Assembly: GCA_001768565.1 (NCBI GenBank)
Contig: MEOE01000016.1
Location: forward strand, 62,001-126,000
Source of the DNA: Bacteroidetes bacterium GWF2_33_16
GTDB lineage: Bacteria; Bacteroidota; Bacteroidia; Bacteroidales; UBA12077
Direction of reading: 5' to 3'
DNA length: 64,000 nucleotides
The position numbers were made by a program, and so were the translations under genes. The notes beneath the pieces are model-generated. The model did not search any database. It worked only from the letters and a program-made list of their open reading frames with translations, and was not told the DNA's origin. This document shows, one piece after another, positions 1-64,000 of the stretch. Position 1 is the first letter of the stretch. The number at the start of each line of letters is the position of its first letter.

Positions 1-66
1 CTGGCTCATTGCACTAAACGAAAGTGCTATGAAAAAAAACAACAATAGTTTTCGCATAATACTCAT
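1..66 (-). CDS. N-terminus of a secreted protein, cut by the left edge
   Basis: Only the first 22 codons are present (start ATG at 66, alternative in-frame ATG at 57). They encode a basic start (MSIMRK) followed by a hydrophobic stretch LLLFFFIALSFSAMSQ, which looks like a Sec signal peptide with cleavage near Ala-Met-Ser-Gln. The frame stays open to base 1. It starts 10 bases after psd on the same strand, so it is probably the last visible gene of the rsfS-ftsH-cdsA-psd operon. The mature protein is outside the window and its function cannot be judged. Confidence 0.7.
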   Translation of the reverse strand, partial: MSIMRKLLLFFFIALSFSAMSQ

Positions 67-76
67 TGTAATTAGT

Positions 77-733
77 TCAGTTCAACTTAGCAATCACTGT
101 TTGAGTTCCGACTGTATTTTGATTAATATTTACTTTGATTTCGGTATTTAATGGCAGAAGAATATCAACTCTTGATCCAAATCGAATAAATCCAACTTCT
201 GAGTTCTGTTCAAATTTCATTCCTTCTTTAGCATAACAAATAATTCTTCGGGCAACAACACCTGCAATTTGGCGGAATAAGACCTGTTGCTTATTTTTAT
301 TTTCAACTACTACAGTTGTACGTTCGTTTTCGGTTGATGACTTGGGTAATCGGGCAACCAAAAACTTACCAGGATGATATTTAACGTATTTAATTATACC
401 TCCTACTGGAAACCAATTAATATGAACATTCCAAACCGACATAAAAATAGAAACCTGAATTCGTTTATCGTTAAAATACTCATTTTCTTCTGTTTGTTCA
501 ATAACAACTACCTTTCCATCACATGGGGCATAAACATAATTATCATCGGTAACAATTACACGTGATGGTTTTCGAAAGAAACGTAATATAAAAACAAAAA
601 ATAATAATGATATAGTAAATATTCCCAAGGAAATAAATGACACAGAAATATAATTTATTGCAAGAAAATCAATAATTGCTAACAAAATGAATACATATAT
701 AATAATCTTATAACCCTCTTTATGTATAGTCAT
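77..733 (-). CDS. psd: Phosphatidylserine decarboxylase, short proenzyme type
   Basis: Converts phosphatidylserine to phosphatidylethanolamine at the inner membrane. The 218-residue protein has two hydrophobic segments near the N-terminus (about 10-50), then the conserved FMSVWNVHINWFPVGG and YHPGKF blocks. Near the C-terminus is RFGSR (184-188), where the proenzyme cleaves itself between Gly186 and Ser187 and the Ser becomes the pyruvoyl cofactor. The length fits the short bacterial/archaeal Psd class rather than the roughly 320-residue E. coli type. It follows cdsA by 17 bases, so CDP-diacylglycerol synthesis and decarboxylation of its downstream product are co-transcribed; the phosphatidylserine synthase gene is not in the window. 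Confidence 0.93.
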   Translation of the reverse strand: MTIHKEGYKIIIYVFILLAIIDFLAINYISVSFISLGIFTISLLFFVFILRFFRKPSRVIVTDDNYVYAPCDGKVVVIEQTEENEYFNDKRIQVSIFMSVWNVHINWFPVGGIIKYVKYHPGKFLVARLPKSSTENERTTVVVENKNKQQVLFRQIAGVVARRIICYAKEGMKFEQNSEVGFIRFGSRVDILLPLNTEIKVNINQNTVGTQTVIAKLN

Positions 734-750
734 AACTATAATTTAATCTT

Positions 751-1563
751 TTAGTGTATTAATTGTAAATATACGTAAAATAGAGGTAATGCCAAAAAAA
801 CGGCATCAAAACGATCCAACACACCACCATGCCCAGGCAATAATTTACCTGAGTCTTTTTCGTCAATACTTCGTTTAAAAGATGATTCAACCAAATCGCC
901 AAAAGTACCAGCTACAGAAACTATCAAACCAACAATTGCCCAATCGATGAATCGTAGTTCCTTAAAAATTAGTGATACAATATAGGCTATTCCAATTGTT
1001 GATGCTGTGCCTCCTATAAAACCTTCCCATGATTTTTTGGGTGAGATTCGTTCAAAAAGTCGATGTTTGCCAAATGAAACACCGAAAATATATGCAAGCG
1101 TATCGTACGACCACATTAAGAAAAAGAATCCAAGTAGCATATGCGAACTATAATTGAGATGCTCATCGATAACTATATAATTGGCAAATGATAGTGGCAC
1201 TGCAATATATAATAGACCCAATATAGTAAACCCAATATTTGTAAAAGGTTGATCAGATTTTCTATAGAGTTCAATAATAAAAACACCCATTATCAGAGGA
1301 ATAACCGGAAGAAAACATTTGGCCGACAATATATTATTAACAAACAGGTAATTCGCTATAATAATGAAAGAACCAACTATAATCCCGTATATTTTTAATG
1401 GACTTATTTCATCTTTTTTCGATAAAGTATAAAGCTCATACATTGAACCTATCTGAATTAATAAAAACAGTACCAGAAATGATATTTTGCTGAAAGCAAT
1501 TGCACTTACAACTATAACCAGAAAAATAATTCCTGTAATAGTACGTTGTATTAGGTTACTCAA
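751..1563 (-). CDS. cdsA: Phosphatidate cytidylyltransferase (CDP-diacylglycerol synthase)
   Basis: Makes CDP-diacylglycerol from phosphatidic acid and CTP in the inner membrane. The 270-residue protein is polytopic (about eight hydrophobic segments) and carries the ISPKKSWEGFIGG block and the C-terminal CDS signature SFKRSIDEKDSGKLLPGHGG followed by LDRFDA. The frame back to the upstream stop contains no ATG. The first plausible start is a TTG at 1563, preceded by AAAAGAGA; it gives MSNLIQRTITG, which matches the usual family N-terminus. It lies 24 bases downstream of ftsH in the same operon. Confidence 0.94.
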   Translation of the reverse strand: MSNLIQRTITGIIFLVIVVSAIAFSKISFLVLFLLIQIGSMYELYTLSKKDEISPLKIYGIIVGSFIIIANYLFVNNILSAKCFLPVIPLIMGVFIIELYRKSDQPFTNIGFTILGLLYIAVPLSFANYIVIDEHLNYSSHMLLGFFFLMWSYDTLAYIFGVSFGKHRLFERISPKKSWEGFIGGTASTIGIAYIVSLIFKELRFIDWAIVGLIVSVAGTFGDLVESSFKRSIDEKDSGKLLPGHGGVLDRFDAVFLALPLFYVYLQLIH

Positions 1564-1587
1564 ATCTCTTTTGATTATGTATTTATA

Positions 1588-3672
1588 TTATTCGATTTTT
1601 TTCTCTTTTTTAACCTTGGGATCAACAGTTTCTTTTGAATCAATTTCAGATTCTGCCTTTAAAAGTTCATCATTAGCTGTTTCTTTTTTTGATTTCCAAA
1701 GCGATTCCTTGTCATGATGTGAAGGCCAAGGTCTTTTACCAAAAATATTTTCCAGGTCCTCGGCAAAAATAACCTCTTTCTCTAACAGAATCTCTGCAAG
1801 TTTATTTAAGCCATCCATATGTTTGATTAGAATATCCTTTGAACGTTTATAAGCTTCGTCGATAATGTTTTTTGCTTCAGAATCAATTAACTCGGCTGTT
1901 TTCTCGCTGTATGGTTTTGTAAATGCCATATCAGATTGGCCAGATGAATCGTAGAAACTAACATGACCAACCTTCTCGCTCATACCAAAATAAGCAATCA
2001 TTGCATATGCTTGCTTTGTAATTTTTTCAAGATCATTCATTGCGCCTGTCGATATTTTTCCAAATACCAATTCTTCTGCAACACGACCACCAAGAGCTGA
2101 GCACATTTCGTCTAACAGCTGTTCGCGAGTAGTAATCTGACGCTCTTCGGGCAAATACCAGGCTGCGCCAAGTGCTCTACCACGAGGAATAATCGTAACT
2201 TTTACCAATGGATGAGCATGCTCGAGTAACCAACTAATTGAGGCATGTCCGGCTTCGTGATAAGCAATCGTTTTTTTCTCATTTTTGGTAATAATTTTGG
2301 TTTTGCGTTCCATTCCACCAACAATTCGGTCTATAGCATCAAGAAAATCCTGTTTCTCAATAAGCTTTTTCCCTTTACGAGCGGCTATTAGAGCAGCTTC
2401 GTTACAAACATTTGCAATATCGGCCCCAGAAAAACCAGGTGTTTGTTTTGATAAAAACTCAAGATCTAATTTTTCATCAATCTTAAGTGGTTTTAGATGA
2501 ACACCAAATATTTCTTTACGTTCGTTAATATCGGGCAATTCGAGGTGAATTTGTCTGTCAAAACGTCCGGCACGCATCAATGCTTTATCGAGAATGTCGG
2601 CACGGTTTGTAGCTCCCATAATAATTACACCAACGTTATTTCCGAAACCATCCATCTCGGTAAGTAACTGGTTAAGTGTATTTTCACGTTCATCGTTTGC
2701 ACCCCAGTTTGGATTTCGGCCCCGGGCACGACCAATAGCATCAATCTCATCAATAAAAATAATACAAGGAGCTTTTTCTTTTGCTTGCTTAAACAAATCG
2801 CGAACACGTGATGCGCCAACACCAACAAACATCTCAACAAAGTCGGAACCCGACATTGAGAAAAATGGCACATTCGCTTCGCCTGCAACCGCTTTGGCAA
2901 GTAATGTTTTTCCTGTTCCTGGAGGGCCAACCAATAATACTCCTTTTGGGATCTTCCCACCCAGATCGGTATATTTTTTAGGCGTTTTTAAGAAATCTAC
3001 AATTTCCTGAACCTCAACTTTTGCTTCTTCTAATCCGGCAACATCTTTAAAATCGGTCTTTATATTACTTTCCTTATCGAAAAGCTGTGCTTTCGATTTG
3101 CCAACATTAAAAATATTACCACCACCACCAGGACCACCGCCTTTGGCCATTCTGCGGAAAATAATAACATAAATAATTACGATAATAAATATCGGTATTA
3201 ACCAACCAAAAATTTCACGAAAATAGTTGTGTCTGGTTTCGAAACTAACCTCGATAAGTTCACCTTGTGGATTTTTATCCTGAACCTCACGAATCCATTT
3301 CTCAAAATATTCCATTGATCCAATAGTAAAAAAGAAATGTGGCCCTTCTTTTGATACGCGAGCAAACTTATTATCGAACATCTCTTTATAAGGCGCTTTT
3401 TCTAATAGTTCTGGTTTGATATAAATATTTGCAATTTCCTTATTTACAACAACTATTTTGGCAACATCACCATTTTTTAGCATCTCGCGTTCAAACTCCT
3501 GCATTGTAATCTCTTTCGGCTCGGCAGTTGAAGCCATAAATTGTAATGCAATTAGCACAACTGCAATAATACCATAAACCCAAAAAATATTGAATTTGGG
3601 TTTCCCATTTGTATTACCTACTCCCATTGTGCTTTTAAAGTCTTTTTTCTCTTTTTTATTTTCTTCTGACAT
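1588..3672 (-). CDS. ftsH: ATP-dependent zinc metalloprotease FtsH
   Basis: Membrane-anchored AAA protease that degrades misfolded membrane proteins and short-lived regulators. The 694-residue protein has a first membrane helix at about 28-46, a periplasmic domain to about 150, and a second helix at about 156-172. It then has a Gly-rich linker, the AAA module (Walker A GPPGTGKT at 249-256, Walker B IIFIDEID at 304-311, arginine-finger region MRAGRFDRQ) and the M41 protease domain with HEAGH at 472-476. A charged C-terminal tail rich in Lys and Glu follows. The start codon shares one base with the rsfS stop (TAATG), suggesting translational coupling. Confidence 0.97.
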
Positions 3673-4076
3673 TATTTAGTTTCTCCTTTAGATTTAACAA
3701 CATCTTCATATTTTGTAAGTTTTGCATCGGCCCACAAATCTTCTATTTTATAAAAATCTCTGTATGATTTCTGAAAAATATGTACAACAACATCGGCATA
3801 GTCTAACAATATCCAAGTAGCAGTACTTTTACCTTCCTTATGCCAAACTTTTTCGCCAATTGTTTCAAGCACAGTATCCATAACCGAATCGGCTAATGCA
3901 TCAACCTGTGTATTTGACTCACCATGACATACTACAAAATATTTACAAACTGCATTTTCTATTTTAGTTAGATCGAGACTTACAACTTCTTTTCCTTTTT
4001 TTCGATGAATCCCTTCAACTATTGATGCCAAAAGGGCTTCTGTTCCTGTCTCAACTTTTACTTTTCTTTTTCCCAT
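3672..4076 (-). CDS. rsfS: Ribosomal silencing factor RsfS
   Basis: RsfS (YbeB/Iojap family) binds ribosomal protein L14 and blocks joining of the ribosomal subunits when nutrients run short. The 134-residue protein shows the family core: SLDLTKIENAVCKYFVVCHG, a TQVDALADSV helix, KVWHKEGKSTATWILLDYADVVVHIF, then YRDFYKIEDLWADA. It is the first gene of the operon and overlaps ftsH by one base. A minus-strand TACCTTTG element at 4091-4098 would place transcription start only a few bases from this ATG. Confidence 0.93.
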   Translation of the reverse strand: MGKRKVKVETGTEALLASIVEGIHRKKGKEVVSLDLTKIENAVCKYFVVCHGESNTQVDALADSVMDTVLETIGEKVWHKEGKSTATWILLDYADVVVHIFQKSYRDFYKIEDLWADAKLTKYEDVVKSKGETK

Positions 4077-4090
4077 TTAATATTTTTTTG

Positions 4091-4098
4091 CAAAGGTA
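4091..4098 (-). promoter_or_regulatory. Candidate -7 promoter element for the rsfS operon
   Basis: Read on the minus strand this is TACCTTTG, an exact match to the Bacteroidota -7 consensus TAnnTTTG. It lies 15 bases upstream of the rsfS ATG, implying a very short leader. No clear TTTG -33 box is found 19-21 bases further upstream, so the call rests on the -7 element and its position. Confidence 0.45.
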
Positions 4099-4315
4099 AT
4101 TAAATTAATTTCTTTTTAGTATCTGGTTATTTGATTCATAATGAAACAACATAAAAGAAATACACTTTGTTTTTACAAATAGCGTTCCTTTTTCATTTTT
4201 TTTTGATTACCGGTAATAATGTCATCTTTTTAGATATTTTTATTGATATATGTCACACAAAAGGTTATATTGCAATACTAAATTTTATATTTATTTGACA
4301 TTAAGATTTTAAATC

Positions 4316-5056
4316 ATGAAACCCTGGAATAATATAATTCATTTAGATTCTGTTTCATCTACCAATGTGTACGCATCGAAACTACTAAAAGAGGAAAAAC
4401 CAGAAGAGGGTACCATAATTATTACCGATAATCAATCGGCAGGTAAAGGACAAGGTGTAAATAGCTGGGAAAGTGAAAAAGGCAAAAACTTACTTTTCAG
4501 TCTGATTCTCTACCCCGACTTTCTTGAAGCCTCACATCAGTTTATGATTTCAAAAGTAATAGCGCTTGGCATTCAAAAGTACTTGGCATTTAAATCGAGA
4601 CATATTTCCATAAAATGGCCCAATGATATTTATTATACGGATAAAAAAATTGCAGGAATTTTAATAGAAAACACAATTACTGGTTCAAAAATTAACCAAA
4701 GCATTGTAGGCATTGGAATAAATATTAACCAAACTGATTTTAAAGGTGATGCTCCAAATCCTATTTCCTTAAAACAAATTATTAGTAGCGACTCTTATCT
4801 TGAAGACGAACTTGTTGAATTAAAATATCATCTTGCCAAGTATTATAATAAACTCAAAGCAAAACACTTCAAGGAAATTGACAAGGAATATCTTCTAAAT
4901 CTTTATAAATACAAAGTTTGGCAGGATTACAAAACCAAGGATTTACTGTTCCGCGGAAAAATTTCCGGAGTAACCGAATTTGGACACCTGCAAATACTAA
5001 CTCCCGAAGATGAATTAAAAGAATTCGATTTTAAAGAGGTTGAGTTTGTGTTATAG
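4316..5056 (+). CDS. birA: Biotin--[acetyl-CoA-carboxylase] ligase, no DNA-binding domain
   Basis: Activates biotin as biotinyl-5'-AMP and attaches it to the biotin carboxyl carrier protein. The 246-residue protein has LDSVSSTNVYA (10-20), the adenylate-binding loop GKGQGVNSW (43-51), KWPNDIYY followed by KKIAGILIE, and GIGININQ, with the small C-terminal beta domain after about residue 200. It lacks the N-terminal helix-turn-helix of E. coli BirA, so it is a monofunctional ligase and not a repressor. It is transcribed away from rsfS. Confidence 0.93.
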   Translation: MKPWNNIIHLDSVSSTNVYASKLLKEEKPEEGTIIITDNQSAGKGQGVNSWESEKGKNLLFSLILYPDFLEASHQFMISKVIALGIQKYLAFKSRHISIKWPNDIYYTDKKIAGILIENTITGSKINQSIVGIGININQTDFKGDAPNPISLKQIISSDSYLEDELVELKYHLAKYYNKLKAKHFKEIDKEYLLNLYKYKVWQDYKTKDLLFRGKISGVTEFGHLQILTPEDELKEFDFKEVEFVL

Positions 5057-5129
5057 AATATTTGGATTTCAATACTCACCCATTATCATTCAAGTTATCT
5101 TTCTATTTTTATACTAAAATGATTTTATT

Positions 5130-5161
5130 TTTGTGGTAAGCTCAAAAATAAAATACCTTTG
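5130..5161 (+). promoter_or_regulatory. Bacteroidota-type promoter for cmk-ispH
   Basis: TTTG at 5130-5133, a 20-base spacer, then TACCTTTG at 5154-5161. Both elements match the Bacteroidota sigma consensus (TTTG, 19-21 bases, TAnnTTTG) exactly. It predicts a start near 5167-5169 and a leader of about 20 bases before the cmk ATG. This is the cleanest promoter in the window. Confidence 0.72.
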
Positions 5162-5187
5162 GGACTTATAAAAAACAGAGATTATTA

Positions 5188-5880
5188 ATGAATAAAAAGA
5201 TAATTATAGCTATTGATGGGTATTCATCATCGGGAAAAAGCACTATAGCAAAAGCCACTGCCAAACATCTTGGATTTAAATATATCGATAGTGGAGCCAT
5301 GTACCGCGTGGTTACTCTTTTTGCTATTCGAAATAAACTAATCGATAAAACAAATTCAAAGATCAACGAAGAAGAGTTAAAAAAACAGATTGATTCGGTT
5401 CATATAAACTTTAAAATAAATCAACTGAAGGACAGACAAGAGATTTATTTAAACAACGAAAATGTTGAAGATGAAATCCGCGAGATGGAAGTATCAAACC
5501 TCGTTAGTTTTATAAGTAAATTAAAATTTGTGCGCGAAAAAATGGTTCGCATACAGCAGGAATTAGGCAAAGAAAAAGGCATTGTTATGGATGGGCGTGA
5601 TATTGGAACTGTTGTTTTCCCAAATGCCGAATTAAAAATTTTTATGAATGCCAAAGCTGAAGTAAGAGCAGAACGCAGATACAAAGAACTCAAAGAAAAA
5701 GGTGTTGTGGTTAGTTACGAAGAAATTCTCGAAAATGTTAAAAGCCGCGATCATCATGATGAAACACGCGACGAAAGTCCGCTTAGAAAAGCTCATGACG
5801 CCATTGAACTTGATAATAGCAATATGTCAGAGACTGAACAATTAAACTGGATTCTGGGTTTAATAGAAAAGTTAAAATAA
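5188..5880 (+). CDS. cmk: Cytidylate kinase
   Basis: Phosphorylates CMP and dCMP using ATP, in pyrimidine nucleotide recycling. The 230-residue cytosolic protein starts with the P-loop IAIDGYSSSGKSTIAK and the substrate-binding YIDSGAMYR. The MDGRDIGTVVFPNAELKIFM block is the CMP-binding/lid region, followed by a helical segment ending in SRDHHDETRDESPLRKA. Length is typical. A strong promoter lies just upstream, and ispH follows 16 bases downstream, so the two are probably co-transcribed. Confidence 0.96.
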   Translation: MNKKIIIAIDGYSSSGKSTIAKATAKHLGFKYIDSGAMYRVVTLFAIRNKLIDKTNSKINEEELKKQIDSVHINFKINQLKDRQEIYLNNENVEDEIREMEVSNLVSFISKLKFVREKMVRIQQELGKEKGIVMDGRDIGTVVFPNAELKIFMNAKAEVRAERRYKELKEKGVVVSYEEILENVKSRDHHDETRDESPLRKAHDAIELDNSNMSETEQLNWILGLIEKLK

Positions 5881-5896
5881 CAAATCAATTTTAAAA

Positions 5897-6769
5897 ATGA
5901 ATATTGAGATTGATAGCAATTCTGGTTTTTGTTTTGGAGTAGTAAATGCAATCCAATTGGCTGAAATGGAACTCGACAATTCGGATACTTTATACTGCCT
6001 TGGCGATATTGTTCATAACAGTGCCGAAGTGGAACGCTTAAAAATGAAAGGCCTTGTTACTATTAATCACAACGAATTTAAAGAACTGAAAAACTGCAAA
6101 GTATTACTTCGTGCACATGGTGAACCACCCGAAACTTATAAAATTGCACTCGAAAACAATATTCAACTTATTGATGCATCATGCCCTGTGGTTTTAAAAC
6201 TGCAAAAGAATATAAAATTGGGCTTTGATGAAATTATTGCGCAGGGAGGACAGATTGTTATTTATGGTAAAGAAGGGCATGCCGAAGTGAATGGATTGGT
6301 TGGACAAACCAACGGAAAGGCTATTGTTATTGGAGGAATAAATGATCTCTCTAAAATTGATTTTACAAAACCTGTTAATCTGTTTTCGCAAACCACAAAA
6401 AGCATCGAGGGATTTTACGAAATTGAAAAGGAAATTCGTAAACGAATGGTCGATACTCAGGGAGTTGACAACATTACTCTTATTTCGAATGATACCATTT
6501 GCAGACAGGTTTCTCATCGTCAACCACAACTGCGTGAGTTTGTTAAAAAGCACGATGTGGTAATTTTTGTAAGTGGCACGAAAAGCTCAAATGGCAAAAT
6601 GTTATTTCAGGTTTGTAAAGATGAAAATCCAACTACTTACTTTGTTTCCGACGAAAAAGAATTGAAACCTGAATGGTTTAAAAACACTACATCAGTTGGT
6701 ATTTGTGGAGCGACATCAACGCCACGCTGGCTAATGGAAAAGATTGCTGAAAGCATTAAAGTTCTTTAA
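5897..6769 (+). CDS. ispH: 4-hydroxy-3-methylbut-2-enyl diphosphate reductase
   Basis: Last step of the MEP isoprenoid pathway, making IPP and DMAPP with an iron-sulfur cluster. The 290-residue protein has the three cluster cysteines in their usual settings: GFCFGV near the N-terminus, DASCPVV in the middle and GICGATSTP near the C-terminus. The substrate-binding RAHGEPPE and GKEGHAEVNGL motifs are also present. There is no S1/RpsA fusion as found in some Firmicutes. It forms an operon with cmk and ends 8 bases from the converging gene at 6778. Confidence 0.96.
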   Translation: MNIEIDSNSGFCFGVVNAIQLAEMELDNSDTLYCLGDIVHNSAEVERLKMKGLVTINHNEFKELKNCKVLLRAHGEPPETYKIALENNIQLIDASCPVVLKLQKNIKLGFDEIIAQGGQIVIYGKEGHAEVNGLVGQTNGKAIVIGGINDLSKIDFTKPVNLFSQTTKSIEGFYEIEKEIRKRMVDTQGVDNITLISNDTICRQVSHRQPQLREFVKKHDVVIFVSGTKSSNGKMLFQVCKDENPTTYFVSDEKELKPEWFKNTTSVGICGATSTPRWLMEKIAESIKVL

Positions 6770-6777
6770 AAACTTTT

Positions 6778-7431
6778 CTATTTCAATCGTTTAATTACCG
6801 AGAAGGCCCTATCTACATCCTTATCTTTTAATATAATTGTAAATTCATTTGTAGTTGATATTACCTCAAGAACATTTATTCCCTCCCAGGCAATCCGCTT
6901 AAAAATATAGTAGTACAAACCAGGTTGGTCAATGTTTTCGGCAGGTAGTTTTATGGTAATCGATGATAATCCATAATTATACGAGATAAGCCTTTCTTCA
7001 TTAAAAATATCAGGAATTTCCTTACTTACAATATCGCTCAAAACAAATGTAGTTTCGTAAACACCTTGAGAAAAAGTGTAAAACAAATCTTTTTTGGTAC
7101 TAAGCAGAGAAATAAGTTTTTGCTGCTTCTTAAGCAGTGTATCGGAGTTTTTAAAAGTGTAATCAGCAAGGTTCGATCTCACAATAATATCACCCAGTTT
7201 CCGAACCATCTTTTCAAGCTTAGCCGTAGTTTGCACCTTATTTACAGAAACATATCTTCGGAGTGACATAACAATAGCCCCATCATTAACCTTTTTATTA
7301 AGTAATGATTCAACATCGGGTTTAATATTCTTTGCCAAAGAGGAATAATTTACCAATCCATCGTTTAGTAGTTCAACAATAAATATTCGTTGATTAACGA
7401 TGGTTTCTACAGCTTGTGAAATTGTTATCAT
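6778..7431 (-). CDS. Predicted amino-acid metabolism regulator with C-terminal ACT domain
   Basis: A 217-residue cytosolic protein. The last 70 residues form a recognisable ACT fold (SSITIKLP, a helix beginning PGLYYYIFKRIAWEG, then INVLEVISTTNEFTIIL and a final helix). The N-terminal part has the pattern ELLNDGLVNYSSLAKNIKP ... GAIVMSLRRY, which resembles ACT-containing predicted regulators of the COG2150 type. I infer, without proof, that this half binds DNA. The gene diverges from lysC-lysA, and two palindromes (7442-7454, 7461-7473) lie just upstream of its start. Together these suggest an amino-acid-sensing regulator of itself and possibly of lysine synthesis. Confidence 0.7.
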   Translation of the reverse strand: MITISQAVETIVNQRIFIVELLNDGLVNYSSLAKNIKPDVESLLNKKVNDGAIVMSLRRYVSVNKVQTTAKLEKMVRKLGDIIVRSNLADYTFKNSDTLLKKQQKLISLLSTKKDLFYTFSQGVYETTFVLSDIVSKEIPDIFNEERLISYNYGLSSITIKLPAENIDQPGLYYYIFKRIAWEGINVLEVISTTNEFTIILKDKDVDRAFSVIKRLK

Positions 7432-7441
7432 AATTCATTTA

Positions 7442-7473
7442 TAACATTTTGTTAAATATATAACATATTGTTA
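7442..7473. promoter_or_regulatory. Two tandem 13-bp palindromes, candidate operator
   Basis: TAACATTTTGTTA at 7442-7454 and TAACATATTGTTA at 7461-7473 are two copies of the perfect inverted repeat TAACAnnnTGTTA with centres 19 bp apart. They lie 11-42 bases upstream of the ACT-domain regulator's ATG, in the region shared with lysC. A dimeric regulator could bind here. The region is very AT-rich, so chance is not excluded. Confidence 0.45.
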
Positions 7474-7499
7474 TTTTTTTGTTATTAATGCCAACTATT

Positions 7500-7531
7500 T
7501 TTTTATGTAATGCATCGGATAAATAGATTTG
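7500..7531 (+). promoter_or_regulatory. Candidate lysC promoter
   Basis: TAGATTTG at 7524-7531 matches TAnnTTTG. Twenty bases upstream is TTTT (7500-7503), a three-of-four match to the -33 TTTG. The element sits 28 bases before the lysC ATG and downstream of the tandem palindromes, which would place those upstream of the polymerase footprint on this strand. Confidence 0.45.
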
Positions 7532-7559
7532 CTCAACATTTTAATACCTAAAAGAAATT

Positions 7560-8900
7560 ATGCGAATTGTAAAGTTTGGAGGAACATCAGTTGGATCTGC
7601 TTACCATATTAAAAAACTAGTTAATCTTATTGACGTAAATAAAAGAACACTGTTTGTGTTTTCGGCAATTGGAGGAATTACCAATATGTTAGCTGATTTT
7701 ATTTACCAATCGAAACTGGGTGAAAAAGAAATATGCCAACATACCTTTTTAAGAATCAGAGAAATTCACTTTAGAGTAATTACCGAACTTTTTTCGAGCA
7801 AAAACTATAAACAAATTGCCGAGTCGAAAGTTGAGGAATCGCTGAAATTACTGAGCTATTATTCAAATCACAGAATTACTGAGAAAGCAGAAAAAGAAAT
7901 TCTTGTACAAGGGGAGCTTATCTCCTGTTCGATTATCTATTTATACATGCTTGAGCATGAAATGGATGTAGCATATATTCCAGCATTGCGATTTATGTTT
8001 ACCGACAAGTACAAAGAGCCAAACTATTTAAAAATTACTGAAAAATTAACTAAAGAACTTAGTAAATACAACGGATGCAAGCTTTTTATCACAAATGGCT
8101 ATATCTGCCAAAACTACAAGAGGCAGACCGACAATCTTAACCGTGGAGGAAGCGATTATACAGCGACCATTATTGGAAATGTTCTACGCGCGAGCATTAT
8201 TGAAATATGGACCGATATTGATGGGTTACAAAATAATGATCCTCGCTATGTGGAAAACACCTTCCCTATTCGCAATTTATCATACGAGGAGGCCAGTGAG
8301 CTGGCATATTTTGGCGCAAAAATATTACATCCACTGTGTATTATTCCTGCCCAAAGAGCCAAAATTCCCATTGCTCTAAAAAACACTATGTCGCCCGACG
8401 ATCAAGGTACAACTATATCGGAATATGCTATAAGCAAAGGAATAAAAGCCATTGCAGTAAAAGACGGGATAACAGCTATAAAAGTTAAATCGGCCAGAAT
8501 GATGCAGGCTTATGGTTTTCTACGTCGCATTTTTGAGGTATTTGAGAAATTCAAAACTCCTGTAGATATGCTAACCACGTCAGAAATTTCGGTGGCAATG
8601 ACCATTGATAATAACGCATACCTTGAACCCATTATAACAGAACTTTGTAATTTGGGTGAAGTGGAAATAGATCAAAATCAATCTATTATTTGTATAGTAG
8701 GAAATTTTAATGACAACCGAAACATCTCGATACAAAGTATTACCGACGGCTTAGGAAATATACCTGTTCATATGATATCATTTGGCGCAAGTAAAATAAA
8801 TATTTCCTTTCTTATCGATACAACAAATAAGATTGAAGCTTTAAATCTTTTAAATCAACATATTTTCAGACATCATCTATGTTCAATCAATATACAATAA
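7560..8900 (+). CDS. lysC: Aspartate kinase, monofunctional
   Basis: Phosphorylates aspartate, the first step toward lysine, threonine and methionine. The 446-residue protein starts with the kinase motif KFGGTSVGSA and has GGSDYTATIIG followed by EIWTDIDGLQNNDPR, where nucleotide and aspartate bind. The C-terminal part (from about 300) carries two ACT-type regulatory units (VKSARMMQAYGFLRRIFEVF and IVGNFNDNR regions), as in lysine-sensitive class enzymes. There is no homoserine dehydrogenase fusion. It overlaps lysA by 22 bases, so it probably feeds the diaminopimelate/lysine branch. Confidence 0.94.
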   Translation: MRIVKFGGTSVGSAYHIKKLVNLIDVNKRTLFVFSAIGGITNMLADFIYQSKLGEKEICQHTFLRIREIHFRVITELFSSKNYKQIAESKVEESLKLLSYYSNHRITEKAEKEILVQGELISCSIIYLYMLEHEMDVAYIPALRFMFTDKYKEPNYLKITEKLTKELSKYNGCKLFITNGYICQNYKRQTDNLNRGGSDYTATIIGNVLRASIIEIWTDIDGLQNNDPRYVENTFPIRNLSYEEASELAYFGAKILHPLCIIPAQRAKIPIALKNTMSPDDQGTTISEYAISKGIKAIAVKDGITAIKVKSARMMQAYGFLRRIFEVFEKFKTPVDMLTTSEISVAMTIDNNAYLEPIITELCNLGEVEIDQNQSIICIVGNFNDNRNISIQSITDGLGNIPVHMISFGASKINISFLIDTTNKIEALNLLNQHIFRHHLCSINIQ

Positions 8901-10093
8901 GTCAGTTTAGAAGCCTAAAAACACCTTTCTATTATTATAATGCAGACTTGTTGAATAAAACACTGGCTGCAATAAGGTCGTCGGCTGAATTTTATAATTA
9001 CAAGGTTCATTATGCTGTAAAGGCAAATGCAAATGAGAAAATTCTAAGAACAATTTCTAATAATGGCTTTGGTGCTGATTGTGTTAGTGGAAACGAGATC
9101 GAAAAAGCTATCCAATGTGGATTTGACCCAAAAAACATTGTATTTGCAGGTGTTGGAAAGGGAGATGATGAATTACAATTTGCTATTGAAAATAATATTT
9201 TTAGTATAAACTGCGAATCAATACAAGAATTAGAAGTTATCGATTATTTTGCCGGCATGCTGAATAAAAAAGCTTCGGTAGCTTTGCGGGTAAATCCAAA
9301 TATTGATGCACACACACATCATAATATTACCACGGGTTTAACAATTAACAAATTTGGTATATCAGAAAACGAACTTTACACGATTCTTTCTAATCGAGAA
9401 TTGTACAAAAACTTAATTATTAATGGGTTGCATTTTCATATCGGATCACAAATTACAGACAACACTGTTTTTGTAAATCTTTGTAATAAAATCAATCAAA
9501 TTCAAAAATATATTTATGAGAAGAATATATATTTACCTCATCTTAATGTTGGAGGTGGCCTTGGAATTAATTATGAAAGCCCTATAAATCAAATACCTGA
9601 TTTTGGGGCTTACTTTTCTGTTTTTCACAACAATTTAAAACTTTACAAAATCCAACAGGTTCATTTCGAACCTGGCCGTTCTGTTGTGGGTCAGAGCGGT
9701 TCAATAATTACAAAGGTGTTGTATGTTAAAGAAAACAGTGGACGCAAAACAATTATTTGTGATGCGGGATTTACTGAACTTTTGCGACCTGCATTGTACC
9801 AATCGAGTCATAAAATAATCAATATTACATCCGAAACAGGAAGCAGTGTTTACGATGTTGCCGGACCAATTTGCGAAACATCGGATTATTTTGCAAAAGA
9901 CATTATCATGCCCGAAACAAACAGGGGTGATTTAATCGCAATACTTTCAGCAGGTGCTTATGGCGAAGCAATGGCATCGCAGTATAATCTCAGGTCATTG
10001 GCTAATAATTATTTTTCGAATGAGTTGGAAGCCTATCGTTTAAAAAGCAACCTTATCCCAGCATCTGTTGAACCAGAATTTTTACAGAAGTAA
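8879..10093 (+). CDS. lysA: Diaminopimelate decarboxylase
   Basis: PLP enzyme that decarboxylates meso-diaminopimelate to lysine. The 404-residue protein has the PLP lysine motif HYAVKANAN, the HFHIGSQI histidine block, the phosphate-binding GGGLGINY, EPGRSVVGQSG, and GPICETSDYFAKD, where the substrate-binding Cys-Glu sits. Its ATG lies inside the end of lysC, a 22-base overlap that suggests translational coupling. The 3' end overlaps the converging marC-like gene by 41 bases. Confidence 0.96.
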   Translation: MFNQYTISQFRSLKTPFYYYNADLLNKTLAAIRSSAEFYNYKVHYAVKANANEKILRTISNNGFGADCVSGNEIEKAIQCGFDPKNIVFAGVGKGDDELQFAIENNIFSINCESIQELEVIDYFAGMLNKKASVALRVNPNIDAHTHHNITTGLTINKFGISENELYTILSNRELYKNLIINGLHFHIGSQITDNTVFVNLCNKINQIQKYIYEKNIYLPHLNVGGGLGINYESPINQIPDFGAYFSVFHNNLKLYKIQQVHFEPGRSVVGQSGSIITKVLYVKENSGRKTIICDAGFTELLRPALYQSSHKIINITSETGSSVYDVAGPICETSDYFAKDIIMPETNRGDLIAILSAGAYGEAMASQYNLRSLANNYFSNELEAYRLKSNLIPASVEPEFLQK

Positions 10094-10685
10094 TAATATA
10101 TTCTATTCCTATAGCTATAACTATAAAGCCAATAATGCGAGATATAGAATTTAAACCCGACGCTCCCAATTTTGAGAATATAAAATGAGAACTTCTTAAA
10201 ATAAGGTAAGTAACTAATCCAACTGCAGGAATAGTTAAAAATACAATTAATGTTTGAATCAAGTTAGTATAATTTTCGTTAAGTGAAATTAACAGAGATA
10301 TTGAACCGGGGCCAGCTAACATGGGAATAGCCAGAGGTGTTAACGACGAGTCTTCTTTCGTTTTAGCTTCTTCATGCACCGATTGATCCATTCCTTTATG
10401 TTTCGAGAAATTACCTGTTAATAAAGCAAAACCCGAACTGGCAATAATTAATCCTCCTGCAATTCGCAAAGACTCAATTGATATTCCAAAGAAATGGATA
10501 ATAAATTTACCGGCAAAATAAGCAACAGAAAGAATTAAAAACATATATATACTCGCCTTTAGAGCTGTTCTATTTCTTTCAGACCTTGTATTTATTTCTG
10601 TTACACCAATAAAAACCGGCATAGTACCCAAGGGATTAACAACTGAAAAAAGAGCTGCAAATGCAGTAAAAAATAATGCTATCAT
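10053..10685 (-). CDS. MarC family inner-membrane protein
   Basis: A 210-residue protein with six hydrophobic segments and the MarC family start FFTAFAALFSVVNPLGTMPVF. The central TPLAIPMLAGPGSISLLI block is the family's most conserved region. MarC proteins are integral membrane proteins of uncertain role; the early link of E. coli MarC to multiple antibiotic resistance was not upheld. A minus-strand TACATTTG at 10708-10715 is a possible -7 element. Its last 41 bases overlap the end of lysA on the other strand. Confidence 0.9.
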   Translation of the reverse strand: MIALFFTAFAALFSVVNPLGTMPVFIGVTEINTRSERNRTALKASIYMFLILSVAYFAGKFIIHFFGISIESLRIAGGLIIASSGFALLTGNFSKHKGMDQSVHEEAKTKEDSSLTPLAIPMLAGPGSISLLISLNENYTNLIQTLIVFLTIPAVGLVTYLILRSSHFIFSKLGASGLNSISRIIGFIVIAIGIEYIITSVKILVQQMLG

Positions 10686-10838
10686 CTTTTATATTTGAAT
10701 TAGAAAGCAAATGTAAATAAAAGGTTTTAGAATGATGCTTTCGGATTGTTAACAAATTATTAATGATGTATTAAGAATAATCTACAAAACCCATATAATA
10801 TTGCTTTTGAAATGATTATACTCCACATTAAAACAGGA

Positions 10839-11603
10839 TTAATTAAACGCTCCCTTTAAATACTCCTTTGTAAGTTCTTCTTTTGGATTTTCGAAAAATT
10901 CACTAGCTGGTCCATGCTCAATAACCTGACCCATATACATAAAAATAACATAATCGGCTATGCGTTTTGCTTGTCGTAAAATATGTGTAACTACAACAAT
11001 TGTATATCGCTGTTTTAATTTTATAAAAAGCTCTTCTATTTGCTTGCTCGATAATGGATCTAATGCAGATGTAGGCTCATCTGCTAAAATAATTTCAGGA
11101 TCAACAGCTAATCCGCGAGCTAAGCATAATCGCTGCTGCTGACCTATAGACAATGCTGATGCAGGATCATTTAACCTTTCTTTTACTTCGTCCCACAAAT
11201 TAACCTGATTAAGGTAGTGTTCCACGCGTTTTATGAGAAACTTCTTTTTTCGGCGACCGCTGATTCTTAGTCCGTAAGCAATATTATCGTAGATGCTCAT
11301 CGGCAATGGATAAGGACTTTGAGATAGTAATCCCATTTTTCTTCTTAGCTCAGTAATTTCTATTTTCGGATTAAGAATATCTTCATTGTTATCCAAATAT
11401 ATATTTCCATCAATTTTTATTTCAGGATAAAGATCAGTTAATCTGTTTAAACTTTTCAATAGCGTTGTTTTACCACAACCCGAAGGCCCAAGTATAACAG
11501 TAAGTTGCCTTTCAGGAATAACAACATTAATATTTTTTAGGATATGTTGTTTCCCAATATGCAGGTTCAGATTTTCAATCCTAATTTTGTCTCCATTCTC
11601 CAT
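10839..11603 (-). CDS. pstB: Phosphate ABC transporter, ATP-binding protein
   Basis: Powers high-affinity phosphate import. The 254-residue protein has Walker A GPSGCGKTT (39-47), a Q-loop around GLLSQSPYPLPMSIYDNIAYGLR that is typical of PstB, the signature LSIGQQQRLCLARGLA, and Walker B EIILADEPTSALDP. The H-loop is VVTHILRQA. It is the last gene of pstSCAB (9 bases after pstA). No phoU or phoB/phoR follows, although phoU is often found here in other bacteria. Confidence 0.96.
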   Translation of the reverse strand: MENGDKIRIENLNLHIGKQHILKNINVVIPERQLTVILGPSGCGKTTLLKSLNRLTDLYPEIKIDGNIYLDNNEDILNPKIEITELRRKMGLLSQSPYPLPMSIYDNIAYGLRISGRRKKKFLIKRVEHYLNQVNLWDEVKERLNDPASALSIGQQQRLCLARGLAVDPEIILADEPTSALDPLSSKQIEELFIKLKQRYTIVVVTHILRQAKRIADYVIFMYMGQVIEHGPASEFFENPKEELTKEYLKGAFN

Positions 11604-11612
11604 GGTGATTTT

Positions 11613-12473
11613 TTATTTAATTCTTTCCTTGAAATATTTTCTCGATAAAATACGTGATGTAATGCTTATAATTAAAATTATAATCGTAAGGACAACTGCC
11701 GATGCATATGCTCTATTTTGCACCTCGGGTATTGGCGATCCTAACTGAAAAAAGATTGATAATGGCAGAGTTGCTGCAGGTTGCGATAGCGAGGTAGGAA
11801 TATTATCTGTATAACCTGTTGTAAATAAAATGGCAGCAGCATCGCCTATTGCTCTTCCAAATGCGAGTAGAACGGCTGTTATAATACCAGGAATACATTG
11901 CCTGCTTAATACCTTAAATGATGTTTCCGATCTGGTTGATCCTAGCGATAAAGCAGCTTCAAGCAAACCCTTAGGAACGGTTTTAAAAATCTCGTCCATA
12001 GATCGCACCATTATCGGAATAATAAATAATGTAACAGTAATTATTCCTGCAAGTAGTGAAGCCCGTAAACCAAAATAAATCATTATAGTAAATCCAAGAG
12101 CCCCGTATACTATTGATGGCACGCCCCATAATAAATCAAGAAAAAACCGGATAGTATTTACCAATCGTTTTTGCTTTACTCTGTGAACATTAATATATAA
12201 AGCCAAAGGCAGGCTTACAATAAACGAAAGTATTGTAGCCCCAAACGACAAATAAACAGAACCTATTATCGCATTCAGTATCCCTCCTTCTTTTCCAAAA
12301 TAATATCCTCCCCTGGGAACCTGAGTTACCATTTGCCAGTTTAGAGAAGGAAGTCCTTTGTATAGAATACTTACAATAATTAAAAGCAATGCCAATGCAA
12401 TATTGCTTGTAGCCAAAAACATTAAAACTCTGAAAATCCCAACTTCTGTATTTTTCCAAAATTTCCTACTCAT
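11613..12473 (-). CDS. pstA: Phosphate ABC transporter permease PstA
   Basis: One of the two membrane subunits of the phosphate importer. The 286-residue protein has six hydrophobic segments and a BPD_transp_1 domain, with the ABC-contacting loop EAALSLGSTRSETSFKVLSRQCIPGIITAVLLAFGRAIGDAAAIL shortened here to its key EAA and G residues at about 185-220. The YFGKEGGILNAIIGSVYLSF segment is PstA-like. Two bases separate it from pstC upstream, so the pair is tightly coupled. Confidence 0.95.
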   Translation of the reverse strand: MSRKFWKNTEVGIFRVLMFLATSNIALALLLIIVSILYKGLPSLNWQMVTQVPRGGYYFGKEGGILNAIIGSVYLSFGATILSFIVSLPLALYINVHRVKQKRLVNTIRFFLDLLWGVPSIVYGALGFTIMIYFGLRASLLAGIITVTLFIIPIMVRSMDEIFKTVPKGLLEAALSLGSTRSETSFKVLSRQCIPGIITAVLLAFGRAIGDAAAILFTTGYTDNIPTSLSQPAATLPLSIFFQLGSPIPEVQNRAYASAVVLTIIILIISITSRILSRKYFKERIK

Positions 12474-12475
12474 GG

Positions 12476-13387
12476 TTAAATCCTTTTTTCAGAATGAATA
12501 ATTAAATACCTGGAGCCCAAATTGAATATGGTAACAACAACAAACAATATAAGTGCAGAAAACATTAATGCTGAGTCGTACATTGGAATTGACAGCATTT
12601 CGCCATAATTATTCGCTATTAATGCAGGCAATGGATAACCGGGCTGAAAAACTCCAGTTGGTATTTTTACCACATTACCAACCACCATTAAAACAGCTAT
12701 CGTTTCGCCAAAGGCTCTTGAAATACCTAACCCAAATGATGAAATTATTCCAGGAAATGCTTTTCGTAATACCACTTTTTTTATGGTTTCCCACTTTGTG
12801 GCTCCCAGAGACAATGACGCCTCAGTTAATTCCCGAGGAACAGTTCGAATAACTTCAATTAGGATATTTAGTACGAAAGGAATAATCATTATCGAAAGCA
12901 CTATCGAGCCGGATAAAATAGTATATCCCGAATTTGGATGACCCATAGACGCACCCAATCGGGAAACAAATGGAACCACAAGTATTATTCCCCAAACACC
13001 ATAAATTACAGATGGTATTCCTGCCAGAATATCAATTACCGGATGCATTAGTTTTAAAACCCAACGTTTGGCATAATGCGTTAAATGAATGGCCGACAAC
13101 AAACATATTGGTCCGCAAATAAGAATTGACAATACTGTAATCCATAATGAGCTTACAATAAATGGCCAGAAACCAAACTCCCCTTTTAATGGATGCCAAT
13201 TACTTGAGAACAGCAGATGAAGAAGCGATTGGTCTCTAATTAATAAATTGGATTTGTAAAACAATCCTAAACCTAACAGGAATGGCATTACGAAAACAAG
13301 GATAAGGCAAAAAAACATCCACGACGAATGAAATTTGTCTTTAATTTGACGACCAACTCTGAAAAAATGCAGAAAAAAATTCTTCAT
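12476..13387 (-). CDS. pstC: Phosphate ABC transporter permease PstC
   Basis: Second membrane subunit of the phosphate importer. The 303-residue protein has six hydrophobic segments and the PstC-type blocks EFGFWPFIVSSLWITVL and DILAGIPSVIYGVWGI. The EAA loop is LTEASLSLGATKWETIKKVV, followed by GISRAFGETIAVLMVVGN. It lies between pstS (18 bases upstream) and pstA (2 bases downstream). Confidence 0.95.
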   Translation of the reverse strand: MKNFFLHFFRVGRQIKDKFHSSWMFFCLILVFVMPFLLGLGLFYKSNLLIRDQSLLHLLFSSNWHPLKGEFGFWPFIVSSLWITVLSILICGPICLLSAIHLTHYAKRWVLKLMHPVIDILAGIPSVIYGVWGIILVVPFVSRLGASMGHPNSGYTILSGSIVLSIMIIPFVLNILIEVIRTVPRELTEASLSLGATKWETIKKVVLRKAFPGIISSFGLGISRAFGETIAVLMVVGNVVKIPTGVFQPGYPLPALIANNYGEMLSIPMYDSALMFSALILFVVVTIFNLGSRYLIIHSEKRI

Positions 13388-13405
13388 GAATTTTAAAAGA
13401 TATCT

Positions 13406-14386
13406 TTAGTTTTCAAGATCCTTCAATCCGTTTTGTAGTTTCTCTTCTGAGATCTGAACATAACCTGCTTCATTAACAAATTTTTGACCATCGGTTACAA
13501 TCCATTTTAGGAATTCAATAATCACCTTACTTTGAGGCTTACCTTTGGCTACAAAATAAAGATCACGTGCAGGAGGAGAAGGATATTTGTTGCTTTTGAT
13601 TGCAGCCATAATATTATCAAGTGAATTATAAAAATCTTCATCAGCATCAATCACTCCATTTTCATTTAGATCAATTGGGATTATTTCAAGTCCAGCATTA
13701 ATTAAACGTGTGTTAATATCAAATGCATAAATTACATTATTAAAACCGATACCTAAAACATCATTTCTTACAGCATCTGCAATACCTGGGTCACCAAAAA
13801 TCCCTGTCCCTAATAAATCTTCCTGATTCTTACCCAAATACTCTGCCCACATTTGAGCCGCACCACAAGCATCGGAACGAGTATAAACATTCATTTTTAG
13901 ATCGTTTGTTTTACCACCCTTAGCCCATTTTTCCCACGTTTTTATTTTACCATTAATATATATATCATTAAAATCCTGCTTTTTAAAACCCTGTTTTTTT
14001 ATCTTTTCAATGAATGGAGAATTTGAGTTTATCGTGGGTAAAACTGCATCCTTAGTAACGGTTAACCACCAAACGCCCTTTGCTTTTTCGACATCGGTGA
14101 TTCCTCGTGAGAACATTCCTATATCAACCATGCCAGATAATGCATCTGTCATCCCTTTTCCAGCTCCACCGGCAGAAATATCAATACGAACATCAGGATG
14201 AATTTTTTGAAACTCTTCTGCCCACCTTGCTGTAATAGGATATAAAGCAAAAGCACCGGAGATACTTATTGTTCCCTTTAGATTTTCAGAATTTGAATTA
14301 TTAGAAGTTGAATCTTTTTTATTCTCATTACAAGAAAAAAGAATTAAAATAAATAGAACTAAAAAAATAGCAAAAATATTCTTCAT
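13406..14386 (-). CDS. pstS: Phosphate-binding lipoprotein PstS
   Basis: Captures phosphate in the periplasm for PstCAB. I place the start at the ATG at 14386 rather than nine codons upstream. This gives MKNIFAIFLVLFILILFSC, a lipoprotein signal peptide with Cys19 as the lipidated residue. The binding protein begins with SISGAFALYPITARWAEEF and has SAGGAGKGMTD and the phosphate-contacting RSDACGAAQMW. A 13-residue segment with the spacing of an EF-hand calcium loop (Asp239, Asn241, Asn243, Asp247, Glu250) is inserted at about 239-251. First gene of pstSCAB. Confidence 0.93.
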   Translation of the reverse strand: MKNIFAIFLVLFILILFSCNENKKDSTSNNSNSENLKGTISISGAFALYPITARWAEEFQKIHPDVRIDISAGGAGKGMTDALSGMVDIGMFSRGITDVEKAKGVWWLTVTKDAVLPTINSNSPFIEKIKKQGFKKQDFNDIYINGKIKTWEKWAKGGKTNDLKMNVYTRSDACGAAQMWAEYLGKNQEDLLGTGIFGDPGIADAVRNDVLGIGFNNVIYAFDINTRLINAGLEIIPIDLNENGVIDADEDFYNSLDNIMAAIKSNKYPSPPARDLYFVAKGKPQSKVIIEFLKWIVTDGQKFVNEAGYVQISEEKLQNGLKDLEN

Positions 14387-14410
14387 AGTTATTTGATTTA
14401 GAATAAGAAA

Positions 14411-14441
14411 CAAATATAGATGATAGTCTTAAGTTCGTAAA
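14411..14441 (-). promoter_or_regulatory. Candidate pstSCAB promoter
   Basis: On the minus strand TTTA (14441-14438), 19 bases, then TATATTTG (14418-14411), 24 bases before the pstS ATG. The -7 element fits TAnnTTTG and the -33 box matches three of four bases. I saw no Pho-box-like direct repeats upstream. Confidence 0.5.
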
Positions 14442-14504
14442 TAGATCAAATACTTAAAAAATTATAAAATGTGCGTATTTGTTATACGTACTAATACCAA
14501 AATA

Positions 14505-16400
14505 TTAAGACTGTGAATTGATTGAGGGAATGGTAAAATAAAAAGTAGTGCCTTTATCTATAGTACTTTCCGCCCAAATAGCACCTCCCATTTTTGTAAC
14601 AAACTCTTTGCACAGCGTAAGGCCCAATCCAGAACCTCTCTCATTATTTGTACCCGCAGTTGTTACAAATGAATCGTTTTTAAAGATTTTTTCTGCCATT
14701 TTATTATCGAATCCTATTCCTGTATCTTTAATAGAAAACTTTAATGATTCGTTTTCCCGCATAATATCTATATCAATAGATCCACCCTTACGAGTATATT
14801 TAATTGCATTCGACAATAAATTTCGGACAATAAGCATTAGCATGTTTTTATCAGCAAATACATTGAATTCTTCCGAAATAGATGAATTAAGGATAATCTC
14901 TTTTGAATCAGCAATTCCTTTGAATAGCAGAAGGTTCTTTTCAACGATTAGATTTAGATTCAACTTCTCTGGAGTATAGGTTACATCACCTCTTTGACTT
15001 CGTGCCCAGAACAATAGGTTTTCGAGAAGATCATTTATCGATTGTACCGATTTCATAAATACATTAAATGTATTTACCAGGCTCCTGTTACTACTAATTT
15101 CTTCTTCGGCAAGAAGAACTTCAATAAGCGAAACCAAACTACCTACTGGCCCTCTAAGGTCGTGACCAATAATAAGAAACATCTTATCTTTAGTAAGATT
15201 TAATCGTTTAAGCTCATCTCTTTGCTTTTCAAGAATAAGGTTTTGTTTCTTGCGGTGTCGATATGAATAGAAAAAATAAACAAACATACCTGTAACCAAT
15301 ATTAGAATTATTGATAAGGTAATTGAAAGAGTTTGAGAACGGGTTAATAATAATTCCTGAATCTGTTTGTCTTTATTTAACAAATCAATCTCTGCCTGTT
15401 TCTTTTCTTTCTCAAACTGGTATTCGAGGTTAAATATTTTTTCAGAAAGCTGCTGACTAAACAAGGTGTCATTATACCTGATTATGCATTTATTTGATTC
15501 GGCTGTCTTTTTATATTGCTCTGTTTGATAATAAACTTCGGATAGAATTTTCAGGGCATCGCGAATAACCAATTTTGCTCCTATTTCTACAGCAATTTTT
15601 TGAGCCATATCAGCATTCTTTTCCGAAAGTATATAATCTTTAGATTGCAGATATATCTCAGCAATCTTAATATAAATATTTGCTGTTAGATCTTTATCTG
15701 AACTCTCATCAACCGTTTTTATTGATTCCTGGTATTTTCTAAGTGCATTAGCATAGTCCATTTTTTCATAATAAACATCTCCTATATATTTATAACAAAC
15801 AGCCAACCCTGAAACCTGTTGTATTTCTTCACGCAATGCCAATGCTTTTTCAAAATTAATTAATGCATTATCATACTCTTTCCTAAGTAGTTGAGCTCTG
15901 CCGAAATTTAAATAAACATAGGCTTTCATCCTTTTGTCTTCAGTTCTTTCGGCAATTTCAAGAGCTTTATTCAAATTTTCCAATGCACTATTATAATATT
16001 CCTGATAAATATGCAGATTGGCAATATTGATATATGCATATCCCTCCTGCTCATCGATATGATATTTTTTTGACAGCTCTAATCCCTTATAGTAATAATC
16101 TGTTGATTCGGAATAATTTCCAAGTATACGATAAGCTACACCAACAAAACTGTATGCTTTTACAAGGTTTTCATAATCATTATATTTTGCAGAGAAGTCA
16201 ATGGCCTGTTTGCCATATTCTACCGCAACCTGTGGTGAAGAATTTCTTAGCTCCCAGCTTATTTCATTCAATACACCAGCTTTAATTGAATCGGGTGTAT
16301 TGCTTAATTGATTAATCAAGCTGTCGGCCTGAAGCTGATTGTTTGAATAACAAAATATGGTAGAGAAAAACAAAAAGCTTAGAATAGCATTTTTTTTCAT
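14505..16400 (-). CDS. Membrane sensor histidine kinase with periplasmic TPR repeats
   Basis: A 631-residue sensor. A signal peptide (1-about 20) is followed by about seven TPR units (about 45-310, for example SYSFVGVAYRILGNYSESTDYYYKGLELS) that would sit in the periplasm. A coiled-coil leads to a membrane helix (about 358-379). The cytosolic kinase has HisKA with FLIIGHDLRGPVGSL (His413) and an HATPase domain with NLLSNAIKYTRKGG, DTGIGF and GSGLGLTLCKEF. It has no receiver domain and no partner regulator next to it. TPR-containing sensors are common in Bacteroidota; the ligand is unknown. It is separated from pstS by 118 bases, so joint control with phosphate uptake is uncertain. Confidence 0.9.
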   Translation of the reverse strand: MKKNAILSFLFFSTIFCYSNNQLQADSLINQLSNTPDSIKAGVLNEISWELRNSSPQVAVEYGKQAIDFSAKYNDYENLVKAYSFVGVAYRILGNYSESTDYYYKGLELSKKYHIDEQEGYAYINIANLHIYQEYYNSALENLNKALEIAERTEDKRMKAYVYLNFGRAQLLRKEYDNALINFEKALALREEIQQVSGLAVCYKYIGDVYYEKMDYANALRKYQESIKTVDESSDKDLTANIYIKIAEIYLQSKDYILSEKNADMAQKIAVEIGAKLVIRDALKILSEVYYQTEQYKKTAESNKCIIRYNDTLFSQQLSEKIFNLEYQFEKEKKQAEIDLLNKDKQIQELLLTRSQTLSITLSIILILVTGMFVYFFYSYRHRKKQNLILEKQRDELKRLNLTKDKMFLIIGHDLRGPVGSLVSLIEVLLAEEEISSNRSLVNTFNVFMKSVQSINDLLENLLFWARSQRGDVTYTPEKLNLNLIVEKNLLLFKGIADSKEIILNSSISEEFNVFADKNMLMLIVRNLLSNAIKYTRKGGSIDIDIMRENESLKFSIKDTGIGFDNKMAEKIFKNDSFVTTAGTNNERGSGLGLTLCKEFVTKMGGAIWAESTIDKGTTFYFTIPSINSQS

Positions 16401-16486
16401 TCTTATTTATTCATCATATGAAAATGATGGTAAAAATAACAAAATACAACTATACTTACAATTCAGATGATGAATAAATATTTTTT

Positions 16487-17644
16487 TTAAAATGCTTTAA
16501 CAGCTCTAACCCTGCATTTTGTTAATTTATTACTATTAGCTGTATTACCAAAGTTTATCATAAAACTCCACGCTCTGTTTAATCCATTCTCTGTTGATGA
16601 CCAGTACCTACCTTCCGGGCTTGATCCAGTAATAAGTAATCCTTTTGTGTTTGGATCAGAATCTTTTTCTAGAATACTATTTATTTCATACGCGTTGTCG
16701 TATAATAAATTCAACTCCCAAGCTGATGGCAAATACCAATCGTCTCCAAGAGACCTGCACAGAAGTGCTGCACTACTAGTTGCTCCCTGAAGAATAATTG
16801 AGTCGGTGTTAGTTGAACCATTATACCAACTTGTAGCGAATGCTTCGGCACTTACAAATTCGCTCCATGCAGCCCCTGTTCCATCATCCAAATCGTAAAG
16901 ACTTGCAATTAAGCCATGCTGACCATTCGGACTAACATAAAAGATTATTCCTCCTTCATAGAGTTTTCCGATATAATTACTGGTAGTTTCGATTGTAGTA
17001 TTTCTCCATGCAGGCATATTGTTCTCAATAATAAGCATTTGATTATTATTGCCTTTTGGCAATAATTGCCAATTAGTACCATTGAAAAATACAATATCTC
17101 CAGCTTGAGGAATCGAAGTTCTTATATAGCTAGAAGTATCGCTAAGGTCAGGTTTTCCAAATAAATCGGAATATTGTCCACTAAAATCATCTGAAGCATT
17201 AATATCCCAATTGGTAAAGTCAGGTAAATTCGATAAATCATTGTAATTACCTGAAAAACCATTTCCCGCTTTGTCAGCAAATTTGGCATATGGAACGCTT
17301 AGTAATTGAAAAACACCAAGCTCATTTCCATTTACAACAATCTTAATGTAGTAACTCCCTAACGACCAATCGATAATTGAAAAATTACTAGCTGTGTTTC
17401 CTTTTCCAATTTCAAGATTGATGTTACCGAACGAATCTGTTAATTTATTATGGGTTTCAACATAAACAACAGAACCAGAAGGATTGCCCTGTAAAATACT
17501 AATACTAATATCAGCAGTTTGACTGGCCAAAGGTTTCCCTGAATCGTCTCTTAACGATGCCTGATATTTAAAAACATCAGGGCTTTGCGAAAATAAACTT
17601 ATGGCCAACAGAATACCTGTTAGCACAAACAAAAGTCTTTTCAT
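16487..17644 (-). CDS. Secreted protein with DUF1566-like C-terminal domain
   Basis: A 385-residue exported protein with signal peptide MKRLLFVLTGILLAISLFSQ. Residues about 20-130 form a beta-rich N-terminal domain found in many Bacteroidota surface proteins (FKYQASLRDDSGKPLASQT, YYIKIVVNG, LLSVPYAKFAD). Residues about 225-385 look like DUF1566: GGIIFYVSPNGQHGLIAS, GDDWYLPSAWELNLLY, GRYWSSTE and a terminal CRVRAVKAF. DUF1566 domains resemble C-type-lectin-like folds and may bind surface ligands. I saw no T9SS C-terminal sorting domain. Function is otherwise unknown. Confidence 0.82.
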   Translation of the reverse strand: MKRLLFVLTGILLAISLFSQSPDVFKYQASLRDDSGKPLASQTADISISILQGNPSGSVVYVETHNKLTDSFGNINLEIGKGNTASNFSIIDWSLGSYYIKIVVNGNELGVFQLLSVPYAKFADKAGNGFSGNYNDLSNLPDFTNWDINASDDFSGQYSDLFGKPDLSDTSSYIRTSIPQAGDIVFFNGTNWQLLPKGNNNQMLIIENNMPAWRNTTIETTSNYIGKLYEGGIIFYVSPNGQHGLIASLYDLDDGTGAAWSEFVSAEAFATSWYNGSTNTDSIILQGATSSAALLCRSLGDDWYLPSAWELNLLYDNAYEINSILEKDSDPNTKGLLITGSSPEGRYWSSTENGLNRAWSFMINFGNTANSNKLTKCRVRAVKAF

Positions 17645-17676
17645 TGGTTTAGGTTAGGTTAAGGTTAATAAATAAT

Positions 17677-17691
17677 AGGTAAAATTTACCT
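17677..17691. promoter_or_regulatory. Perfect 15-bp palindrome upstream of the DUF1566 gene
   Basis: AGGTAAAATTTACCT is a perfect inverted repeat (7-bp arms, one central base), 33-47 bases upstream of the ATG at 17644. Between it and the gene lies a run of GGTTA-like repeats (17646-17668). It could be an operator, but no regulator is linked to it. Confidence 0.3.
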
Positions 17692-17859
17692 GTTACTAAT
17701 CATACTAGAATATACTAATATGCTGTTAAGGGTTTATGAAAAAACTTGTTCTATAATAAGGCAAGTTACGAAGTATTTTTGTGTAACAATGCCTTTGGTT
17801 ATGCTATTTTATTAACAACAAAAATTAATTGATAAATGCATAACTTTTTAGGATGAAAC

Positions 17860-18228
17860 TTACTTTTTGAAAATAAAATAAACCGCCAAAATCAAGAAGG
17901 TAAATCCAATAAAATGATTTGTTTTTAACGATTCGTTTTTAAAGGCCAATGTAGTAAAAATAGTAAAAACAAGAAGAGTAATAACTTCCTGAATTACCTT
18001 GAGTTCGACCAGTGAAAACGGGCCTCCATTTTCTTTAAATCCTATTCTGTTTGCAGGAACTTGAAAAAAGTATTCAAACAAAGCTATTCCCCAGCTTAAT
18101 AATATTACAATTACTAACGGTAGTGTACCAAACCATTTCATTTCTTTGAACTTTAAATGACCATACCAAGCAAGAGTCATAAAAATATTTGAGAGGATTA
18201 ATAATCCTATTGTATAAATACCTTTCAT
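17860..18228 (-). CDS. DUF486 (DMT-like) small membrane protein
   Basis: A 122-residue protein with four hydrophobic segments. It carries the DUF486 pattern: FMTLAWYGHLKF, SWGIALFEYFFQVPANRIGF and FSLVELKVIQEVITLLVFT. Members are predicted small relatives of the drug/metabolite transporter group. Substrate and role are unknown. It stands alone, 41 bases after the start of the preceding transcription unit's last gene and 215 bases before the DUF1566 gene's start. Confidence 0.85.
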   Translation of the reverse strand: MKGIYTIGLLILSNIFMTLAWYGHLKFKEMKWFGTLPLVIVILLSWGIALFEYFFQVPANRIGFKENGGPFSLVELKVIQEVITLLVFTIFTTLAFKNESLKTNHFIGFTFLILAVYFIFKK

Positions 18229-18269
18229 TTATGAAGTGATCTTTTGAGTTTTGAAAAATTTGCAGGTTA

Positions 18270-18911
18270 TTAAATATTGATTATTCCGTTTTTAATGGCA
18301 TACATAACAAGGCTAGCAGTATTTTTCGAACCTGTTTTTTCAATAATATTTGACCGATGCTTATCAACAGTTCTTTTACTAATAAATAATTTTTCTGAAA
18401 TTTCCTGGTTTGAAAATCCTTTACTAATAAGACTCAATATCTCAATCTCTCTATCAGATAGTAATGAGTCGGTATATTTCTGTGATTTTGAATGAATATT
18501 CTTTACTAATGATAATAATAGCTCCTTCGAGAAACAACTATCACCTTTTGCAACTGTATCCAATGAATCAATTACTTCATCAATCTCTGAATTTTTAAGC
18601 AGAAAGCCCTTCACACCAGCTTCAATCATTTTGAGATAATACTCGTGTTCGCCAAACATGGTTAGTGCAATTATTTTCAAGTTTGGATATTTATTAAGTG
18701 CTTCAACAGTTGCTTCAATACCATCTTTAACGGGCATTTCAATATCCATAAAAACTATTGTATTGGTAAAGTTTTTAATGATATTCAAAAATTCCTGTCC
18801 ATTTGAGGCTTCTGCTACAACCTCAGCTTTACCTGAACTGTTTAATAACAATTTTAATCCATTCCTAAATAACGAATGATCATCAACTAAAAAAACTTTA
18901 TGTTTTATCAT
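18270..18911 (-). CDS. NarL/FixJ-type response regulator
   Basis: A 213-residue DNA-binding response regulator. The receiver begins VFLVDDHSLFRNGLK, has phosphoacceptor Asp56 in VFMDIEMPVKDG and the conserved Lys in FLLKNSEIDE. The C-terminal LuxR-type helix-turn-helix has LSDREIEILSLISKGFSNQEISEKLFISKRTVDKH. I chose the ATG at 18911 over an in-frame TTG at 18923. The start overlaps the end of the upstream kinase gene by 14 bases, so the two form a coupled two-component pair. Targets are unknown. Confidence 0.93.
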   Translation of the reverse strand: MIKHKVFLVDDHSLFRNGLKLLLNSSGKAEVVAEASNGQEFLNIIKNFTNTIVFMDIEMPVKDGIEATVEALNKYPNLKIIALTMFGEHEYYLKMIEAGVKGFLLKNSEIDEVIDSLDTVAKGDSCFSKELLLSLVKNIHSKSQKYTDSLLSDREIEILSLISKGFSNQEISEKLFISKRTVDKHRSNIIEKTGSKNTASLVMYAIKNGIINI

Positions 18912-19866
18912 GTTTTCGTCCAATATGTATACTAAATGTTGCTTTGAATCCTATTTTCGATTTGCTCTCGAACTTATAAGTGCCATTAACTGATTCAATT
19001 CTCGAAATCATATTTCGTAGACCTGTACCACTTGTATTCTCTTGCAGAACCTTACTAACATCAAACCCTTTCCCATTGTCTTCATATATCAAATCAAGAA
19101 TACTATCAGTCGAGGTTAGATTAATTCTAATATTCTTCGCATTACCATGTTGCAAACTATTATTTACCAACTCACAAATAGTCCGGTATAATACTACCTC
19201 AATATTTGTTGGAAATCTCTGTTTATAAATAGTTGAATCAACATTTATTTCAACAACTTTGGTTTCATTTATTTTATCAGTAAAGTTTTTCACAGCACTC
19301 GCCAATCCGAAGTTTGTAAGTACATGTGGACTTAAATTATTGGAGATTTCTTTAATGCTTTTTATTGCCTCATTAATTACATGATCAGTATTTTTTATTA
19401 TTTCGAGATTTTTTTCATCTTTCTCTGTTTTCATTAAAGCCGAAACCGACATTTTAACTGTTGATAAAAGTGGTCCCAGCCCATCATGTAAATCTTTGGC
19501 AAAACGTTTTCGCTCACGTTCTTCTGTCTCGATAATTGCATTTAGCACATTCTTTTCTGCAATTTTTCGGGCATATTCTGCTCGTCGCATATAATTGAAT
19601 ATTTCGGGAATAATAATTACACCCGAAGCAATAAATATTGAAATTAATACAGATATCCAGTCGTTTAGGACAACTAATTCTTCCAACCGTGGGCGGTTCA
19701 TATATTGAAATAAATCGATTAAATAACGAAAAGCCATAAAAACAAAACCTGCCGAAATTAAAATCCAGGAGATTTTATATTTAGTAACTTTTGTTAACCG
19801 AAGAGCTACAACAACTGCAACAAGTTGCAGCACAATGGAGATAATTAAAGCAATATATCGAAGCAT
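18898..19866 (-). CDS. NarL-family (HisKA_3) sensor histidine kinase
   Basis: A 322-residue membrane kinase, partner of the regulator at 18270-18911. Three hydrophobic segments (about 4-24, 33-53, 70-90) form a compact membrane part with no large periplasmic sensor. A coiled linker leads to HisKA_3 with RFAKDLHDGLGPLLSTVKMS (His127). The ATPase domain has ELVNNSLQHGNAKNIRINL, YEDNGKGFD and GTGLRNMISRIE. The signal is probably sensed in the membrane, as in many short kinases of this class. A minus-strand TATCTTTG at 19885-19892 is a likely -7 element. Confidence 0.92.
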   Translation of the reverse strand: MLRYIALIISIVLQLVAVVVALRLTKVTKYKISWILISAGFVFMAFRYLIDLFQYMNRPRLEELVVLNDWISVLISIFIASGVIIIPEIFNYMRRAEYARKIAEKNVLNAIIETEERERKRFAKDLHDGLGPLLSTVKMSVSALMKTEKDEKNLEIIKNTDHVINEAIKSIKEISNNLSPHVLTNFGLASAVKNFTDKINETKVVEINVDSTIYKQRFPTNIEVVLYRTICELVNNSLQHGNAKNIRINLTSTDSILDLIYEDNGKGFDVSKVLQENTSGTGLRNMISRIESVNGTYKFESKSKIGFKATFSIHIGRKHDKT

Positions 19867-19884
19867 ATCAATAAATTATAATTT

Positions 19885-19892
19885 CAAAGATA
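19885..19892 (-). promoter_or_regulatory. Candidate -7 element for the two-component pair
   Basis: TATCTTTG on the minus strand, 19 bases upstream of the kinase ATG, matches TAnnTTTG exactly. No good -33 TTTG is seen at the expected distance. The rest of the 266-base divergent region (19867-20132) is AT-rich, with a weaker plus-strand TATCTTTA at 20105-20112 that could serve the ABC exporter. Confidence 0.42.
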
Positions 19893-20132
19893 TTTATTTA
19901 AAACGAACTAACCTTTTATGTTATCGAGGATTTTTAAAAGAATTATTTTTAAGATGAATAAAAAAATTTAAAATGTAACATATTAACCAATAAATTAACT
20001 AACACAAAAGATAATATTTATTATACTTAAAAGTATTAAAAACAGAATTAACAATATTTAACGTCAAATGACAATGAAATTAATTATGGGTATTACAATT
20101 TATCTATCTTTACTTTTTTAAAAATTAAATTT

Positions 20133-21056
20133 ATGGAATTATTACGAGCACAAAATGTCGATAAACGTTTTGCTAATCATCTTGCACTGGACAAAGTAAA
20201 TATATCTGTTCCAGAAAATAGTATTTATGGACTTTTAGGTCCGAATGGAGCAGGAAAAACTACTCTAATTCGAATTATTAATCGAATTACAGCACCTGAT
20301 AGTGGCGAAATATTTTTAAATGGCAGACCATTACATCCTGATGATGTTCACAATATTGGTTATTTACCTGAAGAGCGAGGCTTATATAAGAAAATGAAAG
20401 TTGGTGAGCAAGCTCTTTACCTTGCTCAGCTTAAAGGTCTGTCGAAACACGATGCATTAAAAAAACTCAAATTTTGGTTCGAAAAATTTGAAATACAAGC
20501 ATGGTGGGACAAAAAAGTTGAGGAGCTTTCAAAAGGAATGCAACAAAAAGTTCAGTTTATAACAACAGTAATTCATGAGCCCAAGTTGCTAATATTTGAC
20601 GAACCTTTTAGTGGATTCGATCCAATTAATGCCAATATGCTTAAACAGGAAATCCTGGATATGAAAGCCAATGGAGCAACTATTATTTTTTCGACCCATA
20701 ATATGGGGTCAGTAGAAGAACTTTGTGATCATATAACACTGATTAATAAATCAAAAAACATACTCGAAGGACAGATTGATGAAATACGTAATCGTTACAA
20801 ATCGAATATTTATGAGATATCTTTCCATGGAGAAATAGATAAACTTGAAGGATCGCTAAACAATCATTACGAAGTAGTTAAAAAACTAAAAGTTAATGGG
20901 AAAAATGCCATCCAAGTAAAGCTTCTACACCAAACCAATGAGAATGAATTATTATCATTAATCATTCCGTCAGTTGAAATTATATCATTTAACGAGGTAA
21001 TGCCTAGTATGAATGATATTTTTATTGATGTGGTAAATGAGAATAAAAACAAGTAG
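20133..21056 (+). CDS. ABC exporter ATP-binding protein, NatA/YhaQ-like
   Basis: The 307-residue ATPase has Walker A GPNGAGKTT (36-44), the signature ELSKGMQQKVQ, Walker B LLIFDEPFSGFDP and H-loop IIFSTHNM. Residues after about 220 form the DUF4162-like C-terminal extension seen in NatA-type ATPases. It pairs with the ABC-2 permease 18 bases downstream. NatAB of Bacillus exports sodium; whether this pair does so, or exports another compound, is not shown by sequence. Confidence 0.9.
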   Translation: MELLRAQNVDKRFANHLALDKVNISVPENSIYGLLGPNGAGKTTLIRIINRITAPDSGEIFLNGRPLHPDDVHNIGYLPEERGLYKKMKVGEQALYLAQLKGLSKHDALKKLKFWFEKFEIQAWWDKKVEELSKGMQQKVQFITTVIHEPKLLIFDEPFSGFDPINANMLKQEILDMKANGATIIFSTHNMGSVEELCDHITLINKSKNILEGQIDEIRNRYKSNIYEISFHGEIDKLEGSLNNHYEVVKKLKVNGKNAIQVKLLHQTNENELLSLIIPSVEIISFNEVMPSMNDIFIDVVNENKNK

Positions 21057-21074
21057 TAAAAAAATATAAAAATC

Positions 21075-22430
21075 ATGAATAAAATTAGATTAATCATATC
21101 TAGAGAATATTTAACCCGGGTTAAAAAGAAATCATTTATAGCAATGACCATACTTGGTCCGATTCTATTTGCAGCTCTGTTTATTGCGCCAGCGTGGATT
21201 GCATCAATGGAAGATACTGATATTAAAACGATTGCCGTAATAGACAGCTCGAAGGTTTTTGTGAATAAAATACAAGATACCGATTATATAAAATTCAAAT
21301 ATCTTGAAAATACTTCGTTAAATGAGGCAAGGAAAATTTTCGCTCAATCAGAATATTACGCTATACTTCAGATATTACCAAGTATTACCTACGAACCCAG
21401 TGCAGTGCATCTGTTTTCCATTAAACAACCTGGTTTTGCTGTAAAAAATTACATATCAAGCTCCATGGAAAAGGAGCTAAAAAACCAAAAATTACGTGCT
21501 GCTGGAATAAATGAAGACGTCCTTAAATCAATTAAATCTGATGTTTCCATTAGAACAATTCAGTGGACTGAAGATGGAAAAGAAAAAGAAGGCTCAACCG
21601 AAATTGCAATGGCCGTTGGTTATGCCAGTGGTTTTCTAATTTACTTCTTTATTTTCATGTTCGGAGCCCAGGTTATGCGTGGTGTTATTGAAGAGAAATC
21701 GAGTAGGATTGTTGAAATTATTATCTCGTCTGCTCGTCCTTTTGAATTAATGATGGGTAAAATTGTTGGTGTTGCCTTAGTTGGATTAACACAATTTATT
21801 CTTTGGATAGTGCTTACTTTTGCAATAGTTGCCGGGGTAAAAACAGTTATGTTTCCTCAACTTGGAACAAAAAATGCTCAAGAAGTTGTAGCTCAGGATA
21901 TGTTTGCTGCCGCAGGTCAAGACATTCCTGACGAAGCACAGCAGGTTATTCAGCAACAGCAGAGCATGCAGGAATTCGAAAATATATTCAATTCATTAAA
22001 GACTGTTAATTATGGATTAATGATTGGATCCTTTATCTTTTTCTTTTTAGGCGGATATTTATTGTATGGTTCTTTGTTTGCAGCTATTGGATCAGCTGTT
22101 GATAACGAAGCCGATACACAGCAGTTTATGTTTCCAATTACAATCCCTCTTATTCTAGGAATTTTTGTAATGATGAACGCTATACAAACACCTGACAGTC
22201 CAGTTGCATTTTGGTTCTCAATAATTCCATTTACTTCACCAATAGTAATGATGGTTCGTATTCCGTTTGGTGTTCCATACTGGGAAATTGCACTATCAAT
22301 GGGATTACTTATATTAACTTTTGTCTTTACAACTTGGTTGGCAGGTAAAATTTACCGTACAGGCATTTTAATGTATGGCAAAAAAATAAATTACAAGGAA
22401 CTGTGGAAATGGATACGCTATAAATATTAA
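21075..22430 (+). CDS. ABC-2 type permease, NatB/YhaP-like
   Basis: A 451-residue membrane partner of the ATPase upstream. One hydrophobic segment near the N-terminus (about 22-44) is followed by a large extracytoplasmic domain (about 45-180), and then five more segments. The conserved ABC-2 block GVIEEKSSRIVEIIISSARPFELMMGKI lies at about 209-236. A Gln-rich soluble loop (QDIPDEAQQVIQQQQSMQEF) sits between the third and fourth segments. A strong terminator follows at 22452-22480, so the transporter is probably a two-gene operon. Confidence 0.9.
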   Translation: MNKIRLIISREYLTRVKKKSFIAMTILGPILFAALFIAPAWIASMEDTDIKTIAVIDSSKVFVNKIQDTDYIKFKYLENTSLNEARKIFAQSEYYAILQILPSITYEPSAVHLFSIKQPGFAVKNYISSSMEKELKNQKLRAAGINEDVLKSIKSDVSIRTIQWTEDGKEKEGSTEIAMAVGYASGFLIYFFIFMFGAQVMRGVIEEKSSRIVEIIISSARPFELMMGKIVGVALVGLTQFILWIVLTFAIVAGVKTVMFPQLGTKNAQEVVAQDMFAAAGQDIPDEAQQVIQQQQSMQEFENIFNSLKTVNYGLMIGSFIFFFLGGYLLYGSLFAAIGSAVDNEADTQQFMFPITIPLILGIFVMMNAIQTPDSPVAFWFSIIPFTSPIVMMVRIPFGVPYWEIALSMGLLILTFVFTTWLAGKIYRTGILMYGKKINYKELWKWIRYKY

Positions 22431-22451
22431 TTTAGAATAAACCACTTTTCA

Positions 22452-22487
22452 AAACTATCTGTTTACTTAGCAGATAGTTTTTTTAAT
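22452..22487 (+). terminator. Rho-independent terminator after the ABC exporter
   Basis: A perfect 10-bp stem, AAACTATCTG (22452-22461) with CAGATAGTTT (22471-22480), a 9-base loop and a T-run continuing to 22484. It lies 22 bases after the permease stop and before the ppx ATG at 22496. Confidence 0.85.
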
Positions 22488-22495
22488 TTAAAAAT

Positions 22496-23425
22496 ATGAG
22501 AATCGCTATTATCGATTTAGGAACGAATACATTTAACTTGTTAATTGCCGATATAAAGGCAAATAAGCAGTATAGTATTATTTTTAATGATAAAACAGGA
22601 GTAAAACTAGGTAAGGATGGAATAAATAAGAGGATTATTACTCCAGATGCTTTTCAGCGAGCCTTAAATGGAATTGCACAGCACATAAAGTCGATTAATA
22701 AATTTAAAGCAGAAAAGATAGTCGCAATAGCAACATCAGGCATTAGAAGCACACAAAATGGGGATGAGTTGGTTTCACAAATACAAAAACAATTCGGTGT
22801 TTCTGTTCAGATTATTACCGGTGATAAAGAAGCTGAATTAATTTATCGTGGAGTGAAACAAACAATTGAGTTTTCAATCGAGAATATTTTAATACTTGAT
22901 ATTGGTGGTGGAAGTAATGAATTTATAATTGCCAATAAAGATGGTTTGCAATGGAAACAAAGCTATAATCTGGGAATGGCGCGACTGCTTGATAAATTTA
23001 ATCCTTCGGATCCAATAACCACCAAAGAAATTGAAAAGGTCGAGCTTTATATTGATTCCAAATTAAAAACATTGTATAATGCTGTAGCGATATATAAACC
23101 TACACAACTTGTTGGGTCATCGGGTACTTTCGATACAATACGCGAAATGATAATTGAACGTAAAAGGCTAGATAAATCGCACTATGAGCTTCATAAATCA
23201 TTCCCTGTTGAACTCGATGATTACTATTTGCTTCATAATGCTTTAATCAAATCAACATCCCAGGAAAGGTTAATTATGAAAGGGTTAGAATTTGTTAGAG
23301 TAGAAATGATTGTTCTAGCCAGTATTTTTGTTAAATTTATAGTTCAAAAACTAAACATAAAATCAATAACCCAATCATCATTCGCTTTAAAAGAAGGAAT
23401 GATTGACAAAATCATAAATGGTTAA
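22496..23425 (+). CDS. Ppx/GppA family phosphatase (exopolyphosphatase-like)
   Basis: The 309-residue protein has the ASKHA-fold motifs of the family: AIIDLGTNTFNLLIADI at the N-terminus, ATSGIRSTQNGDEL, LDIGGGSNEFIIA and VGSSGTFDTI. It lacks the C-terminal HD-like extension of E. coli Ppx, as do many Bacteroidota members. It would hydrolyse polyphosphate or pppGpp; the sequence does not separate the two. It begins just past a terminator and is followed after 11 bases by an NtrC-type regulator, suggesting co-transcription. Confidence 0.87.
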   Translation: MRIAIIDLGTNTFNLLIADIKANKQYSIIFNDKTGVKLGKDGINKRIITPDAFQRALNGIAQHIKSINKFKAEKIVAIATSGIRSTQNGDELVSQIQKQFGVSVQIITGDKEAELIYRGVKQTIEFSIENILILDIGGGSNEFIIANKDGLQWKQSYNLGMARLLDKFNPSDPITTKEIEKVELYIDSKLKTLYNAVAIYKPTQLVGSSGTFDTIREMIIERKRLDKSHYELHKSFPVELDDYYLLHNALIKSTSQERLIMKGLEFVRVEMIVLASIFVKFIVQKLNIKSITQSSFALKEGMIDKIING

Positions 23426-23436
23426 ATAAATTAAAT

Positions 23437-24603
23437 ATGGCTAAAATATTAGTTATCGACGATGAAAAGAGCATTCGCGAAACCTTAAAGGAGATTCTTG
23501 AATATGAAAAACATGAGGTAGATCTGGCATGCGATGGAGATCAGGGTTTGGAATTGTTCAAATCAAATAAATACGATGTTGTATTGCTCGATATAAAAAT
23601 GCCCAAAAAGGATGGACTTGAAGTGCTTGACGACCTATTAGCTGAAACAGATGATATGCCAATTATTATGATATCGGGCCATGGCAATATCGATACTGCT
23701 GTAGAATCGATTAAGAAGGGTGCTTATGATTTTATTGAGAAGCCTCTTGATTTAAATAGACTTCTGGTTACTATCCGAAATGCAATGGATAAAAATTCAC
23801 TCCTCAAAGAAACCAAAATACTTAAACGACAAGTTAATAAAACATATGATATTGTTGGAGAAACACAAGCAATTGAAAAGGTTAAAACGATGATCGAGAA
23901 GGTTGCTCCAACAGATGCACGCGTATTAATTACTGGCGATAATGGCTCAGGGAAAGAACTTGTTGCACGATGGTTACATGAAAAAAGTACACGTGCAGGA
24001 AATCCATTTGTTGAGGTAAATTGCGCTGCAATACCATCGGAGTTAATAGAAAGCGAATTATTTGGCCACGAAAAAGGTGCTTTTACATCGGCCCATAAAC
24101 AACGTAAAGGGAAATTTGAGCAAGCACATACCGGCACTATCTTTCTTGATGAAATTGGTGATATGAGCCTTAATGCTCAAGCGAAAGTCCTAAAAGCACT
24201 TGAAGAAAAAAAAGTATCACGCGTTGGGAGTGATAAAGATATTCATGTAGATGTTCGAATTATTGCTGCTACAAATAAAAACCTGAAAGAAGAAATTCAG
24301 AAAAATAATTTCCGCGAAGATTTATACCATCGCTTAAGTGTTATTCTTATTCATGTTCCATCTCTTAACGATCGCAAAGAAGATATTCCTCTACTAGCTG
24401 ATCACTTTAATGAACTTATTTGTCGTGATTATGGTGTACCTAAAAAAATTATTAAACCAGAAGCTATAAAAGAATTGCAGAAAATAAACTGGACTGGTAA
24501 TATTCGGGAATTTAGAAATGTTTTGGAACGATTAATTATTTTGTGCGAAAAAGAAATTAATGGAGATGATGTTATTGCTTATGCTCAACCCATTTCCAAA
24601 TAA
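23437..24603 (+). CDS. Sigma-54-type response regulator lacking a DNA-binding domain
   Basis: A 388-residue protein. The receiver has LVIDDEKSIRETL, phosphoacceptor Asp52 (LLDIKMPKKDG) and Lys102. The AAA+ domain has Walker A GDNGSGKE (167-174), the sigma-54 contact loop GAFTSA (214-219), Walker B GTIFLDEIGDM and the sensor region NWTGNIREFRNVLERL. The protein stops about 30 residues after that, at AYAQPISK, where NtrC relatives carry a Fis-type helix-turn-helix of 50-60 residues. The stop is clean and no such domain follows in another frame that I could see. It may act from solution like FlgR of Helicobacter. Confidence 0.9.
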   Translation: MAKILVIDDEKSIRETLKEILEYEKHEVDLACDGDQGLELFKSNKYDVVLLDIKMPKKDGLEVLDDLLAETDDMPIIMISGHGNIDTAVESIKKGAYDFIEKPLDLNRLLVTIRNAMDKNSLLKETKILKRQVNKTYDIVGETQAIEKVKTMIEKVAPTDARVLITGDNGSGKELVARWLHEKSTRAGNPFVEVNCAAIPSELIESELFGHEKGAFTSAHKQRKGKFEQAHTGTIFLDEIGDMSLNAQAKVLKALEEKKVSRVGSDKDIHVDVRIIAATNKNLKEEIQKNNFREDLYHRLSVILIHVPSLNDRKEDIPLLADHFNELICRDYGVPKKIIKPEAIKELQKINWTGNIREFRNVLERLIILCEKEINGDDVIAYAQPISK

Positions 24604-24672
24604 GTAAGCATTTGTATTTAGTACAATTGGTTTTTTATAAAAATTAAAAACAAACAATTAAAAACTAAACTC

Positions 24673-26127
24673 ATGTCACGGTTAGAAAAAGATTTTTTAG
24701 GTGAAAAAGAAATTAATAAAAATGCCCTATATGGCATACATTCTGTTCGTGCCCGAGAAAATTTTCCTGACAATTCAATGTTTCACCTGGAGTGGTACAA
24801 AGCAATAGGAATTACAAAACTTGCTTTCTTTCTCACATATAAAACATTTAAGAAAAATGTGATTGAACAAGAAATGCTAGAAAATACGCCTTTATCCCTT
24901 ATCGATGATTTGATAATTACTGCTCTGATTGAAACAGCTGAAGAGGTTGCCGAAGGCAAATATTTTCAAAATTTTATTATTCCTGCAATACAAGGTGGAG
25001 CTGGTGCCAGCATTAATATGAATATTAACGAGATAATTACAAATGCTGCATTAATAAGAATGGACCTAAGTCCTGGAGATTACGATCAAATAAATCCCAT
25101 CGAACATGCAAATATTTTCCAATCGACAAATGATGTTATTCCCTCATCACTTAAAATTGCAGTAACGAAGTTACTTATTGATCTTAACGAGCAAATTAAT
25201 GAACTAAAGCTTGAAGTTGAAAAACTTGAACACCAAAATAAGAACAAACTTAGAATTGCTTATACCCAAATGCAGCAATCTGCGCCTTCTTCATACGCAA
25301 GACTTTTTAGCACATATGCCGAGGCCTTGTCGCGCGACTTACAGCGCATTTCGAAATGTAATGAAAAGATGACAATGATAAATTTGGGAGATCGCTCATT
25401 AGAAACAGGAGTGCCCGTTCCGGAGATTTTTATTAAGGAATTGATGCCAACTATTCAGAAACTAACTAACCACAACTTTAATCGTAGCAAGAATTTGTCG
25501 GATACAAATAATAACTATGATTCATGGGTTACAGTGCATGCATTTCTTAAAACTCATGCAGTAAATCTTGAAAAAATTGCATCTGATGTGAGACTTCTTT
25601 CTTCAGATTTGTTCGGCGCAAAAGAGATATCCATTCCTCAAAAAGAAGCTGGAGATTATGCCATGAGTGGTAAAAATAATCCCGTTATTACTGAATTTGT
25701 TATTAGTGCAGCACACAAAATTTATGCGAACGATATGCTTATCACATCACTTAGTGCCCAAGGATCACTCGACTCAAATGCCTATTTGCCAATAATTGGA
25801 AATGCCTTGTTGGAGAGCATAAAGTTACTTACTGCAGCTAACAAAACGCTACAAGAAAATTTGTTTAGTAATATAATAATTAATAGTGATCTGGCAGAAG
25901 ATAGATTATACCATAGCTCCACGATTACAAATGCATTAATTGTATATATTGGATCTCATAAAGCAGCCAAATTGGCTAAAGAAATGCAAAAAAGTGGAAA
26001 AGATATTTTCAGAGTAAATAGCAAGCTAAAAATAATTGATCCTGATAAACTGGAAAAAATTCTTACCCCAAAGAATCTCCTTAAAATGGGATTTACTATA
26101 AATGATTTAACAGAATTTAGTGGGTAA
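24673..26127 (+). CDS. Aspartate ammonia-lyase homologue with altered catalytic loops
   Basis: The 484-residue protein belongs to the fumarase/aspartase superfamily and starts like aspartase (LEKDFLGEKEINKNALYGIHSVRARENFP). QGGAGASINMN (107-117), FQSTND and TQMQQSAP align with aspartase active-site blocks. The third signature, normally GSSxMPxKxNP, reads GDYAMSGKNNP (327-337): the catalytic Ser is Asp328, while Lys334 and Asn336 are kept. The Thr of GTS is also Ala112. It may be inactive, have shifted specificity, or use Asp as base. It stands alone between the regulator at 23437 and converging glycosyltransferases. Confidence 0.85.
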   Translation: MSRLEKDFLGEKEINKNALYGIHSVRARENFPDNSMFHLEWYKAIGITKLAFFLTYKTFKKNVIEQEMLENTPLSLIDDLIITALIETAEEVAEGKYFQNFIIPAIQGGAGASINMNINEIITNAALIRMDLSPGDYDQINPIEHANIFQSTNDVIPSSLKIAVTKLLIDLNEQINELKLEVEKLEHQNKNKLRIAYTQMQQSAPSSYARLFSTYAEALSRDLQRISKCNEKMTMINLGDRSLETGVPVPEIFIKELMPTIQKLTNHNFNRSKNLSDTNNNYDSWVTVHAFLKTHAVNLEKIASDVRLLSSDLFGAKEISIPQKEAGDYAMSGKNNPVITEFVISAAHKIYANDMLITSLSAQGSLDSNAYLPIIGNALLESIKLLTAANKTLQENLFSNIIINSDLAEDRLYHSSTITNALIVYIGSHKAAKLAKEMQKSGKDIFRVNSKLKIIDPDKLEKILTPKNLLKMGFTINDLTEFSG

Positions 26128-26143
26128 TTACTATTAAACAATG

Positions 26144-27514
26144 TTATTTCTTTTTCTTTTCTGGTTCGCCTTTTAAAGCACTTTCGTAATCTGGTGTTTT
26201 AATTAATGAATTATAGTCATTGGGAAATTTCAATTTGCCAAACACCGACCAATAGGCTTGTTTCGTCATCGAATCCCAATGAATTATTGTTCTTCGATAT
26301 TGAAGTGTTTGGAAAAGATTTAATACTATTAAAATAAGTAGTAAAAATCCTGTAATGTATTTAGCAGTTTTTATTTGATTAAATATATAATCCAAAAATA
26401 CGGCCAGTGGTATTGATAAAAATACATACGACTCAATAAGTGGTCTGGCTCCAAATCCTCCACCATACCACCAACTCCACCAGCTAAATATTATATATAA
26501 ATTTACTATCAAGAAGACTGCTATGGCAACTGAAAACTCTCTTAACCTCCTAAACAGCATTAAAATCCCAATTATGGCAAATAGCATTATTGGAGTATAT
26601 ATTAGCCATCCTTTACGATAACTAAATAACCCATTTATAATATGTGGTTTGGTAAAGAAAAAGCCTTCGTTACCATAAGAATAATAAAACCAATTACCCG
26701 TAGTAAATTTCCAATAAAAAAGTTGAGGAGAAAAAACGATAATAACAATGGCAACCATAACAACTAACTGCCACCAATTTTTCAAAAGTAAATTTATTTT
26801 GGTTTTTAGTGTTTCAAAATTATATACTCCATAAATTATCGGAATTATAAAAGCAACTAAATTAGATGGCCTTACAAGCACTATCAATCCTCCTGACAAT
26901 CCAATTGACATTACCGACAACCAAGATTGTCTTTCGTTCCATTGAATTGAATAGTATAAAAATATACTAAAAAGAAAGAAAGAAAATGAATGTGACATTT
27001 CACCTTCATTGGTAACATAATAAAAGAAATTGGTACCAAAAGCTATAATTAAAATAGTTAAAGCAGTTATCTTATCATTAAAAATCCTGAACAATACCTT
27101 CGAAAGAACAAATAATCCAAGTAACCCATAGAATAAACCTGCCAAACATAAAAACATTCCATATATTGATGAGTACCCATTCGCCTCATAATCTCCGATT
27201 TGAGCTATAGTATGTGCAATAAAAAAGAAAGGTGCATATAAAACAGATAAACCCATTGTCATTTTTTGCACCCTAGAACTATTATCAACAGTCTGGAACC
27301 AGATGCGGCCTTCAAAATCTAATGGTAAACTATCAACAAAGTTAAAACGTAGATCTTTATAAATGAATGTTGCCGGCAGATACGAATAATATGAAACAGT
27401 ATCGTTGTTTATTACCAGATTTTTACGCCATTTCGAGATATTAAAAACGGTCCAGATATAAACAAACGCAACAATGATAAGGACAATAGATGTATATCTG
27501 TTTCTTTTAATCAT
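26144..27514 (-). CDS. Polytopic membrane protein, GT-C glycosyltransferase-like
   Basis: A 456-residue protein with about ten hydrophobic segments and a large first external loop containing NNDTVSYYSYLPATFIYKDL, where the acidic residue after the first helix fits a GT-C fold. It follows another GT-C-like protein by 12 bases and a GT2 transferase before that. It may transfer sugar from a polyprenyl-phosphate donor in the periplasm. The acceptor is unknown. The C-terminal tail is rich in Lys (GEPEKKKK). I do not recognise a named family. Confidence 0.7.
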   Translation of the reverse strand: MIKRNRYTSIVLIIVAFVYIWTVFNISKWRKNLVINNDTVSYYSYLPATFIYKDLRFNFVDSLPLDFEGRIWFQTVDNSSRVQKMTMGLSVLYAPFFFIAHTIAQIGDYEANGYSSIYGMFLCLAGLFYGLLGLFVLSKVLFRIFNDKITALTILIIAFGTNFFYYVTNEGEMSHSFSFFLFSIFLYYSIQWNERQSWLSVMSIGLSGGLIVLVRPSNLVAFIIPIIYGVYNFETLKTKINLLLKNWWQLVVMVAIVIIVFSPQLFYWKFTTGNWFYYSYGNEGFFFTKPHIINGLFSYRKGWLIYTPIMLFAIIGILMLFRRLREFSVAIAVFLIVNLYIIFSWWSWWYGGGFGARPLIESYVFLSIPLAVFLDYIFNQIKTAKYITGFLLLILIVLNLFQTLQYRRTIIHWDSMTKQAYWSVFGKLKFPNDYNSLIKTPDYESALKGEPEKKKK

Positions 27515-27526
27515 TATAACGGCATC

Positions 27527-28969
27527 TTATTTGTAATCGGTTCTCTGAAAAATATATACTTCATATTCATAACCATTAAGCACTTTAAATGGTTTTTCGG
27601 GTTTAAACACTTTAAGTATCTTAAAATACGGGTTATTTATAAGTGAATCGAGTGGTAACTGCCCCTCGTTTGGACCAAAATGAGCATCCCATTGTAACAG
27701 ACTTCCGCTAGGCATTCCTTTTCCAGGTTTTTGGAGTTCAGGAATTCTCTCAAAACAAATATTCTTATCGAAAGGATTCAATTCTAACTGATGAATAAAA
27801 TATAAATCGTAATAGTATATTTTGTGTTTTAGTAGATTGTTTTGCTTTGTCCAATCAGCTGCTTCCGAAAGAGTATGTTCTCGTCCGTCTTGTTTTAAAG
27901 GTAAATGGTACAAATCGTAAGGCACTTTAATAACAACTATCAGAACGATGATTTTTAATGCTAACTGAACAAACTGGTTAAACTTAAGCCAATCGAAAAT
28001 CAAATTATACCCTCGTAAACATAAAATAGCAGCCAATGGTATTACAGCTGCCATAACACGAATTAAACCCAGAGATCCCCCAACACCTTTCCACCATGCA
28101 ATTGAATGTGCAGCAAGATAAGCTAGATAAATAGAAAGCACCAGTATGATTTCCACAAATAATTGCTTTGTTTTTTTTGATCTCTTTAAAAATTCAATAG
28201 CATAACTTACAATGCCCAAAACAGCCATAAAAGCTAAGGGTATTCCATTTATCTTTTTCGTATTATTTAGAAAATGAGTAATCTCACCTGTACCATAAAT
28301 CTCTCTGGCTCCGGTATATGGATTCTGAGTAATAAACCACCAAAAATCCTCTACAATTAAATATCCAAGAAGACTAAAGAAAATAAATCCAGTAAATAAA
28401 AAAGGGATCGCTTTATATTTTTTCTCAATAATAATTGCTACCAAAAAAAAAGGTAAAACAATAATTCCTTCAGTACGAGAAAAAATAATAAATGAAATAA
28501 CAATTGATGATGCAAAAAACCGTTTGTCGAGGAACAGGAAAACAGATATCATCAATACAAGGCTAAACAGAATCTCTGTTAAGCCTGATAACATAATAAT
28601 GAAATAAACAGGCGCAAAACATGTGAAAATAATTGCTAGCCACGGGTTTTTGTAATCAAGTTTACGAACAGTTAAGTATGTAAAAAACGAAGCTAACAAT
28701 CCTGCAATAACATTGAAAAACTGAATTCCTTTGAATCCAAACTGTGCAAAAGGAGAACTCAAAATAGTAAATAATGGTTTACCCCAATGATCAAGAAAAA
28801 AGTGAGGGTATTTAAAGGCATAACGAGCAAGTCGAAAATGAGCATAATTATCTGCTCCACCTTTGGCAGATGTACTAAAAAGCACTAGATAACCAAACAG
28901 AATAAATAACCCTGAAAAAATAAATATAAGCCAACGAAGTCTGTGATTAATTCTAATTCCTATTCTCAT
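27527..28969 (-). CDS. GT-C family membrane glycosyltransferase-like protein
   Basis: A 480-residue protein with about eleven hydrophobic segments. The first external loop has KGGADNYAHFRLARYAFKYP, with the Asp-centred motif typical of GT-C and GT39-like transferases, and later FFLDHWGKPLFTILSSPFAQFG. The C-terminal soluble part (about 380-480) contains TEAADWTKQ-like and YDLYFIHQLE segments. Its start overlaps the stop of the GT2 gene by four bases (ATGA), suggesting that they work together, with the GT2 protein supplying the lipid-linked sugar. Confidence 0.75.
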   Translation of the reverse strand: MRIGIRINHRLRWLIFIFSGLFILFGYLVLFSTSAKGGADNYAHFRLARYAFKYPHFFLDHWGKPLFTILSSPFAQFGFKGIQFFNVIAGLLASFFTYLTVRKLDYKNPWLAIIFTCFAPVYFIIMLSGLTEILFSLVLMISVFLFLDKRFFASSIVISFIIFSRTEGIIVLPFFLVAIIIEKKYKAIPFLFTGFIFFSLLGYLIVEDFWWFITQNPYTGAREIYGTGEITHFLNNTKKINGIPLAFMAVLGIVSYAIEFLKRSKKTKQLFVEIILVLSIYLAYLAAHSIAWWKGVGGSLGLIRVMAAVIPLAAILCLRGYNLIFDWLKFNQFVQLALKIIVLIVVIKVPYDLYHLPLKQDGREHTLSEAADWTKQNNLLKHKIYYYDLYFIHQLELNPFDKNICFERIPELQKPGKGMPSGSLLQWDAHFGPNEGQLPLDSLINNPYFKILKVFKPEKPFKVLNGYEYEVYIFQRTDYK

Positions 28970-29679
28970 GTAAATAAATTATACCTAAAAATACAATAAA
29001 TAGCCTTAAACCCATCTTTCCAGTTTATTTTCTTCCCTTCGTTATATGTTCTGCCGTAATATGATATACCCACCTCGTAGATTTTAATTTCGTGGACTCT
29101 TGAAAGCTTTGCTGTTACTTCAGGTTCAAAACCAAAATGCTTTTCTTTTAGGTTTATCTTTTGAATAATATTTGTTCGCATTAGTTTATAACATGTTTCC
29201 ATATCTGTAAGATTCAGATTGGTAAACATGTTCGATAAGAATGTAAGAAATCGGTTTCCAATAGTATGCCAGAAAAACAATATTCGATGTGGTTTTGAAC
29301 CCATAAATCGCGATCCATAAACTACATCAGCATTTGCTTTAAAAACGGGTTGTAATAAATCGAGAAACTCATTTGGATCGTATTCTAAATCAGCATCCTG
29401 AATAATAATATATTCTCCTGTAGCATTTGCTATTCCCTTGTGCAAAGCCGCACCTTTTCCCTGATTCCTTTCCTGATTGATCAACCTGATATTCTCTCCT
29501 TTATGACCATCGATAAAGGTTTCGATTATTTCTTTTGTTTGATCTTTTGAACAATCATTCACAATTATTATTTCTTTATTAATTGTTCCCAGGTTAACCA
29601 AAATAACTTTATCCAGAATCTCTTGAATAGTTTTTTCTTCGTTATAAGCAGGAATTATAATTGACAGGGTTTTTATCAT
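28966..29679 (-). CDS. GT2 glycosyltransferase, dolichol-phosphate mannosyltransferase-like
   Basis: A 237-residue cytosolic GT-A enzyme without C-terminal membrane helices. It begins LSIIIPAYNEEKTIQEILDKV, has the nucleotide-sugar block DADLEYDPNEFLDLL (DxD) and GSRFMGSKPHR, then TDMETCYKLMR, all as in DPM1-like enzymes that load a sugar onto polyprenyl phosphate. It is the first gene of a three-gene unit with two GT-C-like proteins and overlaps the next by four bases. The sugar is not predictable. Confidence 0.9.
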   Translation of the reverse strand: MIKTLSIIIPAYNEEKTIQEILDKVILVNLGTINKEIIIVNDCSKDQTKEIIETFIDGHKGENIRLINQERNQGKGAALHKGIANATGEYIIIQDADLEYDPNEFLDLLQPVFKANADVVYGSRFMGSKPHRILFFWHTIGNRFLTFLSNMFTNLNLTDMETCYKLMRTNIIQKINLKEKHFGFEPEVTAKLSRVHEIKIYEVGISYYGRTYNEGKKINWKDGFKAIYCIFRYNLFT

Positions 29680-29915
29680 TATATTTTATTACATTAAATA
29701 AAAGCTAAAAATATCATTATTTTTTGAACTGATTGTAAGAACAAGTGCTAAATTTTTCAGCTGCTTCAACAGTGTATTATTGAGTTTCACTATATTTTAA
29801 TTTTATAAAATTTAATTACTGCTTTGATTTTACATTATCTTTAATACATCAAACCTATTTACTTTTAGCCTAAAAATTTGTAAATTAACAACTTATTCAC
29901 TAAACAGGAGTAAAT

Positions 29916-31118
29916 ATGGCAGCAATAGTTAAAAGAAAAGGGAGAATAGCCATTTTAACTGGTGGTGGTGATGTTCCGGGACTCAACCCTGCAATTAGGG
30001 CAGTTACAATAAGGGCATTACGCGAAGGTTACGAAGTTATTGGGATTCGCCGAGGATGGGCAGGACTGGTTAATTTAAAAAGAGATAAAAAAGCTGATAA
30101 TTCAGAATGCTATCAGATTCTCACAGAGATAATAGTAAATAAATCTGCCCGAACTGGTGGTACTTTCTTGCATTCATCAAGGACAAATCCTGAGAAAGTA
30201 GTAAAATATGATGTACCAGAGCATTTAAAAGATAAATACAATAAGGAAAAGAATGATCTTACACCAGAAGTTCTTAAGAATATAGAGTTTTTAGGCATCG
30301 ATTATCTTATTCCAATTGGAGGTGATGATACTCTGAGTTATGCCGTACGATTATATCGGGAAAATATTAAAATTGTTGGCATCCCAAAAACTATGGACAA
30401 TGATGTTCCAGGAACTGATTATTGTATTGGATTTAGCACCTGCATTACACGAACTATTCAAATGACAAATAACCTGAGAACGAGTGCTGGTTCTCATGAG
30501 CGTTTTCTGGTAATTGAAGTTTTTGGACGTTATGCAGGATTCACTGCTATGTTGCCTACCATGGCAGGAGCAGCAAACCGATGCGTTATTCCTGAGCATA
30601 AATTTGATATTGACAAGTTAACCGAACTACTTGTTGAAGACAGATATAATAATCCCAGCAAATACTCGGTTGTTTTGGTATCGGAAGGAGCTATGTTTAA
30701 AGAAGGCGAAATGATTTTCGAAGGACAGGACAAAGATGCATTTGGTCATGCAAAACTGGGTGGTATTGGAGATTTGGTATCTTTAAAATTAAAGGAACTT
30801 TCTCCTAAATATAACAATGGAAAACCCATAGGAATAATTAACCAGAAACTTGGATATCTGGTGCGCGGAGGAGATCCCGATGCAATTGATTCAATTGTAC
30901 CTATGGCATATGGTAATCTTGCATTAGATTTAATTCTAAAAGGAATTCATGGACGACTAGTTGTGCTGAGCAATGGGAGATACGATAATATCCCTATTGA
31001 AGTAGTTATTAATTCTAAAAAACTGGTAAACATAAATAAACATTATAATACCGAAAGGTTACGACCTTTTTATAAAAGTTTCGAGCTGCAACCATTGTTT
31101 ATTATGACAAGCGAATAA
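29916..31118 (+). CDS. 6-phosphofructokinase family protein, PPi-type motifs
   Basis: Phosphorylates fructose 6-phosphate in glycolysis. The 400-residue protein has GGGDVPGLNPAIRA near the start, GGDDT (135-139) and PKTMDND (157-163), then GRYAGF and a C-terminal extension with NQKLGYLVRGGDPDAID. In the family, Asp in GGDD in place of Gly and Lys in PKT in place of Gly mark pyrophosphate-dependent or mixed enzymes, so PPi is the likelier phosphate donor. A good Shine-Dalgarno-like AGGAG lies 6 bases before the ATG, which is unusual for this genome. Confidence 0.88.
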   Translation: MAAIVKRKGRIAILTGGGDVPGLNPAIRAVTIRALREGYEVIGIRRGWAGLVNLKRDKKADNSECYQILTEIIVNKSARTGGTFLHSSRTNPEKVVKYDVPEHLKDKYNKEKNDLTPEVLKNIEFLGIDYLIPIGGDDTLSYAVRLYRENIKIVGIPKTMDNDVPGTDYCIGFSTCITRTIQMTNNLRTSAGSHERFLVIEVFGRYAGFTAMLPTMAGAANRCVIPEHKFDIDKLTELLVEDRYNNPSKYSVVLVSEGAMFKEGEMIFEGQDKDAFGHAKLGGIGDLVSLKLKELSPKYNNGKPIGIINQKLGYLVRGGDPDAIDSIVPMAYGNLALDLILKGIHGRLVVLSNGRYDNIPIEVVINSKKLVNINKHYNTERLRPFYKSFELQPLFIMTSE

Positions 31119-31150
31119 TTGCCTATTGTTTAAATGAAATAGTTAAAAAA

Positions 31151-31168
31151 GGGGGAAGCAAGTCCCCC
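31151..31168 (-). terminator. Rho-independent terminator after recJ
   Basis: GGGGGA (31151-31156) pairs with TCCCCC (31163-31168) around a 6-base loop. On the minus strand the stem is followed directly by TTTTTT (31150-31145), as expected for transcripts coming from recJ, which stops at 31174. On the plus strand no T-run follows, so it may only weakly stop the phosphofructokinase transcript. Confidence 0.75.
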
Positions 31169-31173
31169 AATTA

Positions 31174-32898
31174 CTAATCTCTTTTATTGATTTTAATATC
31201 TTTAATATTTAGTTGAATTGTTGATTTGTCCCTGAAGTTATTTTCATCAATTGTATAACAAATATCAAAAGAATCGCCCGACCTAATATAATCGAAATTA
31301 TTAGCTTGCTGAAAAGCAATTGCAGGAAACCCTTTAAAAGGTTCTTCTTCGTGAATAAGAGCTAATTTTAAGTGTTCTTTACTCGGGCCAACAATTCTGC
31401 CTTCACCATTATCCGAAACATTTTCAGCCAAAAAAACTGGAGCCATATTTTCAGGTCCAAATGGTTGAAATTGCTTTAAAATTCTGAAAAATTTTGGTGT
31501 AATCTCACTAAGTTTCAGTTCGGCATCAATTTCAATTTGTGGAACAAGTTGCTCATCTAAAATGGTTTCAGAAACTATCCTTTCGAAACGATCAATAAAT
31601 TTTGATACATTATCAATTTTCATAGTTAGACCCGCGGCATACATGTGACCACCAAAGTTTTCAAGTAAATCGGCACATTTTTCAATTGCCTGGTAAATAT
31701 CATAACCCATTACTGAGCGGGCCGAACCTGTAGCCATTCCATTAGAAGCTGTAAGTATTACAGTTGGCCGATAGTATGTTTCAATTAGTCGCGATGCTAC
31801 AATACCCACTACTCCTTTGTGCCATTTCGAATTATAGAGTACCGTTGACTTCTTCTCTTCCAATTTTGATTTATCAAATAACATTCGCAGGGCATCTTGT
31901 GTTATTGAGCGATCAATATTTTTTCTGGCATCATTAAAATCGTCAACACTGTTAGCGCTGGTTTTTGCATTTGCTGCATTTGCTGCAAGTAACAATTCAA
32001 CCGCCTTATGAGCCGATTCCATTCTGCCCGCCGCATTTATCCTTGGACCCAGTTTAAAAACTATATCCTCAACTGCGATTTTTTTACCCGACAATCCACT
32101 AATTTGAATTATTGATTTTAATCCTTCCCTGGGGGCTTTATTTATCTGTATTAAACCAAAATGAGCAAGTATCCTGTTTTCGTCTACAATAGGAACGATA
32201 TCTGATGCGATGCTAACAACTACCAAGTCGAGATATTCTATTAATTCACCGAAAGGAATATTATTTGTTATTGAATAAGCCTGAATTAGTTTAAAGCCAA
32301 CCCCGCACCCCGATAATTCCTTAAACGGATAATTACAGTCGGGACGTTTTGCATCTAACACAGCTACAGCATCGGGCAATTCGGAACCGGGATAATGATG
32401 GTCGCAAATTATAAAATCAATACCATTCTCTTTCGCGTAAGCTACCTTTTCATTCGCCTTAATACCACAATCAAGAGCAATAATTAACTTTACATTTTTC
32501 TCTATTGCATAATTAATTCCCTGAATTGAAATTCCATAACCTTCACTATATCTGTCAGGTACATAAAAGTCTATATTGGGATGAAATTTCTTTAAAAAAG
32601 AGTACATCAAAGCCACCGATGTTGTACCATCAACATCATAATCACCATAAATAAGAATGTTTTCGTTGTTTTTAACCGCTTTCTCAATGCGCTCAACAGC
32701 GAGGTCCATGTCTTTCATCAGGAAGGGATCGTAGAGATCACTTAACTCCGGGCGAAAAAATCTCCTGGCATCTTCAAATGTCTTAACACCCCTTTGTAAT
32801 AAGAGGTTTGCTAAGACAGGTTCGATATTTAGTTCTTGTGCCAGATTTTCTACATCATCTTTTCTCCCTTTTTGTTTGAGAACCCATCTTTTTTCCAT
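31174..32898 (-). CDS. recJ: Single-stranded-DNA-specific exonuclease RecJ
   Basis: 5'-to-3' exonuclease in recombination and mismatch repair. The 574-residue protein has the DHH-superfamily motifs: IYGDYDVDGTTSVALMY, IALDCGIKANEKVAYA with IICDHHYPG, and the DHHA1 part with GGHMYAAG. GPRINAAGRMESAHKAVELLLA is the RecJ hallmark, followed by an OB-type C-terminal domain. Length is typical. It is the last gene of the lipA-lipB-recJ unit, 26 bases after lipB, and ends at a GC-rich terminator. Confidence 0.96.
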   Translation of the reverse strand: MEKRWVLKQKGRKDDVENLAQELNIEPVLANLLLQRGVKTFEDARRFFRPELSDLYDPFLMKDMDLAVERIEKAVKNNENILIYGDYDVDGTTSVALMYSFLKKFHPNIDFYVPDRYSEGYGISIQGINYAIEKNVKLIIALDCGIKANEKVAYAKENGIDFIICDHHYPGSELPDAVAVLDAKRPDCNYPFKELSGCGVGFKLIQAYSITNNIPFGELIEYLDLVVVSIASDIVPIVDENRILAHFGLIQINKAPREGLKSIIQISGLSGKKIAVEDIVFKLGPRINAAGRMESAHKAVELLLAANAANAKTSANSVDDFNDARKNIDRSITQDALRMLFDKSKLEEKKSTVLYNSKWHKGVVGIVASRLIETYYRPTVILTASNGMATGSARSVMGYDIYQAIEKCADLLENFGGHMYAAGLTMKIDNVSKFIDRFERIVSETILDEQLVPQIEIDAELKLSEITPKFFRILKQFQPFGPENMAPVFLAENVSDNGEGRIVGPSKEHLKLALIHEEEPFKGFPAIAFQQANNFDYIRSGDSFDICYTIDENNFRDKSTIQLNIKDIKINKRD

Positions 32899-32924
32899 AT
32901 ATATTGTTCATATTTTTTCATCTT

Positions 32925-33626
32925 TTAGAAATGCATATCAAATACTTTTGCCATTTTCGATTTTAAAATATCTTTTACCTGAATAAAATCCTGTTTTTGT
33001 CCAAGTTCTTTTTCCATCGAAGTTACTCCCTTATCAACAAATCCGCAAGGGTTAATATAGTTAAAATATTCGAGATTTGTATTTACATTAAACGCAAATC
33101 CATGCATGGTAATAAAACGACTGGCTTTAACACCTATTGCACAAATTTTTCTTGTTTTACCTGGAATAGTAGTATCTAACCAAACTCCGGTAGCTCCATT
33201 CAATCTTTCCGACTTAATTCCAAATTCATCTAAAGTAAGAATAATTGATTGCTCCAAGTTAGCAATATATTGTTTCACCTGCAAATTAAATCGCTCAAGA
33301 TCAATTATCGGATATCCAACAATCTGGCCCGGGCCATGATATGTAATATCACCTCCCCGATTAATTTTGTAATAGGTTGCATTTATCTTTTTTAAAAACT
33401 CATCGGCAATCAATAAATTGTTTTGCTCTCCGCTTTTCCCAAGAGTATAAACATGAGGATGCTCACAAAAAATAACGTTCCCTTCAATTTCTATTTGTTT
33501 CTCTTTAGGTAAGTCTCTGTTTTCTGCTTTTATTTTTAAGTATTCAGCAAATATTTTTTCCTGGTAATCCCAGGCTTCTTTATAGTCAATCAAACCCAAA
33601 TCTTCAAACGCAACTTTAACACTCAT
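32925..33626 (-). CDS. lipB: Octanoyltransferase LipB
   Basis: Moves octanoyl from acyl carrier protein to lipoyl domains, the first step of lipoic acid synthesis. The 233-residue protein has NVIFCEHPHVYTLGKSG, the RGGDITYHGPGQIVGYPIIDL block, a KICAIGVKAS segment with the catalytic Lys, HGFAFNVN and INPCGF with the acyl-carrying Cys. It lies five bases after lipA, the next enzyme of the pathway. Confidence 0.96.
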   Translation of the reverse strand: MSVKVAFEDLGLIDYKEAWDYQEKIFAEYLKIKAENRDLPKEKQIEIEGNVIFCEHPHVYTLGKSGEQNNLLIADEFLKKINATYYKINRGGDITYHGPGQIVGYPIIDLERFNLQVKQYIANLEQSIILTLDEFGIKSERLNGATGVWLDTTIPGKTRKICAIGVKASRFITMHGFAFNVNTNLEYFNYINPCGFVDKGVTSMEKELGQKQDFIQVKDILKSKMAKVFDMHF

Positions 33627-33631
33627 TTTAT

Positions 33632-34504
33632 TTATTTTTTGTTTGATTCAACATGATATTCTGCATGATACGAAGACCTAACCAATGGACTACTTTCAAC
33701 AAATCGAAATCCCTTTTTAAGTCCAATTTGCATATATTCTTCGAATTTTTCGGGAGTTACATATTCTTTAACTTGAATATGCTCGAGTGTTGGAGCCAGG
33801 TACTGACCAAGAGTAAATACACTACAACCAACAGAAAGCAAGTCGTCCATAGTTTGTAGAATTTCTTCTTCGGTTTCTCCCAACCCTAACATAATGCCTG
33901 ATTTAGCAGTTACTCCAGAATCGGCAATAATTTTTATTACCTCAAGGCTACGTCGATACTTTGCCCTGGTTCTAATTTGAGATGTAAGCCTTTCCACAGT
34001 TTCGAGATTGTGCGAAATTACTTCGGGTTTGGCTTCAATAACTTTATCGATTAGTTCTTTAACTCCATCAAAATCAGGAATTAATGTCTCAATAGTTGTT
34101 TCAGGATTAATTTTTTTCATGGTTCTAATGGTTTCTGCCCAAAATGCAGCACCACCATCATCCAAATCATCACGATCAACTGATGTTAAAACACAATGTT
34201 TTATATTCATTAAACGAACCGACTCTGCAACCCGCATTGGTTCATCCCAATCTGGAGGCAAAGGCTTGCCGGTTTTAACACCACAAAATTTGCATGATCG
34301 AGTACAAATATCTCCTAAAATCATGAATGTGGCTGTACCACGATTCCAGCAATCACCGATATTTGGACAATTACCACTAGTGCAGATTGTATGCAGTTTA
34401 TGATGATTTACAATATTTTTAACTCTCGAATACGATTCGCCTTTGGGCATTTGCATTTTCATCCAGCGAGGCAATCGGCGTGTATTTTTTTTTTCGGATT
34501 CCAT
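33632..34504 (-). CDS. lipA: Lipoyl synthase LipA
   Basis: Radical SAM enzyme that inserts two sulfurs into octanoyl groups. I place the start at the ATG at 34504 (MESEKKNTRR), not the TTG eight codons upstream. The 290-residue protein has the auxiliary-cluster motif CTSGNCPNIGDCW, the radical SAM motif CTRSCKFC, VDRDDLDDGGA and a C-terminal SSPLVRSSYHAE with the Ser ligand of the auxiliary cluster. It heads the lipA-lipB-recJ unit. A minus-strand TAAATTTG at 34526-34533 is a possible -7 element. Confidence 0.96.
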   Translation of the reverse strand: MESEKKNTRRLPRWMKMQMPKGESYSRVKNIVNHHKLHTICTSGNCPNIGDCWNRGTATFMILGDICTRSCKFCGVKTGKPLPPDWDEPMRVAESVRLMNIKHCVLTSVDRDDLDDGGAAFWAETIRTMKKINPETTIETLIPDFDGVKELIDKVIEAKPEVISHNLETVERLTSQIRTRAKYRRSLEVIKIIADSGVTAKSGIMLGLGETEEEILQTMDDLLSVGCSVFTLGQYLAPTLEHIQVKEYVTPEKFEEYMQIGLKKGFRFVESSPLVRSSYHAEYHVESNKK

Positions 34505-34609
34505 ACTCTTACTCAGATCAGAATGCAAATTTAAAATTATTCTAAATAAAAATGGGTATGAAAGAATAGAAATAACTAAAATAGAATTTAATGTTATTTG
34601 GTTATAATT

Positions 34610-36175
34610 CTATTTACTTCTTAAATGTTCAATATTATAAACTGCAAGATTATCAATCTGAAAAACTATATTCTTTCTTAAATTAGAAAGTTGAATACTA
34701 TCCAATTTAGAAGTATTTTGAATATTACTAAAAAGATACTTTGCACCAAAATTTGAATATCGGACAAAACTTGTTAAAGAATCAAATTTGCAGTTGTAAG
34801 CTGTCCACCCTTTTAAATCTAGCAATGCCAATGAATAAGTAGGAGACATATCAAAATCGCAGATTACAGTATCTTGTGGAAATATTCCATTTTTTAATAG
34901 AATTGAAGAGTTGTTAAAAGGAGAAATCTTTCTAAAAACGCTCCATTTTATTTTATCATCATCTTTATAAAAACGCCATATTCCAGATTCAAATCTTCCT
35001 GCAAAAACCTTTGTAGCTTTAATTTTCTTCTGAAATGTTCTTTGCCTCATATTATTGAAAACATTTACAGTATTTAGTGTTAGCACTATTATGCTAATTG
35101 CAATAATGAGTCTCATGTAATTAAGGTTTTTTGCTACAAAAAATACATTTACCCAAATCAAAAATAATAGAGGTACAATTGGTACAATATAATAATCGTG
35201 ATGCTCAAATATTCCAAACCACAAATAAATGTAAAGGATAGACCCGATCAGGTTAATCATTAATACAGTAAACCAGAATTTTGAAATATATTTTTGATAT
35301 ATTAAAAGAAAGAAAGCAACTAGAACATAAAAAACAATGGATCTATATGCCCATCCTATTTGAAAAATCATGAAATCAAAAATTGATTTAACTGTACTTG
35401 TAATTCTTTCTGGTGATAAATTGCTATATGTTTCGGATGGGGGATATGAAACAAAATAGGTATTGTATTTTTTTACATAATAATACCAGCAAAAAATCAG
35501 AACAATTGAAGGAATAAACCATAATAAATACGATGCCTTTTTCCTATAAAATATACTTGCAGCAATATAAGACAGAGGCAATATAAGAACTGGCAATCTT
35601 AATAATCCTGATAAAGTTAAGAATACCAAACTTGCAACAATGTCCAAAAAATTATTTTTGATAAAATACTTCTCGAAAAAATAAATTGATGAAAAACCAA
35701 ATGCCATTGCAGGGACATCTACTAAGTAGTTCCCTCCATAAAAAACTACGATTGGAATTACATACGTTAATAAACTTGCCAATACAGAAAGAATCTTATT
35801 TTTTAATAGGATATTGGCAAGCTTATATGCGTGAAAAAAACCAATAAATGTTAAGATAAACATAATCCACCGGGAAATAGTAGGTGAAGCAGAAGGAAAA
35901 ACTCGAATAATAAATGCTGCAATTTGATGAAAAACAGGAAACTCAAGGATTAAATTTCCGGTATTATCTGCATTGAAAAGATTATGCATTGCAGGGTGCA
36001 AGAAATTAGCACTTCCATTGGCATAATTCTGAATTATTGAAAAATGCATGCTTTGTTTCCATTGGTGAAAACCTTTAGGCAGCTCGTTTAATTCTTCAAA
36101 ACCATTGTAAAAAAGAGCTGAGAAAATTATGAATATTGACAAAAAAAGTATATCGGTTTTGATTCTCTTGAACAT
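34610..36175 (-). CDS. Membrane glycosyltransferase-like protein, GT-C type
   Basis: A 521-residue protein with about ten hydrophobic segments. A first external loop contains LNELPKGFHQWKQSMHFSII and the Asn/His-rich FLHPAMHNLFNADNTG, and a C-terminal periplasmic domain lies at about 385-521. The layout resembles ArnT/PMT-type GT-C enzymes, but I see no clear Asp-Glu pair in the first loop, so activity is uncertain. It is a single gene transcribed away from lysS. A minus-strand TAAATTTG at 36204-36211 is a possible -7 element. It is not closely similar to the two GT-C proteins at 26144-28969. Confidence 0.65.
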   Translation of the reverse strand: MFKRIKTDILFLSIFIIFSALFYNGFEELNELPKGFHQWKQSMHFSIIQNYANGSANFLHPAMHNLFNADNTGNLILEFPVFHQIAAFIIRVFPSASPTISRWIMFILTFIGFFHAYKLANILLKNKILSVLASLLTYVIPIVVFYGGNYLVDVPAMAFGFSSIYFFEKYFIKNNFLDIVASLVFLTLSGLLRLPVLILPLSYIAASIFYRKKASYLLWFIPSIVLIFCWYYYVKKYNTYFVSYPPSETYSNLSPERITSTVKSIFDFMIFQIGWAYRSIVFYVLVAFFLLIYQKYISKFWFTVLMINLIGSILYIYLWFGIFEHHDYYIVPIVPLLFLIWVNVFFVAKNLNYMRLIIAISIIVLTLNTVNVFNNMRQRTFQKKIKATKVFAGRFESGIWRFYKDDDKIKWSVFRKISPFNNSSILLKNGIFPQDTVICDFDMSPTYSLALLDLKGWTAYNCKFDSLTSFVRYSNFGAKYLFSNIQNTSKLDSIQLSNLRKNIVFQIDNLAVYNIEHLRSK

Positions 36176-36270
36176 CGTAACAATTTTAAAATGTTTTGTA
36201 TAACAAATTTAATTTTAATATTTGAAATTAAAGGGCGATTTGGCGTTATATGATTTTCCCGATTTAATTT

Positions 36271-36278
36271 TATCTTTG
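36271..36278 (+). promoter_or_regulatory. Candidate -7 element for lysS-gpsA-pgi
   Basis: TATCTTTG, an exact TAnnTTTG match, 33 bases before the lysS ATG. The -33 box at the expected distance is poor (TTAT). Confidence 0.45.
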
Positions 36279-36311
36279 TACTGTTTTTAAAAATATGGAT
36301 ATAAAAAAATT

Positions 36312-38042
36312 ATGATCAATTTAGATTTAAGCGAACAGGAAATTATCCGCAGGCAATCACTAGAAGAAATAAGGAGTTTGGGCATAGATCCTTATCCTGC
36401 AGCAGAATACAACGTAAATACAAATACAACAGAAATACTTTCGAATTACAGTGCTGAAAAAAACAATTTTCAGGATGTAATTATTGCCGGACGAATAATG
36501 ACCCGCCGCATTATGGGTAATGCATCCTTCCTAGAAATTCAGGATGATAAGGGGAAAATACAAATTTATGTTAAACGTGATAATCTTTGCCCAGGCGAAG
36601 ACAAAACACTTTACAATACAGTTTTTAAAAGACTTCTTGATATAGGTGATATTATTGGTATAAAAGGAAATGTTTTTGTTACCCAAATGGGCGAAACATC
36701 GATAAATGCTGTTGAACTTACTATTTTAAGCAAATCCATCAGGCCTCTTCCTATTGTAAAGGAAAAAGATGGTGTGGTTTACGATGCATTTACTGATCCT
36801 GACCAGCGATATCGTCAGCGACATCTTGATTTAATTGTTAATCCGCATGTACGCGATGCTTTCTTAAAAAGAACAAAACTTACTAACTCAATGCGTGAGT
36901 TTCTTAATAATAAAGGATATTTAGAAGTAGAAACTCCTATTTTACAACCCTTGTACGGAGGAGCAGCTGCACGCCCCTTTAAAACGCACCACAATACACA
37001 CGATCAAACACTGTATTTACGTATTGCCAATGAGCTTTACTTAAAACGACTTATTGTTGGTGGTTTCGATGGCGTTTATGAGTTTGCGAAAGATTTTCGT
37101 AACGAAGGAATGGACCGTTTTCATAATCCTGAATTTACTCAAATGGAACTCTATGTTGCCTACAAAGATTATAATTGGATGATGAATACAGTAGAAGAAA
37201 TGGTCGAGAAAATAGCACTCGATCTGCATGGAACAACAGAAGTTCAGGTAGGTGATCATAAAATAAATTTCAAACGGCCTTGGAAACGATTTTCCATGTT
37301 CGAAGCTATACAACATTTTACCGGTATCGACATTTCGCAAATGGATGAGAATCAACTCAAAGAAACTGCTAAAAAGCTAGGTGTTGAAGTAAATGAAACC
37401 ATGGGCAAAGGCAAAATCATTGATGAGATTTTTGGCGAGATGTGCGAAGGCAAACTTATTCAGCCTACATTCATTACCGATTACCCCATTGAAATGTCTC
37501 CTCTTGCAAAGAAACACCGAACTGTTGATGGTCTTGTAGAGCGATTCGAAGCAATTTGCAATGGTAAAGAGATTTGCAATGCTTACTCTGAATTAAACGA
37601 TCCGATTGATCAGCGTGAACGATTCGAACAACAGCTAATTCTTGGCAAACGAGGTGATGAAGAAGCCATGGTGCTTGATGAAGATTTTTTAAAAGCAATT
37701 GAATATGGAATGCCACCAACATCTGGATTAGGAATTGGCATTGATCGACTTGCAATGATTATGACTAATTCGCAATCGATTCAGGATGTTTTGTTTTTCC
37801 CTCAAATGCGCCCTGAAAAGAAATCACAAAAAGATGATACCTCGAAATTCACTGAAGCAGGCATTCCTGCAGAATGGATAGCTATAATTCAAAAATCGGG
37901 ACACCTTACTGTTGAAAGTTTAAAAGGTGTTAATGCTGCCAGCTTACATAATAAGTTGTGCGGCACCAATAAAAAACACAAACTGGGATTAACAAACCCT
38001 AGTATCGATGATATTAAATCGTGGTTAGAAAAACTAAACTAA
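36312..38042 (+). CDS. lysS: Lysyl-tRNA synthetase, class II
   Basis: Charges tRNA-Lys. The 576-residue protein has an N-terminal OB-fold anticodon domain ([23 protein letters not shown]) and the class II core, with motif 2 [18 protein letters not shown] and motif 3 [13 protein letters not shown]. After the usual end (near [10 protein letters not shown], about residue 500) it continues for about 70 residues, with [20 protein letters not shown] and a Lys-rich turn. This tail is absent from E. coli LysS but has been seen in Bacteroidota. It heads a likely operon, with gpsA 4 bases downstream. Confidence 0.96.
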
Positions 38043-38046
38043 CATC

Positions 38047-39042
38047 ATGAAACAAAAACTCAGGGTAGCTGTGTTGGGAGGAGGTAGCTGGGCTACAGCC
38101 ATTGTTAAAATGCTTCTCGAAAATGTTCACCAGGTAAACTGGTATATGAGAAACAAAGAAAACATAAGTTTTATCGAAAAGCATCAGCACAACAATTTCT
38201 ACCTTAGTTCGGTACGCCTAAACACAAATAAAATTGCGCTTTCGGACGATATCAACACTGTTGTAGAGAAATCAGATATCGTGATTTTTGCCATTCCGTC
38301 GGCATTTTTAAAATCGGCTCTTGAAAATCTCAAAGCAGATCTAAAGGATAAAATCATTGTATCGGCAATTAAAGGAATGGTGCCTGGCGAAAATATGATT
38401 ATCGGCGAATATTTCAATACAAAATACGAAATCCCGCTCGACTTGTTTGCCGTTATTGCTGGTCCGTGCCATGCTGAAGAAGTTGCGCTTGAAAGATTAT
38501 CCTACTTAACCATTTCCTGTCAGGATTTGAAAAATGCCCGTTGGGTTGCCGATATCTTATCAACCAATTACATAAAAACAAGCGTTTCCGATGATATTTA
38601 TGGAACTGAATATTCGGCTGTTTTAAAAAATATTTTTGCAGTTGCTGCCGGTATTTGTCATGGATTAGGTTATGGTGATAATTTTAATGCAGTACTCATA
38701 TCGAATGCTATTCAAGAAATAAAACGATTTGTTGATGCAGTGCATCCAATAACAAGAGATATTAAAAACTCTGCATATTTGGGAGATCTTATGGTTACTG
38801 CTTATTCACAGTTTAGCCGTAACAGAACCTTTGGAACAATGATAGGAAAAGGATATTCTGTGAAGTCTGCCCAACTAGAAATGAATATGGTAGCAGAGGG
38901 TTATTATGCAGTAAAATCAATTCATGCAATCAACAAGAAATACAAGGTAAACATGCCAATAACAGATGCTGTTTACAATATCCTCTACGAGAAAATCTCA
39001 CCGGCAATCGAGATTAAAATTCTTACAGAAAATATCAGATAG
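38047..39042 (+). CDS. gpsA: Glycerol-3-phosphate dehydrogenase [NAD(P)+]
   Basis: Reduces dihydroxyacetone phosphate to glycerol 3-phosphate for phospholipid synthesis. The 331-residue protein has the Rossmann motif VLGGGSWATAIVKML, the KGM segment SAIKGMVPGEN, AGPCHAEE, and the catalytic block ALKN-like YSAVLKNIFAVAAGICHGLGYGDN with GDLMVTAYSQFSRNR. It lies between lysS (4 bases) and pgi (22 bases) on the same strand. Confidence 0.96.
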   Translation: MKQKLRVAVLGGGSWATAIVKMLLENVHQVNWYMRNKENISFIEKHQHNNFYLSSVRLNTNKIALSDDINTVVEKSDIVIFAIPSAFLKSALENLKADLKDKIIVSAIKGMVPGENMIIGEYFNTKYEIPLDLFAVIAGPCHAEEVALERLSYLTISCQDLKNARWVADILSTNYIKTSVSDDIYGTEYSAVLKNIFAVAAGICHGLGYGDNFNAVLISNAIQEIKRFVDAVHPITRDIKNSAYLGDLMVTAYSQFSRNRTFGTMIGKGYSVKSAQLEMNMVAEGYYAVKSIHAINKKYKVNMPITDAVYNILYEKISPAIEIKILTENIR

Positions 39043-39064
39043 TATTACCAAATTAAGATCCATT

Positions 39065-40408
39065 ATGGAAACCTTAAAAATTGACATTAAAAATGCAATA
39101 TCATTTTTAAAACAAAATGATTTTGACCAATACAAAGAACTGACAAAAAATGCAGATTTGGCATTAAAAAACAAAACAGGTAAGGGTAACGACTTTTTGG
39201 GTTGGTACGATTTGCCAGAAAGAATAAGCAAAACAGAACTTGATGAGATAAATTCTGTAGCAAGCGATCTTCGTTTAAAATCAGATGTAATTGTGGTGGT
39301 TGGTATAGGTGGCTCATATCTGGGTGCCAAAGCTGTTATAGAAGCCCTTTCAGGACAATTCGATAATCTTAAAAACAAGAAAGGAAATCCATTAATTCTA
39401 TTTGCAGGACAGAATCTTTCTGAAGATTATATGTTTGAGCTGATGGAATTTCTAAAAGACAGAGTATTTTCACTAATTATAATTTCTAAGTCGGGCACTA
39501 CAACAGAACCTGCAGTTGCATTCAGAATATTAAAAAAAGAACTTGAAACGAGAGTTGGAAAAAAAGAAGCATCTGAAAGAATAATTGCTATAACCGATGC
39601 TTCGAAAGGAGCATTGCGAAGCATGGCTAATCAAGAAGGTTACAAATCATTTATTATAGATGATGTTATTGGAGGTCGATATTCGGTTCTTACTCCAGTT
39701 GGATTACTTCCTATTGCCTGTGCTGGTTTTAATATCGGGAAAATAGTAACTGGCGCAAAAGATTTCCTAAAAATTAGTAATTCGGATGATTTTAGTAAAA
39801 ATCAGGTTTATACATATGCCGCCATTCGACATGCTTTGTACAGCCAAAATAAAACAACAGAGATTCTTGCAAATTTCGATCCTCGATTAAATTTTGTTGC
39901 AGAATGGTGGAAACAATTGTATGGAGAAAGCGAAGGGAAGGAAAATAAAGGAATTTTTCCTGCTAGCGTAAGTTTTACAACCGACCTCCATTCTATGGGT
40001 CAATATATTCAAGAGGGTTTACGAAACATATTCGAAACAGTAATATCAATTGAAAAACCAAAGCATAAATTAACTGTTCCTTCCGATTCAGATAATTTCG
40101 ACAAACTGAATTTTCTTGCAGGAAAGCATCTCGATTTTATAAACAAAATGGCCGAACAGGGCACCATGATTGCCCATATTGATGGAGGAGTGCCAAATAT
40201 AAAAATCACACTTCCTGAAATAAATGAATATTATATTGGTCAATTAATCTATTTTTTCGAAAAGGCATGTGCCATAAGTGGGTACCTGCTTAGAATAAAT
40301 CCATTTGATCAGCCTGGAGTTGAAGAATACAAAAGAAACATGTTTGCATTGCTTGACAAACCAGGATTTGAAGAAGAAACAAAGAAAATTAAGGAGAGAT
40401 TAAAATAG
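39065..40408 (+). CDS. pgi: Glucose-6-phosphate isomerase
   Basis: Interconverts glucose 6-phosphate and fructose 6-phosphate. The frame is open upstream into gpsA, but the family-consistent start is the ATG at 39065 (METLKIDIKN), giving 447 residues, typical of the short bacterial Pgi. Motifs include VVGIGGSYLGAKAVIEAL, ISKSGTTTEPAVAFR, GGRYSVLTPVGLLPI and the C-terminal QPGVEEYKRNMFALL. Last gene of lysS-gpsA-pgi; only three bases separate it from the converging gene. Confidence 0.96.
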   Translation: METLKIDIKNAISFLKQNDFDQYKELTKNADLALKNKTGKGNDFLGWYDLPERISKTELDEINSVASDLRLKSDVIVVVGIGGSYLGAKAVIEALSGQFDNLKNKKGNPLILFAGQNLSEDYMFELMEFLKDRVFSLIIISKSGTTTEPAVAFRILKKELETRVGKKEASERIIAITDASKGALRSMANQEGYKSFIIDDVIGGRYSVLTPVGLLPIACAGFNIGKIVTGAKDFLKISNSDDFSKNQVYTYAAIRHALYSQNKTTEILANFDPRLNFVAEWWKQLYGESEGKENKGIFPASVSFTTDLHSMGQYIQEGLRNIFETVISIEKPKHKLTVPSDSDNFDKLNFLAGKHLDFINKMAEQGTMIAHIDGGVPNIKITLPEINEYYIGQLIYFFEKACAISGYLLRINPFDQPGVEEYKRNMFALLDKPGFEEETKKIKERLK

Positions 40409-40411
40409 AAA

Positions 40412-40858
40412 TTAATTTTCAATTTTTAGATTTATCTTTGCCAGCTTATCATTAATGATTACCATTTTGTTCATATTCTTAAACGAGAAAAAATCCTGAT
40501 CATCGTTTAGAAAAAAATAAATCTTAAGTGTACTTCTTAGCACTTTGCTGCTATCCTTTAAATTATTTTGTCTGAATAAAATATCGCCTTGTTCTATCAA
40601 TAGCTCTGCTAATGAACTTAACTCCTCAGTCGATAAGCCCTTTTCTTCTTTTAAAGCATCAATAAAAAAATCTTCTGAAACAGAATAAATAAAATCAGTG
40701 TTGCAATTAAAATAGCGCAATAGAGTATTGTCAATATTTTCGAGAGCTTCTCTAAATTGTCCGTTTTTTTTTAATTCTATCAATAAGGACAATACATTCG
40801 ATATTTCGTCAATTAGTTTTAAGACTTGTTCTTTATTCTTCATCTCCAATTCAATCAT
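40412..40858 (-). CDS. Small helical protein of unknown function, DUF6483-like
   Basis: A 148-residue, probably all-helical cytosolic protein. It has a pattern of Leu/Ile heptads and two TPR-like segments (ELSSLAELLIEQGDILFRQNN and SSKVLRSTLKIYFFLND). The arrangement of an N-terminal helix, a middle LxxID region and an LAELL-DILF-LK-L-LY motif reminds me of DUF6483, but the match is loose. It has no signal peptide or catalytic motif. A perfect palindrome (40860-40874) lies right before its ATG, with a minus-strand TATCTTTA at 40883-40890. Confidence 0.6.
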   Translation of the reverse strand: MIELEMKNKEQVLKLIDEISNVLSLLIELKKNGQFREALENIDNTLLRYFNCNTDFIYSVSEDFFIDALKEEKGLSTEELSSLAELLIEQGDILFRQNNLKDSSKVLRSTLKIYFFLNDDQDFFSFKNMNKMVIINDKLAKINLKIEN

Positions 40859-40859
40859 G

Positions 40860-40874
40860 GTGTTATTTTAACAC
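40860..40874. promoter_or_regulatory. Perfect palindrome just upstream of the DUF6483-like gene
   Basis: GTGTTATTTTAACAC is a perfect inverted repeat (6-bp arms, three-base centre) starting two bases before the gene's CAT at 40856-40858. With the -7-like TATCTTTA at 40883-40890 it would lie in the 5' leader, so it may be an operator or a small hairpin in the mRNA. Confidence 0.35.
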
Positions 40875-40974
40875 GACTATAGTAAAGATATAACAATAGT
40901 TTCGACAATAAACTAATCTATTTCGCAATTTTGACGAATGATTTCACTTTTTTAAATGTATTTGTTTATTTTTA

Positions 40975-41937
40975 ATGCATATAAAAAATGAATTTATGAT
41001 AGCTGATAGCTTAAAAGTTTTGGATAGCATAACCTTGAATTTTAGTCAGGGTGGTTTGTTATTCATGAATATTACGCTGGCATTTATAATGTTTGGTGTA
41101 GCTCTGGAGATTGATCTGGAAAATTTTAAGAACGTTATTAAAAAACCTAAATCGGTTATTATTGGTTTTGCATCACAATTTTTTCTATTACCCTTTGTTA
41201 CTTTTCTTTTTGTTATGATCTTGCAACCTTCTCCAGCTGTTGCTTTAGGAATGATTTTGGTTGCTGCATGTCCGGGAGGAAATATCTCAAATTTCATATC
41301 CTCACTCGGCAAAGGTAATATTGCTTTATCTGTTAGTTTAACAGCTGTAGCAACACTCGCTGCTATTTTTATGACTCCTTTCAATTTTGCATTTTGGGGT
41401 AAATTATATGCCAAGTCTCACCCACTTTTACGACCAATTGAAATTGATCCTATTCAAATGTTCCAGACTGTATTTATTTTACTTGGAATACCTCTAATAC
41501 TAGGAATGATATTCTCTAAGAAATTTCCTCAAACTACCAAAAAGATATTAAAACCAATAAAAATATTTTCGATTGTTTTTTTCTTAGGATTCGTGATTGC
41601 CGCTTTAGCAAACAATTTCAGTTATTTTATGCGATACATTCATCTGATTGCGCTTATCGTATTTATCCATAACGGATTAGCTCTCCTTTCAGGTTATACA
41701 TTTGCCAGAGTTTTTAAATTACCCGAAAATGATCAAAGAACAATTTCTATTGAAACAGGAATTCAAAATTCTGGATTGGGTCTTGTACTCATCTTTAATC
41801 CAAAAATATTCCCACCTGACCTGCATATGGGTGGAATGGCATTTATTGCTGCTTGGTGGGGTATCTGGCATATATTGTCTGGCTTAGGAGTTGCTTATTA
41901 TTGGGCGCATCGTCCAGTAACTAAATCAAAAGAATAA
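40975..41937 (+). CDS. Bile acid:sodium symporter (BASS) family transporter
   Basis: A 320-residue protein with about nine to ten hydrophobic segments. It contains the BASS hallmark AACPGGNISNFISSLGKGNIALSVSLTAVATLAA, which includes the crossed helix and sodium-binding residues, and a second conserved block SIETGIQNSGLGLVLIF. Substrates of bacterial members include bile acids, pyruvate, pantoate and other organic anions; which one applies here is unknown. An alternative ATG is at 40996. It probably forms an operon with the acyltransferase 8 bases downstream. Confidence 0.9.
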   Translation: MHIKNEFMIADSLKVLDSITLNFSQGGLLFMNITLAFIMFGVALEIDLENFKNVIKKPKSVIIGFASQFFLLPFVTFLFVMILQPSPAVALGMILVAACPGGNISNFISSLGKGNIALSVSLTAVATLAAIFMTPFNFAFWGKLYAKSHPLLRPIEIDPIQMFQTVFILLGIPLILGMIFSKKFPQTTKKILKPIKIFSIVFFLGFVIAALANNFSYFMRYIHLIALIVFIHNGLALLSGYTFARVFKLPENDQRTISIETGIQNSGLGLVLIFNPKIFPPDLHMGGMAFIAAWWGIWHILSGLGVAYYWAHRPVTKSKE

Positions 41938-41945
41938 AAAAATTT

Positions 41946-43283
41946 ATGGGAACAAATCGCAATACAATTGAGAAATTCTCGATAGGTCATTTTTTGCTTA
42001 GGGCTTATGTTGATTTCATTTTTAAATTTTTTTTTCGTACCAAATCATATAATTATAAAAATATTCCAAAGGATGATGTTATAATATTTGCAGCAAATCA
42101 TCAAAATACATTAATCGATGCTTTGGCTATATTGGCTACCGTTAATAGACAACCTGTTTTTATGGCTCGTGCTGATATTTTTAATAAAAAAACCATTAGT
42201 AACATATTAACTTTCTTTAAAATACTCCCGATCTATCGTATACGTGACGGCAAAGAGAGTTTACGAAATAACGATGCCATATTTTTAAAAACAATCGATG
42301 TATTAAAAAACAAAAACGGCCTTGTAATTCTACCAGAAGGAAGTCATTTAGGAATGAGGCGATTACGAACATTAAAAAAAGGAATTTCGCGCATCGCATT
42401 ACAAGCTGAAGAATCGAACGACTTTAAATTAAATATTAAAATTATTCCTGTAGGACTCGATTATAGTAATTATATAAACTTCGGCAGTCGATTACTGGTG
42501 TATTTTGGCGAAGCAATTAGCGTTTCCGATTATTATGATGCCTACAAAGAAAATACCCCCAGAGGGATGAATCTCCTGCGTGAAAGGATTGAAAGCGACT
42601 TGAAGAAATACATGATACATATTGAAAGTGATGAATATTACAATATGATTGATTTTCTTCGTGCGTTTTTTCTTCCGGAAATGAATGTAAAAAAAGGAAA
42701 ACAACCTGAACAACTTTTCGCTGAACAAAAAATTATTGAGAGTTTAAATCGCTTTATTATTGACAAACCTGATGAAGCCAAAATCCTAAACGAAATGGTT
42801 AATTCTTTTAAATTATTATTACAAAAATTCAATTTAAGATTATGGGTTACACACAAGCCTAATTATAATGTATTTGGAATTATTTTACAATCTCTCATAA
42901 TGCTCATATTATCCCCCATATTTTTGTATGGATTACTATTAAATTATTTACCGTTCAATTTGCCTGTATGGCTTACTAAAAAGATAAAGGATCCTCAATT
43001 TTTAAGTTCATTCAGATTAGTTATTGCAATAATACTATTTCCAGTTTATTACCTTATTCTTGCCATTATTAGTGGATTTTTTATTGGACACGGATGGACA
43101 AATTTAGCATTTGTAATTAGCTTACCTGTGACTGGTTTGTTTGGATTTTATTACTACATTAAGCTTAAAAAGTTATGGGCTAGAATTCGATATAACTATT
43201 TATCATGGAGGAAAAATACGGATATGGAAAAACTAAAGTTTCTTTATCAAGAAATTAAAGCATACAATAAAGAAATAATATAA
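41946..43283 (+). CDS. PlsC-domain acyltransferase with C-terminal membrane segments
   Basis: A 445-residue member of the glycerolipid acyltransferase superfamily, probably acylating glycerol 3-phosphate or a lysolipid. The catalytic block is AANHQNTLIDALA (His52, Asp58) and the second is VILPEGSHLG. The His-to-Asp spacing is HX5D, as in yeast Gat1/Sct1-type enzymes, not the HX4D of ordinary PlsC. The C-terminal 130 residues hold two to three hydrophobic segments. It follows the BASS gene by 8 bases and ends at a strong terminator. Confidence 0.87.
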   Translation: MGTNRNTIEKFSIGHFLLRAYVDFIFKFFFRTKSYNYKNIPKDDVIIFAANHQNTLIDALAILATVNRQPVFMARADIFNKKTISNILTFFKILPIYRIRDGKESLRNNDAIFLKTIDVLKNKNGLVILPEGSHLGMRRLRTLKKGISRIALQAEESNDFKLNIKIIPVGLDYSNYINFGSRLLVYFGEAISVSDYYDAYKENTPRGMNLLRERIESDLKKYMIHIESDEYYNMIDFLRAFFLPEMNVKKGKQPEQLFAEQKIIESLNRFIIDKPDEAKILNEMVNSFKLLLQKFNLRLWVTHKPNYNVFGIILQSLIMLILSPIFLYGLLLNYLPFNLPVWLTKKIKDPQFLSSFRLVIAIILFPVYYLILAIISGFFIGHGWTNLAFVISLPVTGLFGFYYYIKLKKLWARIRYNYLSWRKNTDMEKLKFLYQEIKAYNKEII

Positions 43284-43318
43284 AAGAAATGCTGGCATCA
43301 CTGTCAGCATTTCTTTTT
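43282..43318. terminator. Bidirectional rho-independent terminator
   Basis: A perfect 13-bp stem: AAAAGAAATGCTG (43282-43294) with CAGCATTTCTTTT (43305-43317) around a 10-base loop. The stem has A-rich and T-rich flanks on both strands. It lies between the converging acyltransferase (stop at 43283) and the secreted-protein gene (stop at 43333), so it can serve both. Confidence 0.85.
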
Positions 43319-43332
43319 AAAACGGCATTGCA

Positions 43333-43941
43333 CTATTTATATGAATAGGCTTTTGCATACAAAATAATAAAAGGAATTTCACCAAAAGCCACATGTGTTT
43401 TTTTGTCGGTAATAAATACTATATCGGAATTAATTAGCGCTGCTTTACGACGCAATACAATAATAGCAGTACGCTCAAGAGATTTTGGAGTAGAATAACT
43501 TTTTTCATTCCCATCTGCACGGGCTTCAAGCTGAGCTATTTCAATTAATCCATCAACATCTTTGGGATCATAGGTAACTTTTATCTTGCGATAATCACCA
43601 ACATCTCTTATTTCTGTTGGTTTTTCATTTAAAATCTCTATTTTGCCTGTTTTATATTCAATTTTATAAACCAACCGCTGATCCATTTTATTTACCTTGG
43701 TTTCGCCAGGTAATGAGTAAAATAAGTCATTCATTTGAATTTTCTTAACATTGACAAGCATCTTTGTTCCATCGTGCTGATAAATAATATCAGTTGTTAC
43801 AGCTGGTTTATCTTGCTTAACCTCTTGAGGTAGTTCTTCCTTTTTGGTGGTATCGGGTTCGCTAGGATATACTACTTGAGAATATACTACTTGAACATTT
43901 AATCCAACAAGAACCATCAATATCAACAAAAATCGTATCAT
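43333..43941 (-). CDS. Secreted protein of unknown function, paralogue of 56904-57470
   Basis: A 202-residue exported protein with signal peptide MIRFLLILMVLVGLNVQVVYS. A Pro/Lys/Glu-rich linker (about 22-50) is followed by a domain with repeated short beta strands (DGTKMLVNVKKIQMNDLFY, VYKIEYKTGKIEILNEKP). It ends with SLERTAIIVLRRKAALINSDIVFIT and FGEIPFIILYAKAYSY. The same order of blocks occurs in the protein at 56904-57470. No known family is recognised. A minus-strand TATTTTTG at 43981-43988 is a possible -7 element. Confidence 0.75.
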   Translation of the reverse strand: MIRFLLILMVLVGLNVQVVYSQVVYPSEPDTTKKEELPQEVKQDKPAVTTDIIYQHDGTKMLVNVKKIQMNDLFYSLPGETKVNKMDQRLVYKIEYKTGKIEILNEKPTEIRDVGDYRKIKVTYDPKDVDGLIEIAQLEARADGNEKSYSTPKSLERTAIIVLRRKAALINSDIVFITDKKTHVAFGEIPFIILYAKAYSYK

Positions 43942-44386
43942 AATCCTATTATTAAGTGATAAAATACAAATTATTAACTACAAAAATAATTCATTCAGGA
44001 AATTTGTCAACTATTGTTAAGCAATAAAATCTCTTTTAGATTTATATTAGAATAATTTTATCATTATCAAATACTTCCAAAAAATAATGAAGAACAAAAG
44101 CTTGTATTGATTCACGATTGTCCGCTTTAATTCATAATTATTGTTAATGATTTTCTTCATTCGTCCCCGCCCAAAAGCTTTGGGGACTAAATGGTGTGAA
44201 TAAAATTAATTTGATCATTTCAGGTATTTAGGGCAAAAAAAATGACTTTCAATTTATTTGCCTAATATTATTGCACAAAAAGGACAATCAAAATTAATTC
44301 AAATCATGGGTAATAAAAATCTAATATTTGTACATTAATAAAACATTATTCTTTAAATTTATTTTTTATAAAATAAAAAGATTATT
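43942..44386. other. 445-base intergenic region
   Basis: The longest gene-free stretch in the window. It is AT-rich apart from a GC-rich palindrome at 44163-44187. It has a possible minus-strand -7 element for the gene at 43333 (43981-43988). On the plus strand TAATATTTG near 44320 is a near-match to TAnnTTTG for the cotransporter gene. No tRNA-like fold, riboswitch pattern or open frame of useful length was seen. A small RNA cannot be ruled out. Confidence 0.6.
44163..44187. repeat. GC-rich palindrome in the 445-base intergenic region
   Basis: GTCCCC (44163-44168) is complementary to GGGGAC (44182-44187). Inside, CCCAAA and TTTGGG form a competing 6-bp stem around AGC. No T-run follows on either strand, so it does not look like a terminator. 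It stands out strongly from the AT-rich surroundings. Confidence 0.5.
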
Positions 44387-46606
44387 ATGACACAAAGAAC
44401 TAATGGGTTTGGAACTGCACCTGTTTTTTTTACAGCAATTTCAACTATTCTGGGCGCTATATTGTTCTTGCGTTTTGGATATGCTGTTGGTACATTAGGT
44501 GCATTAGGTGTATTCCTAATATTGCTTATGGGACACCTGGTAACAATTCCAACTGCATTTGCCATCTCCGAAATCGCAACAAATCAGCGCGTTGAAGGCG
44601 GCGGCGAATATTTTATTATCTCACGGTCATTTGGATTAAACATTGGAGGAACAATTGGAATAGCACTATTTCTTTCTCAGGCAATCAGCGTAGCATTTTA
44701 TGTTATTGCCTTTACCGAAGCATTTGAACCATTTTTTAATTGGGTATATAACCGATTTGACATACTATTACCACGACAAGTAATCAGCTTGCCAGCCATG
44801 GCAATTCTTGCATTGCTAATTCTTCGTAAAGGTGCAAATTTAGGTGTAAAGGCGTTATATATTGTAGTTGCCATTTTATTCTTTTCGCTATTTTTATTTT
44901 TTATGGGTAAAACTCCCTATGCTGAAACTGCAGCAGCTGGAATCACAGAAAGTCCATTACGAAATATGGACAATTTCTTTCTGGTATTTGCCATTGTTTT
45001 TCCTGCTTTTACAGGAATGACAGCTGGAGTGGGTTTATCTGGCGACTTGAAAAATCCAGGAAAATCAATCCCGATAGGTACAGTTGCAGCAACATTTACT
45101 GGCCTAATTGTATACATATTTATAATTATAAAGTTGGTTCGTTCTGCTTCACCAGAACAATTGCTAAATAATCAATTGATTATGGGAGATATAGCATTAT
45201 GGGGAAAACCATTGATTCTGGTTGGCCTTGCAGCATCAACTATTTCTTCAGCATTGGGATCTATAATGGTAGCACCAAGAACTTTGCAAGCTTTAGGAAA
45301 TGACAAAACATTTCCTTTCAGAAGATTCAATATCCTTATGGCAAAAGGAAAGTCAATTACAAATGAGCCATACAATGCCTCTGTAATTACAATATTAATT
45401 GCATTTATTTTTGTTGCTTTAGGTGATGTAGATGCTGTTGCACGAATTATTTCAATGTTTTTTATGGTTACTTATGGCTCCTTATGTTTAATTTCCTTTT
45501 TAAACCATTTTGGAGCATCACCTGAATATAGACCAACATTCCGTTCACATTGGATTCTTTCTCTTATTGGATTTGTCTTTTCTGTTTTCTTAATGCTTAA
45601 AATGGATACATTATATGCAATAATCTCAATAGTTGCTATGATTATCCTGTACATATACATAAGTAATTATCATAAATCTAGAAAAGGCTTGGAATCTATC
45701 TTCAGAAGTGCACTGTTTCAGATAAACAGGAATCTTCAGGTATATCTACAAAAGAATCAATCTATTAAGAAAAAAGCGAGTTGGCATCCATCAGCAATTT
45801 GTGTAACCGAAGCAAAATCTGATCGCGACAATGCATTTCGATTACTAACCTGGATATCGGAAAAATATGGATTTGGAACCTATATTCAATACATTCAGGA
45901 TTACTATTCGCACTCCGCCCACGATAAGGCAAAAGATGCATTGGATTTGCTAATAGAAAGAGCAGAATCACGCAAAAGCAATGTATATGTAGATACTATT
46001 GTTTCGCCATCATATACATCGGCGATTGCCCAGATAATCCAGTTGCCGGGAGTATCAGGTCTCGATAACAATTTAATTTTGTTCGAATATGATAAGAAGA
46101 ATCCTAAAAATCTTCAACAAATTGTCGATAATTATGCATTAGTGAGATCAGGAAACTATGATGTTTGTATTTTAGGTGGATCAAATCGTGGAGTTAATTA
46201 CAACGAAGGAATACATATTTGGGTGCGAAGGGTTGATTATGAAAATCTAAATCTTATGGTTCTTCTTAGTTATATTATTCTTGGTCATCCCGATTGGAAA
46301 GGAGCCAAAATAAAAATATTTAATGTACGAAAAGAAGGTCAGCATGATGAAGCTACGAATCAATTAATGGAGTTAGTTGAAACCGGAAGATTACCCATTT
46401 CCTTAAAAAATGTCGAATTTATCGACATAAATGACAATATGAACCTAAAAACCATAATTAATGAAAAATCAGTAAAAGCTGGGTTAACCATGGTGGGATT
46501 TAGAAGCGAACAATTAAAACACGAAGGAGACAAATTATTTCTGGGCTATGAAGAAATGGGTGATATTCTTTTTGTTAATGCTTTTAGAGATATGACTATT
46601 GAATAA
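44387..46606 (+). CDS. SLC12-like cation-chloride cotransporter (APC superfamily)
   Basis: A 739-residue protein. The first half has about twelve membrane segments with the APC-fold start TAISTILGAILFLRFGYAVGTLG, an EGGGEYFIISRSFGLNIGG loop and FPAFTGMTAGVGLSGDLKNPGKSIPIGT, all typical of SLC12-type cotransporters. The last 280 residues form a cytosolic domain (WHPSAICVTEAKSDRD ... RGVNYNEGIHIWVRR ... GWKGAKIKI-like DWKGAKIKIFNVR) as in SLC12 proteins. It probably moves Na, K and/or Cl together. Its neighbour, the CPA2 antiporter, is also a cation transporter with a soluble C-terminal domain. Confidence 0.87.
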   Translation: MTQRTNGFGTAPVFFTAISTILGAILFLRFGYAVGTLGALGVFLILLMGHLVTIPTAFAISEIATNQRVEGGGEYFIISRSFGLNIGGTIGIALFLSQAISVAFYVIAFTEAFEPFFNWVYNRFDILLPRQVISLPAMAILALLILRKGANLGVKALYIVVAILFFSLFLFFMGKTPYAETAAAGITESPLRNMDNFFLVFAIVFPAFTGMTAGVGLSGDLKNPGKSIPIGTVAATFTGLIVYIFIIIKLVRSASPEQLLNNQLIMGDIALWGKPLILVGLAASTISSALGSIMVAPRTLQALGNDKTFPFRRFNILMAKGKSITNEPYNASVITILIAFIFVALGDVDAVARIISMFFMVTYGSLCLISFLNHFGASPEYRPTFRSHWILSLIGFVFSVFLMLKMDTLYAIISIVAMIILYIYISNYHKSRKGLESIFRSALFQINRNLQVYLQKNQSIKKKASWHPSAICVTEAKSDRDNAFRLLTWISEKYGFGTYIQYIQDYYSHSAHDKAKDALDLLIERAESRKSNVYVDTIVSPSYTSAIAQIIQLPGVSGLDNNLILFEYDKKNPKNLQQIVDNYALVRSGNYDVCILGGSNRGVNYNEGIHIWVRRVDYENLNLMVLLSYIILGHPDWKGAKIKIFNVRKEGQHDEATNQLMELVETGRLPISLKNVEFIDINDNMNLKTIINEKSVKAGLTMVGFRSEQLKHEGDKLFLGYEEMGDILFVNAFRDMTIE

Positions 46607-46657
46607 AATCTCTTTATTACAGCTTCTTAAAATACAATCATATTAAGCAAGCTTGTT

Positions 46658-48688
46658 TTATACCTGCAAATTTATTGTCTCTTTATATAATATTTCTTGT
46701 TCGGGATAAATGATAATAAAATTGCTATCAACAAATTGCGCATCAATATTACTTGTTATTTGGTAAACCTGCCTGTTAAACGAAAGACTGTTTTTTCGTG
46801 CATTAATTACCACCAACAAATCATTATCAATAAATTTCTTTGAAATTAATTTAAGCATTGCAGGACAGGTTGCTGATCGAAATACAACATCGGACTGGAT
46901 TTTGCTTTTTTTAATAAGTTCTTTAATACTTATATGCGTCTGATCGTAACCCCAAAAATAGAGCTTGCTATTTGTTTGTTTTACCAAAGAAAAAACCGTT
47001 CTGGCCCATTCAACAAAACCAATTTCTAATTCTGCTGCAGGAGGGATTAAAACATGTATATTTTCGATAAGATTTATTGGCTTTATAATTCGAGTCACAA
47101 TAATCATCTGGCCTGTTTTAGCCAATACATTTTCGAGCAGTGTTCCAAAGAAAAAATCAATCGTTGTCACCTTCCCATGCCAACCCATTATTACTTTTGT
47201 TATTTGCAATTCTTTAACAGTTCTTGCAATACCATCTGCAACGTTAGTATCTATTCTTGAGATAACCTTTGCTATAATGTCTGACGAAGAAGCTTGCTTT
47301 TTGGCTTTTTCCAGTATATTATTAAAGAAAAGAACATTTTCAGACGCTTTATCGTCATCAGCAACAATTGTTAGGGGGTACAGTGGTTCTGTAGATTTTG
47401 GATTTTTTATAAGAACTGAAAAATTAATTAACTGCTCAATACGGGCAGGATTAGAAATCGGAACCAGAATTTTTTCTATTAATTCATTTTGTTCCGGCTT
47501 TTTATCAATCTCAGCAACTGCAATTTTTCTGGCAGAGTTTTGAGTTACAAACGAGCTAACCAAACAACTAAATAATACGAGAATAATGGTTGCATTCATT
47601 ACAGACTCATTAATAATATTCAAATTAAAGCTAACAATAATAATAGCCAGGGCAGATGCTGCACGAGCATTTGACAAACCAAACAACAGATTTCTTTCTG
47701 GTTTAGTAAAACGAAAGACCAATTGTGTAATTAACGCTGCAAGATATTTGCTACCCATAGAGATAACAAGAAGAACAAAGATTAAAAGCCATAATGCTGG
47801 ACTTTGTAAAAGGATTTGTAGGTTAGCAAGCATTCCAACAGTAATAAGGAAAAAAGGAATAAAAATAGTATTCCCTATAAATTGGATACGATTCATTAAT
47901 GGAGAAGAAGTTGGAATTAGCTTACTTAAAGCTAATCCGGCAAAGAAAGCTCCAATAATTGGTTCTACAAATGCAAATTCGGCCGCCACTGCAGCTAAAA
48001 ATACCATTGTTAAAACAAAAATATATTCTGTACCTGAATCGCCATCATGATTCTTAAAGAACCATTTGCTAATTTTAGGAATAATCCATAAAACAAAACC
48101 CAGAAATAATAGAAAATAACCAACAAATCGTATCCAAAAAAAGAAGTCGAGACTCTCTTTAGCTGATTCAGAAACAATTCCAAATATTAACAGTGCAGTA
48201 GTATCTGTTATTATGGTTCCTCCAATTAATATATTGATAACCCTATTGTTGTTTATCCCAAATCTTCCAATTATAGGATAAGCCACAAGCGTATGTGATG
48301 CAACCATGCTAGAAATTACCAACGTCGCTAAAAAATTAAAATTTAATAAATAGTAGAAAACTAATCCTGTAGTTATAAACGGAACTAAAAATGTTAATAA
48401 TCCAAATGTTATGCTTGGCTTTTTATTCTGCAGAAATTCCTTAACATTTATTTCCAATCCAGCCAAAAACATAAGATATATTAATCCTGTTTTTCCCAAA
48501 ATAGATATACTACTATCATTTGAAATAAAATTTAAACCATGAGGGCCAATAAGTAAACCAGCCAATATCAAACCTATAATTTCGGGGAATTTTATTTTTT
48601 TAAAAAGAGCAGGTGCAATTAAAACTAATACAAGAATTAAAGTAAAAATAAGTATAGAATCGGTAAAGGGTATCGCTGGATGAAACAT
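46658..48688 (-). CDS. CPA2 cation:proton antiporter with C-terminal UspA-like domain
   Basis: A 676-residue protein. Residues about 10-390 carry twelve membrane segments with KIKFPEIIGLILAGLLIGPHGL at the start, GLIYLMFLAGLEINVKEF and EPIIGAFFAGLALSKLIP, all typical of KefB/NhaS-like CPA2 exchangers. Residues about 410-676 form a soluble universal-stress-protein-like domain (EKILVPISNPARIEQLINFSV, KVIMGWHGKVTTIDFFFG) that may sense nucleotides. It lacks the RCK/TrkA-N domain of Kef channels. It exchanges Na or K for protons; which one is unknown. It converges on the cotransporter gene. Confidence 0.9.
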   Translation of the reverse strand: MFHPAIPFTDSILIFTLILVLVLIAPALFKKIKFPEIIGLILAGLLIGPHGLNFISNDSSISILGKTGLIYLMFLAGLEINVKEFLQNKKPSITFGLLTFLVPFITTGLVFYYLLNFNFLATLVISSMVASHTLVAYPIIGRFGINNNRVINILIGGTIITDTTALLIFGIVSESAKESLDFFFWIRFVGYFLLFLGFVLWIIPKISKWFFKNHDGDSGTEYIFVLTMVFLAAVAAEFAFVEPIIGAFFAGLALSKLIPTSSPLMNRIQFIGNTIFIPFFLITVGMLANLQILLQSPALWLLIFVLLVISMGSKYLAALITQLVFRFTKPERNLLFGLSNARAASALAIIIVSFNLNIINESVMNATIILVLFSCLVSSFVTQNSARKIAVAEIDKKPEQNELIEKILVPISNPARIEQLINFSVLIKNPKSTEPLYPLTIVADDDKASENVLFFNNILEKAKKQASSSDIIAKVISRIDTNVADGIARTVKELQITKVIMGWHGKVTTIDFFFGTLLENVLAKTGQMIIVTRIIKPINLIENIHVLIPPAAELEIGFVEWARTVFSLVKQTNSKLYFWGYDQTHISIKELIKKSKIQSDVVFRSATCPAMLKLISKKFIDNDLLVVINARKNSLSFNRQVYQITSNIDAQFVDSNFIIIYPEQEILYKETINLQV

Positions 48689-48819
48689 ATTTGTATTTTG
48701 TTTTTTTTGTCAATTTACAAAATAATTTTTAATAGTATCTTTTTTGATTTGTAATAGGATACAAAGCATAAACAAATATCATCTATTTATTATTCTATTA
48801 AAATCCCCATTTTTAGGTA

Positions 48820-48850
48820 TTGTCGATTATTTAGAATCGTTCTACTTTTG
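48820..48850 (+). promoter_or_regulatory. Candidate porin promoter
   Basis: TACTTTTG at 48843-48850 matches TAnnTTTG. An ATTG box (48819-48822, three of four bases) lies 20 bases upstream. The start would fall about 28 bases before the porin ATG at 48885. Confidence 0.45.
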
Positions 48851-48884
48851 TTGCCATAATAATAACTATTTAATACAATTAAAA

Positions 48885-50084
48885 ATGAAAAAACTACTTT
48901 ACTTTTATTTATGCTTTTTTGTACTTAATAGCGCTTTAATTGCGCAAGAAAATAATCTTGATAATAAAATACCAGAATCCATAAGCGAAAGTATTTTTGA
49001 TTCTGAAAATCAAAACAAGTTAAATTTTGGCGGTTATGGACAAATAGATTACAACCAACCATTTGATAAAGACATTCGAGAAAATGGGAAATTAGATGTT
49101 CATCGATTAGTACTATTTGCAGGTTATGAGTTTAACGAAAAAACCAAGTTTATAACTGAGCTTGAATTTGAGCACGTTTCAGAATTGTATGTTGAGCAAG
49201 CCTATTTGAGCTACAATGTAATGAATAACTTATCGGTAAAAGGGGGTTTAATACTTATACCAATGGGGATAATAAATGAATATCACGAACCGCCTTCATA
49301 CAATGGTGTAGAGCGTCCTAATACTGATAATCTTATTGTTCCAACAACATGGAGAGAAATTGGATTGGGTTTCGATGGAAGAATTAATAGAGCATCTTTA
49401 CGCTATCAGGTTTATATTGTTAATGGATTTAACGGATATGATGGTACGGCGAAATTTAAAGGTTCTAGTGGATTGCGAAGTGGCAGACAAAAAGGAGCCG
49501 AATCATACATAAGTTCTCCAAATATTTCAGCAAAAATTGATTATTATGGCATTCGTGGATTAAAGCTTGGCTTATCAGGTTATTTTGGTGATTCACAATC
49601 GAAATTATATGATGGATTAGATAAAAAGGATGACTTGGCAAATGCATCAGCCGATTCTTCTGTGATTGGTATTAGTATGCTAGGTCTTGATTATCGCTAT
49701 TCGATTGCAGGATTTCAAACACGTGGACAGATTATTTACAGTAAATTCAGTAATGTAGTTGAGTATAATTTATTTACCGGAAGTGATCTGGGCGAATCGA
49801 TGATGGGCTATTATGCCGAAATTGCCTACGATATTTTTAGAAATAACAGTTCGATTAAAAATGAGTTAACTCCTTTCTTCAGATACGAGCAGTATGATAC
49901 ACAATACACTGTAACTAACGGAATGACAAAAAATACTGCTTTTAGTAGAACTGAACTTTTTCTTGGATTTGCTTTTAAAATGGATCATGGTGCAGTTTTT
50001 AAGATTGATTACCAATGGTATAAAAATGCAACTGAAAAAACATTTAACTCAATGATTAATATGGGGGTTGGAGTTTGGTTTTAA
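48885..50084 (+). CDS. Outer-membrane porin, phosphate-selective OprP/O-like barrel
   Basis: A 399-residue beta-barrel protein. The frame is open 47 codons further upstream, but the ATG at 48885 gives a good signal peptide (MKKLLYFYLCFFVLNSALIAQ), so I start there. Strands such as LNFGGYGQIDYNQPF, KTKFITELEFEHV, LSVKGGLILIPMGIINEYHEPP and the final MINMGVGVWF (terminal aromatic) resemble porins of the OprP/phosphate-selective type found in Bacteroidota. Substrate is not predictable. An inverted repeat (50102-50185) separates it from the FMN-binding protein gene. Confidence 0.82.
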   Translation: MKKLLYFYLCFFVLNSALIAQENNLDNKIPESISESIFDSENQNKLNFGGYGQIDYNQPFDKDIRENGKLDVHRLVLFAGYEFNEKTKFITELEFEHVSELYVEQAYLSYNVMNNLSVKGGLILIPMGIINEYHEPPSYNGVERPNTDNLIVPTTWREIGLGFDGRINRASLRYQVYIVNGFNGYDGTAKFKGSSGLRSGRQKGAESYISSPNISAKIDYYGIRGLKLGLSGYFGDSQSKLYDGLDKKDDLANASADSSVIGISMLGLDYRYSIAGFQTRGQIIYSKFSNVVEYNLFTGSDLGESMMGYYAEIAYDIFRNNSSIKNELTPFFRYEQYDTQYTVTNGMTKNTAFSRTELFLGFAFKMDHGAVFKIDYQWYKNATEKTFNSMINMGVGVWF

Positions 50085-50101
50085 GTATTTATCTCATACA
50101 A

Positions 50102-50185
50102 TAGAACACAGATAACACAGATATAGCCTTAAAACATAAATTAAGACTCAGTCAAATCATATTTATTGGTGTTATCTGAGTTCTA
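50102..50185. repeat. Long inverted repeat with 50-base loop between porin and FMN-binding genes
   Basis: TAGAACACAGATAACAC (50102-50118) pairs with GTGTTATCTGAGTTCTA (50169-50185), 16 of 17 positions complementary. The left arm continues with a second ACAGATA copy (50118-50124). No T-run follows the right arm, so this is not a simple terminator. It could be an intergenic repeat family or an mRNA stem controlling the downstream gene. Confidence 0.6.
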
Positions 50186-50207
50186 AATTCACATTAAAAC
50201 AATTGCT

Positions 50208-50690
50208 ATGAAAATTAAATTATTCCTATTGTTCTCATTCGGCCTATCGTTAAACCTTTTTGGCCAGAATAATGATACACAAAAAAAGTTTGAACAAGAA
50301 TTACACAGTTATTTTCGATCTGGTGACCTTAAGAAGCAGGAAATAGTAAATTCAGAAACAAAAGATAAAATTTTTAAGCTGTTTCTAGACAATTCATTTG
50401 TGGGTTATGCTATTCTGGCATCGGCAAAGGGGCGCATGGATACTTTTGATTTTGTTATTATTTATAACTCACAAAAAGAAATAAAATTGGTTAAAGTTCT
50501 TGTCTATCGTTCTCAGCATGGACAGGAAATAACAAATAAAAACTGGCTTAAACAATTTTATAAAAATACAGTGCAGTTTGTTTATGGAAAAGATATACAG
50601 GCCATTTCGGGGGCAACACTTTCTGCTAAATCAATCACAGAGAAAATAAATACATTAAATTTTGTGGTTTCCGAAATCTCTACATTTTAG
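50208..50690 (+). CDS. Secreted FMN-binding domain protein
   Basis: A 160-residue exported protein with signal peptide MKIKLFLLFSFGLSLNLFGQ. The mature part is one FMN_bind domain: FVGYAILASAKGRMDTFDFVIIYNSQKEI, then YGKDIQAISGATLSAKSITEKIN. The SGAT motif (134-137) is where RnfG/NqrC-type domains are flavinylated on Thr by ApbE; Thr137 is the predicted site. There is no membrane anchor beyond the signal peptide, and no apbE or rnf genes are nearby. It could act as a periplasmic electron carrier. It overlaps aroK by 11 bases, tail to tail. Confidence 0.87.
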   Translation: MKIKLFLLFSFGLSLNLFGQNNDTQKKFEQELHSYFRSGDLKKQEIVNSETKDKIFKLFLDNSFVGYAILASAKGRMDTFDFVIIYNSQKEIKLVKVLVYRSQHGQEITNKNWLKQFYKNTVQFVYGKDIQAISGATLSAKSITEKINTLNFVVSEISTF

Positions 50691-51195
50691 GTTTGAGACC
50701 TACTAGACTAATTATATCATCGGCAGATAAATTCTTACCACTTATTTTATGTTTGGCCAGATTATAAAAAGGATTTCTCTTTTCAAGCAATGATTGTGCA
50801 TATGCTGTAAGGTCTGACTTTGATTTTCCCCATATTAAAGGGCGGTCAGTCTTCGAATTTGCTAATCGACTAACAAGAATAGGTATATCTACTTCAAGAT
50901 AAATTGTAATTCCGGAGGCATTCATTTTTTCCATATTGTCAAAAAAACAAGGTGTTCCTCCTCCTGCCGAAATTACTGCATTCTCATTTTGTTTAATTAT
51001 AATTTCGAGTGCTTCTTTTTCAATTTGACGAAATCTCTCTTCTCCAAACTCATAGATTAACAAACGAATAGTTGTTTTCTGTTGTTCTTCAATAACTTTA
51101 TCAAGGTCGATGAAAGGTAAATTTAATTTAGTTGCCAGTTTTTTGCCAATAGTCGTTTTACCGCTGGCCATAAATCCTATAATAAAGATTCTCAT
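50680..51195 (-). CDS. aroK: Shikimate kinase
   Basis: Phosphorylates shikimate in aromatic amino acid synthesis. The 171-residue protein has the P-loop GFMASGKTTIGKKLA, the shikimate-binding FIDLDKVIEEQQ (Asp-Leu-Asp), SAGGGTPCF and the lid Arg region KTDRPLIWG. Length is typical. The start is 20 bases before the parC-like gene in the reading direction, so they may be co-transcribed. Confidence 0.95.
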   Translation of the reverse strand: MRIFIIGFMASGKTTIGKKLATKLNLPFIDLDKVIEEQQKTTIRLLIYEFGEERFRQIEKEALEIIIKQNENAVISAGGGTPCFFDNMEKMNASGITIYLEVDIPILVSRLANSKTDRPLIWGKSKSDLTAYAQSLLEKRNPFYNLAKHKISGKNLSADDIISLVGLKPKM

Positions 51196-51215
51196 CGACG
51201 ATTTTTTTGGTTCAT

Positions 51216-53849
51216 TTATTTAGAGTCTAAATCAAAAAGGCTCATTTGCGAAGGATCATCCTCAATTGGTCCTTTATCATCAGAAGGTTCAGAAGGTTCA
51301 ATTTTATCAATACGTATTAGAGGTTCGAGCTCAGTAACTACCTTAACTTCGTAATTCGATAATCGTTTTCCCTTAGCTTTATAACTTTTTACTCCAATAA
51401 AATCAGCAACTTCAATAATTTCACTCTCGCGATTTTTGTGTCGGCCTCCAAAACTTACTTCCAACCTAGGGTACTCCACCTCACTCATTTTTAATAGTCG
51501 CGACTCTTCATTGTCACCAATAAAACTAGTTAGTTTATCTGTAGGATCAAGTGTAAATCGCTTTAAATAATAAAACTCAAGGTCGGCATCATAATAAACT
51601 GCTGAGAATATTTTTTCGGATCTGAATTTCTCAATTATAAAGATATCATCCTCAAAGTGATTCATCAAGTCATATGATGATAATCTATACTTACCTGATT
51701 TTGTAATGATAAGTATTTTATCATCGGCATGGAATTCGCCCAAAAATTTGCCACGACCATCGGCATTTAATCTAAGTACTTCTTCTTCGAACCAAATTTT
51801 TCGACCGCCCAAGGTTGAAAAACCTTCTTCTTTTAAAACAATTTTATGAATTGCATATTTGGTAAGTACATTACCCATTGATTGCTTGCCTTTGATAGCT
51901 AAATCAGTAAAGTTAAATTCGAATACTGGTTTTTTTAGTCGTGGACGAGGACGCAAGAACACCTTAATAACTTCAGCTTCACCATTAGGATTAACACTCA
52001 TATAAAGAATCTTAGAGCCCTTTGTACCTTTCGTAATATCGTATTCTTTATCGCGTGTAATACCAGTAATTGCGCAACGTTTTATCATAATTGCTCCATT
52101 TAAACCATCCCGGTAAACAATGTTATATATTGTTCTATTATCATTACGTTTAAATACAGCAACGTGAATAATATTTTTCCCTACAAAGTTCTTTTCAGCA
52201 ACTTTCGAAATAATATATCTTCCATCACCAAGAAAAGTTATAACTTCATCTATATCGGAACACTCGCAAACATATTCGTCCTTTTTAAGCCCATAACCAA
52301 TAAAACCCTCTTCGCGATTTACGTAAAGCTTTTCATTTGCAACAACAACCTGAGTAGCAGCAATAGTTTCGAGATTGCGGATCTCAGTTTTTCGTTCGCG
52401 TCCATCGCCATGTTTCTTCCTTATCTGCTTAAAGTAATTTATTGCATACTCGATTATCGTATCAAGATGACTTTGTACTTCCTTTATTTGGTCTTCCAGT
52501 CCACTAATTATCTCATCTGCCTTCTTAACATCAAACTTTGAAATACGCTTAATCTTAATTTCGGTAAGTTTCTCAATGTCTTCAACAGTAACTTTACGTA
52601 ATAAAAGTTTTGTATATGGTTTTAATCCCTTATCAATAGCAGAAATAACAGCTTCCCATGTTTCACTTTCTTCAATATCACGATAAATCTTCTTTTCAAT
52701 AAAGATTTTTTCAAGTGATGACATATGCCATGATTCCTGTAACTCAGCCTTTTTAATCTCGAGTTCTTTGTTGAGTAGTTTTACAGTATTATCAGTTGAG
52801 ATTTTTAGCATCTCAGTAACACCAATAAATATAGGTTTTTTATTATCAATAACACATGAGTTTGGCGAAATTGGTACCTCGCAGTCAGTAAATGCGTAAA
52901 GAGCGTCAATTGTTTGATCGGGAGAAATACCGGGAACAAGGTGAATTAATATTTCTACATGCTCAGCTGTATTGTCGTCGATCTTTCTAATTTTTATTTT
53001 TCCTCTTTCGGCAACTTTTAATATTGAATCGATAAGACTTTGCGTTGTTTTGCCAAAAGGTACTTCAGTTATTTTTAGTGTTTTTTTATCTTCTTTTTCA
53101 ATACGTGCTCTTACTTTAATAGAACCACCGCGAATACCATCATTATAACGGCTAAAATCAGCAATTCCTCCTGTAGGGAAATCGGGATACAGTTCAAAAC
53201 TTTTCCCTTTAAGATGAGCAATGGAAGCATCAATCAGTTCGTTAAAATTATGAGGAAGGATTTTTGAGGCTAAACCAACAGCAATTCCTTCAACACCTTG
53301 AGCAAGCAGTAATGGAAACTTGATAGGCAAAGTAACAGGCTCGTCATTTCGTCCATCGTACGATTTTTTCCATTCGGTAGTTTTAGGATTAAATACTACA
53401 TCGGCAGCAAATTTTGAAAGTCGTGCTTCAATATAACGAGGAGCAGCAGCACTATCGCCTGTGAGAACATTACCCCAGTTACCCTGAGCATCTATTAATA
53501 AATCCTTTTGACCCAACTGAACTAAAGCATCTCCGATCGAAGCATCTCCATGTGGATGAAACTGCATTGTGAAGCCAATGATATTTGCAACTTTGTTGTA
53601 GCGACCATCATCAAGTCGTTTCATAGCATGCAAAATACGACGCTGAACAGGTTTTAATCCATCGTTCAAATGTGGAACAGCCCTTTCTAGAATTACATAT
53701 GATGCATAATCAAGAAACCAATCTTTGTACATCCCGGAGAGGTGTACAATTTTATGTAATTCCCCGTTACCAGTATTATTTTCTTCTATTTGTTGATTTG
53801 TATCTTCGTTTTCAGGAAGTTCAATATTATCCATTTGTTCTGTACTCAT
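51216..53849 (-). CDS. parC: DNA topoisomerase IV subunit A (GyrA/ParC family)
   Basis: Breakage and rejoining subunit of a type IIA topoisomerase that separates daughter chromosomes. The 877-residue protein has YASYVILERAVPHLNDGLKPVQRRIL, GFTMQFHPHGDASIGDALV and AAPRYIEARLSKFA with the catalytic Tyr139. The C-terminal half carries a divergent beta-propeller domain with DGRYIISKVAEKNFVGKN-like repeats, and the GyrA-box is not obvious, so topoisomerase IV is preferred over gyrase. It lies 44 bases after parE. Confidence 0.93.
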   Translation of the reverse strand: MSTEQMDNIELPENEDTNQQIEENNTGNGELHKIVHLSGMYKDWFLDYASYVILERAVPHLNDGLKPVQRRILHAMKRLDDGRYNKVANIIGFTMQFHPHGDASIGDALVQLGQKDLLIDAQGNWGNVLTGDSAAAPRYIEARLSKFAADVVFNPKTTEWKKSYDGRNDEPVTLPIKFPLLLAQGVEGIAVGLASKILPHNFNELIDASIAHLKGKSFELYPDFPTGGIADFSRYNDGIRGGSIKVRARIEKEDKKTLKITEVPFGKTTQSLIDSILKVAERGKIKIRKIDDNTAEHVEILIHLVPGISPDQTIDALYAFTDCEVPISPNSCVIDNKKPIFIGVTEMLKISTDNTVKLLNKELEIKKAELQESWHMSSLEKIFIEKKIYRDIEESETWEAVISAIDKGLKPYTKLLLRKVTVEDIEKLTEIKIKRISKFDVKKADEIISGLEDQIKEVQSHLDTIIEYAINYFKQIRKKHGDGRERKTEIRNLETIAATQVVVANEKLYVNREEGFIGYGLKKDEYVCECSDIDEVITFLGDGRYIISKVAEKNFVGKNIIHVAVFKRNDNRTIYNIVYRDGLNGAIMIKRCAITGITRDKEYDITKGTKGSKILYMSVNPNGEAEVIKVFLRPRPRLKKPVFEFNFTDLAIKGKQSMGNVLTKYAIHKIVLKEEGFSTLGGRKIWFEEEVLRLNADGRGKFLGEFHADDKILIITKSGKYRLSSYDLMNHFEDDIFIIEKFRSEKIFSAVYYDADLEFYYLKRFTLDPTDKLTSFIGDNEESRLLKMSEVEYPRLEVSFGGRHKNRESEIIEVADFIGVKSYKAKGKRLSNYEVKVVTELEPLIRIDKIEPSEPSDDKGPIEDDPSQMSLFDLDSK

Positions 53850-53893
53850 TCTTTTCTAAAATAAACTAATCAAAAACAATATTCCAAAATTTA

Positions 53894-55729
53894 TCAACCC
53901 TCATCAATGACCTCAAACTTGAGGTTCTCAACAATAAAATCCTGTCGTTCGGGAGTATTTTTACCCATATAAAATTCGAGTAAATCCTTAACTGCATCAT
54001 CGCGCCGTAAACGTACCGGATCAAGTCGAATATCCTTACCAATAAAATGCTTAAATTCATCTGGTGATATTTCTCCTAATCCTTTAAATCGCGTAATTTC
54101 AGGATTTGTCCCTAGCTTTTTCATTGCATCTTCTCTTTCTGATTCGCTATAGCAATAAATTGTTTCCTTTTTATTACGAACTCTGAATAGGGGTGTTTGA
54201 AGAATATACAAATGTCCGTTTTTCACTAAATCAGGAAAAAATTGCAGGAAGAAAGTCATTAAAAGCAATCTTATATGCATCCCATCGACATCAGCATCTG
54301 TAGCAACAATAACTTTATTGTACCTAAGGTTTTCTATTCCTTCTTCAATATCGAGTGCTGCCTGTAGTAAATGAAACTCTTCATTTTCATAAACAATTTT
54401 TTTGGTTAAACCATATGTATTTAAAGGCTTTCCCTTTAAACTAAAAACTGCTTGGGTATTTACATCACGCGATTTGGTAATTGATCCACTAGCTGAATCG
54501 CCCTCTGTAATAAAAATCATTGTTTCTCTTTTTAACTCTTCGGAAGAGTTGAAATGGATTCGGCAATCACGAAGTTTCTTATTATGTAAGTTTGATTTTT
54601 TAGCTCTCTGCTTTGCAATTTTCTTAATATCAGAAATAGCTTTTCTTTCTTTTTCTGAATCAAATATTTTTCGTTGAATTATTTCAGCCGTTTCCTGATT
54701 ACGGTGTAAATAATTATCAAGGTCTTTTTTAAGAAAATCACGAATAAAATTTGTTATTGAAACGCCATCAGGAGATATGTTTTTTGATCCCAACTTGGTT
54801 TTGGTTTGTGATTCGAAAACTGGTTCTTCAACCTTAATGCTTAATGCAGCAACTATTGAAGTACGAATATCTGAAGGATCGAAATCTTTATGATAGAATT
54901 CACGAATAGTTTTAACGATAGCTTCGCGGAATGCAATAAGATGAGTTCCTCCTTGCGATGTAAACTGCCCGTTAACAAAACTATAGTATTCTTCACCATA
55001 ACTATTTCCATGAGTTATAGCAACCTCTATATCGTAACCTTTCAAATGAATTATTGGATATAGACCCTCGGTACTCATATTTTCCTCTAGCAGATCACGA
55101 AGACCATTCTCGGAGAAGAATGGCTTGCCATTTAACTTAATAGTTAATCCCGAATTAAGATAAACATAATTGCGGATCATGGTTTCTACATACTCTTCGA
55201 TATAATGAAATTCTCCAAACAACAAACTATCAGGCTTAAATGAAACCATTGTTCCGTTTTTTTCTGATGTAGGCTGAATATCTTCTTCGTTTATAATTTC
55301 GCCATGAGCAAACTCAATTAGTTTTTTCTCACCCTCCCGGTATGCTTCAATTCTAAAATTATTAGAAAGTGCATTTACTGCCTTTATACCTACTCCGTTT
55401 AAGCCCACCGATTTTTTAAAAACTTTAGAGTCGTATTTAGCACCAGTATTCATTTTCGATACTACATCCAGAACCTTGCCTAAAGGTATTCCCCTTCCGT
55501 AATCACGTACTTTTACTTTCTGACCTGTAATCTCTATATCAATAGTTTTGCCAAATCCCATCATGAATTCATCAATGGAATTATCAAGCACTTCTTTTAG
55601 TAACACATAAATACCATCATCGTTTGATGTTCCATCACCAAGCTTTCCAATGTACATCCCCGGACGTTTTCTTATGTGTTCTTTCCAGTCTAATGTACGA
55701 ATGCTGTCTTCAGAATAAATTGCCGTCAT
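53894..55729 (-). CDS. parE: DNA topoisomerase IV subunit B (GyrB/ParE family)
   Basis: ATPase subunit pairing with the neighbouring ParC. The 611-residue protein has the GHKL ATP site ([47 protein letters not shown]) and the Toprim motif [10 protein letters not shown]. Later it carries [12 protein letters not shown] and [17 protein letters not shown] near the C-terminus. Its length of about 610 residues is typical of ParE, shorter than GyrB of many bacteria, which supports topoisomerase IV. Confidence 0.94.
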
Positions 55730-55745
55730 TTCACCAAATTTTTGT

Positions 55746-55777
55746 CAAATATATATAAAAGTAAATTTCAAGTTAAA
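55746..55777 (-). promoter_or_regulatory. Candidate parE-parC promoter
   Basis: On the minus strand TTTA (55777-55774), 20 bases, then TATATTTG (55753-55746), 16 bases upstream of the parE ATG. The -7 element matches TAnnTTTG and the -33 box matches three of four. Confidence 0.5.
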
Positions 55778-55975
55778 AAAGTTTATCAACAGGTAAAAAA
55801 CATCCATACAAAAGATTTAACATAAAACAGATTTACTTATATGCTAAGAATGGCGCACTATAAGGCATTTATATCTGATGCAGGAAGTTAAGTTAGCAAA
55901 CCTAATAAAATCAAAAAACAACAAAGCTGTTGAAAAATAGATAATTATTCCAAATTTAAAGGGATTACAACCTTT

Positions 55976-56719
55976 TTATGCTGACTCCGTTTTTAGGTGG
56001 TTAAGTTCATTCGCCATAATCTCTTTTACATAATTTGCTAATTCCCGGGTATCCATGTTTTGAAATTGAGAATATGAAATCTCATCCAATACTTTAAGTT
56101 TTACTGTATGTGATCCATTAAATATTCCATATTTTGTAAGAAGATTATCACTTGTACCTTGAATTATTACAGGAAGAATTGATCGTTTTGATAGTTGTGC
56201 TAATTTAAAAGCTCCTTCTTTGAAATTTCCCATTTGTCCATTTCTGGAGCGTGTACCTTCAGGAAAAATAAATAGTGTACATCCTTTTTTTAGTGCTTTT
56301 TCGCCATCGATAAGCATTTTTTTAATGCTTGCTTTGCTGGTTCTTTTAAGTTTAATATCGCCACTTAAATTCATAAGCCATCCAAAAACCGGAATTCTAA
56401 ATACTTCGTACTTCGACACCCACCTAAACGGTTTCCCAAGTCGATACATTATTAGGATATCTTCAATAGACTGATGATTTGCAACAACCACATAAACACC
56501 TTTTTTTTTGATTTTTTCTTTCCCAGTAACTTTTACATGCCACCAAGGACTCAATTTAGTATATAAAGATCCCCAGAAAAGAGCTACTTTACTTAACACA
56601 AATAATCGACGATCGAATAAAAAAGTTAATAGCCAAGTAACTATAAATATTGGAGCAATAAATACTATCGTAATAAAAATAAAAAACCAGATAATAATTG
56701 ACCGTATAATACTAATCAT
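55976..56719 (-). CDS. plsC: 1-acyl-sn-glycerol-3-phosphate acyltransferase (PlsC family)
   Basis: Adds the second acyl chain to lysophosphatidic acid. The start is placed at the ATG at 56719 (248 residues); the frame extends to a TTG at 56776, but that would add 19 residues not typical of the family. A membrane helix at about 6-30 is followed by VVANHQSIEDILIMY (His82, Asp87, HX4D), KYEVFRIPVFGWLM and FPEGTRSRNGQMGNFKEGAF. A minus-strand TAATTTTG at 56774-56781 is a possible -7 element. It stands alone, diverging from the gene at 56904. Confidence 0.92.
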   Translation of the reverse strand: MISIIRSIIIWFFIFITIVFIAPIFIVTWLLTFLFDRRLFVLSKVALFWGSLYTKLSPWWHVKVTGKEKIKKKGVYVVVANHQSIEDILIMYRLGKPFRWVSKYEVFRIPVFGWLMNLSGDIKLKRTSKASIKKMLIDGEKALKKGCTLFIFPEGTRSRNGQMGNFKEGAFKLAQLSKRSILPVIIQGTSDNLLTKYGIFNGSHTVKLKVLDEISYSQFQNMDTRELANYVKEIMANELNHLKTESA

Positions 56720-56903
56720 TTTTAATGATTCGTTAAATTTGTAAAATAAAGTTTTATATAAAATTTCTTTTGCCAAAATTAAGAACTTATTAATACATAA
56801 AAAAATAGTTAGCTTAGTGGTATATTTTTTGTAATATTCTAATTAACTTATTATTTTCACATCCCATTTTGTAGTGATACAAAAAACAGAAAGTACAGAA
56901 CAA

Positions 56904-57470
56904 ATGAATGTAAGAAGATTAATTATTACTTTTTTATTTTTTATTGTTGGCATTCAGGTTTTCGCTCAGGACCAAACAGAAAAACTTGATACTATCTTTC
57001 TATTAAGTAGAAAAAAACTTGTTGTTCAGATTAAAAATGTTTCTTCAGCAACTGTCCGATATTATGATCCAAAAAATCAGGGGTCGTTTACTATTGAAAG
57101 AAAACAGATTCAACAAATAATATTTAATAATGGGAGAAAAGAGGTTTTTAATAAGCCTGTATTTAGCATGGTTGCAGAAGGCGATTGGAAAACAATTATT
57201 GTTACAGATAACAAAAGTGATGTTGCTGGTTTGTATGAACTGGGAGCTGTAAATGGGAAATCATCTGCTGGGAGTAAAGATGCCAAATCGGCAAAAAGGA
57301 GTGCTATTATAAGATTGCAGAAACGAGCAGCAAATTTGGGTGCAGCAATGGTTCTGGTTACTAAAGAAGAACCTATAGGTGGTTTTGGAGAAGCACCTTC
57401 CTTTAATATTGAAGGCATAGCTTATGGATACGAACCGCCTAAGGAAAACACGACAGAGGGTGAACAATAA
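56904..57470 (+). CDS. Secreted protein of unknown function, paralogue of 43333-43941
   Basis: A 188-residue exported protein starting at the ATG at 56904, with signal peptide RRLIITFLFFIVGIQVFAQ; a GTG ten codons upstream is less likely. Strand-rich middle (KLVVQIKNVSSATVRYYDPKN, IQQIIFNNGRKEVFNKPVF), then GDWKTIIVTDNKSDVAGLYELG, SAKRSAIIRLQKRAANLGAAMVLVT and GFGEAPSFNIEGIAYGYEPP. These blocks match the gene at 43333-43941 in order and spacing. It has no N-terminal Pro-rich linker. The function is unknown. Confidence 0.75.
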   Translation: MNVRRLIITFLFFIVGIQVFAQDQTEKLDTIFLLSRKKLVVQIKNVSSATVRYYDPKNQGSFTIERKQIQQIIFNNGRKEVFNKPVFSMVAEGDWKTIIVTDNKSDVAGLYELGAVNGKSSAGSKDAKSAKRSAIIRLQKRAANLGAAMVLVTKEEPIGGFGEAPSFNIEGIAYGYEPPKENTTEGEQ

Positions 57471-57486
57471 ACATGTTATATTCTAT

Positions 57487-57524
57487 AAAAAAACTCCAAT
57501 AAGTTAACTTGTTGGAGTTTTTTT
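57487..57524. terminator. Bidirectional rho-independent terminator
   Basis: A perfect 13-bp stem, AAAAAAACTCCAA (57487-57499) with TTGGAGTTTTTTT (57512-57524), and a 12-base loop. T-runs follow the stem on both strands. It lies between the converging genes ending at 57470 and 57543. Confidence 0.85.
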
Positions 57525-57542
57525 AATCCTCAAATCCTAAAA

Positions 57543-59195
57543 CTATAACTCAGACAATCCTATTTCGCTTAAGCCCTGTATAAATACAACATCTTTTGGT
57601 ATTCTTTCCTTTTGAACTCTATACAAATCATTTAATAATTCATCTCGGATAAATCCTTTTTCTTCGATAAGCTTTTTCGCGGCAATATAATCTCCATTGC
57701 CTTGAATAACCAAAATTTTATTTGCTAAACCTTTCATAGCTTCTTTCATTTTCTCGAAATGAACAGTATAGGTATTTGTTTTTTTATCATATGAGAATGC
57801 TCCTGCGTCCTGGAAATAGTTAAACCGAATCATATTGGCAACACCTTGATCACTTGATATTCCGAATCGAACTGACCTGAAAATATCGGCCATATAAGTA
57901 ACATAGTTATCCATGAGTGTGCCTTTATTTAACTCGCCCATTTCGTAAAGCTTGGTAATAAAAAAAAGACTTAGAATGTCGTTTTTGCTTTCCTCAATAA
58001 TATTATAATGTTCTTTAAGAACATCACTTACTGGTTCTTTCTTTAATGTACTTTTAATTCCAAGGGAACTACCAACTTCGTAGAACATTGTATTTTCGAA
58101 AAAAGCATCAAAAGTAATATGCTTCTGTTGCTCCGGATTAATTAATAAATTGCTAATTGGTTTCAGTATTTTCTCAAACTTGGCCTCCATTACATTTCTG
58201 AACTGAAGTTTTCTACTGCCAACCTGCATCTGCACCTGTCCATCGCGAGGCAAGTTAAATGCAATTTTTTTACTTCCTGCATTCCAAACACCCGAACAAT
58301 AGATTACATCATACACCATAATATCAGATAGTCCTTTAGGCAATTCATTAATATATTTTGCATCCACAGGAAGATTTTTCTGAAGATATGGAAGCAACAA
58401 TGCATATTTCTCAAGATTTTTACTCCATTCCTTATCCTTAATCAAAACCATAGATTGGTAAGAGGCTTTAGACCAGAACAACCGATCATCAGTATCATCA
58501 ATAGGTCCAATTATAAAATCTATAATATTATCTTTCATTTTCATCCATGCAATGTCGCTTTCAAAATATTTATCGGTAAGCAATGCTTTAGCCCTAAGTT
58601 CCAAATAATTTTTAAGATCTTTATTATCGGCTAATTCAGCGGCTCTATTCATTAATTCGGCAATTCTTTGAAGTTTTTCATCATAAGCCTTATAATAGGG
58701 AATAGTTTGTAAACCACCTACTTCATTTCTACGTATAAGTGTATAAGAGCTGTATTTTTCCAGATCACCAAACTCTTCAAATTCTTGATAAGTCATATCT
58801 GATGGGTAAAAATTAGCTCCATCAGGCCTCTTCCCTACTCCATCAACAAAAGGTTCCATTCCATTCAACCTATCCCATGGTCCATAATTTATATTTACAT
58901 ACTTCAATGTTTTTTCATCTTTAACCATTTCAAGTAATTGGTCCTTCTTACCACAAGTTTGTATCCAGTATAATTCATCGATTATCTGGGCTGCTTCAAA
59001 TAACAATGGAAGCATTTTCTTCTGATTTTCAGTTAAGATATTTAGGTTGGCTGTTAAATTTACATCAGCATAATTCATCAGAAGTTTTTCAATTTTTGAT
59101 TGTGGCATACTTTCTTTGCTCTTATCTTTTCTGGAGCATCCAAAAAAGAATAACAACATGAAAATAAATGTGGTTATTATTAACTTTCTATACAT
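57543..59195 (-). CDS. M49-like (dipeptidyl peptidase III-type) lipoprotein lacking zinc ligands
   Basis: A 550-residue lipoprotein; the ATG at 59195 gives MYRKLIITTFIFMLLFFFGC with Cys20 as lipobox Cys. The rest matches the M49-like protein family of Bacteroidota: INYGPWDRLNG, DGANFYPSDMTYQEFE, SFYEVGSSLG-like block at 371-379, IIEESKNDILSLFF and FRSVRFGISSDQGVANMIRFNYF. In active M49 enzymes the zinc motif is HEXXGH (or HExxHG), with a second motif EECRAE. Here the first reads YEVGSS (372-377), so both His ligands are gone; the second is EESKND (401-406), with its Glu kept. It is probably not a metallopeptidase. Confidence 0.8.
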   Translation of the reverse strand: MYRKLIITTFIFMLLFFFGCSRKDKSKESMPQSKIEKLLMNYADVNLTANLNILTENQKKMLPLLFEAAQIIDELYWIQTCGKKDQLLEMVKDEKTLKYVNINYGPWDRLNGMEPFVDGVGKRPDGANFYPSDMTYQEFEEFGDLEKYSSYTLIRRNEVGGLQTIPYYKAYDEKLQRIAELMNRAAELADNKDLKNYLELRAKALLTDKYFESDIAWMKMKDNIIDFIIGPIDDTDDRLFWSKASYQSMVLIKDKEWSKNLEKYALLLPYLQKNLPVDAKYINELPKGLSDIMVYDVIYCSGVWNAGSKKIAFNLPRDGQVQMQVGSRKLQFRNVMEAKFEKILKPISNLLINPEQQKHITFDAFFENTMFYEVGSSLGIKSTLKKEPVSDVLKEHYNIIEESKNDILSLFFITKLYEMGELNKGTLMDNYVTYMADIFRSVRFGISSDQGVANMIRFNYFQDAGAFSYDKKTNTYTVHFEKMKEAMKGLANKILVIQGNGDYIAAKKLIEEKGFIRDELLNDLYRVQKERIPKDVVFIQGLSEIGLSEL

Positions 59196-59377
59196 AATGA
59201 TGGGTATTAGGTTTACTAAAAATAATACGATTATAATATATACAAAGAGATATGGTAGATTTCTAAAAAGAAAGTTACGAATAATAAAAAACAGAATCAA
59301 ATTATACTTAAGCATTATTCAGATTTGCACCTGAAATATGCTGTTTTTCTAGAAGAACAATTTACTTAAAGGTTTAA

Positions 59378-60346
59378 TTAAAATAAACCTTTGATAATAA
59401 CTTCGGTATTTATTTGAATATTCTTTTGTTTGATTATTTTATTTAACGTTTTTCGGACAGCACCTTCATTGTGTTTTACTCCTACTAAAACATTCTCTAT
59501 TATTTCTTTTGCATCAATTCCAGAAATTGATAATGACTTTATATTTCCTTTTTCTACTGAAAGTGAAAATATTAATTCACCCTGCTCCGTTTTTACTTTA
59601 TTGCTTAAATCATAATCAGGTGAATATCCAAAATTCCATTCCCATGTGGCATATTTTTCCAGAACTAATTCTTGTATTCGAGCAATATCGTATTTGTTAA
59701 ATGAATACGATTTAACATCACTATAATTTAATTCTATAAATTGATTTATCTTGCTTTGCAATTCAGTAATTAAGATCTCTTTGGAAATAAAATCTTTAAT
59801 ATTTGCTACTACAGCACGAACTGATTTAACTGCTTTGTCAGAATACCTATTTTCGGGAGCTTTAATGGCATTATTTAAAATCGATAAATCGGACGAAAAC
59901 AATAATGTTCCATGATGTAAAACTCTTTTCTTAAATATATGCTCTGCATTACCTGAAATCTTAAAACCATTTACCTGAATATCATTATGCCCTCCAAATT
60001 CAGCATTTACACCTAGCTGTTTTAGAACTTCAATTATAGGTGTGGTATACATTTTAAAGTCAACAAGATTTTTATCGTTTCCTGAATTTTTAATAAAAGA
60101 AAAGTTAAGATTCCCCAGATCATGATAAACTGTTCCTCCACCAGATAATCGCCTAACAACAGCAATATTATTCTCTTTTACATATTGATAGTTTATTTCG
60201 GCAAGTGTATTTTGATGTTTTCCAATAATTATTGAAGGTTTATTTTGATATAGTATAAAACAGTCATCTGTAAAATTCTTAAGGAGATATTCCTCAACGG
60301 CAATATTAAAATAAGGATCAGTAGTACTATTTTGGATAATTAACAT
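59378..60346 (-). CDS. lplA: Lipoate--protein ligase
   Basis: Attaches free lipoate to lipoyl domains using ATP. The 322-residue protein has VAVVRRLSGGGTVYHDLGNLNFSFI, the NGFKISGNAEHIFKKRVLHHGTLLFSSD block with the catalytic Lys, and a C-terminal domain of about 75 residues (ELIFSLSVEKGNIKSLSI) as in full-length LplA. With lipA-lipB at 32925-34504 it gives the organism both synthesis and salvage of lipoate. Confidence 0.93.
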   Translation of the reverse strand: MLIIQNSTTDPYFNIAVEEYLLKNFTDDCFILYQNKPSIIIGKHQNTLAEINYQYVKENNIAVVRRLSGGGTVYHDLGNLNFSFIKNSGNDKNLVDFKMYTTPIIEVLKQLGVNAEFGGHNDIQVNGFKISGNAEHIFKKRVLHHGTLLFSSDLSILNNAIKAPENRYSDKAVKSVRAVVANIKDFISKEILITELQSKINQFIELNYSDVKSYSFNKYDIARIQELVLEKYATWEWNFGYSPDYDLSNKVKTEQGELIFSLSVEKGNIKSLSISGIDAKEIIENVLVGVKHNEGAVRKTLNKIIKQKNIQINTEVIIKGLF

Positions 60347-60384
60347 TTGAATAATCTTGAAAAACGGGTAAATACTATCTCTAT

Positions 60385-60954
60385 TTACATTTGTTTAAAT
60401 ATCCTTTTATTAGCAAGTTTATAGGCTTTAAAAACAACAAAACCAATTAGAAAACCTAGCAATGCGCCACAAATTACATCAAGAGGATAATGAACTCCCA
60501 AATAAATTCGGCTATAGGAAACAATTACTGCCCATAAAAAAATAAAAATAGTAAAGGGCATATATTTAAACAAAAATGTTAAGAAACTTGCAATAGCAAA
60601 AGTGTTCGCCGCGTGCGACGAAACAAAACCATATTTACCCCCACATTTGTTTTTTACCAAATGAACAATATCTTGTAGCTCAGGAGTATGACAAGGACGC
60701 AATCGTTGAAAAATATCTTTGAAAAAATGCACTGACACTTGATCCGAGAGTAAAACAAGTAAAGCAATAAAAAGCAATGTTACATACGACTGTTTTCGTT
60801 GCTTATATATTATAAATGCAGCCAATATTAAATATAATGGTATCCACAACGTTGTTTTGGTAATCCACCACATAGCATCATCCCAAAAAGGCGAGTGAAT
60901 TCCATTAAGAAAAATAAACAATTGTGTATCCCAATATATGAGAAAATCAATCAT
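60385..60954 (-). CDS. PAP2-family membrane phosphatase
   Basis: A 189-residue protein with about five to six hydrophobic segments. The three PAP2 motifs are present: KDIFQRLRPC, FVSSHAANTFA (SGH-like, with the catalytic His) and SRIYLGVHYPLDVICGALLG. Such enzymes remove phosphate from lipid pyrophosphates or lipid A; the substrate here could be undecaprenyl pyrophosphate, phosphatidic acid or lipid A. Its gene follows obgE by one base. Confidence 0.92.
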   Translation of the reverse strand: MIDFLIYWDTQLFIFLNGIHSPFWDDAMWWITKTTLWIPLYLILAAFIIYKQRKQSYVTLLFIALLVLLSDQVSVHFFKDIFQRLRPCHTPELQDIVHLVKNKCGGKYGFVSSHAANTFAIASFLTFLFKYMPFTIFIFLWAVIVSYSRIYLGVHYPLDVICGALLGFLIGFVVFKAYKLANKRIFKQM

Positions 60955-60955
60955 G

Positions 60956-61948
60956 CTAACTCGAATGTAATTCTTTCCAAATTAAATCTTTAAGCTCACT
61001 TATTCCTTTTTGTGCAATTGATGAAATAAAGACATAAGGAATATCGGGCAAGTCCTGTTTTATCTCTTTTATTAACTCTTTGTCGAGCAAATCGGATTTA
61101 GTAATTGCAAGAATTCTTTTTTTATCAAGCAACTCTGGATTAAACTGTTCGAGCTCTGAGAGTAAAGTTCTGTAATCTTTATGAATGTGGTTACTATCTG
61201 CAGGAATCATAAATAACAACATTGAATTTCGTTCAATATGGCGCAAGAAACGTAATCCTATACCTTTTCCTTCGTGTGCTCCTTCAATAATCCCTGGTAT
61301 ATCAGCCATAACAAATGACTGCATATCCCTATATTTAACTATTCCAAGATTAGGTACAAGGGTTGTAAAAGGATAATCAGCAATTTTTGGTTTGGCAGCC
61401 GAAACCACACTAAGCAGGGTAGATTTGCCGGCGTTTGGGAAACCAACTAATCCAACATCTGCTAATAATTTAAGCTCGAGAATGTACCAGCCCTCCTTCT
61501 TGTCTTCGCCAGGCTGAGCATAACGAGGAGTTTGATGAGTTGCCGATTTAAAATGTACATTCCCCTGTCCTCCTCGTCCACCTTCTAAAAGAATTTTCTC
61601 CTCACCATCCTCGGTTATCTCAAATAATATTTCTTCTGTTTCGCCATCTTTAGCAACCGTGCCGAGAGGAACTTCGACATAAACATCTTTGCCATTAGCA
61701 CCTGTTTTTTCCCATCCTGCTCCAGCCATACCGCTGGTTGCGAAAATATGTTTCTGGTATTTCAAATGCAGTAAGGTCCAAAGTTGTGCATTTCCTTTTA
61801 AAATGATATGCCCTCCACGACCACCATCACCACCGTCGGGTCCTCCTTTATCAATAAACTTTTCACGATGCAAATGGGGAGATCCCGCGCCTCCTTTACC
61901 CGAACGAAAAAATATCTTCACATAATCAACAAAACTCGCTCCCGACAT
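60956..61948 (-). CDS. obgE: GTPase Obg
   Basis: Ribosome-associated GTPase needed for 50S assembly and growth control. The 330-residue protein has the Gly-rich Obg fold ([35 protein letters not shown]) followed by the G domain: [38 protein letters not shown]. There is no long OCT tail, so this is the short form. It lies 3 bases after adk, in the conserved hpt-adk-obgE order. Confidence 0.96.
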
Positions 61949-61951
61949 ATT

Positions 61952-62533
61952 CTAATTTTTACAGATGTTATCAATCACTTTGCAAATATCACTAAAAATT
62001 TTGTCAATATCACCTAAACCATTAATAGATTGATATTTATTTAATTTTTTATAATAATTCTTTACAATTTTTGTGTTATTCTCATAAATTGTAAGTCTTT
62101 TTTTTATAATCTGATCACAGGTATCATCAGGCCTGTTCGATTTTTCTGATCGGTTGGATAATCTTTTTACCAGGGTTTCCTCATCAACTTCAAGTGAAAT
62201 AAGAACAGTTATTTCAGAGTTGTATTTACCAAGAATTCTTGTAAACTCATCAGCCTGTGGAGTTGTTCTTGGAAATCCATCAAAAACAAAACCATTACAA
62301 GGAATATTTTTATTTATTTCGTTCATAACAATTTCCAAGGCAATTGCATCAGAAACATAATTACCATGATCGATATATTTTTGGGCTTCGATACCCAAAG
62401 GAGTTTTTTCAGCAATATTGATTCTCAGAATTTCGCCTGTAGATATATGAACTAAACCATACTTCTCGATTAGTTTTTGTGATTGCGTTCCTTTTCCTGC
62501 ACCCGGAGGCCCAAACAAAATAATATTGAGCAT
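61952..62533 (-). CDS. adk: Adenylate kinase
   Basis: Balances ATP, ADP and AMP. The 193-residue protein has the P-loop IILFGPPGAGKGTQSQKL, the AMP-binding STGEILR and GFVFDGFPRTTPQADEF, and a short lid (RLSNRSEKSNRPDDT) without zinc-binding cysteines. The short lid is typical of the short Adk type. It is flanked by hpt (16 bases) and obgE (3 bases). Confidence 0.95.
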   Translation of the reverse strand: MLNIILFGPPGAGKGTQSQKLIEKYGLVHISTGEILRINIAEKTPLGIEAQKYIDHGNYVSDAIALEIVMNEINKNIPCNGFVFDGFPRTTPQADEFTRILGKYNSEITVLISLEVDEETLVKRLSNRSEKSNRPDDTCDQIIKKRLTIYENNTKIVKNYYKKLNKYQSINGLGDIDKIFSDICKVIDNICKN

Positions 62534-62549
62534 TAATTAAATTAGTCTT

Positions 62550-63089
62550 TTATTGTATTAAGGTATAAATATCAGGTAAGTTTCTCCCTAGTCCATCATA
62601 GTCGAGACCATATCCAATAATAAAATCATTTGGAATTTCTTTTCCAACATAATCGATCTTTATGTCTTTTTTATAAGCAGCAGGTTTAAACAAAAAAGTA
62701 GCGATTTTAATATCGGCAGGTTTTTGTTTATTAAGTTCCAGTAAAATTTGCTCGAGAGTTATCCCGGTATCAACAATATCTTCGAGAACAATAACATGTC
62801 GGCCTTGAATATTTTCGTTAATACCTATTAGTTCCTTAACGCTACCAGTACTTGATGTTCCAAGGTAAGAAGAAAGTTTTAAAAACGTAATTTCGCAGTT
62901 TATATCAATTTGCTTTAAAAGATCAGCAGTAAACATGAAAGATCCGTTCAAGATACTTATAAACAAAGGAGTTTCTTTACCTTTATAATCGCTGTTGATT
63001 TTTTGAGCAACCTGTTTAACTATTTTATAAATTTCATCAGAGTCGAGGCTGACTCCAAATTCTTTATCTTTAAGTTTTATTTTTTTCAT
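62550..63089 (-). CDS. hpt: Hypoxanthine phosphoribosyltransferase
   Basis: Recycles hypoxanthine and guanine to nucleotides with PRPP. The 179-residue protein has the PRPP motif VIVLEDIVDTGITLEQIL, the flexible-loop region LKLSSYLGTSSTGSVKEL and the C-terminal VGKEIPNDFIIGYGLDYDG, where the purine binds. First gene of hpt-adk-obgE-PAP2-lplA; a minus-strand TAACTTTG at 63143-63150 is a possible -7 element. Confidence 0.95.
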   Translation of the reverse strand: MKKIKLKDKEFGVSLDSDEIYKIVKQVAQKINSDYKGKETPLFISILNGSFMFTADLLKQIDINCEITFLKLSSYLGTSSTGSVKELIGINENIQGRHVIVLEDIVDTGITLEQILLELNKQKPADIKIATFLFKPAAYKKDIKIDYVGKEIPNDFIIGYGLDYDGLGRNLPDIYTLIQ

Positions 63090-63142
63090 TGTATATGAAA
63101 TATTTCAATTTTAAGTATCTTGCGAAGATAAAAATTAATGCA

Positions 63143-63150
63143 CAAAGTTA
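63143..63150 (-). promoter_or_regulatory. Candidate -7 element for hpt-adk-obgE
   Basis: TAACTTTG on the minus strand matches TAnnTTTG, 54 bases upstream of the hpt ATG. The 91-base gap to purE also has to hold the purE promoter; no clear plus-strand element was found. Confidence 0.4.
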
Positions 63151-63180
63151 CGTTTTTAGATTATAAAATCTGTAATAAAT

Positions 63181-63687
63181 ATGAAAGCAAAAGTAAGTAT
63201 CATCATGGGCAGCACATCTGACCTGCCAATTATGGAAAAAGCTGCAAAAGTGCTTAACGACTTTAAAATACCATTTGAAATTAATGCTTTATCGGCACAT
63301 CGTACACCAGATGAAGTAGAGAAATTTGCTAAATCGGCACGCGAGAACGGAATTGAAGTAATTATTGCAGGAGCTGGAATGGCTGCTCACTTGCCGGGTG
63401 TTATTGCTGCAATGACTACTGTTCCTGTTATTGGTGTACCTATCAATGCATCGCTTAATGGTTTAGATGCATTGCTGGCTATTGTGCAAATGCCTCCCGG
63501 GATTCCGGTTGCAACAGTCGGAATTGATGGAGCTCAAAATGCAGGAATACTTGCGGTTCAGATTCTAGCTACTGCCGATGAAAAACTTAAAAAAGCATTG
63601 GTCGATTTTAAAGTAGACCTTAAATCGAAGATCGTTAAAGCAAACGAGGACATATCGAAAATAAAATTCGAGTACAAAACAAATTAA
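63181..63687 (+). CDS. purE: N5-carboxyaminoimidazole ribonucleotide mutase
   Basis: Purine synthesis, converting N5-CAIR to CAIR. The 168-residue protein has [19 protein letters not shown], the [13 protein letters not shown] block with the catalytic His, [24 protein letters not shown] and [20 protein letters not shown], all class I PurE (needing PurK). It diverges from hpt, so purine salvage and synthesis share an intergenic region. Confidence 0.96.
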
Positions 63688-63698
63688 ATAAAATATAG

Positions 63699-63738
63699 AA
63701 ACTGTTCATAAAGGGATTTTTCCTCAAAACAGTTTTTT
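63699..63738 (+). terminator. Probable terminator after purE
   Basis: AAACTGTT (63699-63706) pairs with AACAGTTT (63728-63735), and a T-run goes to 63738. The 21-base loop contains a smaller AGGGA/TTCCT stem with one G-T pair. It ends 13 bases before the next ATG, so the following gene has its own promoter or relies on read-through. Confidence 0.6.
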
Positions 63739-63751
63739 AATTAATTATAAA

Positions 63752-64000
63752 ATGAGCAAAAGTAAATTTGTTTTGGCATTCTTTTTTCTATCCCTCTTTT
63801 TGCTTTCTCAAAAAACCAACGCTCAATATAATTATACTACTGCCGGTGCAAGAAGCGCTGCCATGGCCAATACTTCTGTTACTCTAAATGATTTCTGGTC
63901 GATATATAATAATCAAGCCGGATTAGGCTACCTACAACAAATTACTGCTGGGGTTTTCCATCGCTCAGGGTTTATCTCAGAACAGAATTCTCAGGGCATT
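63752..64000 (+). CDS. PorV/PorQ-like outer-membrane protein, cut by the right edge
   Basis: The first 83 residues are present. A signal peptide (MSKSKFVLAFFFLSLFLLSQ, cleavage near TNAQ) is followed by TTAGARSAAMANTSVTLNDFWSIYNNQAGLGYLQ. This block (GARxxxMxxxxVxxxDxWSxYxNxAGL) is typical of the FadL-fold outer-membrane proteins called PorV/PorQ in Bacteroidota, some of which work in the type IX secretion system. With only the N-terminus, a T9SS role cannot be settled. Confidence 0.75.
   Translation, partial: MSKSKFVLAFFFLSLFLLSQKTNAQYNYTTAGARSAAMANTSVTLNDFWSIYNNQAGLGYLQQITAGVFHRSGFISEQNSQGI

Follow-up and report, generated by a model that had tools for sequence, protein, structure and literature searches.

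The gene at positions 57543 to 59195 on the minus strand of the window (the 64,000-nucleotide stretch of Bacteroidetes bacterium GWF2_33_16 that was analysed as a whole) encodes a zinc-less, M49 (dipeptidyl peptidase III [DPP III])-like lipoprotein. It is almost certain that this protein has M49 homology and fold, that its zinc and substrate site is lost, and that the altered state is conserved, is held by selection, and characterizes an old clade found in company with an intact paralogue. The reading that we prefer for the whole, with a probability of roughly 45%, is that the cleft of a dead M49 lipoprotein has been rebuilt for binding or capture beside the intact enzyme. The two-domain DPP III fold would have been kept and its cleft put to another use; the protein would neither hold zinc nor cleave peptides, and the cleft would close on a ligand other than a free peptide N terminus held as in DPP III. 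The resulting binding or capture lipoprotein would act beside the intact M49 lipoprotein and, in certain lineages, together with a receptor of the TonB-dependent type.

The reading frame runs from an ATG at 59195 to a stop codon at 57543 (stop codon included in these coordinates) and specifies 550 amino acids, while the longest mechanical open reading frame of this gene reaches 59315 (590 amino acids). The open reading frame listing and translation confirmed the gene position, the residue numbers and the Tyr codon given by the first-pass annotation. A signal peptide and lipobox extend through Cys20 (residues 1 to 20; 59136 to 59195, minus strand); the lipobox, LLFFFGC, was recognized by eye, and Cys20 is an invariant column of a 37-row alignment (A3). 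These features bear out the earlier description of a lipoprotein and predict that the protein is lipid anchored outside the cytoplasm.

In phmmer searches, the window protein matched DPP III of Caldithrix abyssi (CaDPP III; 6eom) with an E value of 4.2e-107, DPP III of Corallococcus (5zum) with an E value of 2.4e-81 and, more weakly, DPP III of B. thetaiotaomicron (5na6; E value of 1.6e-11). An AlphaFold model of the protein (pLDDT 90.6) aligned to 6eom with a Z score of 47.9 and an rmsd of 1.9 Å over 509 residues; the model of L002, an M49 paralogue from the same genome, gave a Z score of 49.0 and an rmsd of 1.5 Å over 510 residues. The M49 assignment made from the letters alone was thus upheld: the window protein is an M49/DPP III protein by descent and fold, of the short HExxH branch. 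It shares its length, N-terminal lipobox and two-domain fold with CaDPP III but differs in the site, as CaDPP III has HEISH and EECKAD and is reported to be active (PMC5805324), whereas the corresponding motifs of the window protein are YEVGS and EESKND and most of its substrate contacts are replaced.

Curated models detected this group poorly. The window protein was absent from the matches of Pfam PF03571 (Peptidase_M49), even up to an E value of 1, and a search of NCBIfam yielded nothing useful. At an E value of 0.001, PF03571 matched 5 of the 37 members of the clade to which the window protein belongs (clade A, below), so that this clade is largely missed by the Pfam M49 model. The same model matched 43 of 48 rows of another alignment (A2), in which 5 rows are zinc-less, the matches being known as a total and not row by row. 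Annotators need to check the site residues of Bacteroidales M49 copies.

Both zinc-binding His residues are lost from the window protein. The sequence YEVGSS (residues 372 to 377; 58065 to 58082, minus strand) replaces HExxH, with Tyr (codon TAC, 58082 to 58080) and Ser at positions 372 and 376 and with the catalytic Glu373 retained, in agreement with the first-pass annotation. That annotation had named HEXXGH or HExxHG as the expected motif; the HExxH pentapeptide proved to be the appropriate comparison (HEVAHG in the paralogue from the same genome) and HEXXGH did not. All 18 sequences of the genus, including the window, read YE[VI][GA]S[SA]LG, and neither HEXXGH nor HEXXH was present where the window protein has YEVGS (18/18 rows). 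As 17 further genomes have the same state, an assembly or sequencing error was ruled out as the origin of the altered motif, as the first-pass annotation had argued from the clean frame, and the alignment of orthologues that it had proposed as a check showed the lost motif to be common to the genus.

The second motif, EESKND (residues 401 to 406; 57978 to 57995, minus strand), replaces EExKAD, and the FRSVRFGISSDQGVANMIRFNYF block was also found in the window protein. Ala405 is replaced by Asn in 18/18 genus rows, giving a departure from EEX(R/K)A(E/D), and the first Glu of the motif is kept in only 7/18. The third zinc ligand, Glu402, is kept in 18/18. The claim that the Glu of EESKND is kept thus holds within the genus but not beyond it, where 2 of the 19 other clade A rows have this residue. 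In region 5 (residues 446 to 457; 57825 to 57860, minus strand), Gln450 (57846 to 57848) was found in 18/18 genus rows, compared to His in 122/122 intact rows. By our own mapping, this His corresponds to His568 of rat DPP III, which is said, in the title of a cited reference, to be essential.

A comparison of alignment columns indicated that the changes were concentrated in the site. Among 76 columns with a conservation of 95% or more across 79 intact rows, 55 were kept in at least 95% of the genus and 10 were changed: Y235, E247, D303, T310, N317, H372, H376, E401, A405 and H450 (residues of the intact set). The first five align to Y242, E254, D310, T317 and N324 of CaDPP III (alignment to 6eom), which are among the substrate contacts in reported simulations (PMC5805324); the others are two zinc ligands, two second-motif residues and the region 5 His. 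Matches of at least 450 columns, plus L003, had been kept, and two partial or frame-broken loci (L062 and L065) were left out of the first comparison. With a larger intact set (85 conserved columns), the genus had lost 10/17 site columns versus 1/68 others (Fisher p 6e-8), the 17-column set having been partly picked after the first comparison, with positions 401 to 406 and 450 added once the changes were known.

Of the five substrate contacts in question, two lie in region 1 (residues 230 to 249; 58449 to 58508, minus strand; limits mapped from PMC5667867) and one in region 2 (residues 311 to 335; 58191 to 58265, minus strand), both compared by alignment with the contacts of PMC5805324. In the window protein, Thr and Gln are found at the Y235 and E247 positions and Arg is found at the N317 position, which varies freely within the genus. 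For the substrate contacts of the S1 and S2 subsites, the counterparts of all five residues were replaced in 18/18 genus rows and that of N321 was replaced in 16/18, which argues against the peptide-binding role suggested by the first-pass annotation insofar as binding in the manner of DPP III is meant. The counterpart of E240 (Glu233) was Glu or Asp in 18/18 rows and, together with Glu402, could represent a partly retained site.

Retention of Glu373 and Glu402 in 18/18 genus rows raised the alternative that the protein continues to work as a zinc peptidase through an atypical metal site. This is extremely improbable. In rat DPP III, replacement of either His450 or His455 by Tyr is reported to abolish both zinc and activity (PMC3268031), and Tyr, the residue used in that mutant, is the one found at the first zinc-His position here. 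The region 5 His and the substrate contacts are also replaced. A zinc site elsewhere in the protein, which the first-pass annotation had put forward as evidence that would overturn its reading, was considered and rejected at the level of sequence: the window protein has His residues at positions 359, 396 and 479 and only H359 is constant across the 18 genus rows, so no conserved His cluster is apparent in the sequence.

The window-type gene was present in 18 of 20 genomes of the genus (own genome included), with the other copies having 66 to 84% identity to the window protein. A scan of genome contigs returned 62 loci, and these data came from a scan of 59 genomes (own genome included), 39 of which had a match. 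In the latter scan, the gene was absent from two genomes of the genus, G014, in which PAP2-obgE is present but other genes replace lplA and the M49-like gene, and G019, in which the matching stretch is split over separate contigs; in the sister genus (G020 to G022), lplA is present with no M49 gene adjoining. An intact HExxH copy was also found in 18/18 of the genus genomes with the window-type gene, one of these copies being partial. In the window's own genome, the intact copy (L002) has 50% identity to the window protein and resembles it in being a lipoprotein with the same modelled fold, but differs in having an intact site and a PF03571 match (56.7 bits; cutoff, 21). A third M49 copy of this genome (L003) is longer and distant.

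Across the order, 223 of 393 genomes matched the query at an E value of 1e-30. Of these 223 genomes, 39 yielded second or weak M49 copies, most of which were fetched and read; the motif readings refer to loci listed or fetched from the matching genomes and imply no order-wide share. In a tree of 179 rows (omitting L201, L062, L065, L203, L204, L113, L209 and L003), 56 rows lacked one or both zinc His residues. This tree and an earlier quick tree, from which L062, L065 and L113 had been left out, were less resolved than a tree from which L205, L206, L207 and L170 were further omitted and in which 79 rows remained after thinning by identity. In the 79-row tree, constructed with the site columns excluded and a distant outgroup, the window's genus fell together with members of several families in clade A (20 rows; support, 100/98), a second zinc-less group formed clade B (10 rows; 100/96), and L168, L115, L196 and L183/L171/L202 represented isolated losses of zinc His residues. 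In full, clade A comprises 37 genes in 37 Bacteroidales genomes. On the evidence of these trees, the window protein is a member of an old zinc-less clade of the Bacteroidales.

A single origin of all the zinc-site losses was not supported, as 32 "main" rows required three changes on the rooted tree and 0% of 200 bootstrap trees required only one, although the starred branches alone allow one. If the capture reading is correct, the other zinc-less M49 copies, in clade B and in several single lineages, would have arisen by separate losses of the same kind. The intact paralogue was found in 35/37 clade A genomes, where it provides a built-in control; in G206 and G033 (both ∼88% complete), an intact copy was not found. 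For clade B, an intact copy was present in 8/11 genomes and none was listed for the other 3. In these counts, the intact motif of the genome containing L050 was read separately, and the genome of L033 was equated with G206 by identical coordinates.

Variation was also detected among copies on other branches. Zinc His residues have been lost on their own branches by L171, L183 and L202 (which keep the first His), by L196 and L197 (which keep the second), by L168 (which has only the second) and by L115. A clade B copy, L193 (G190:C90:10839-12476), has three in-frame stop codons, which may reflect gene decay or a fault in the assembly. L205 (G179:C163:9273-10718), also M49-like, has diverged strongly (∼30% identity; a branch length of about 4) and, of the site residues examined, retains the first Glu alone.

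Clade A as a whole bears on whether the altered site has acquired a new chemistry, metal free or differently metallated, involving Glu373, Tyr372 and Gln450. Glu373 was present in 36/37 rows, Gln450 in 34/37 and Phe332 in 37/37, and the fold matches of the window model ranking below the DPP III entries were PolE/DUF6421 chains (9j3g and others; Z scores of 18 to 19). PolE is described as an iron-pterin enzyme that resembles DPP III but lacks its zinc motif (PMC12614342); other chemistry has, therefore, arisen on this fold (Z score of ∼19), and PolE provides a precedent for its reuse. PolE, however, retains a His-based iron site (HD/ExxH) and has ∼370 residues, neither of which applies to the window protein, where no HD/ExxH motif was found at the site and the whole protein contains three His residues. 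In clade A members outside the genus, furthermore, Asp, Asn or Glu occupies the second His position and the residue in place of the third ligand is highly variable, so that no constant site is maintained over the clade. A new chemistry is, consequently, quite unlikely. The clade A rows outside the genus kept 13/24 of the conserved region columns versus 37/40 of the other conserved columns.

Loss of the catalytic site, together with the absence of a copy from G014, G019 and the sister genus, might be explained by decay of a paralogue that no longer has a function. The selection data already contradict this explanation. In the same 11 species pairs, dN/dS was 0.056 to 0.158 for the dead copy and 0.048 to 0.138 for the intact paralogue (13 pairs, of which 2 were saturated; pairs share species and many dS values were above 1), consistent with purifying selection on the dead copy that is as strong as that on the intact one. 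Frames are open, and both the site blocks and the locus are conserved. Decay is thus very improbable, and with its catalytic residues lost and the gene apparently held by selection, the protein would be a pseudopeptidase, as the first-pass annotation had proposed from the motif and as is now backed by motif loss in the orthologues of the genus. A conserved old gene under selection points to a new, nonprotease job for an old enzyme.

Conservation within the site was compared between the dead and intact copies of 17 of the 18 genus genomes (G009 was left out, as its intact copy is partial). Divergence over the five site regions together was 0.111 for the dead copies and 0.113 for the intact ones, compared to 0.244 and 0.239, respectively, outside these regions; when the mask was shifted circularly, none of 512 shifts reached the dead copy's site difference. 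Region 5 was nearly frozen in the dead copy (0.020 versus 0.188 in the intact copy) and region 3 was tighter (0.070 versus 0.116), while regions 1, 2 and 4 were looser (0.178 versus 0.095, 0.114 versus 0.085 and 0.143 versus 0.126), indicating that part of the cleft has been relaxed. Positions 235, 317 and 401 varied freely (0.76 to 0.78 versus 0.00). These patterns suggest that the zinc-side blocks are being maintained in a new state and that the old amine-anchor side has been partly released. Maintenance of the zinc-side blocks is the main reason why a functional cleft with a new use is preferred to pure scaffolding, the other role that the first-pass annotation had suggested; scaffolding is disfavored as the site blocks are jointly as conserved as those of the intact paralogue.

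Dead and live subunits occur in pairs among the M16 peptidases. In another alternative, the window protein would be a noncatalytic subunit or regulator that needs no ligand of its own, forms a heteromer with the intact M49 lipoprotein and positions, stabilizes or limits it. Such a role would fit the presence of the intact paralogue in nearly all clade A genomes and the close linkage of the two genes in family f63, where, in 5/5 genomes fetched, the dead copy lies directly upstream of the intact one, with the same orientation and a spacing of 7 to 13 bp. Residues 505 to 524, which diverge less in the dead copy (0.119) than in its intact counterpart (0.302), could be a contact face, and CoDPP III was crystallized as a dimer (PMC9820243). 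The two genes are, however, unlinked in the window's genus, and the site blocks are conserved although a partner surface need not be located there; a subunit role is, hence, somewhat unlikely.

The locus itself is conserved. In 17 genus loci, read to the ends of the stretches, the gene order was purE-hpt-adk-obgE-PAP2-lplA-zinc-less M49-hypothetical-plsC-parE-parC, except that one locus (L019) had no downstream match, one (L016) had no plsC-parE-parC and two (L009 and L014) had single genes unmatched; gene names were assigned by eye unless Pfam is cited. In the window, the upstream lplA-like, PAP2-like and obgE genes (59378 to 61948, minus strand; named by eye) follow the order common to the genus and family f82. 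In f82, two loci had the whole order from purE to the hypothetical gene and a third had it as far as the contig end, with a dead M49 protein having 35 to 38% identity to the window protein. This synteny indicates that the locus is older than the split of the two families, barring transfer of the whole block. Locus comparison also identified the conserved hypothetical protein that faces the 3′ end of the M49-like gene (56874 to 57470, plus strand); it had no match in a Pfam search and is a conserved neighbor of the dead M49 gene in both the genus and f82 (33% identity in f82).

Gene neighborhoods in other lineages hint at a system. The f63 dead-intact pair is followed by a gene for 805 to 813 amino acids (L177, L178, L182, L184 and L186), part of which matched CarboxypepD_reg-like and TonB Plug models in 4/4 loci tested. 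A TonB-dependent receptor gene also follows the dead copy in Ancylomarina (L050), but this gene is not significantly similar to those of f63. Upstream of the f63 trio are a gene for ∼230 amino acids (no Pfam match for the one copy tested), which is likewise found ahead of the dead copy in L244 of family f34, and a prolyl-tRNA-synthetase-like gene (by eye).

SusD-type capture lipoproteins work with TonB-dependent receptors. The dead M49 proteins of f63 and Ancylomarina resemble these in that a lipoprotein gene lies near a TonB-receptor-like gene, but the SusD fold is unrelated, and in the loci of the window's genus neither a TonB-receptor gene nor the intact copy adjoins the zinc-less gene. In a specific form of the capture reading, the zinc-free lipoprotein would pass a ligand other than a free peptide N terminus to the intact enzyme and a TonB-dependent receptor and so be an analogue, derived from a peptidase, of the SusD-type proteins; this form is quite unlikely.

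Retention of dead peptidase homologues for binding or regulation is a feature that the window protein would share with the pseudo-metallopeptidases, as reviewed in PMC11266112. These have so far been described from a few families. A term search of that 2024 review found neither M49 nor DPP3, its reference list includes a paper on heterosubunit M16B, and no description of a dead M49 clade was found in the portions of the open-licence literature on inactive, lipoprotein or unusual M49 members that were covered. The clade makes it possible to test the conversion of a closing two-domain exopeptidase into a noncatalytic binding protein. As for the intact paralogue, in several genus genomes it adjoins two small flavodoxin-like genes (by eye) and a gene for ∼630 amino acids with no Pfam match in the one copy tested (neighborhoods of L002, 3199 to 4632; L101, 3036 to 4925; and L105, 1758 to 2847).
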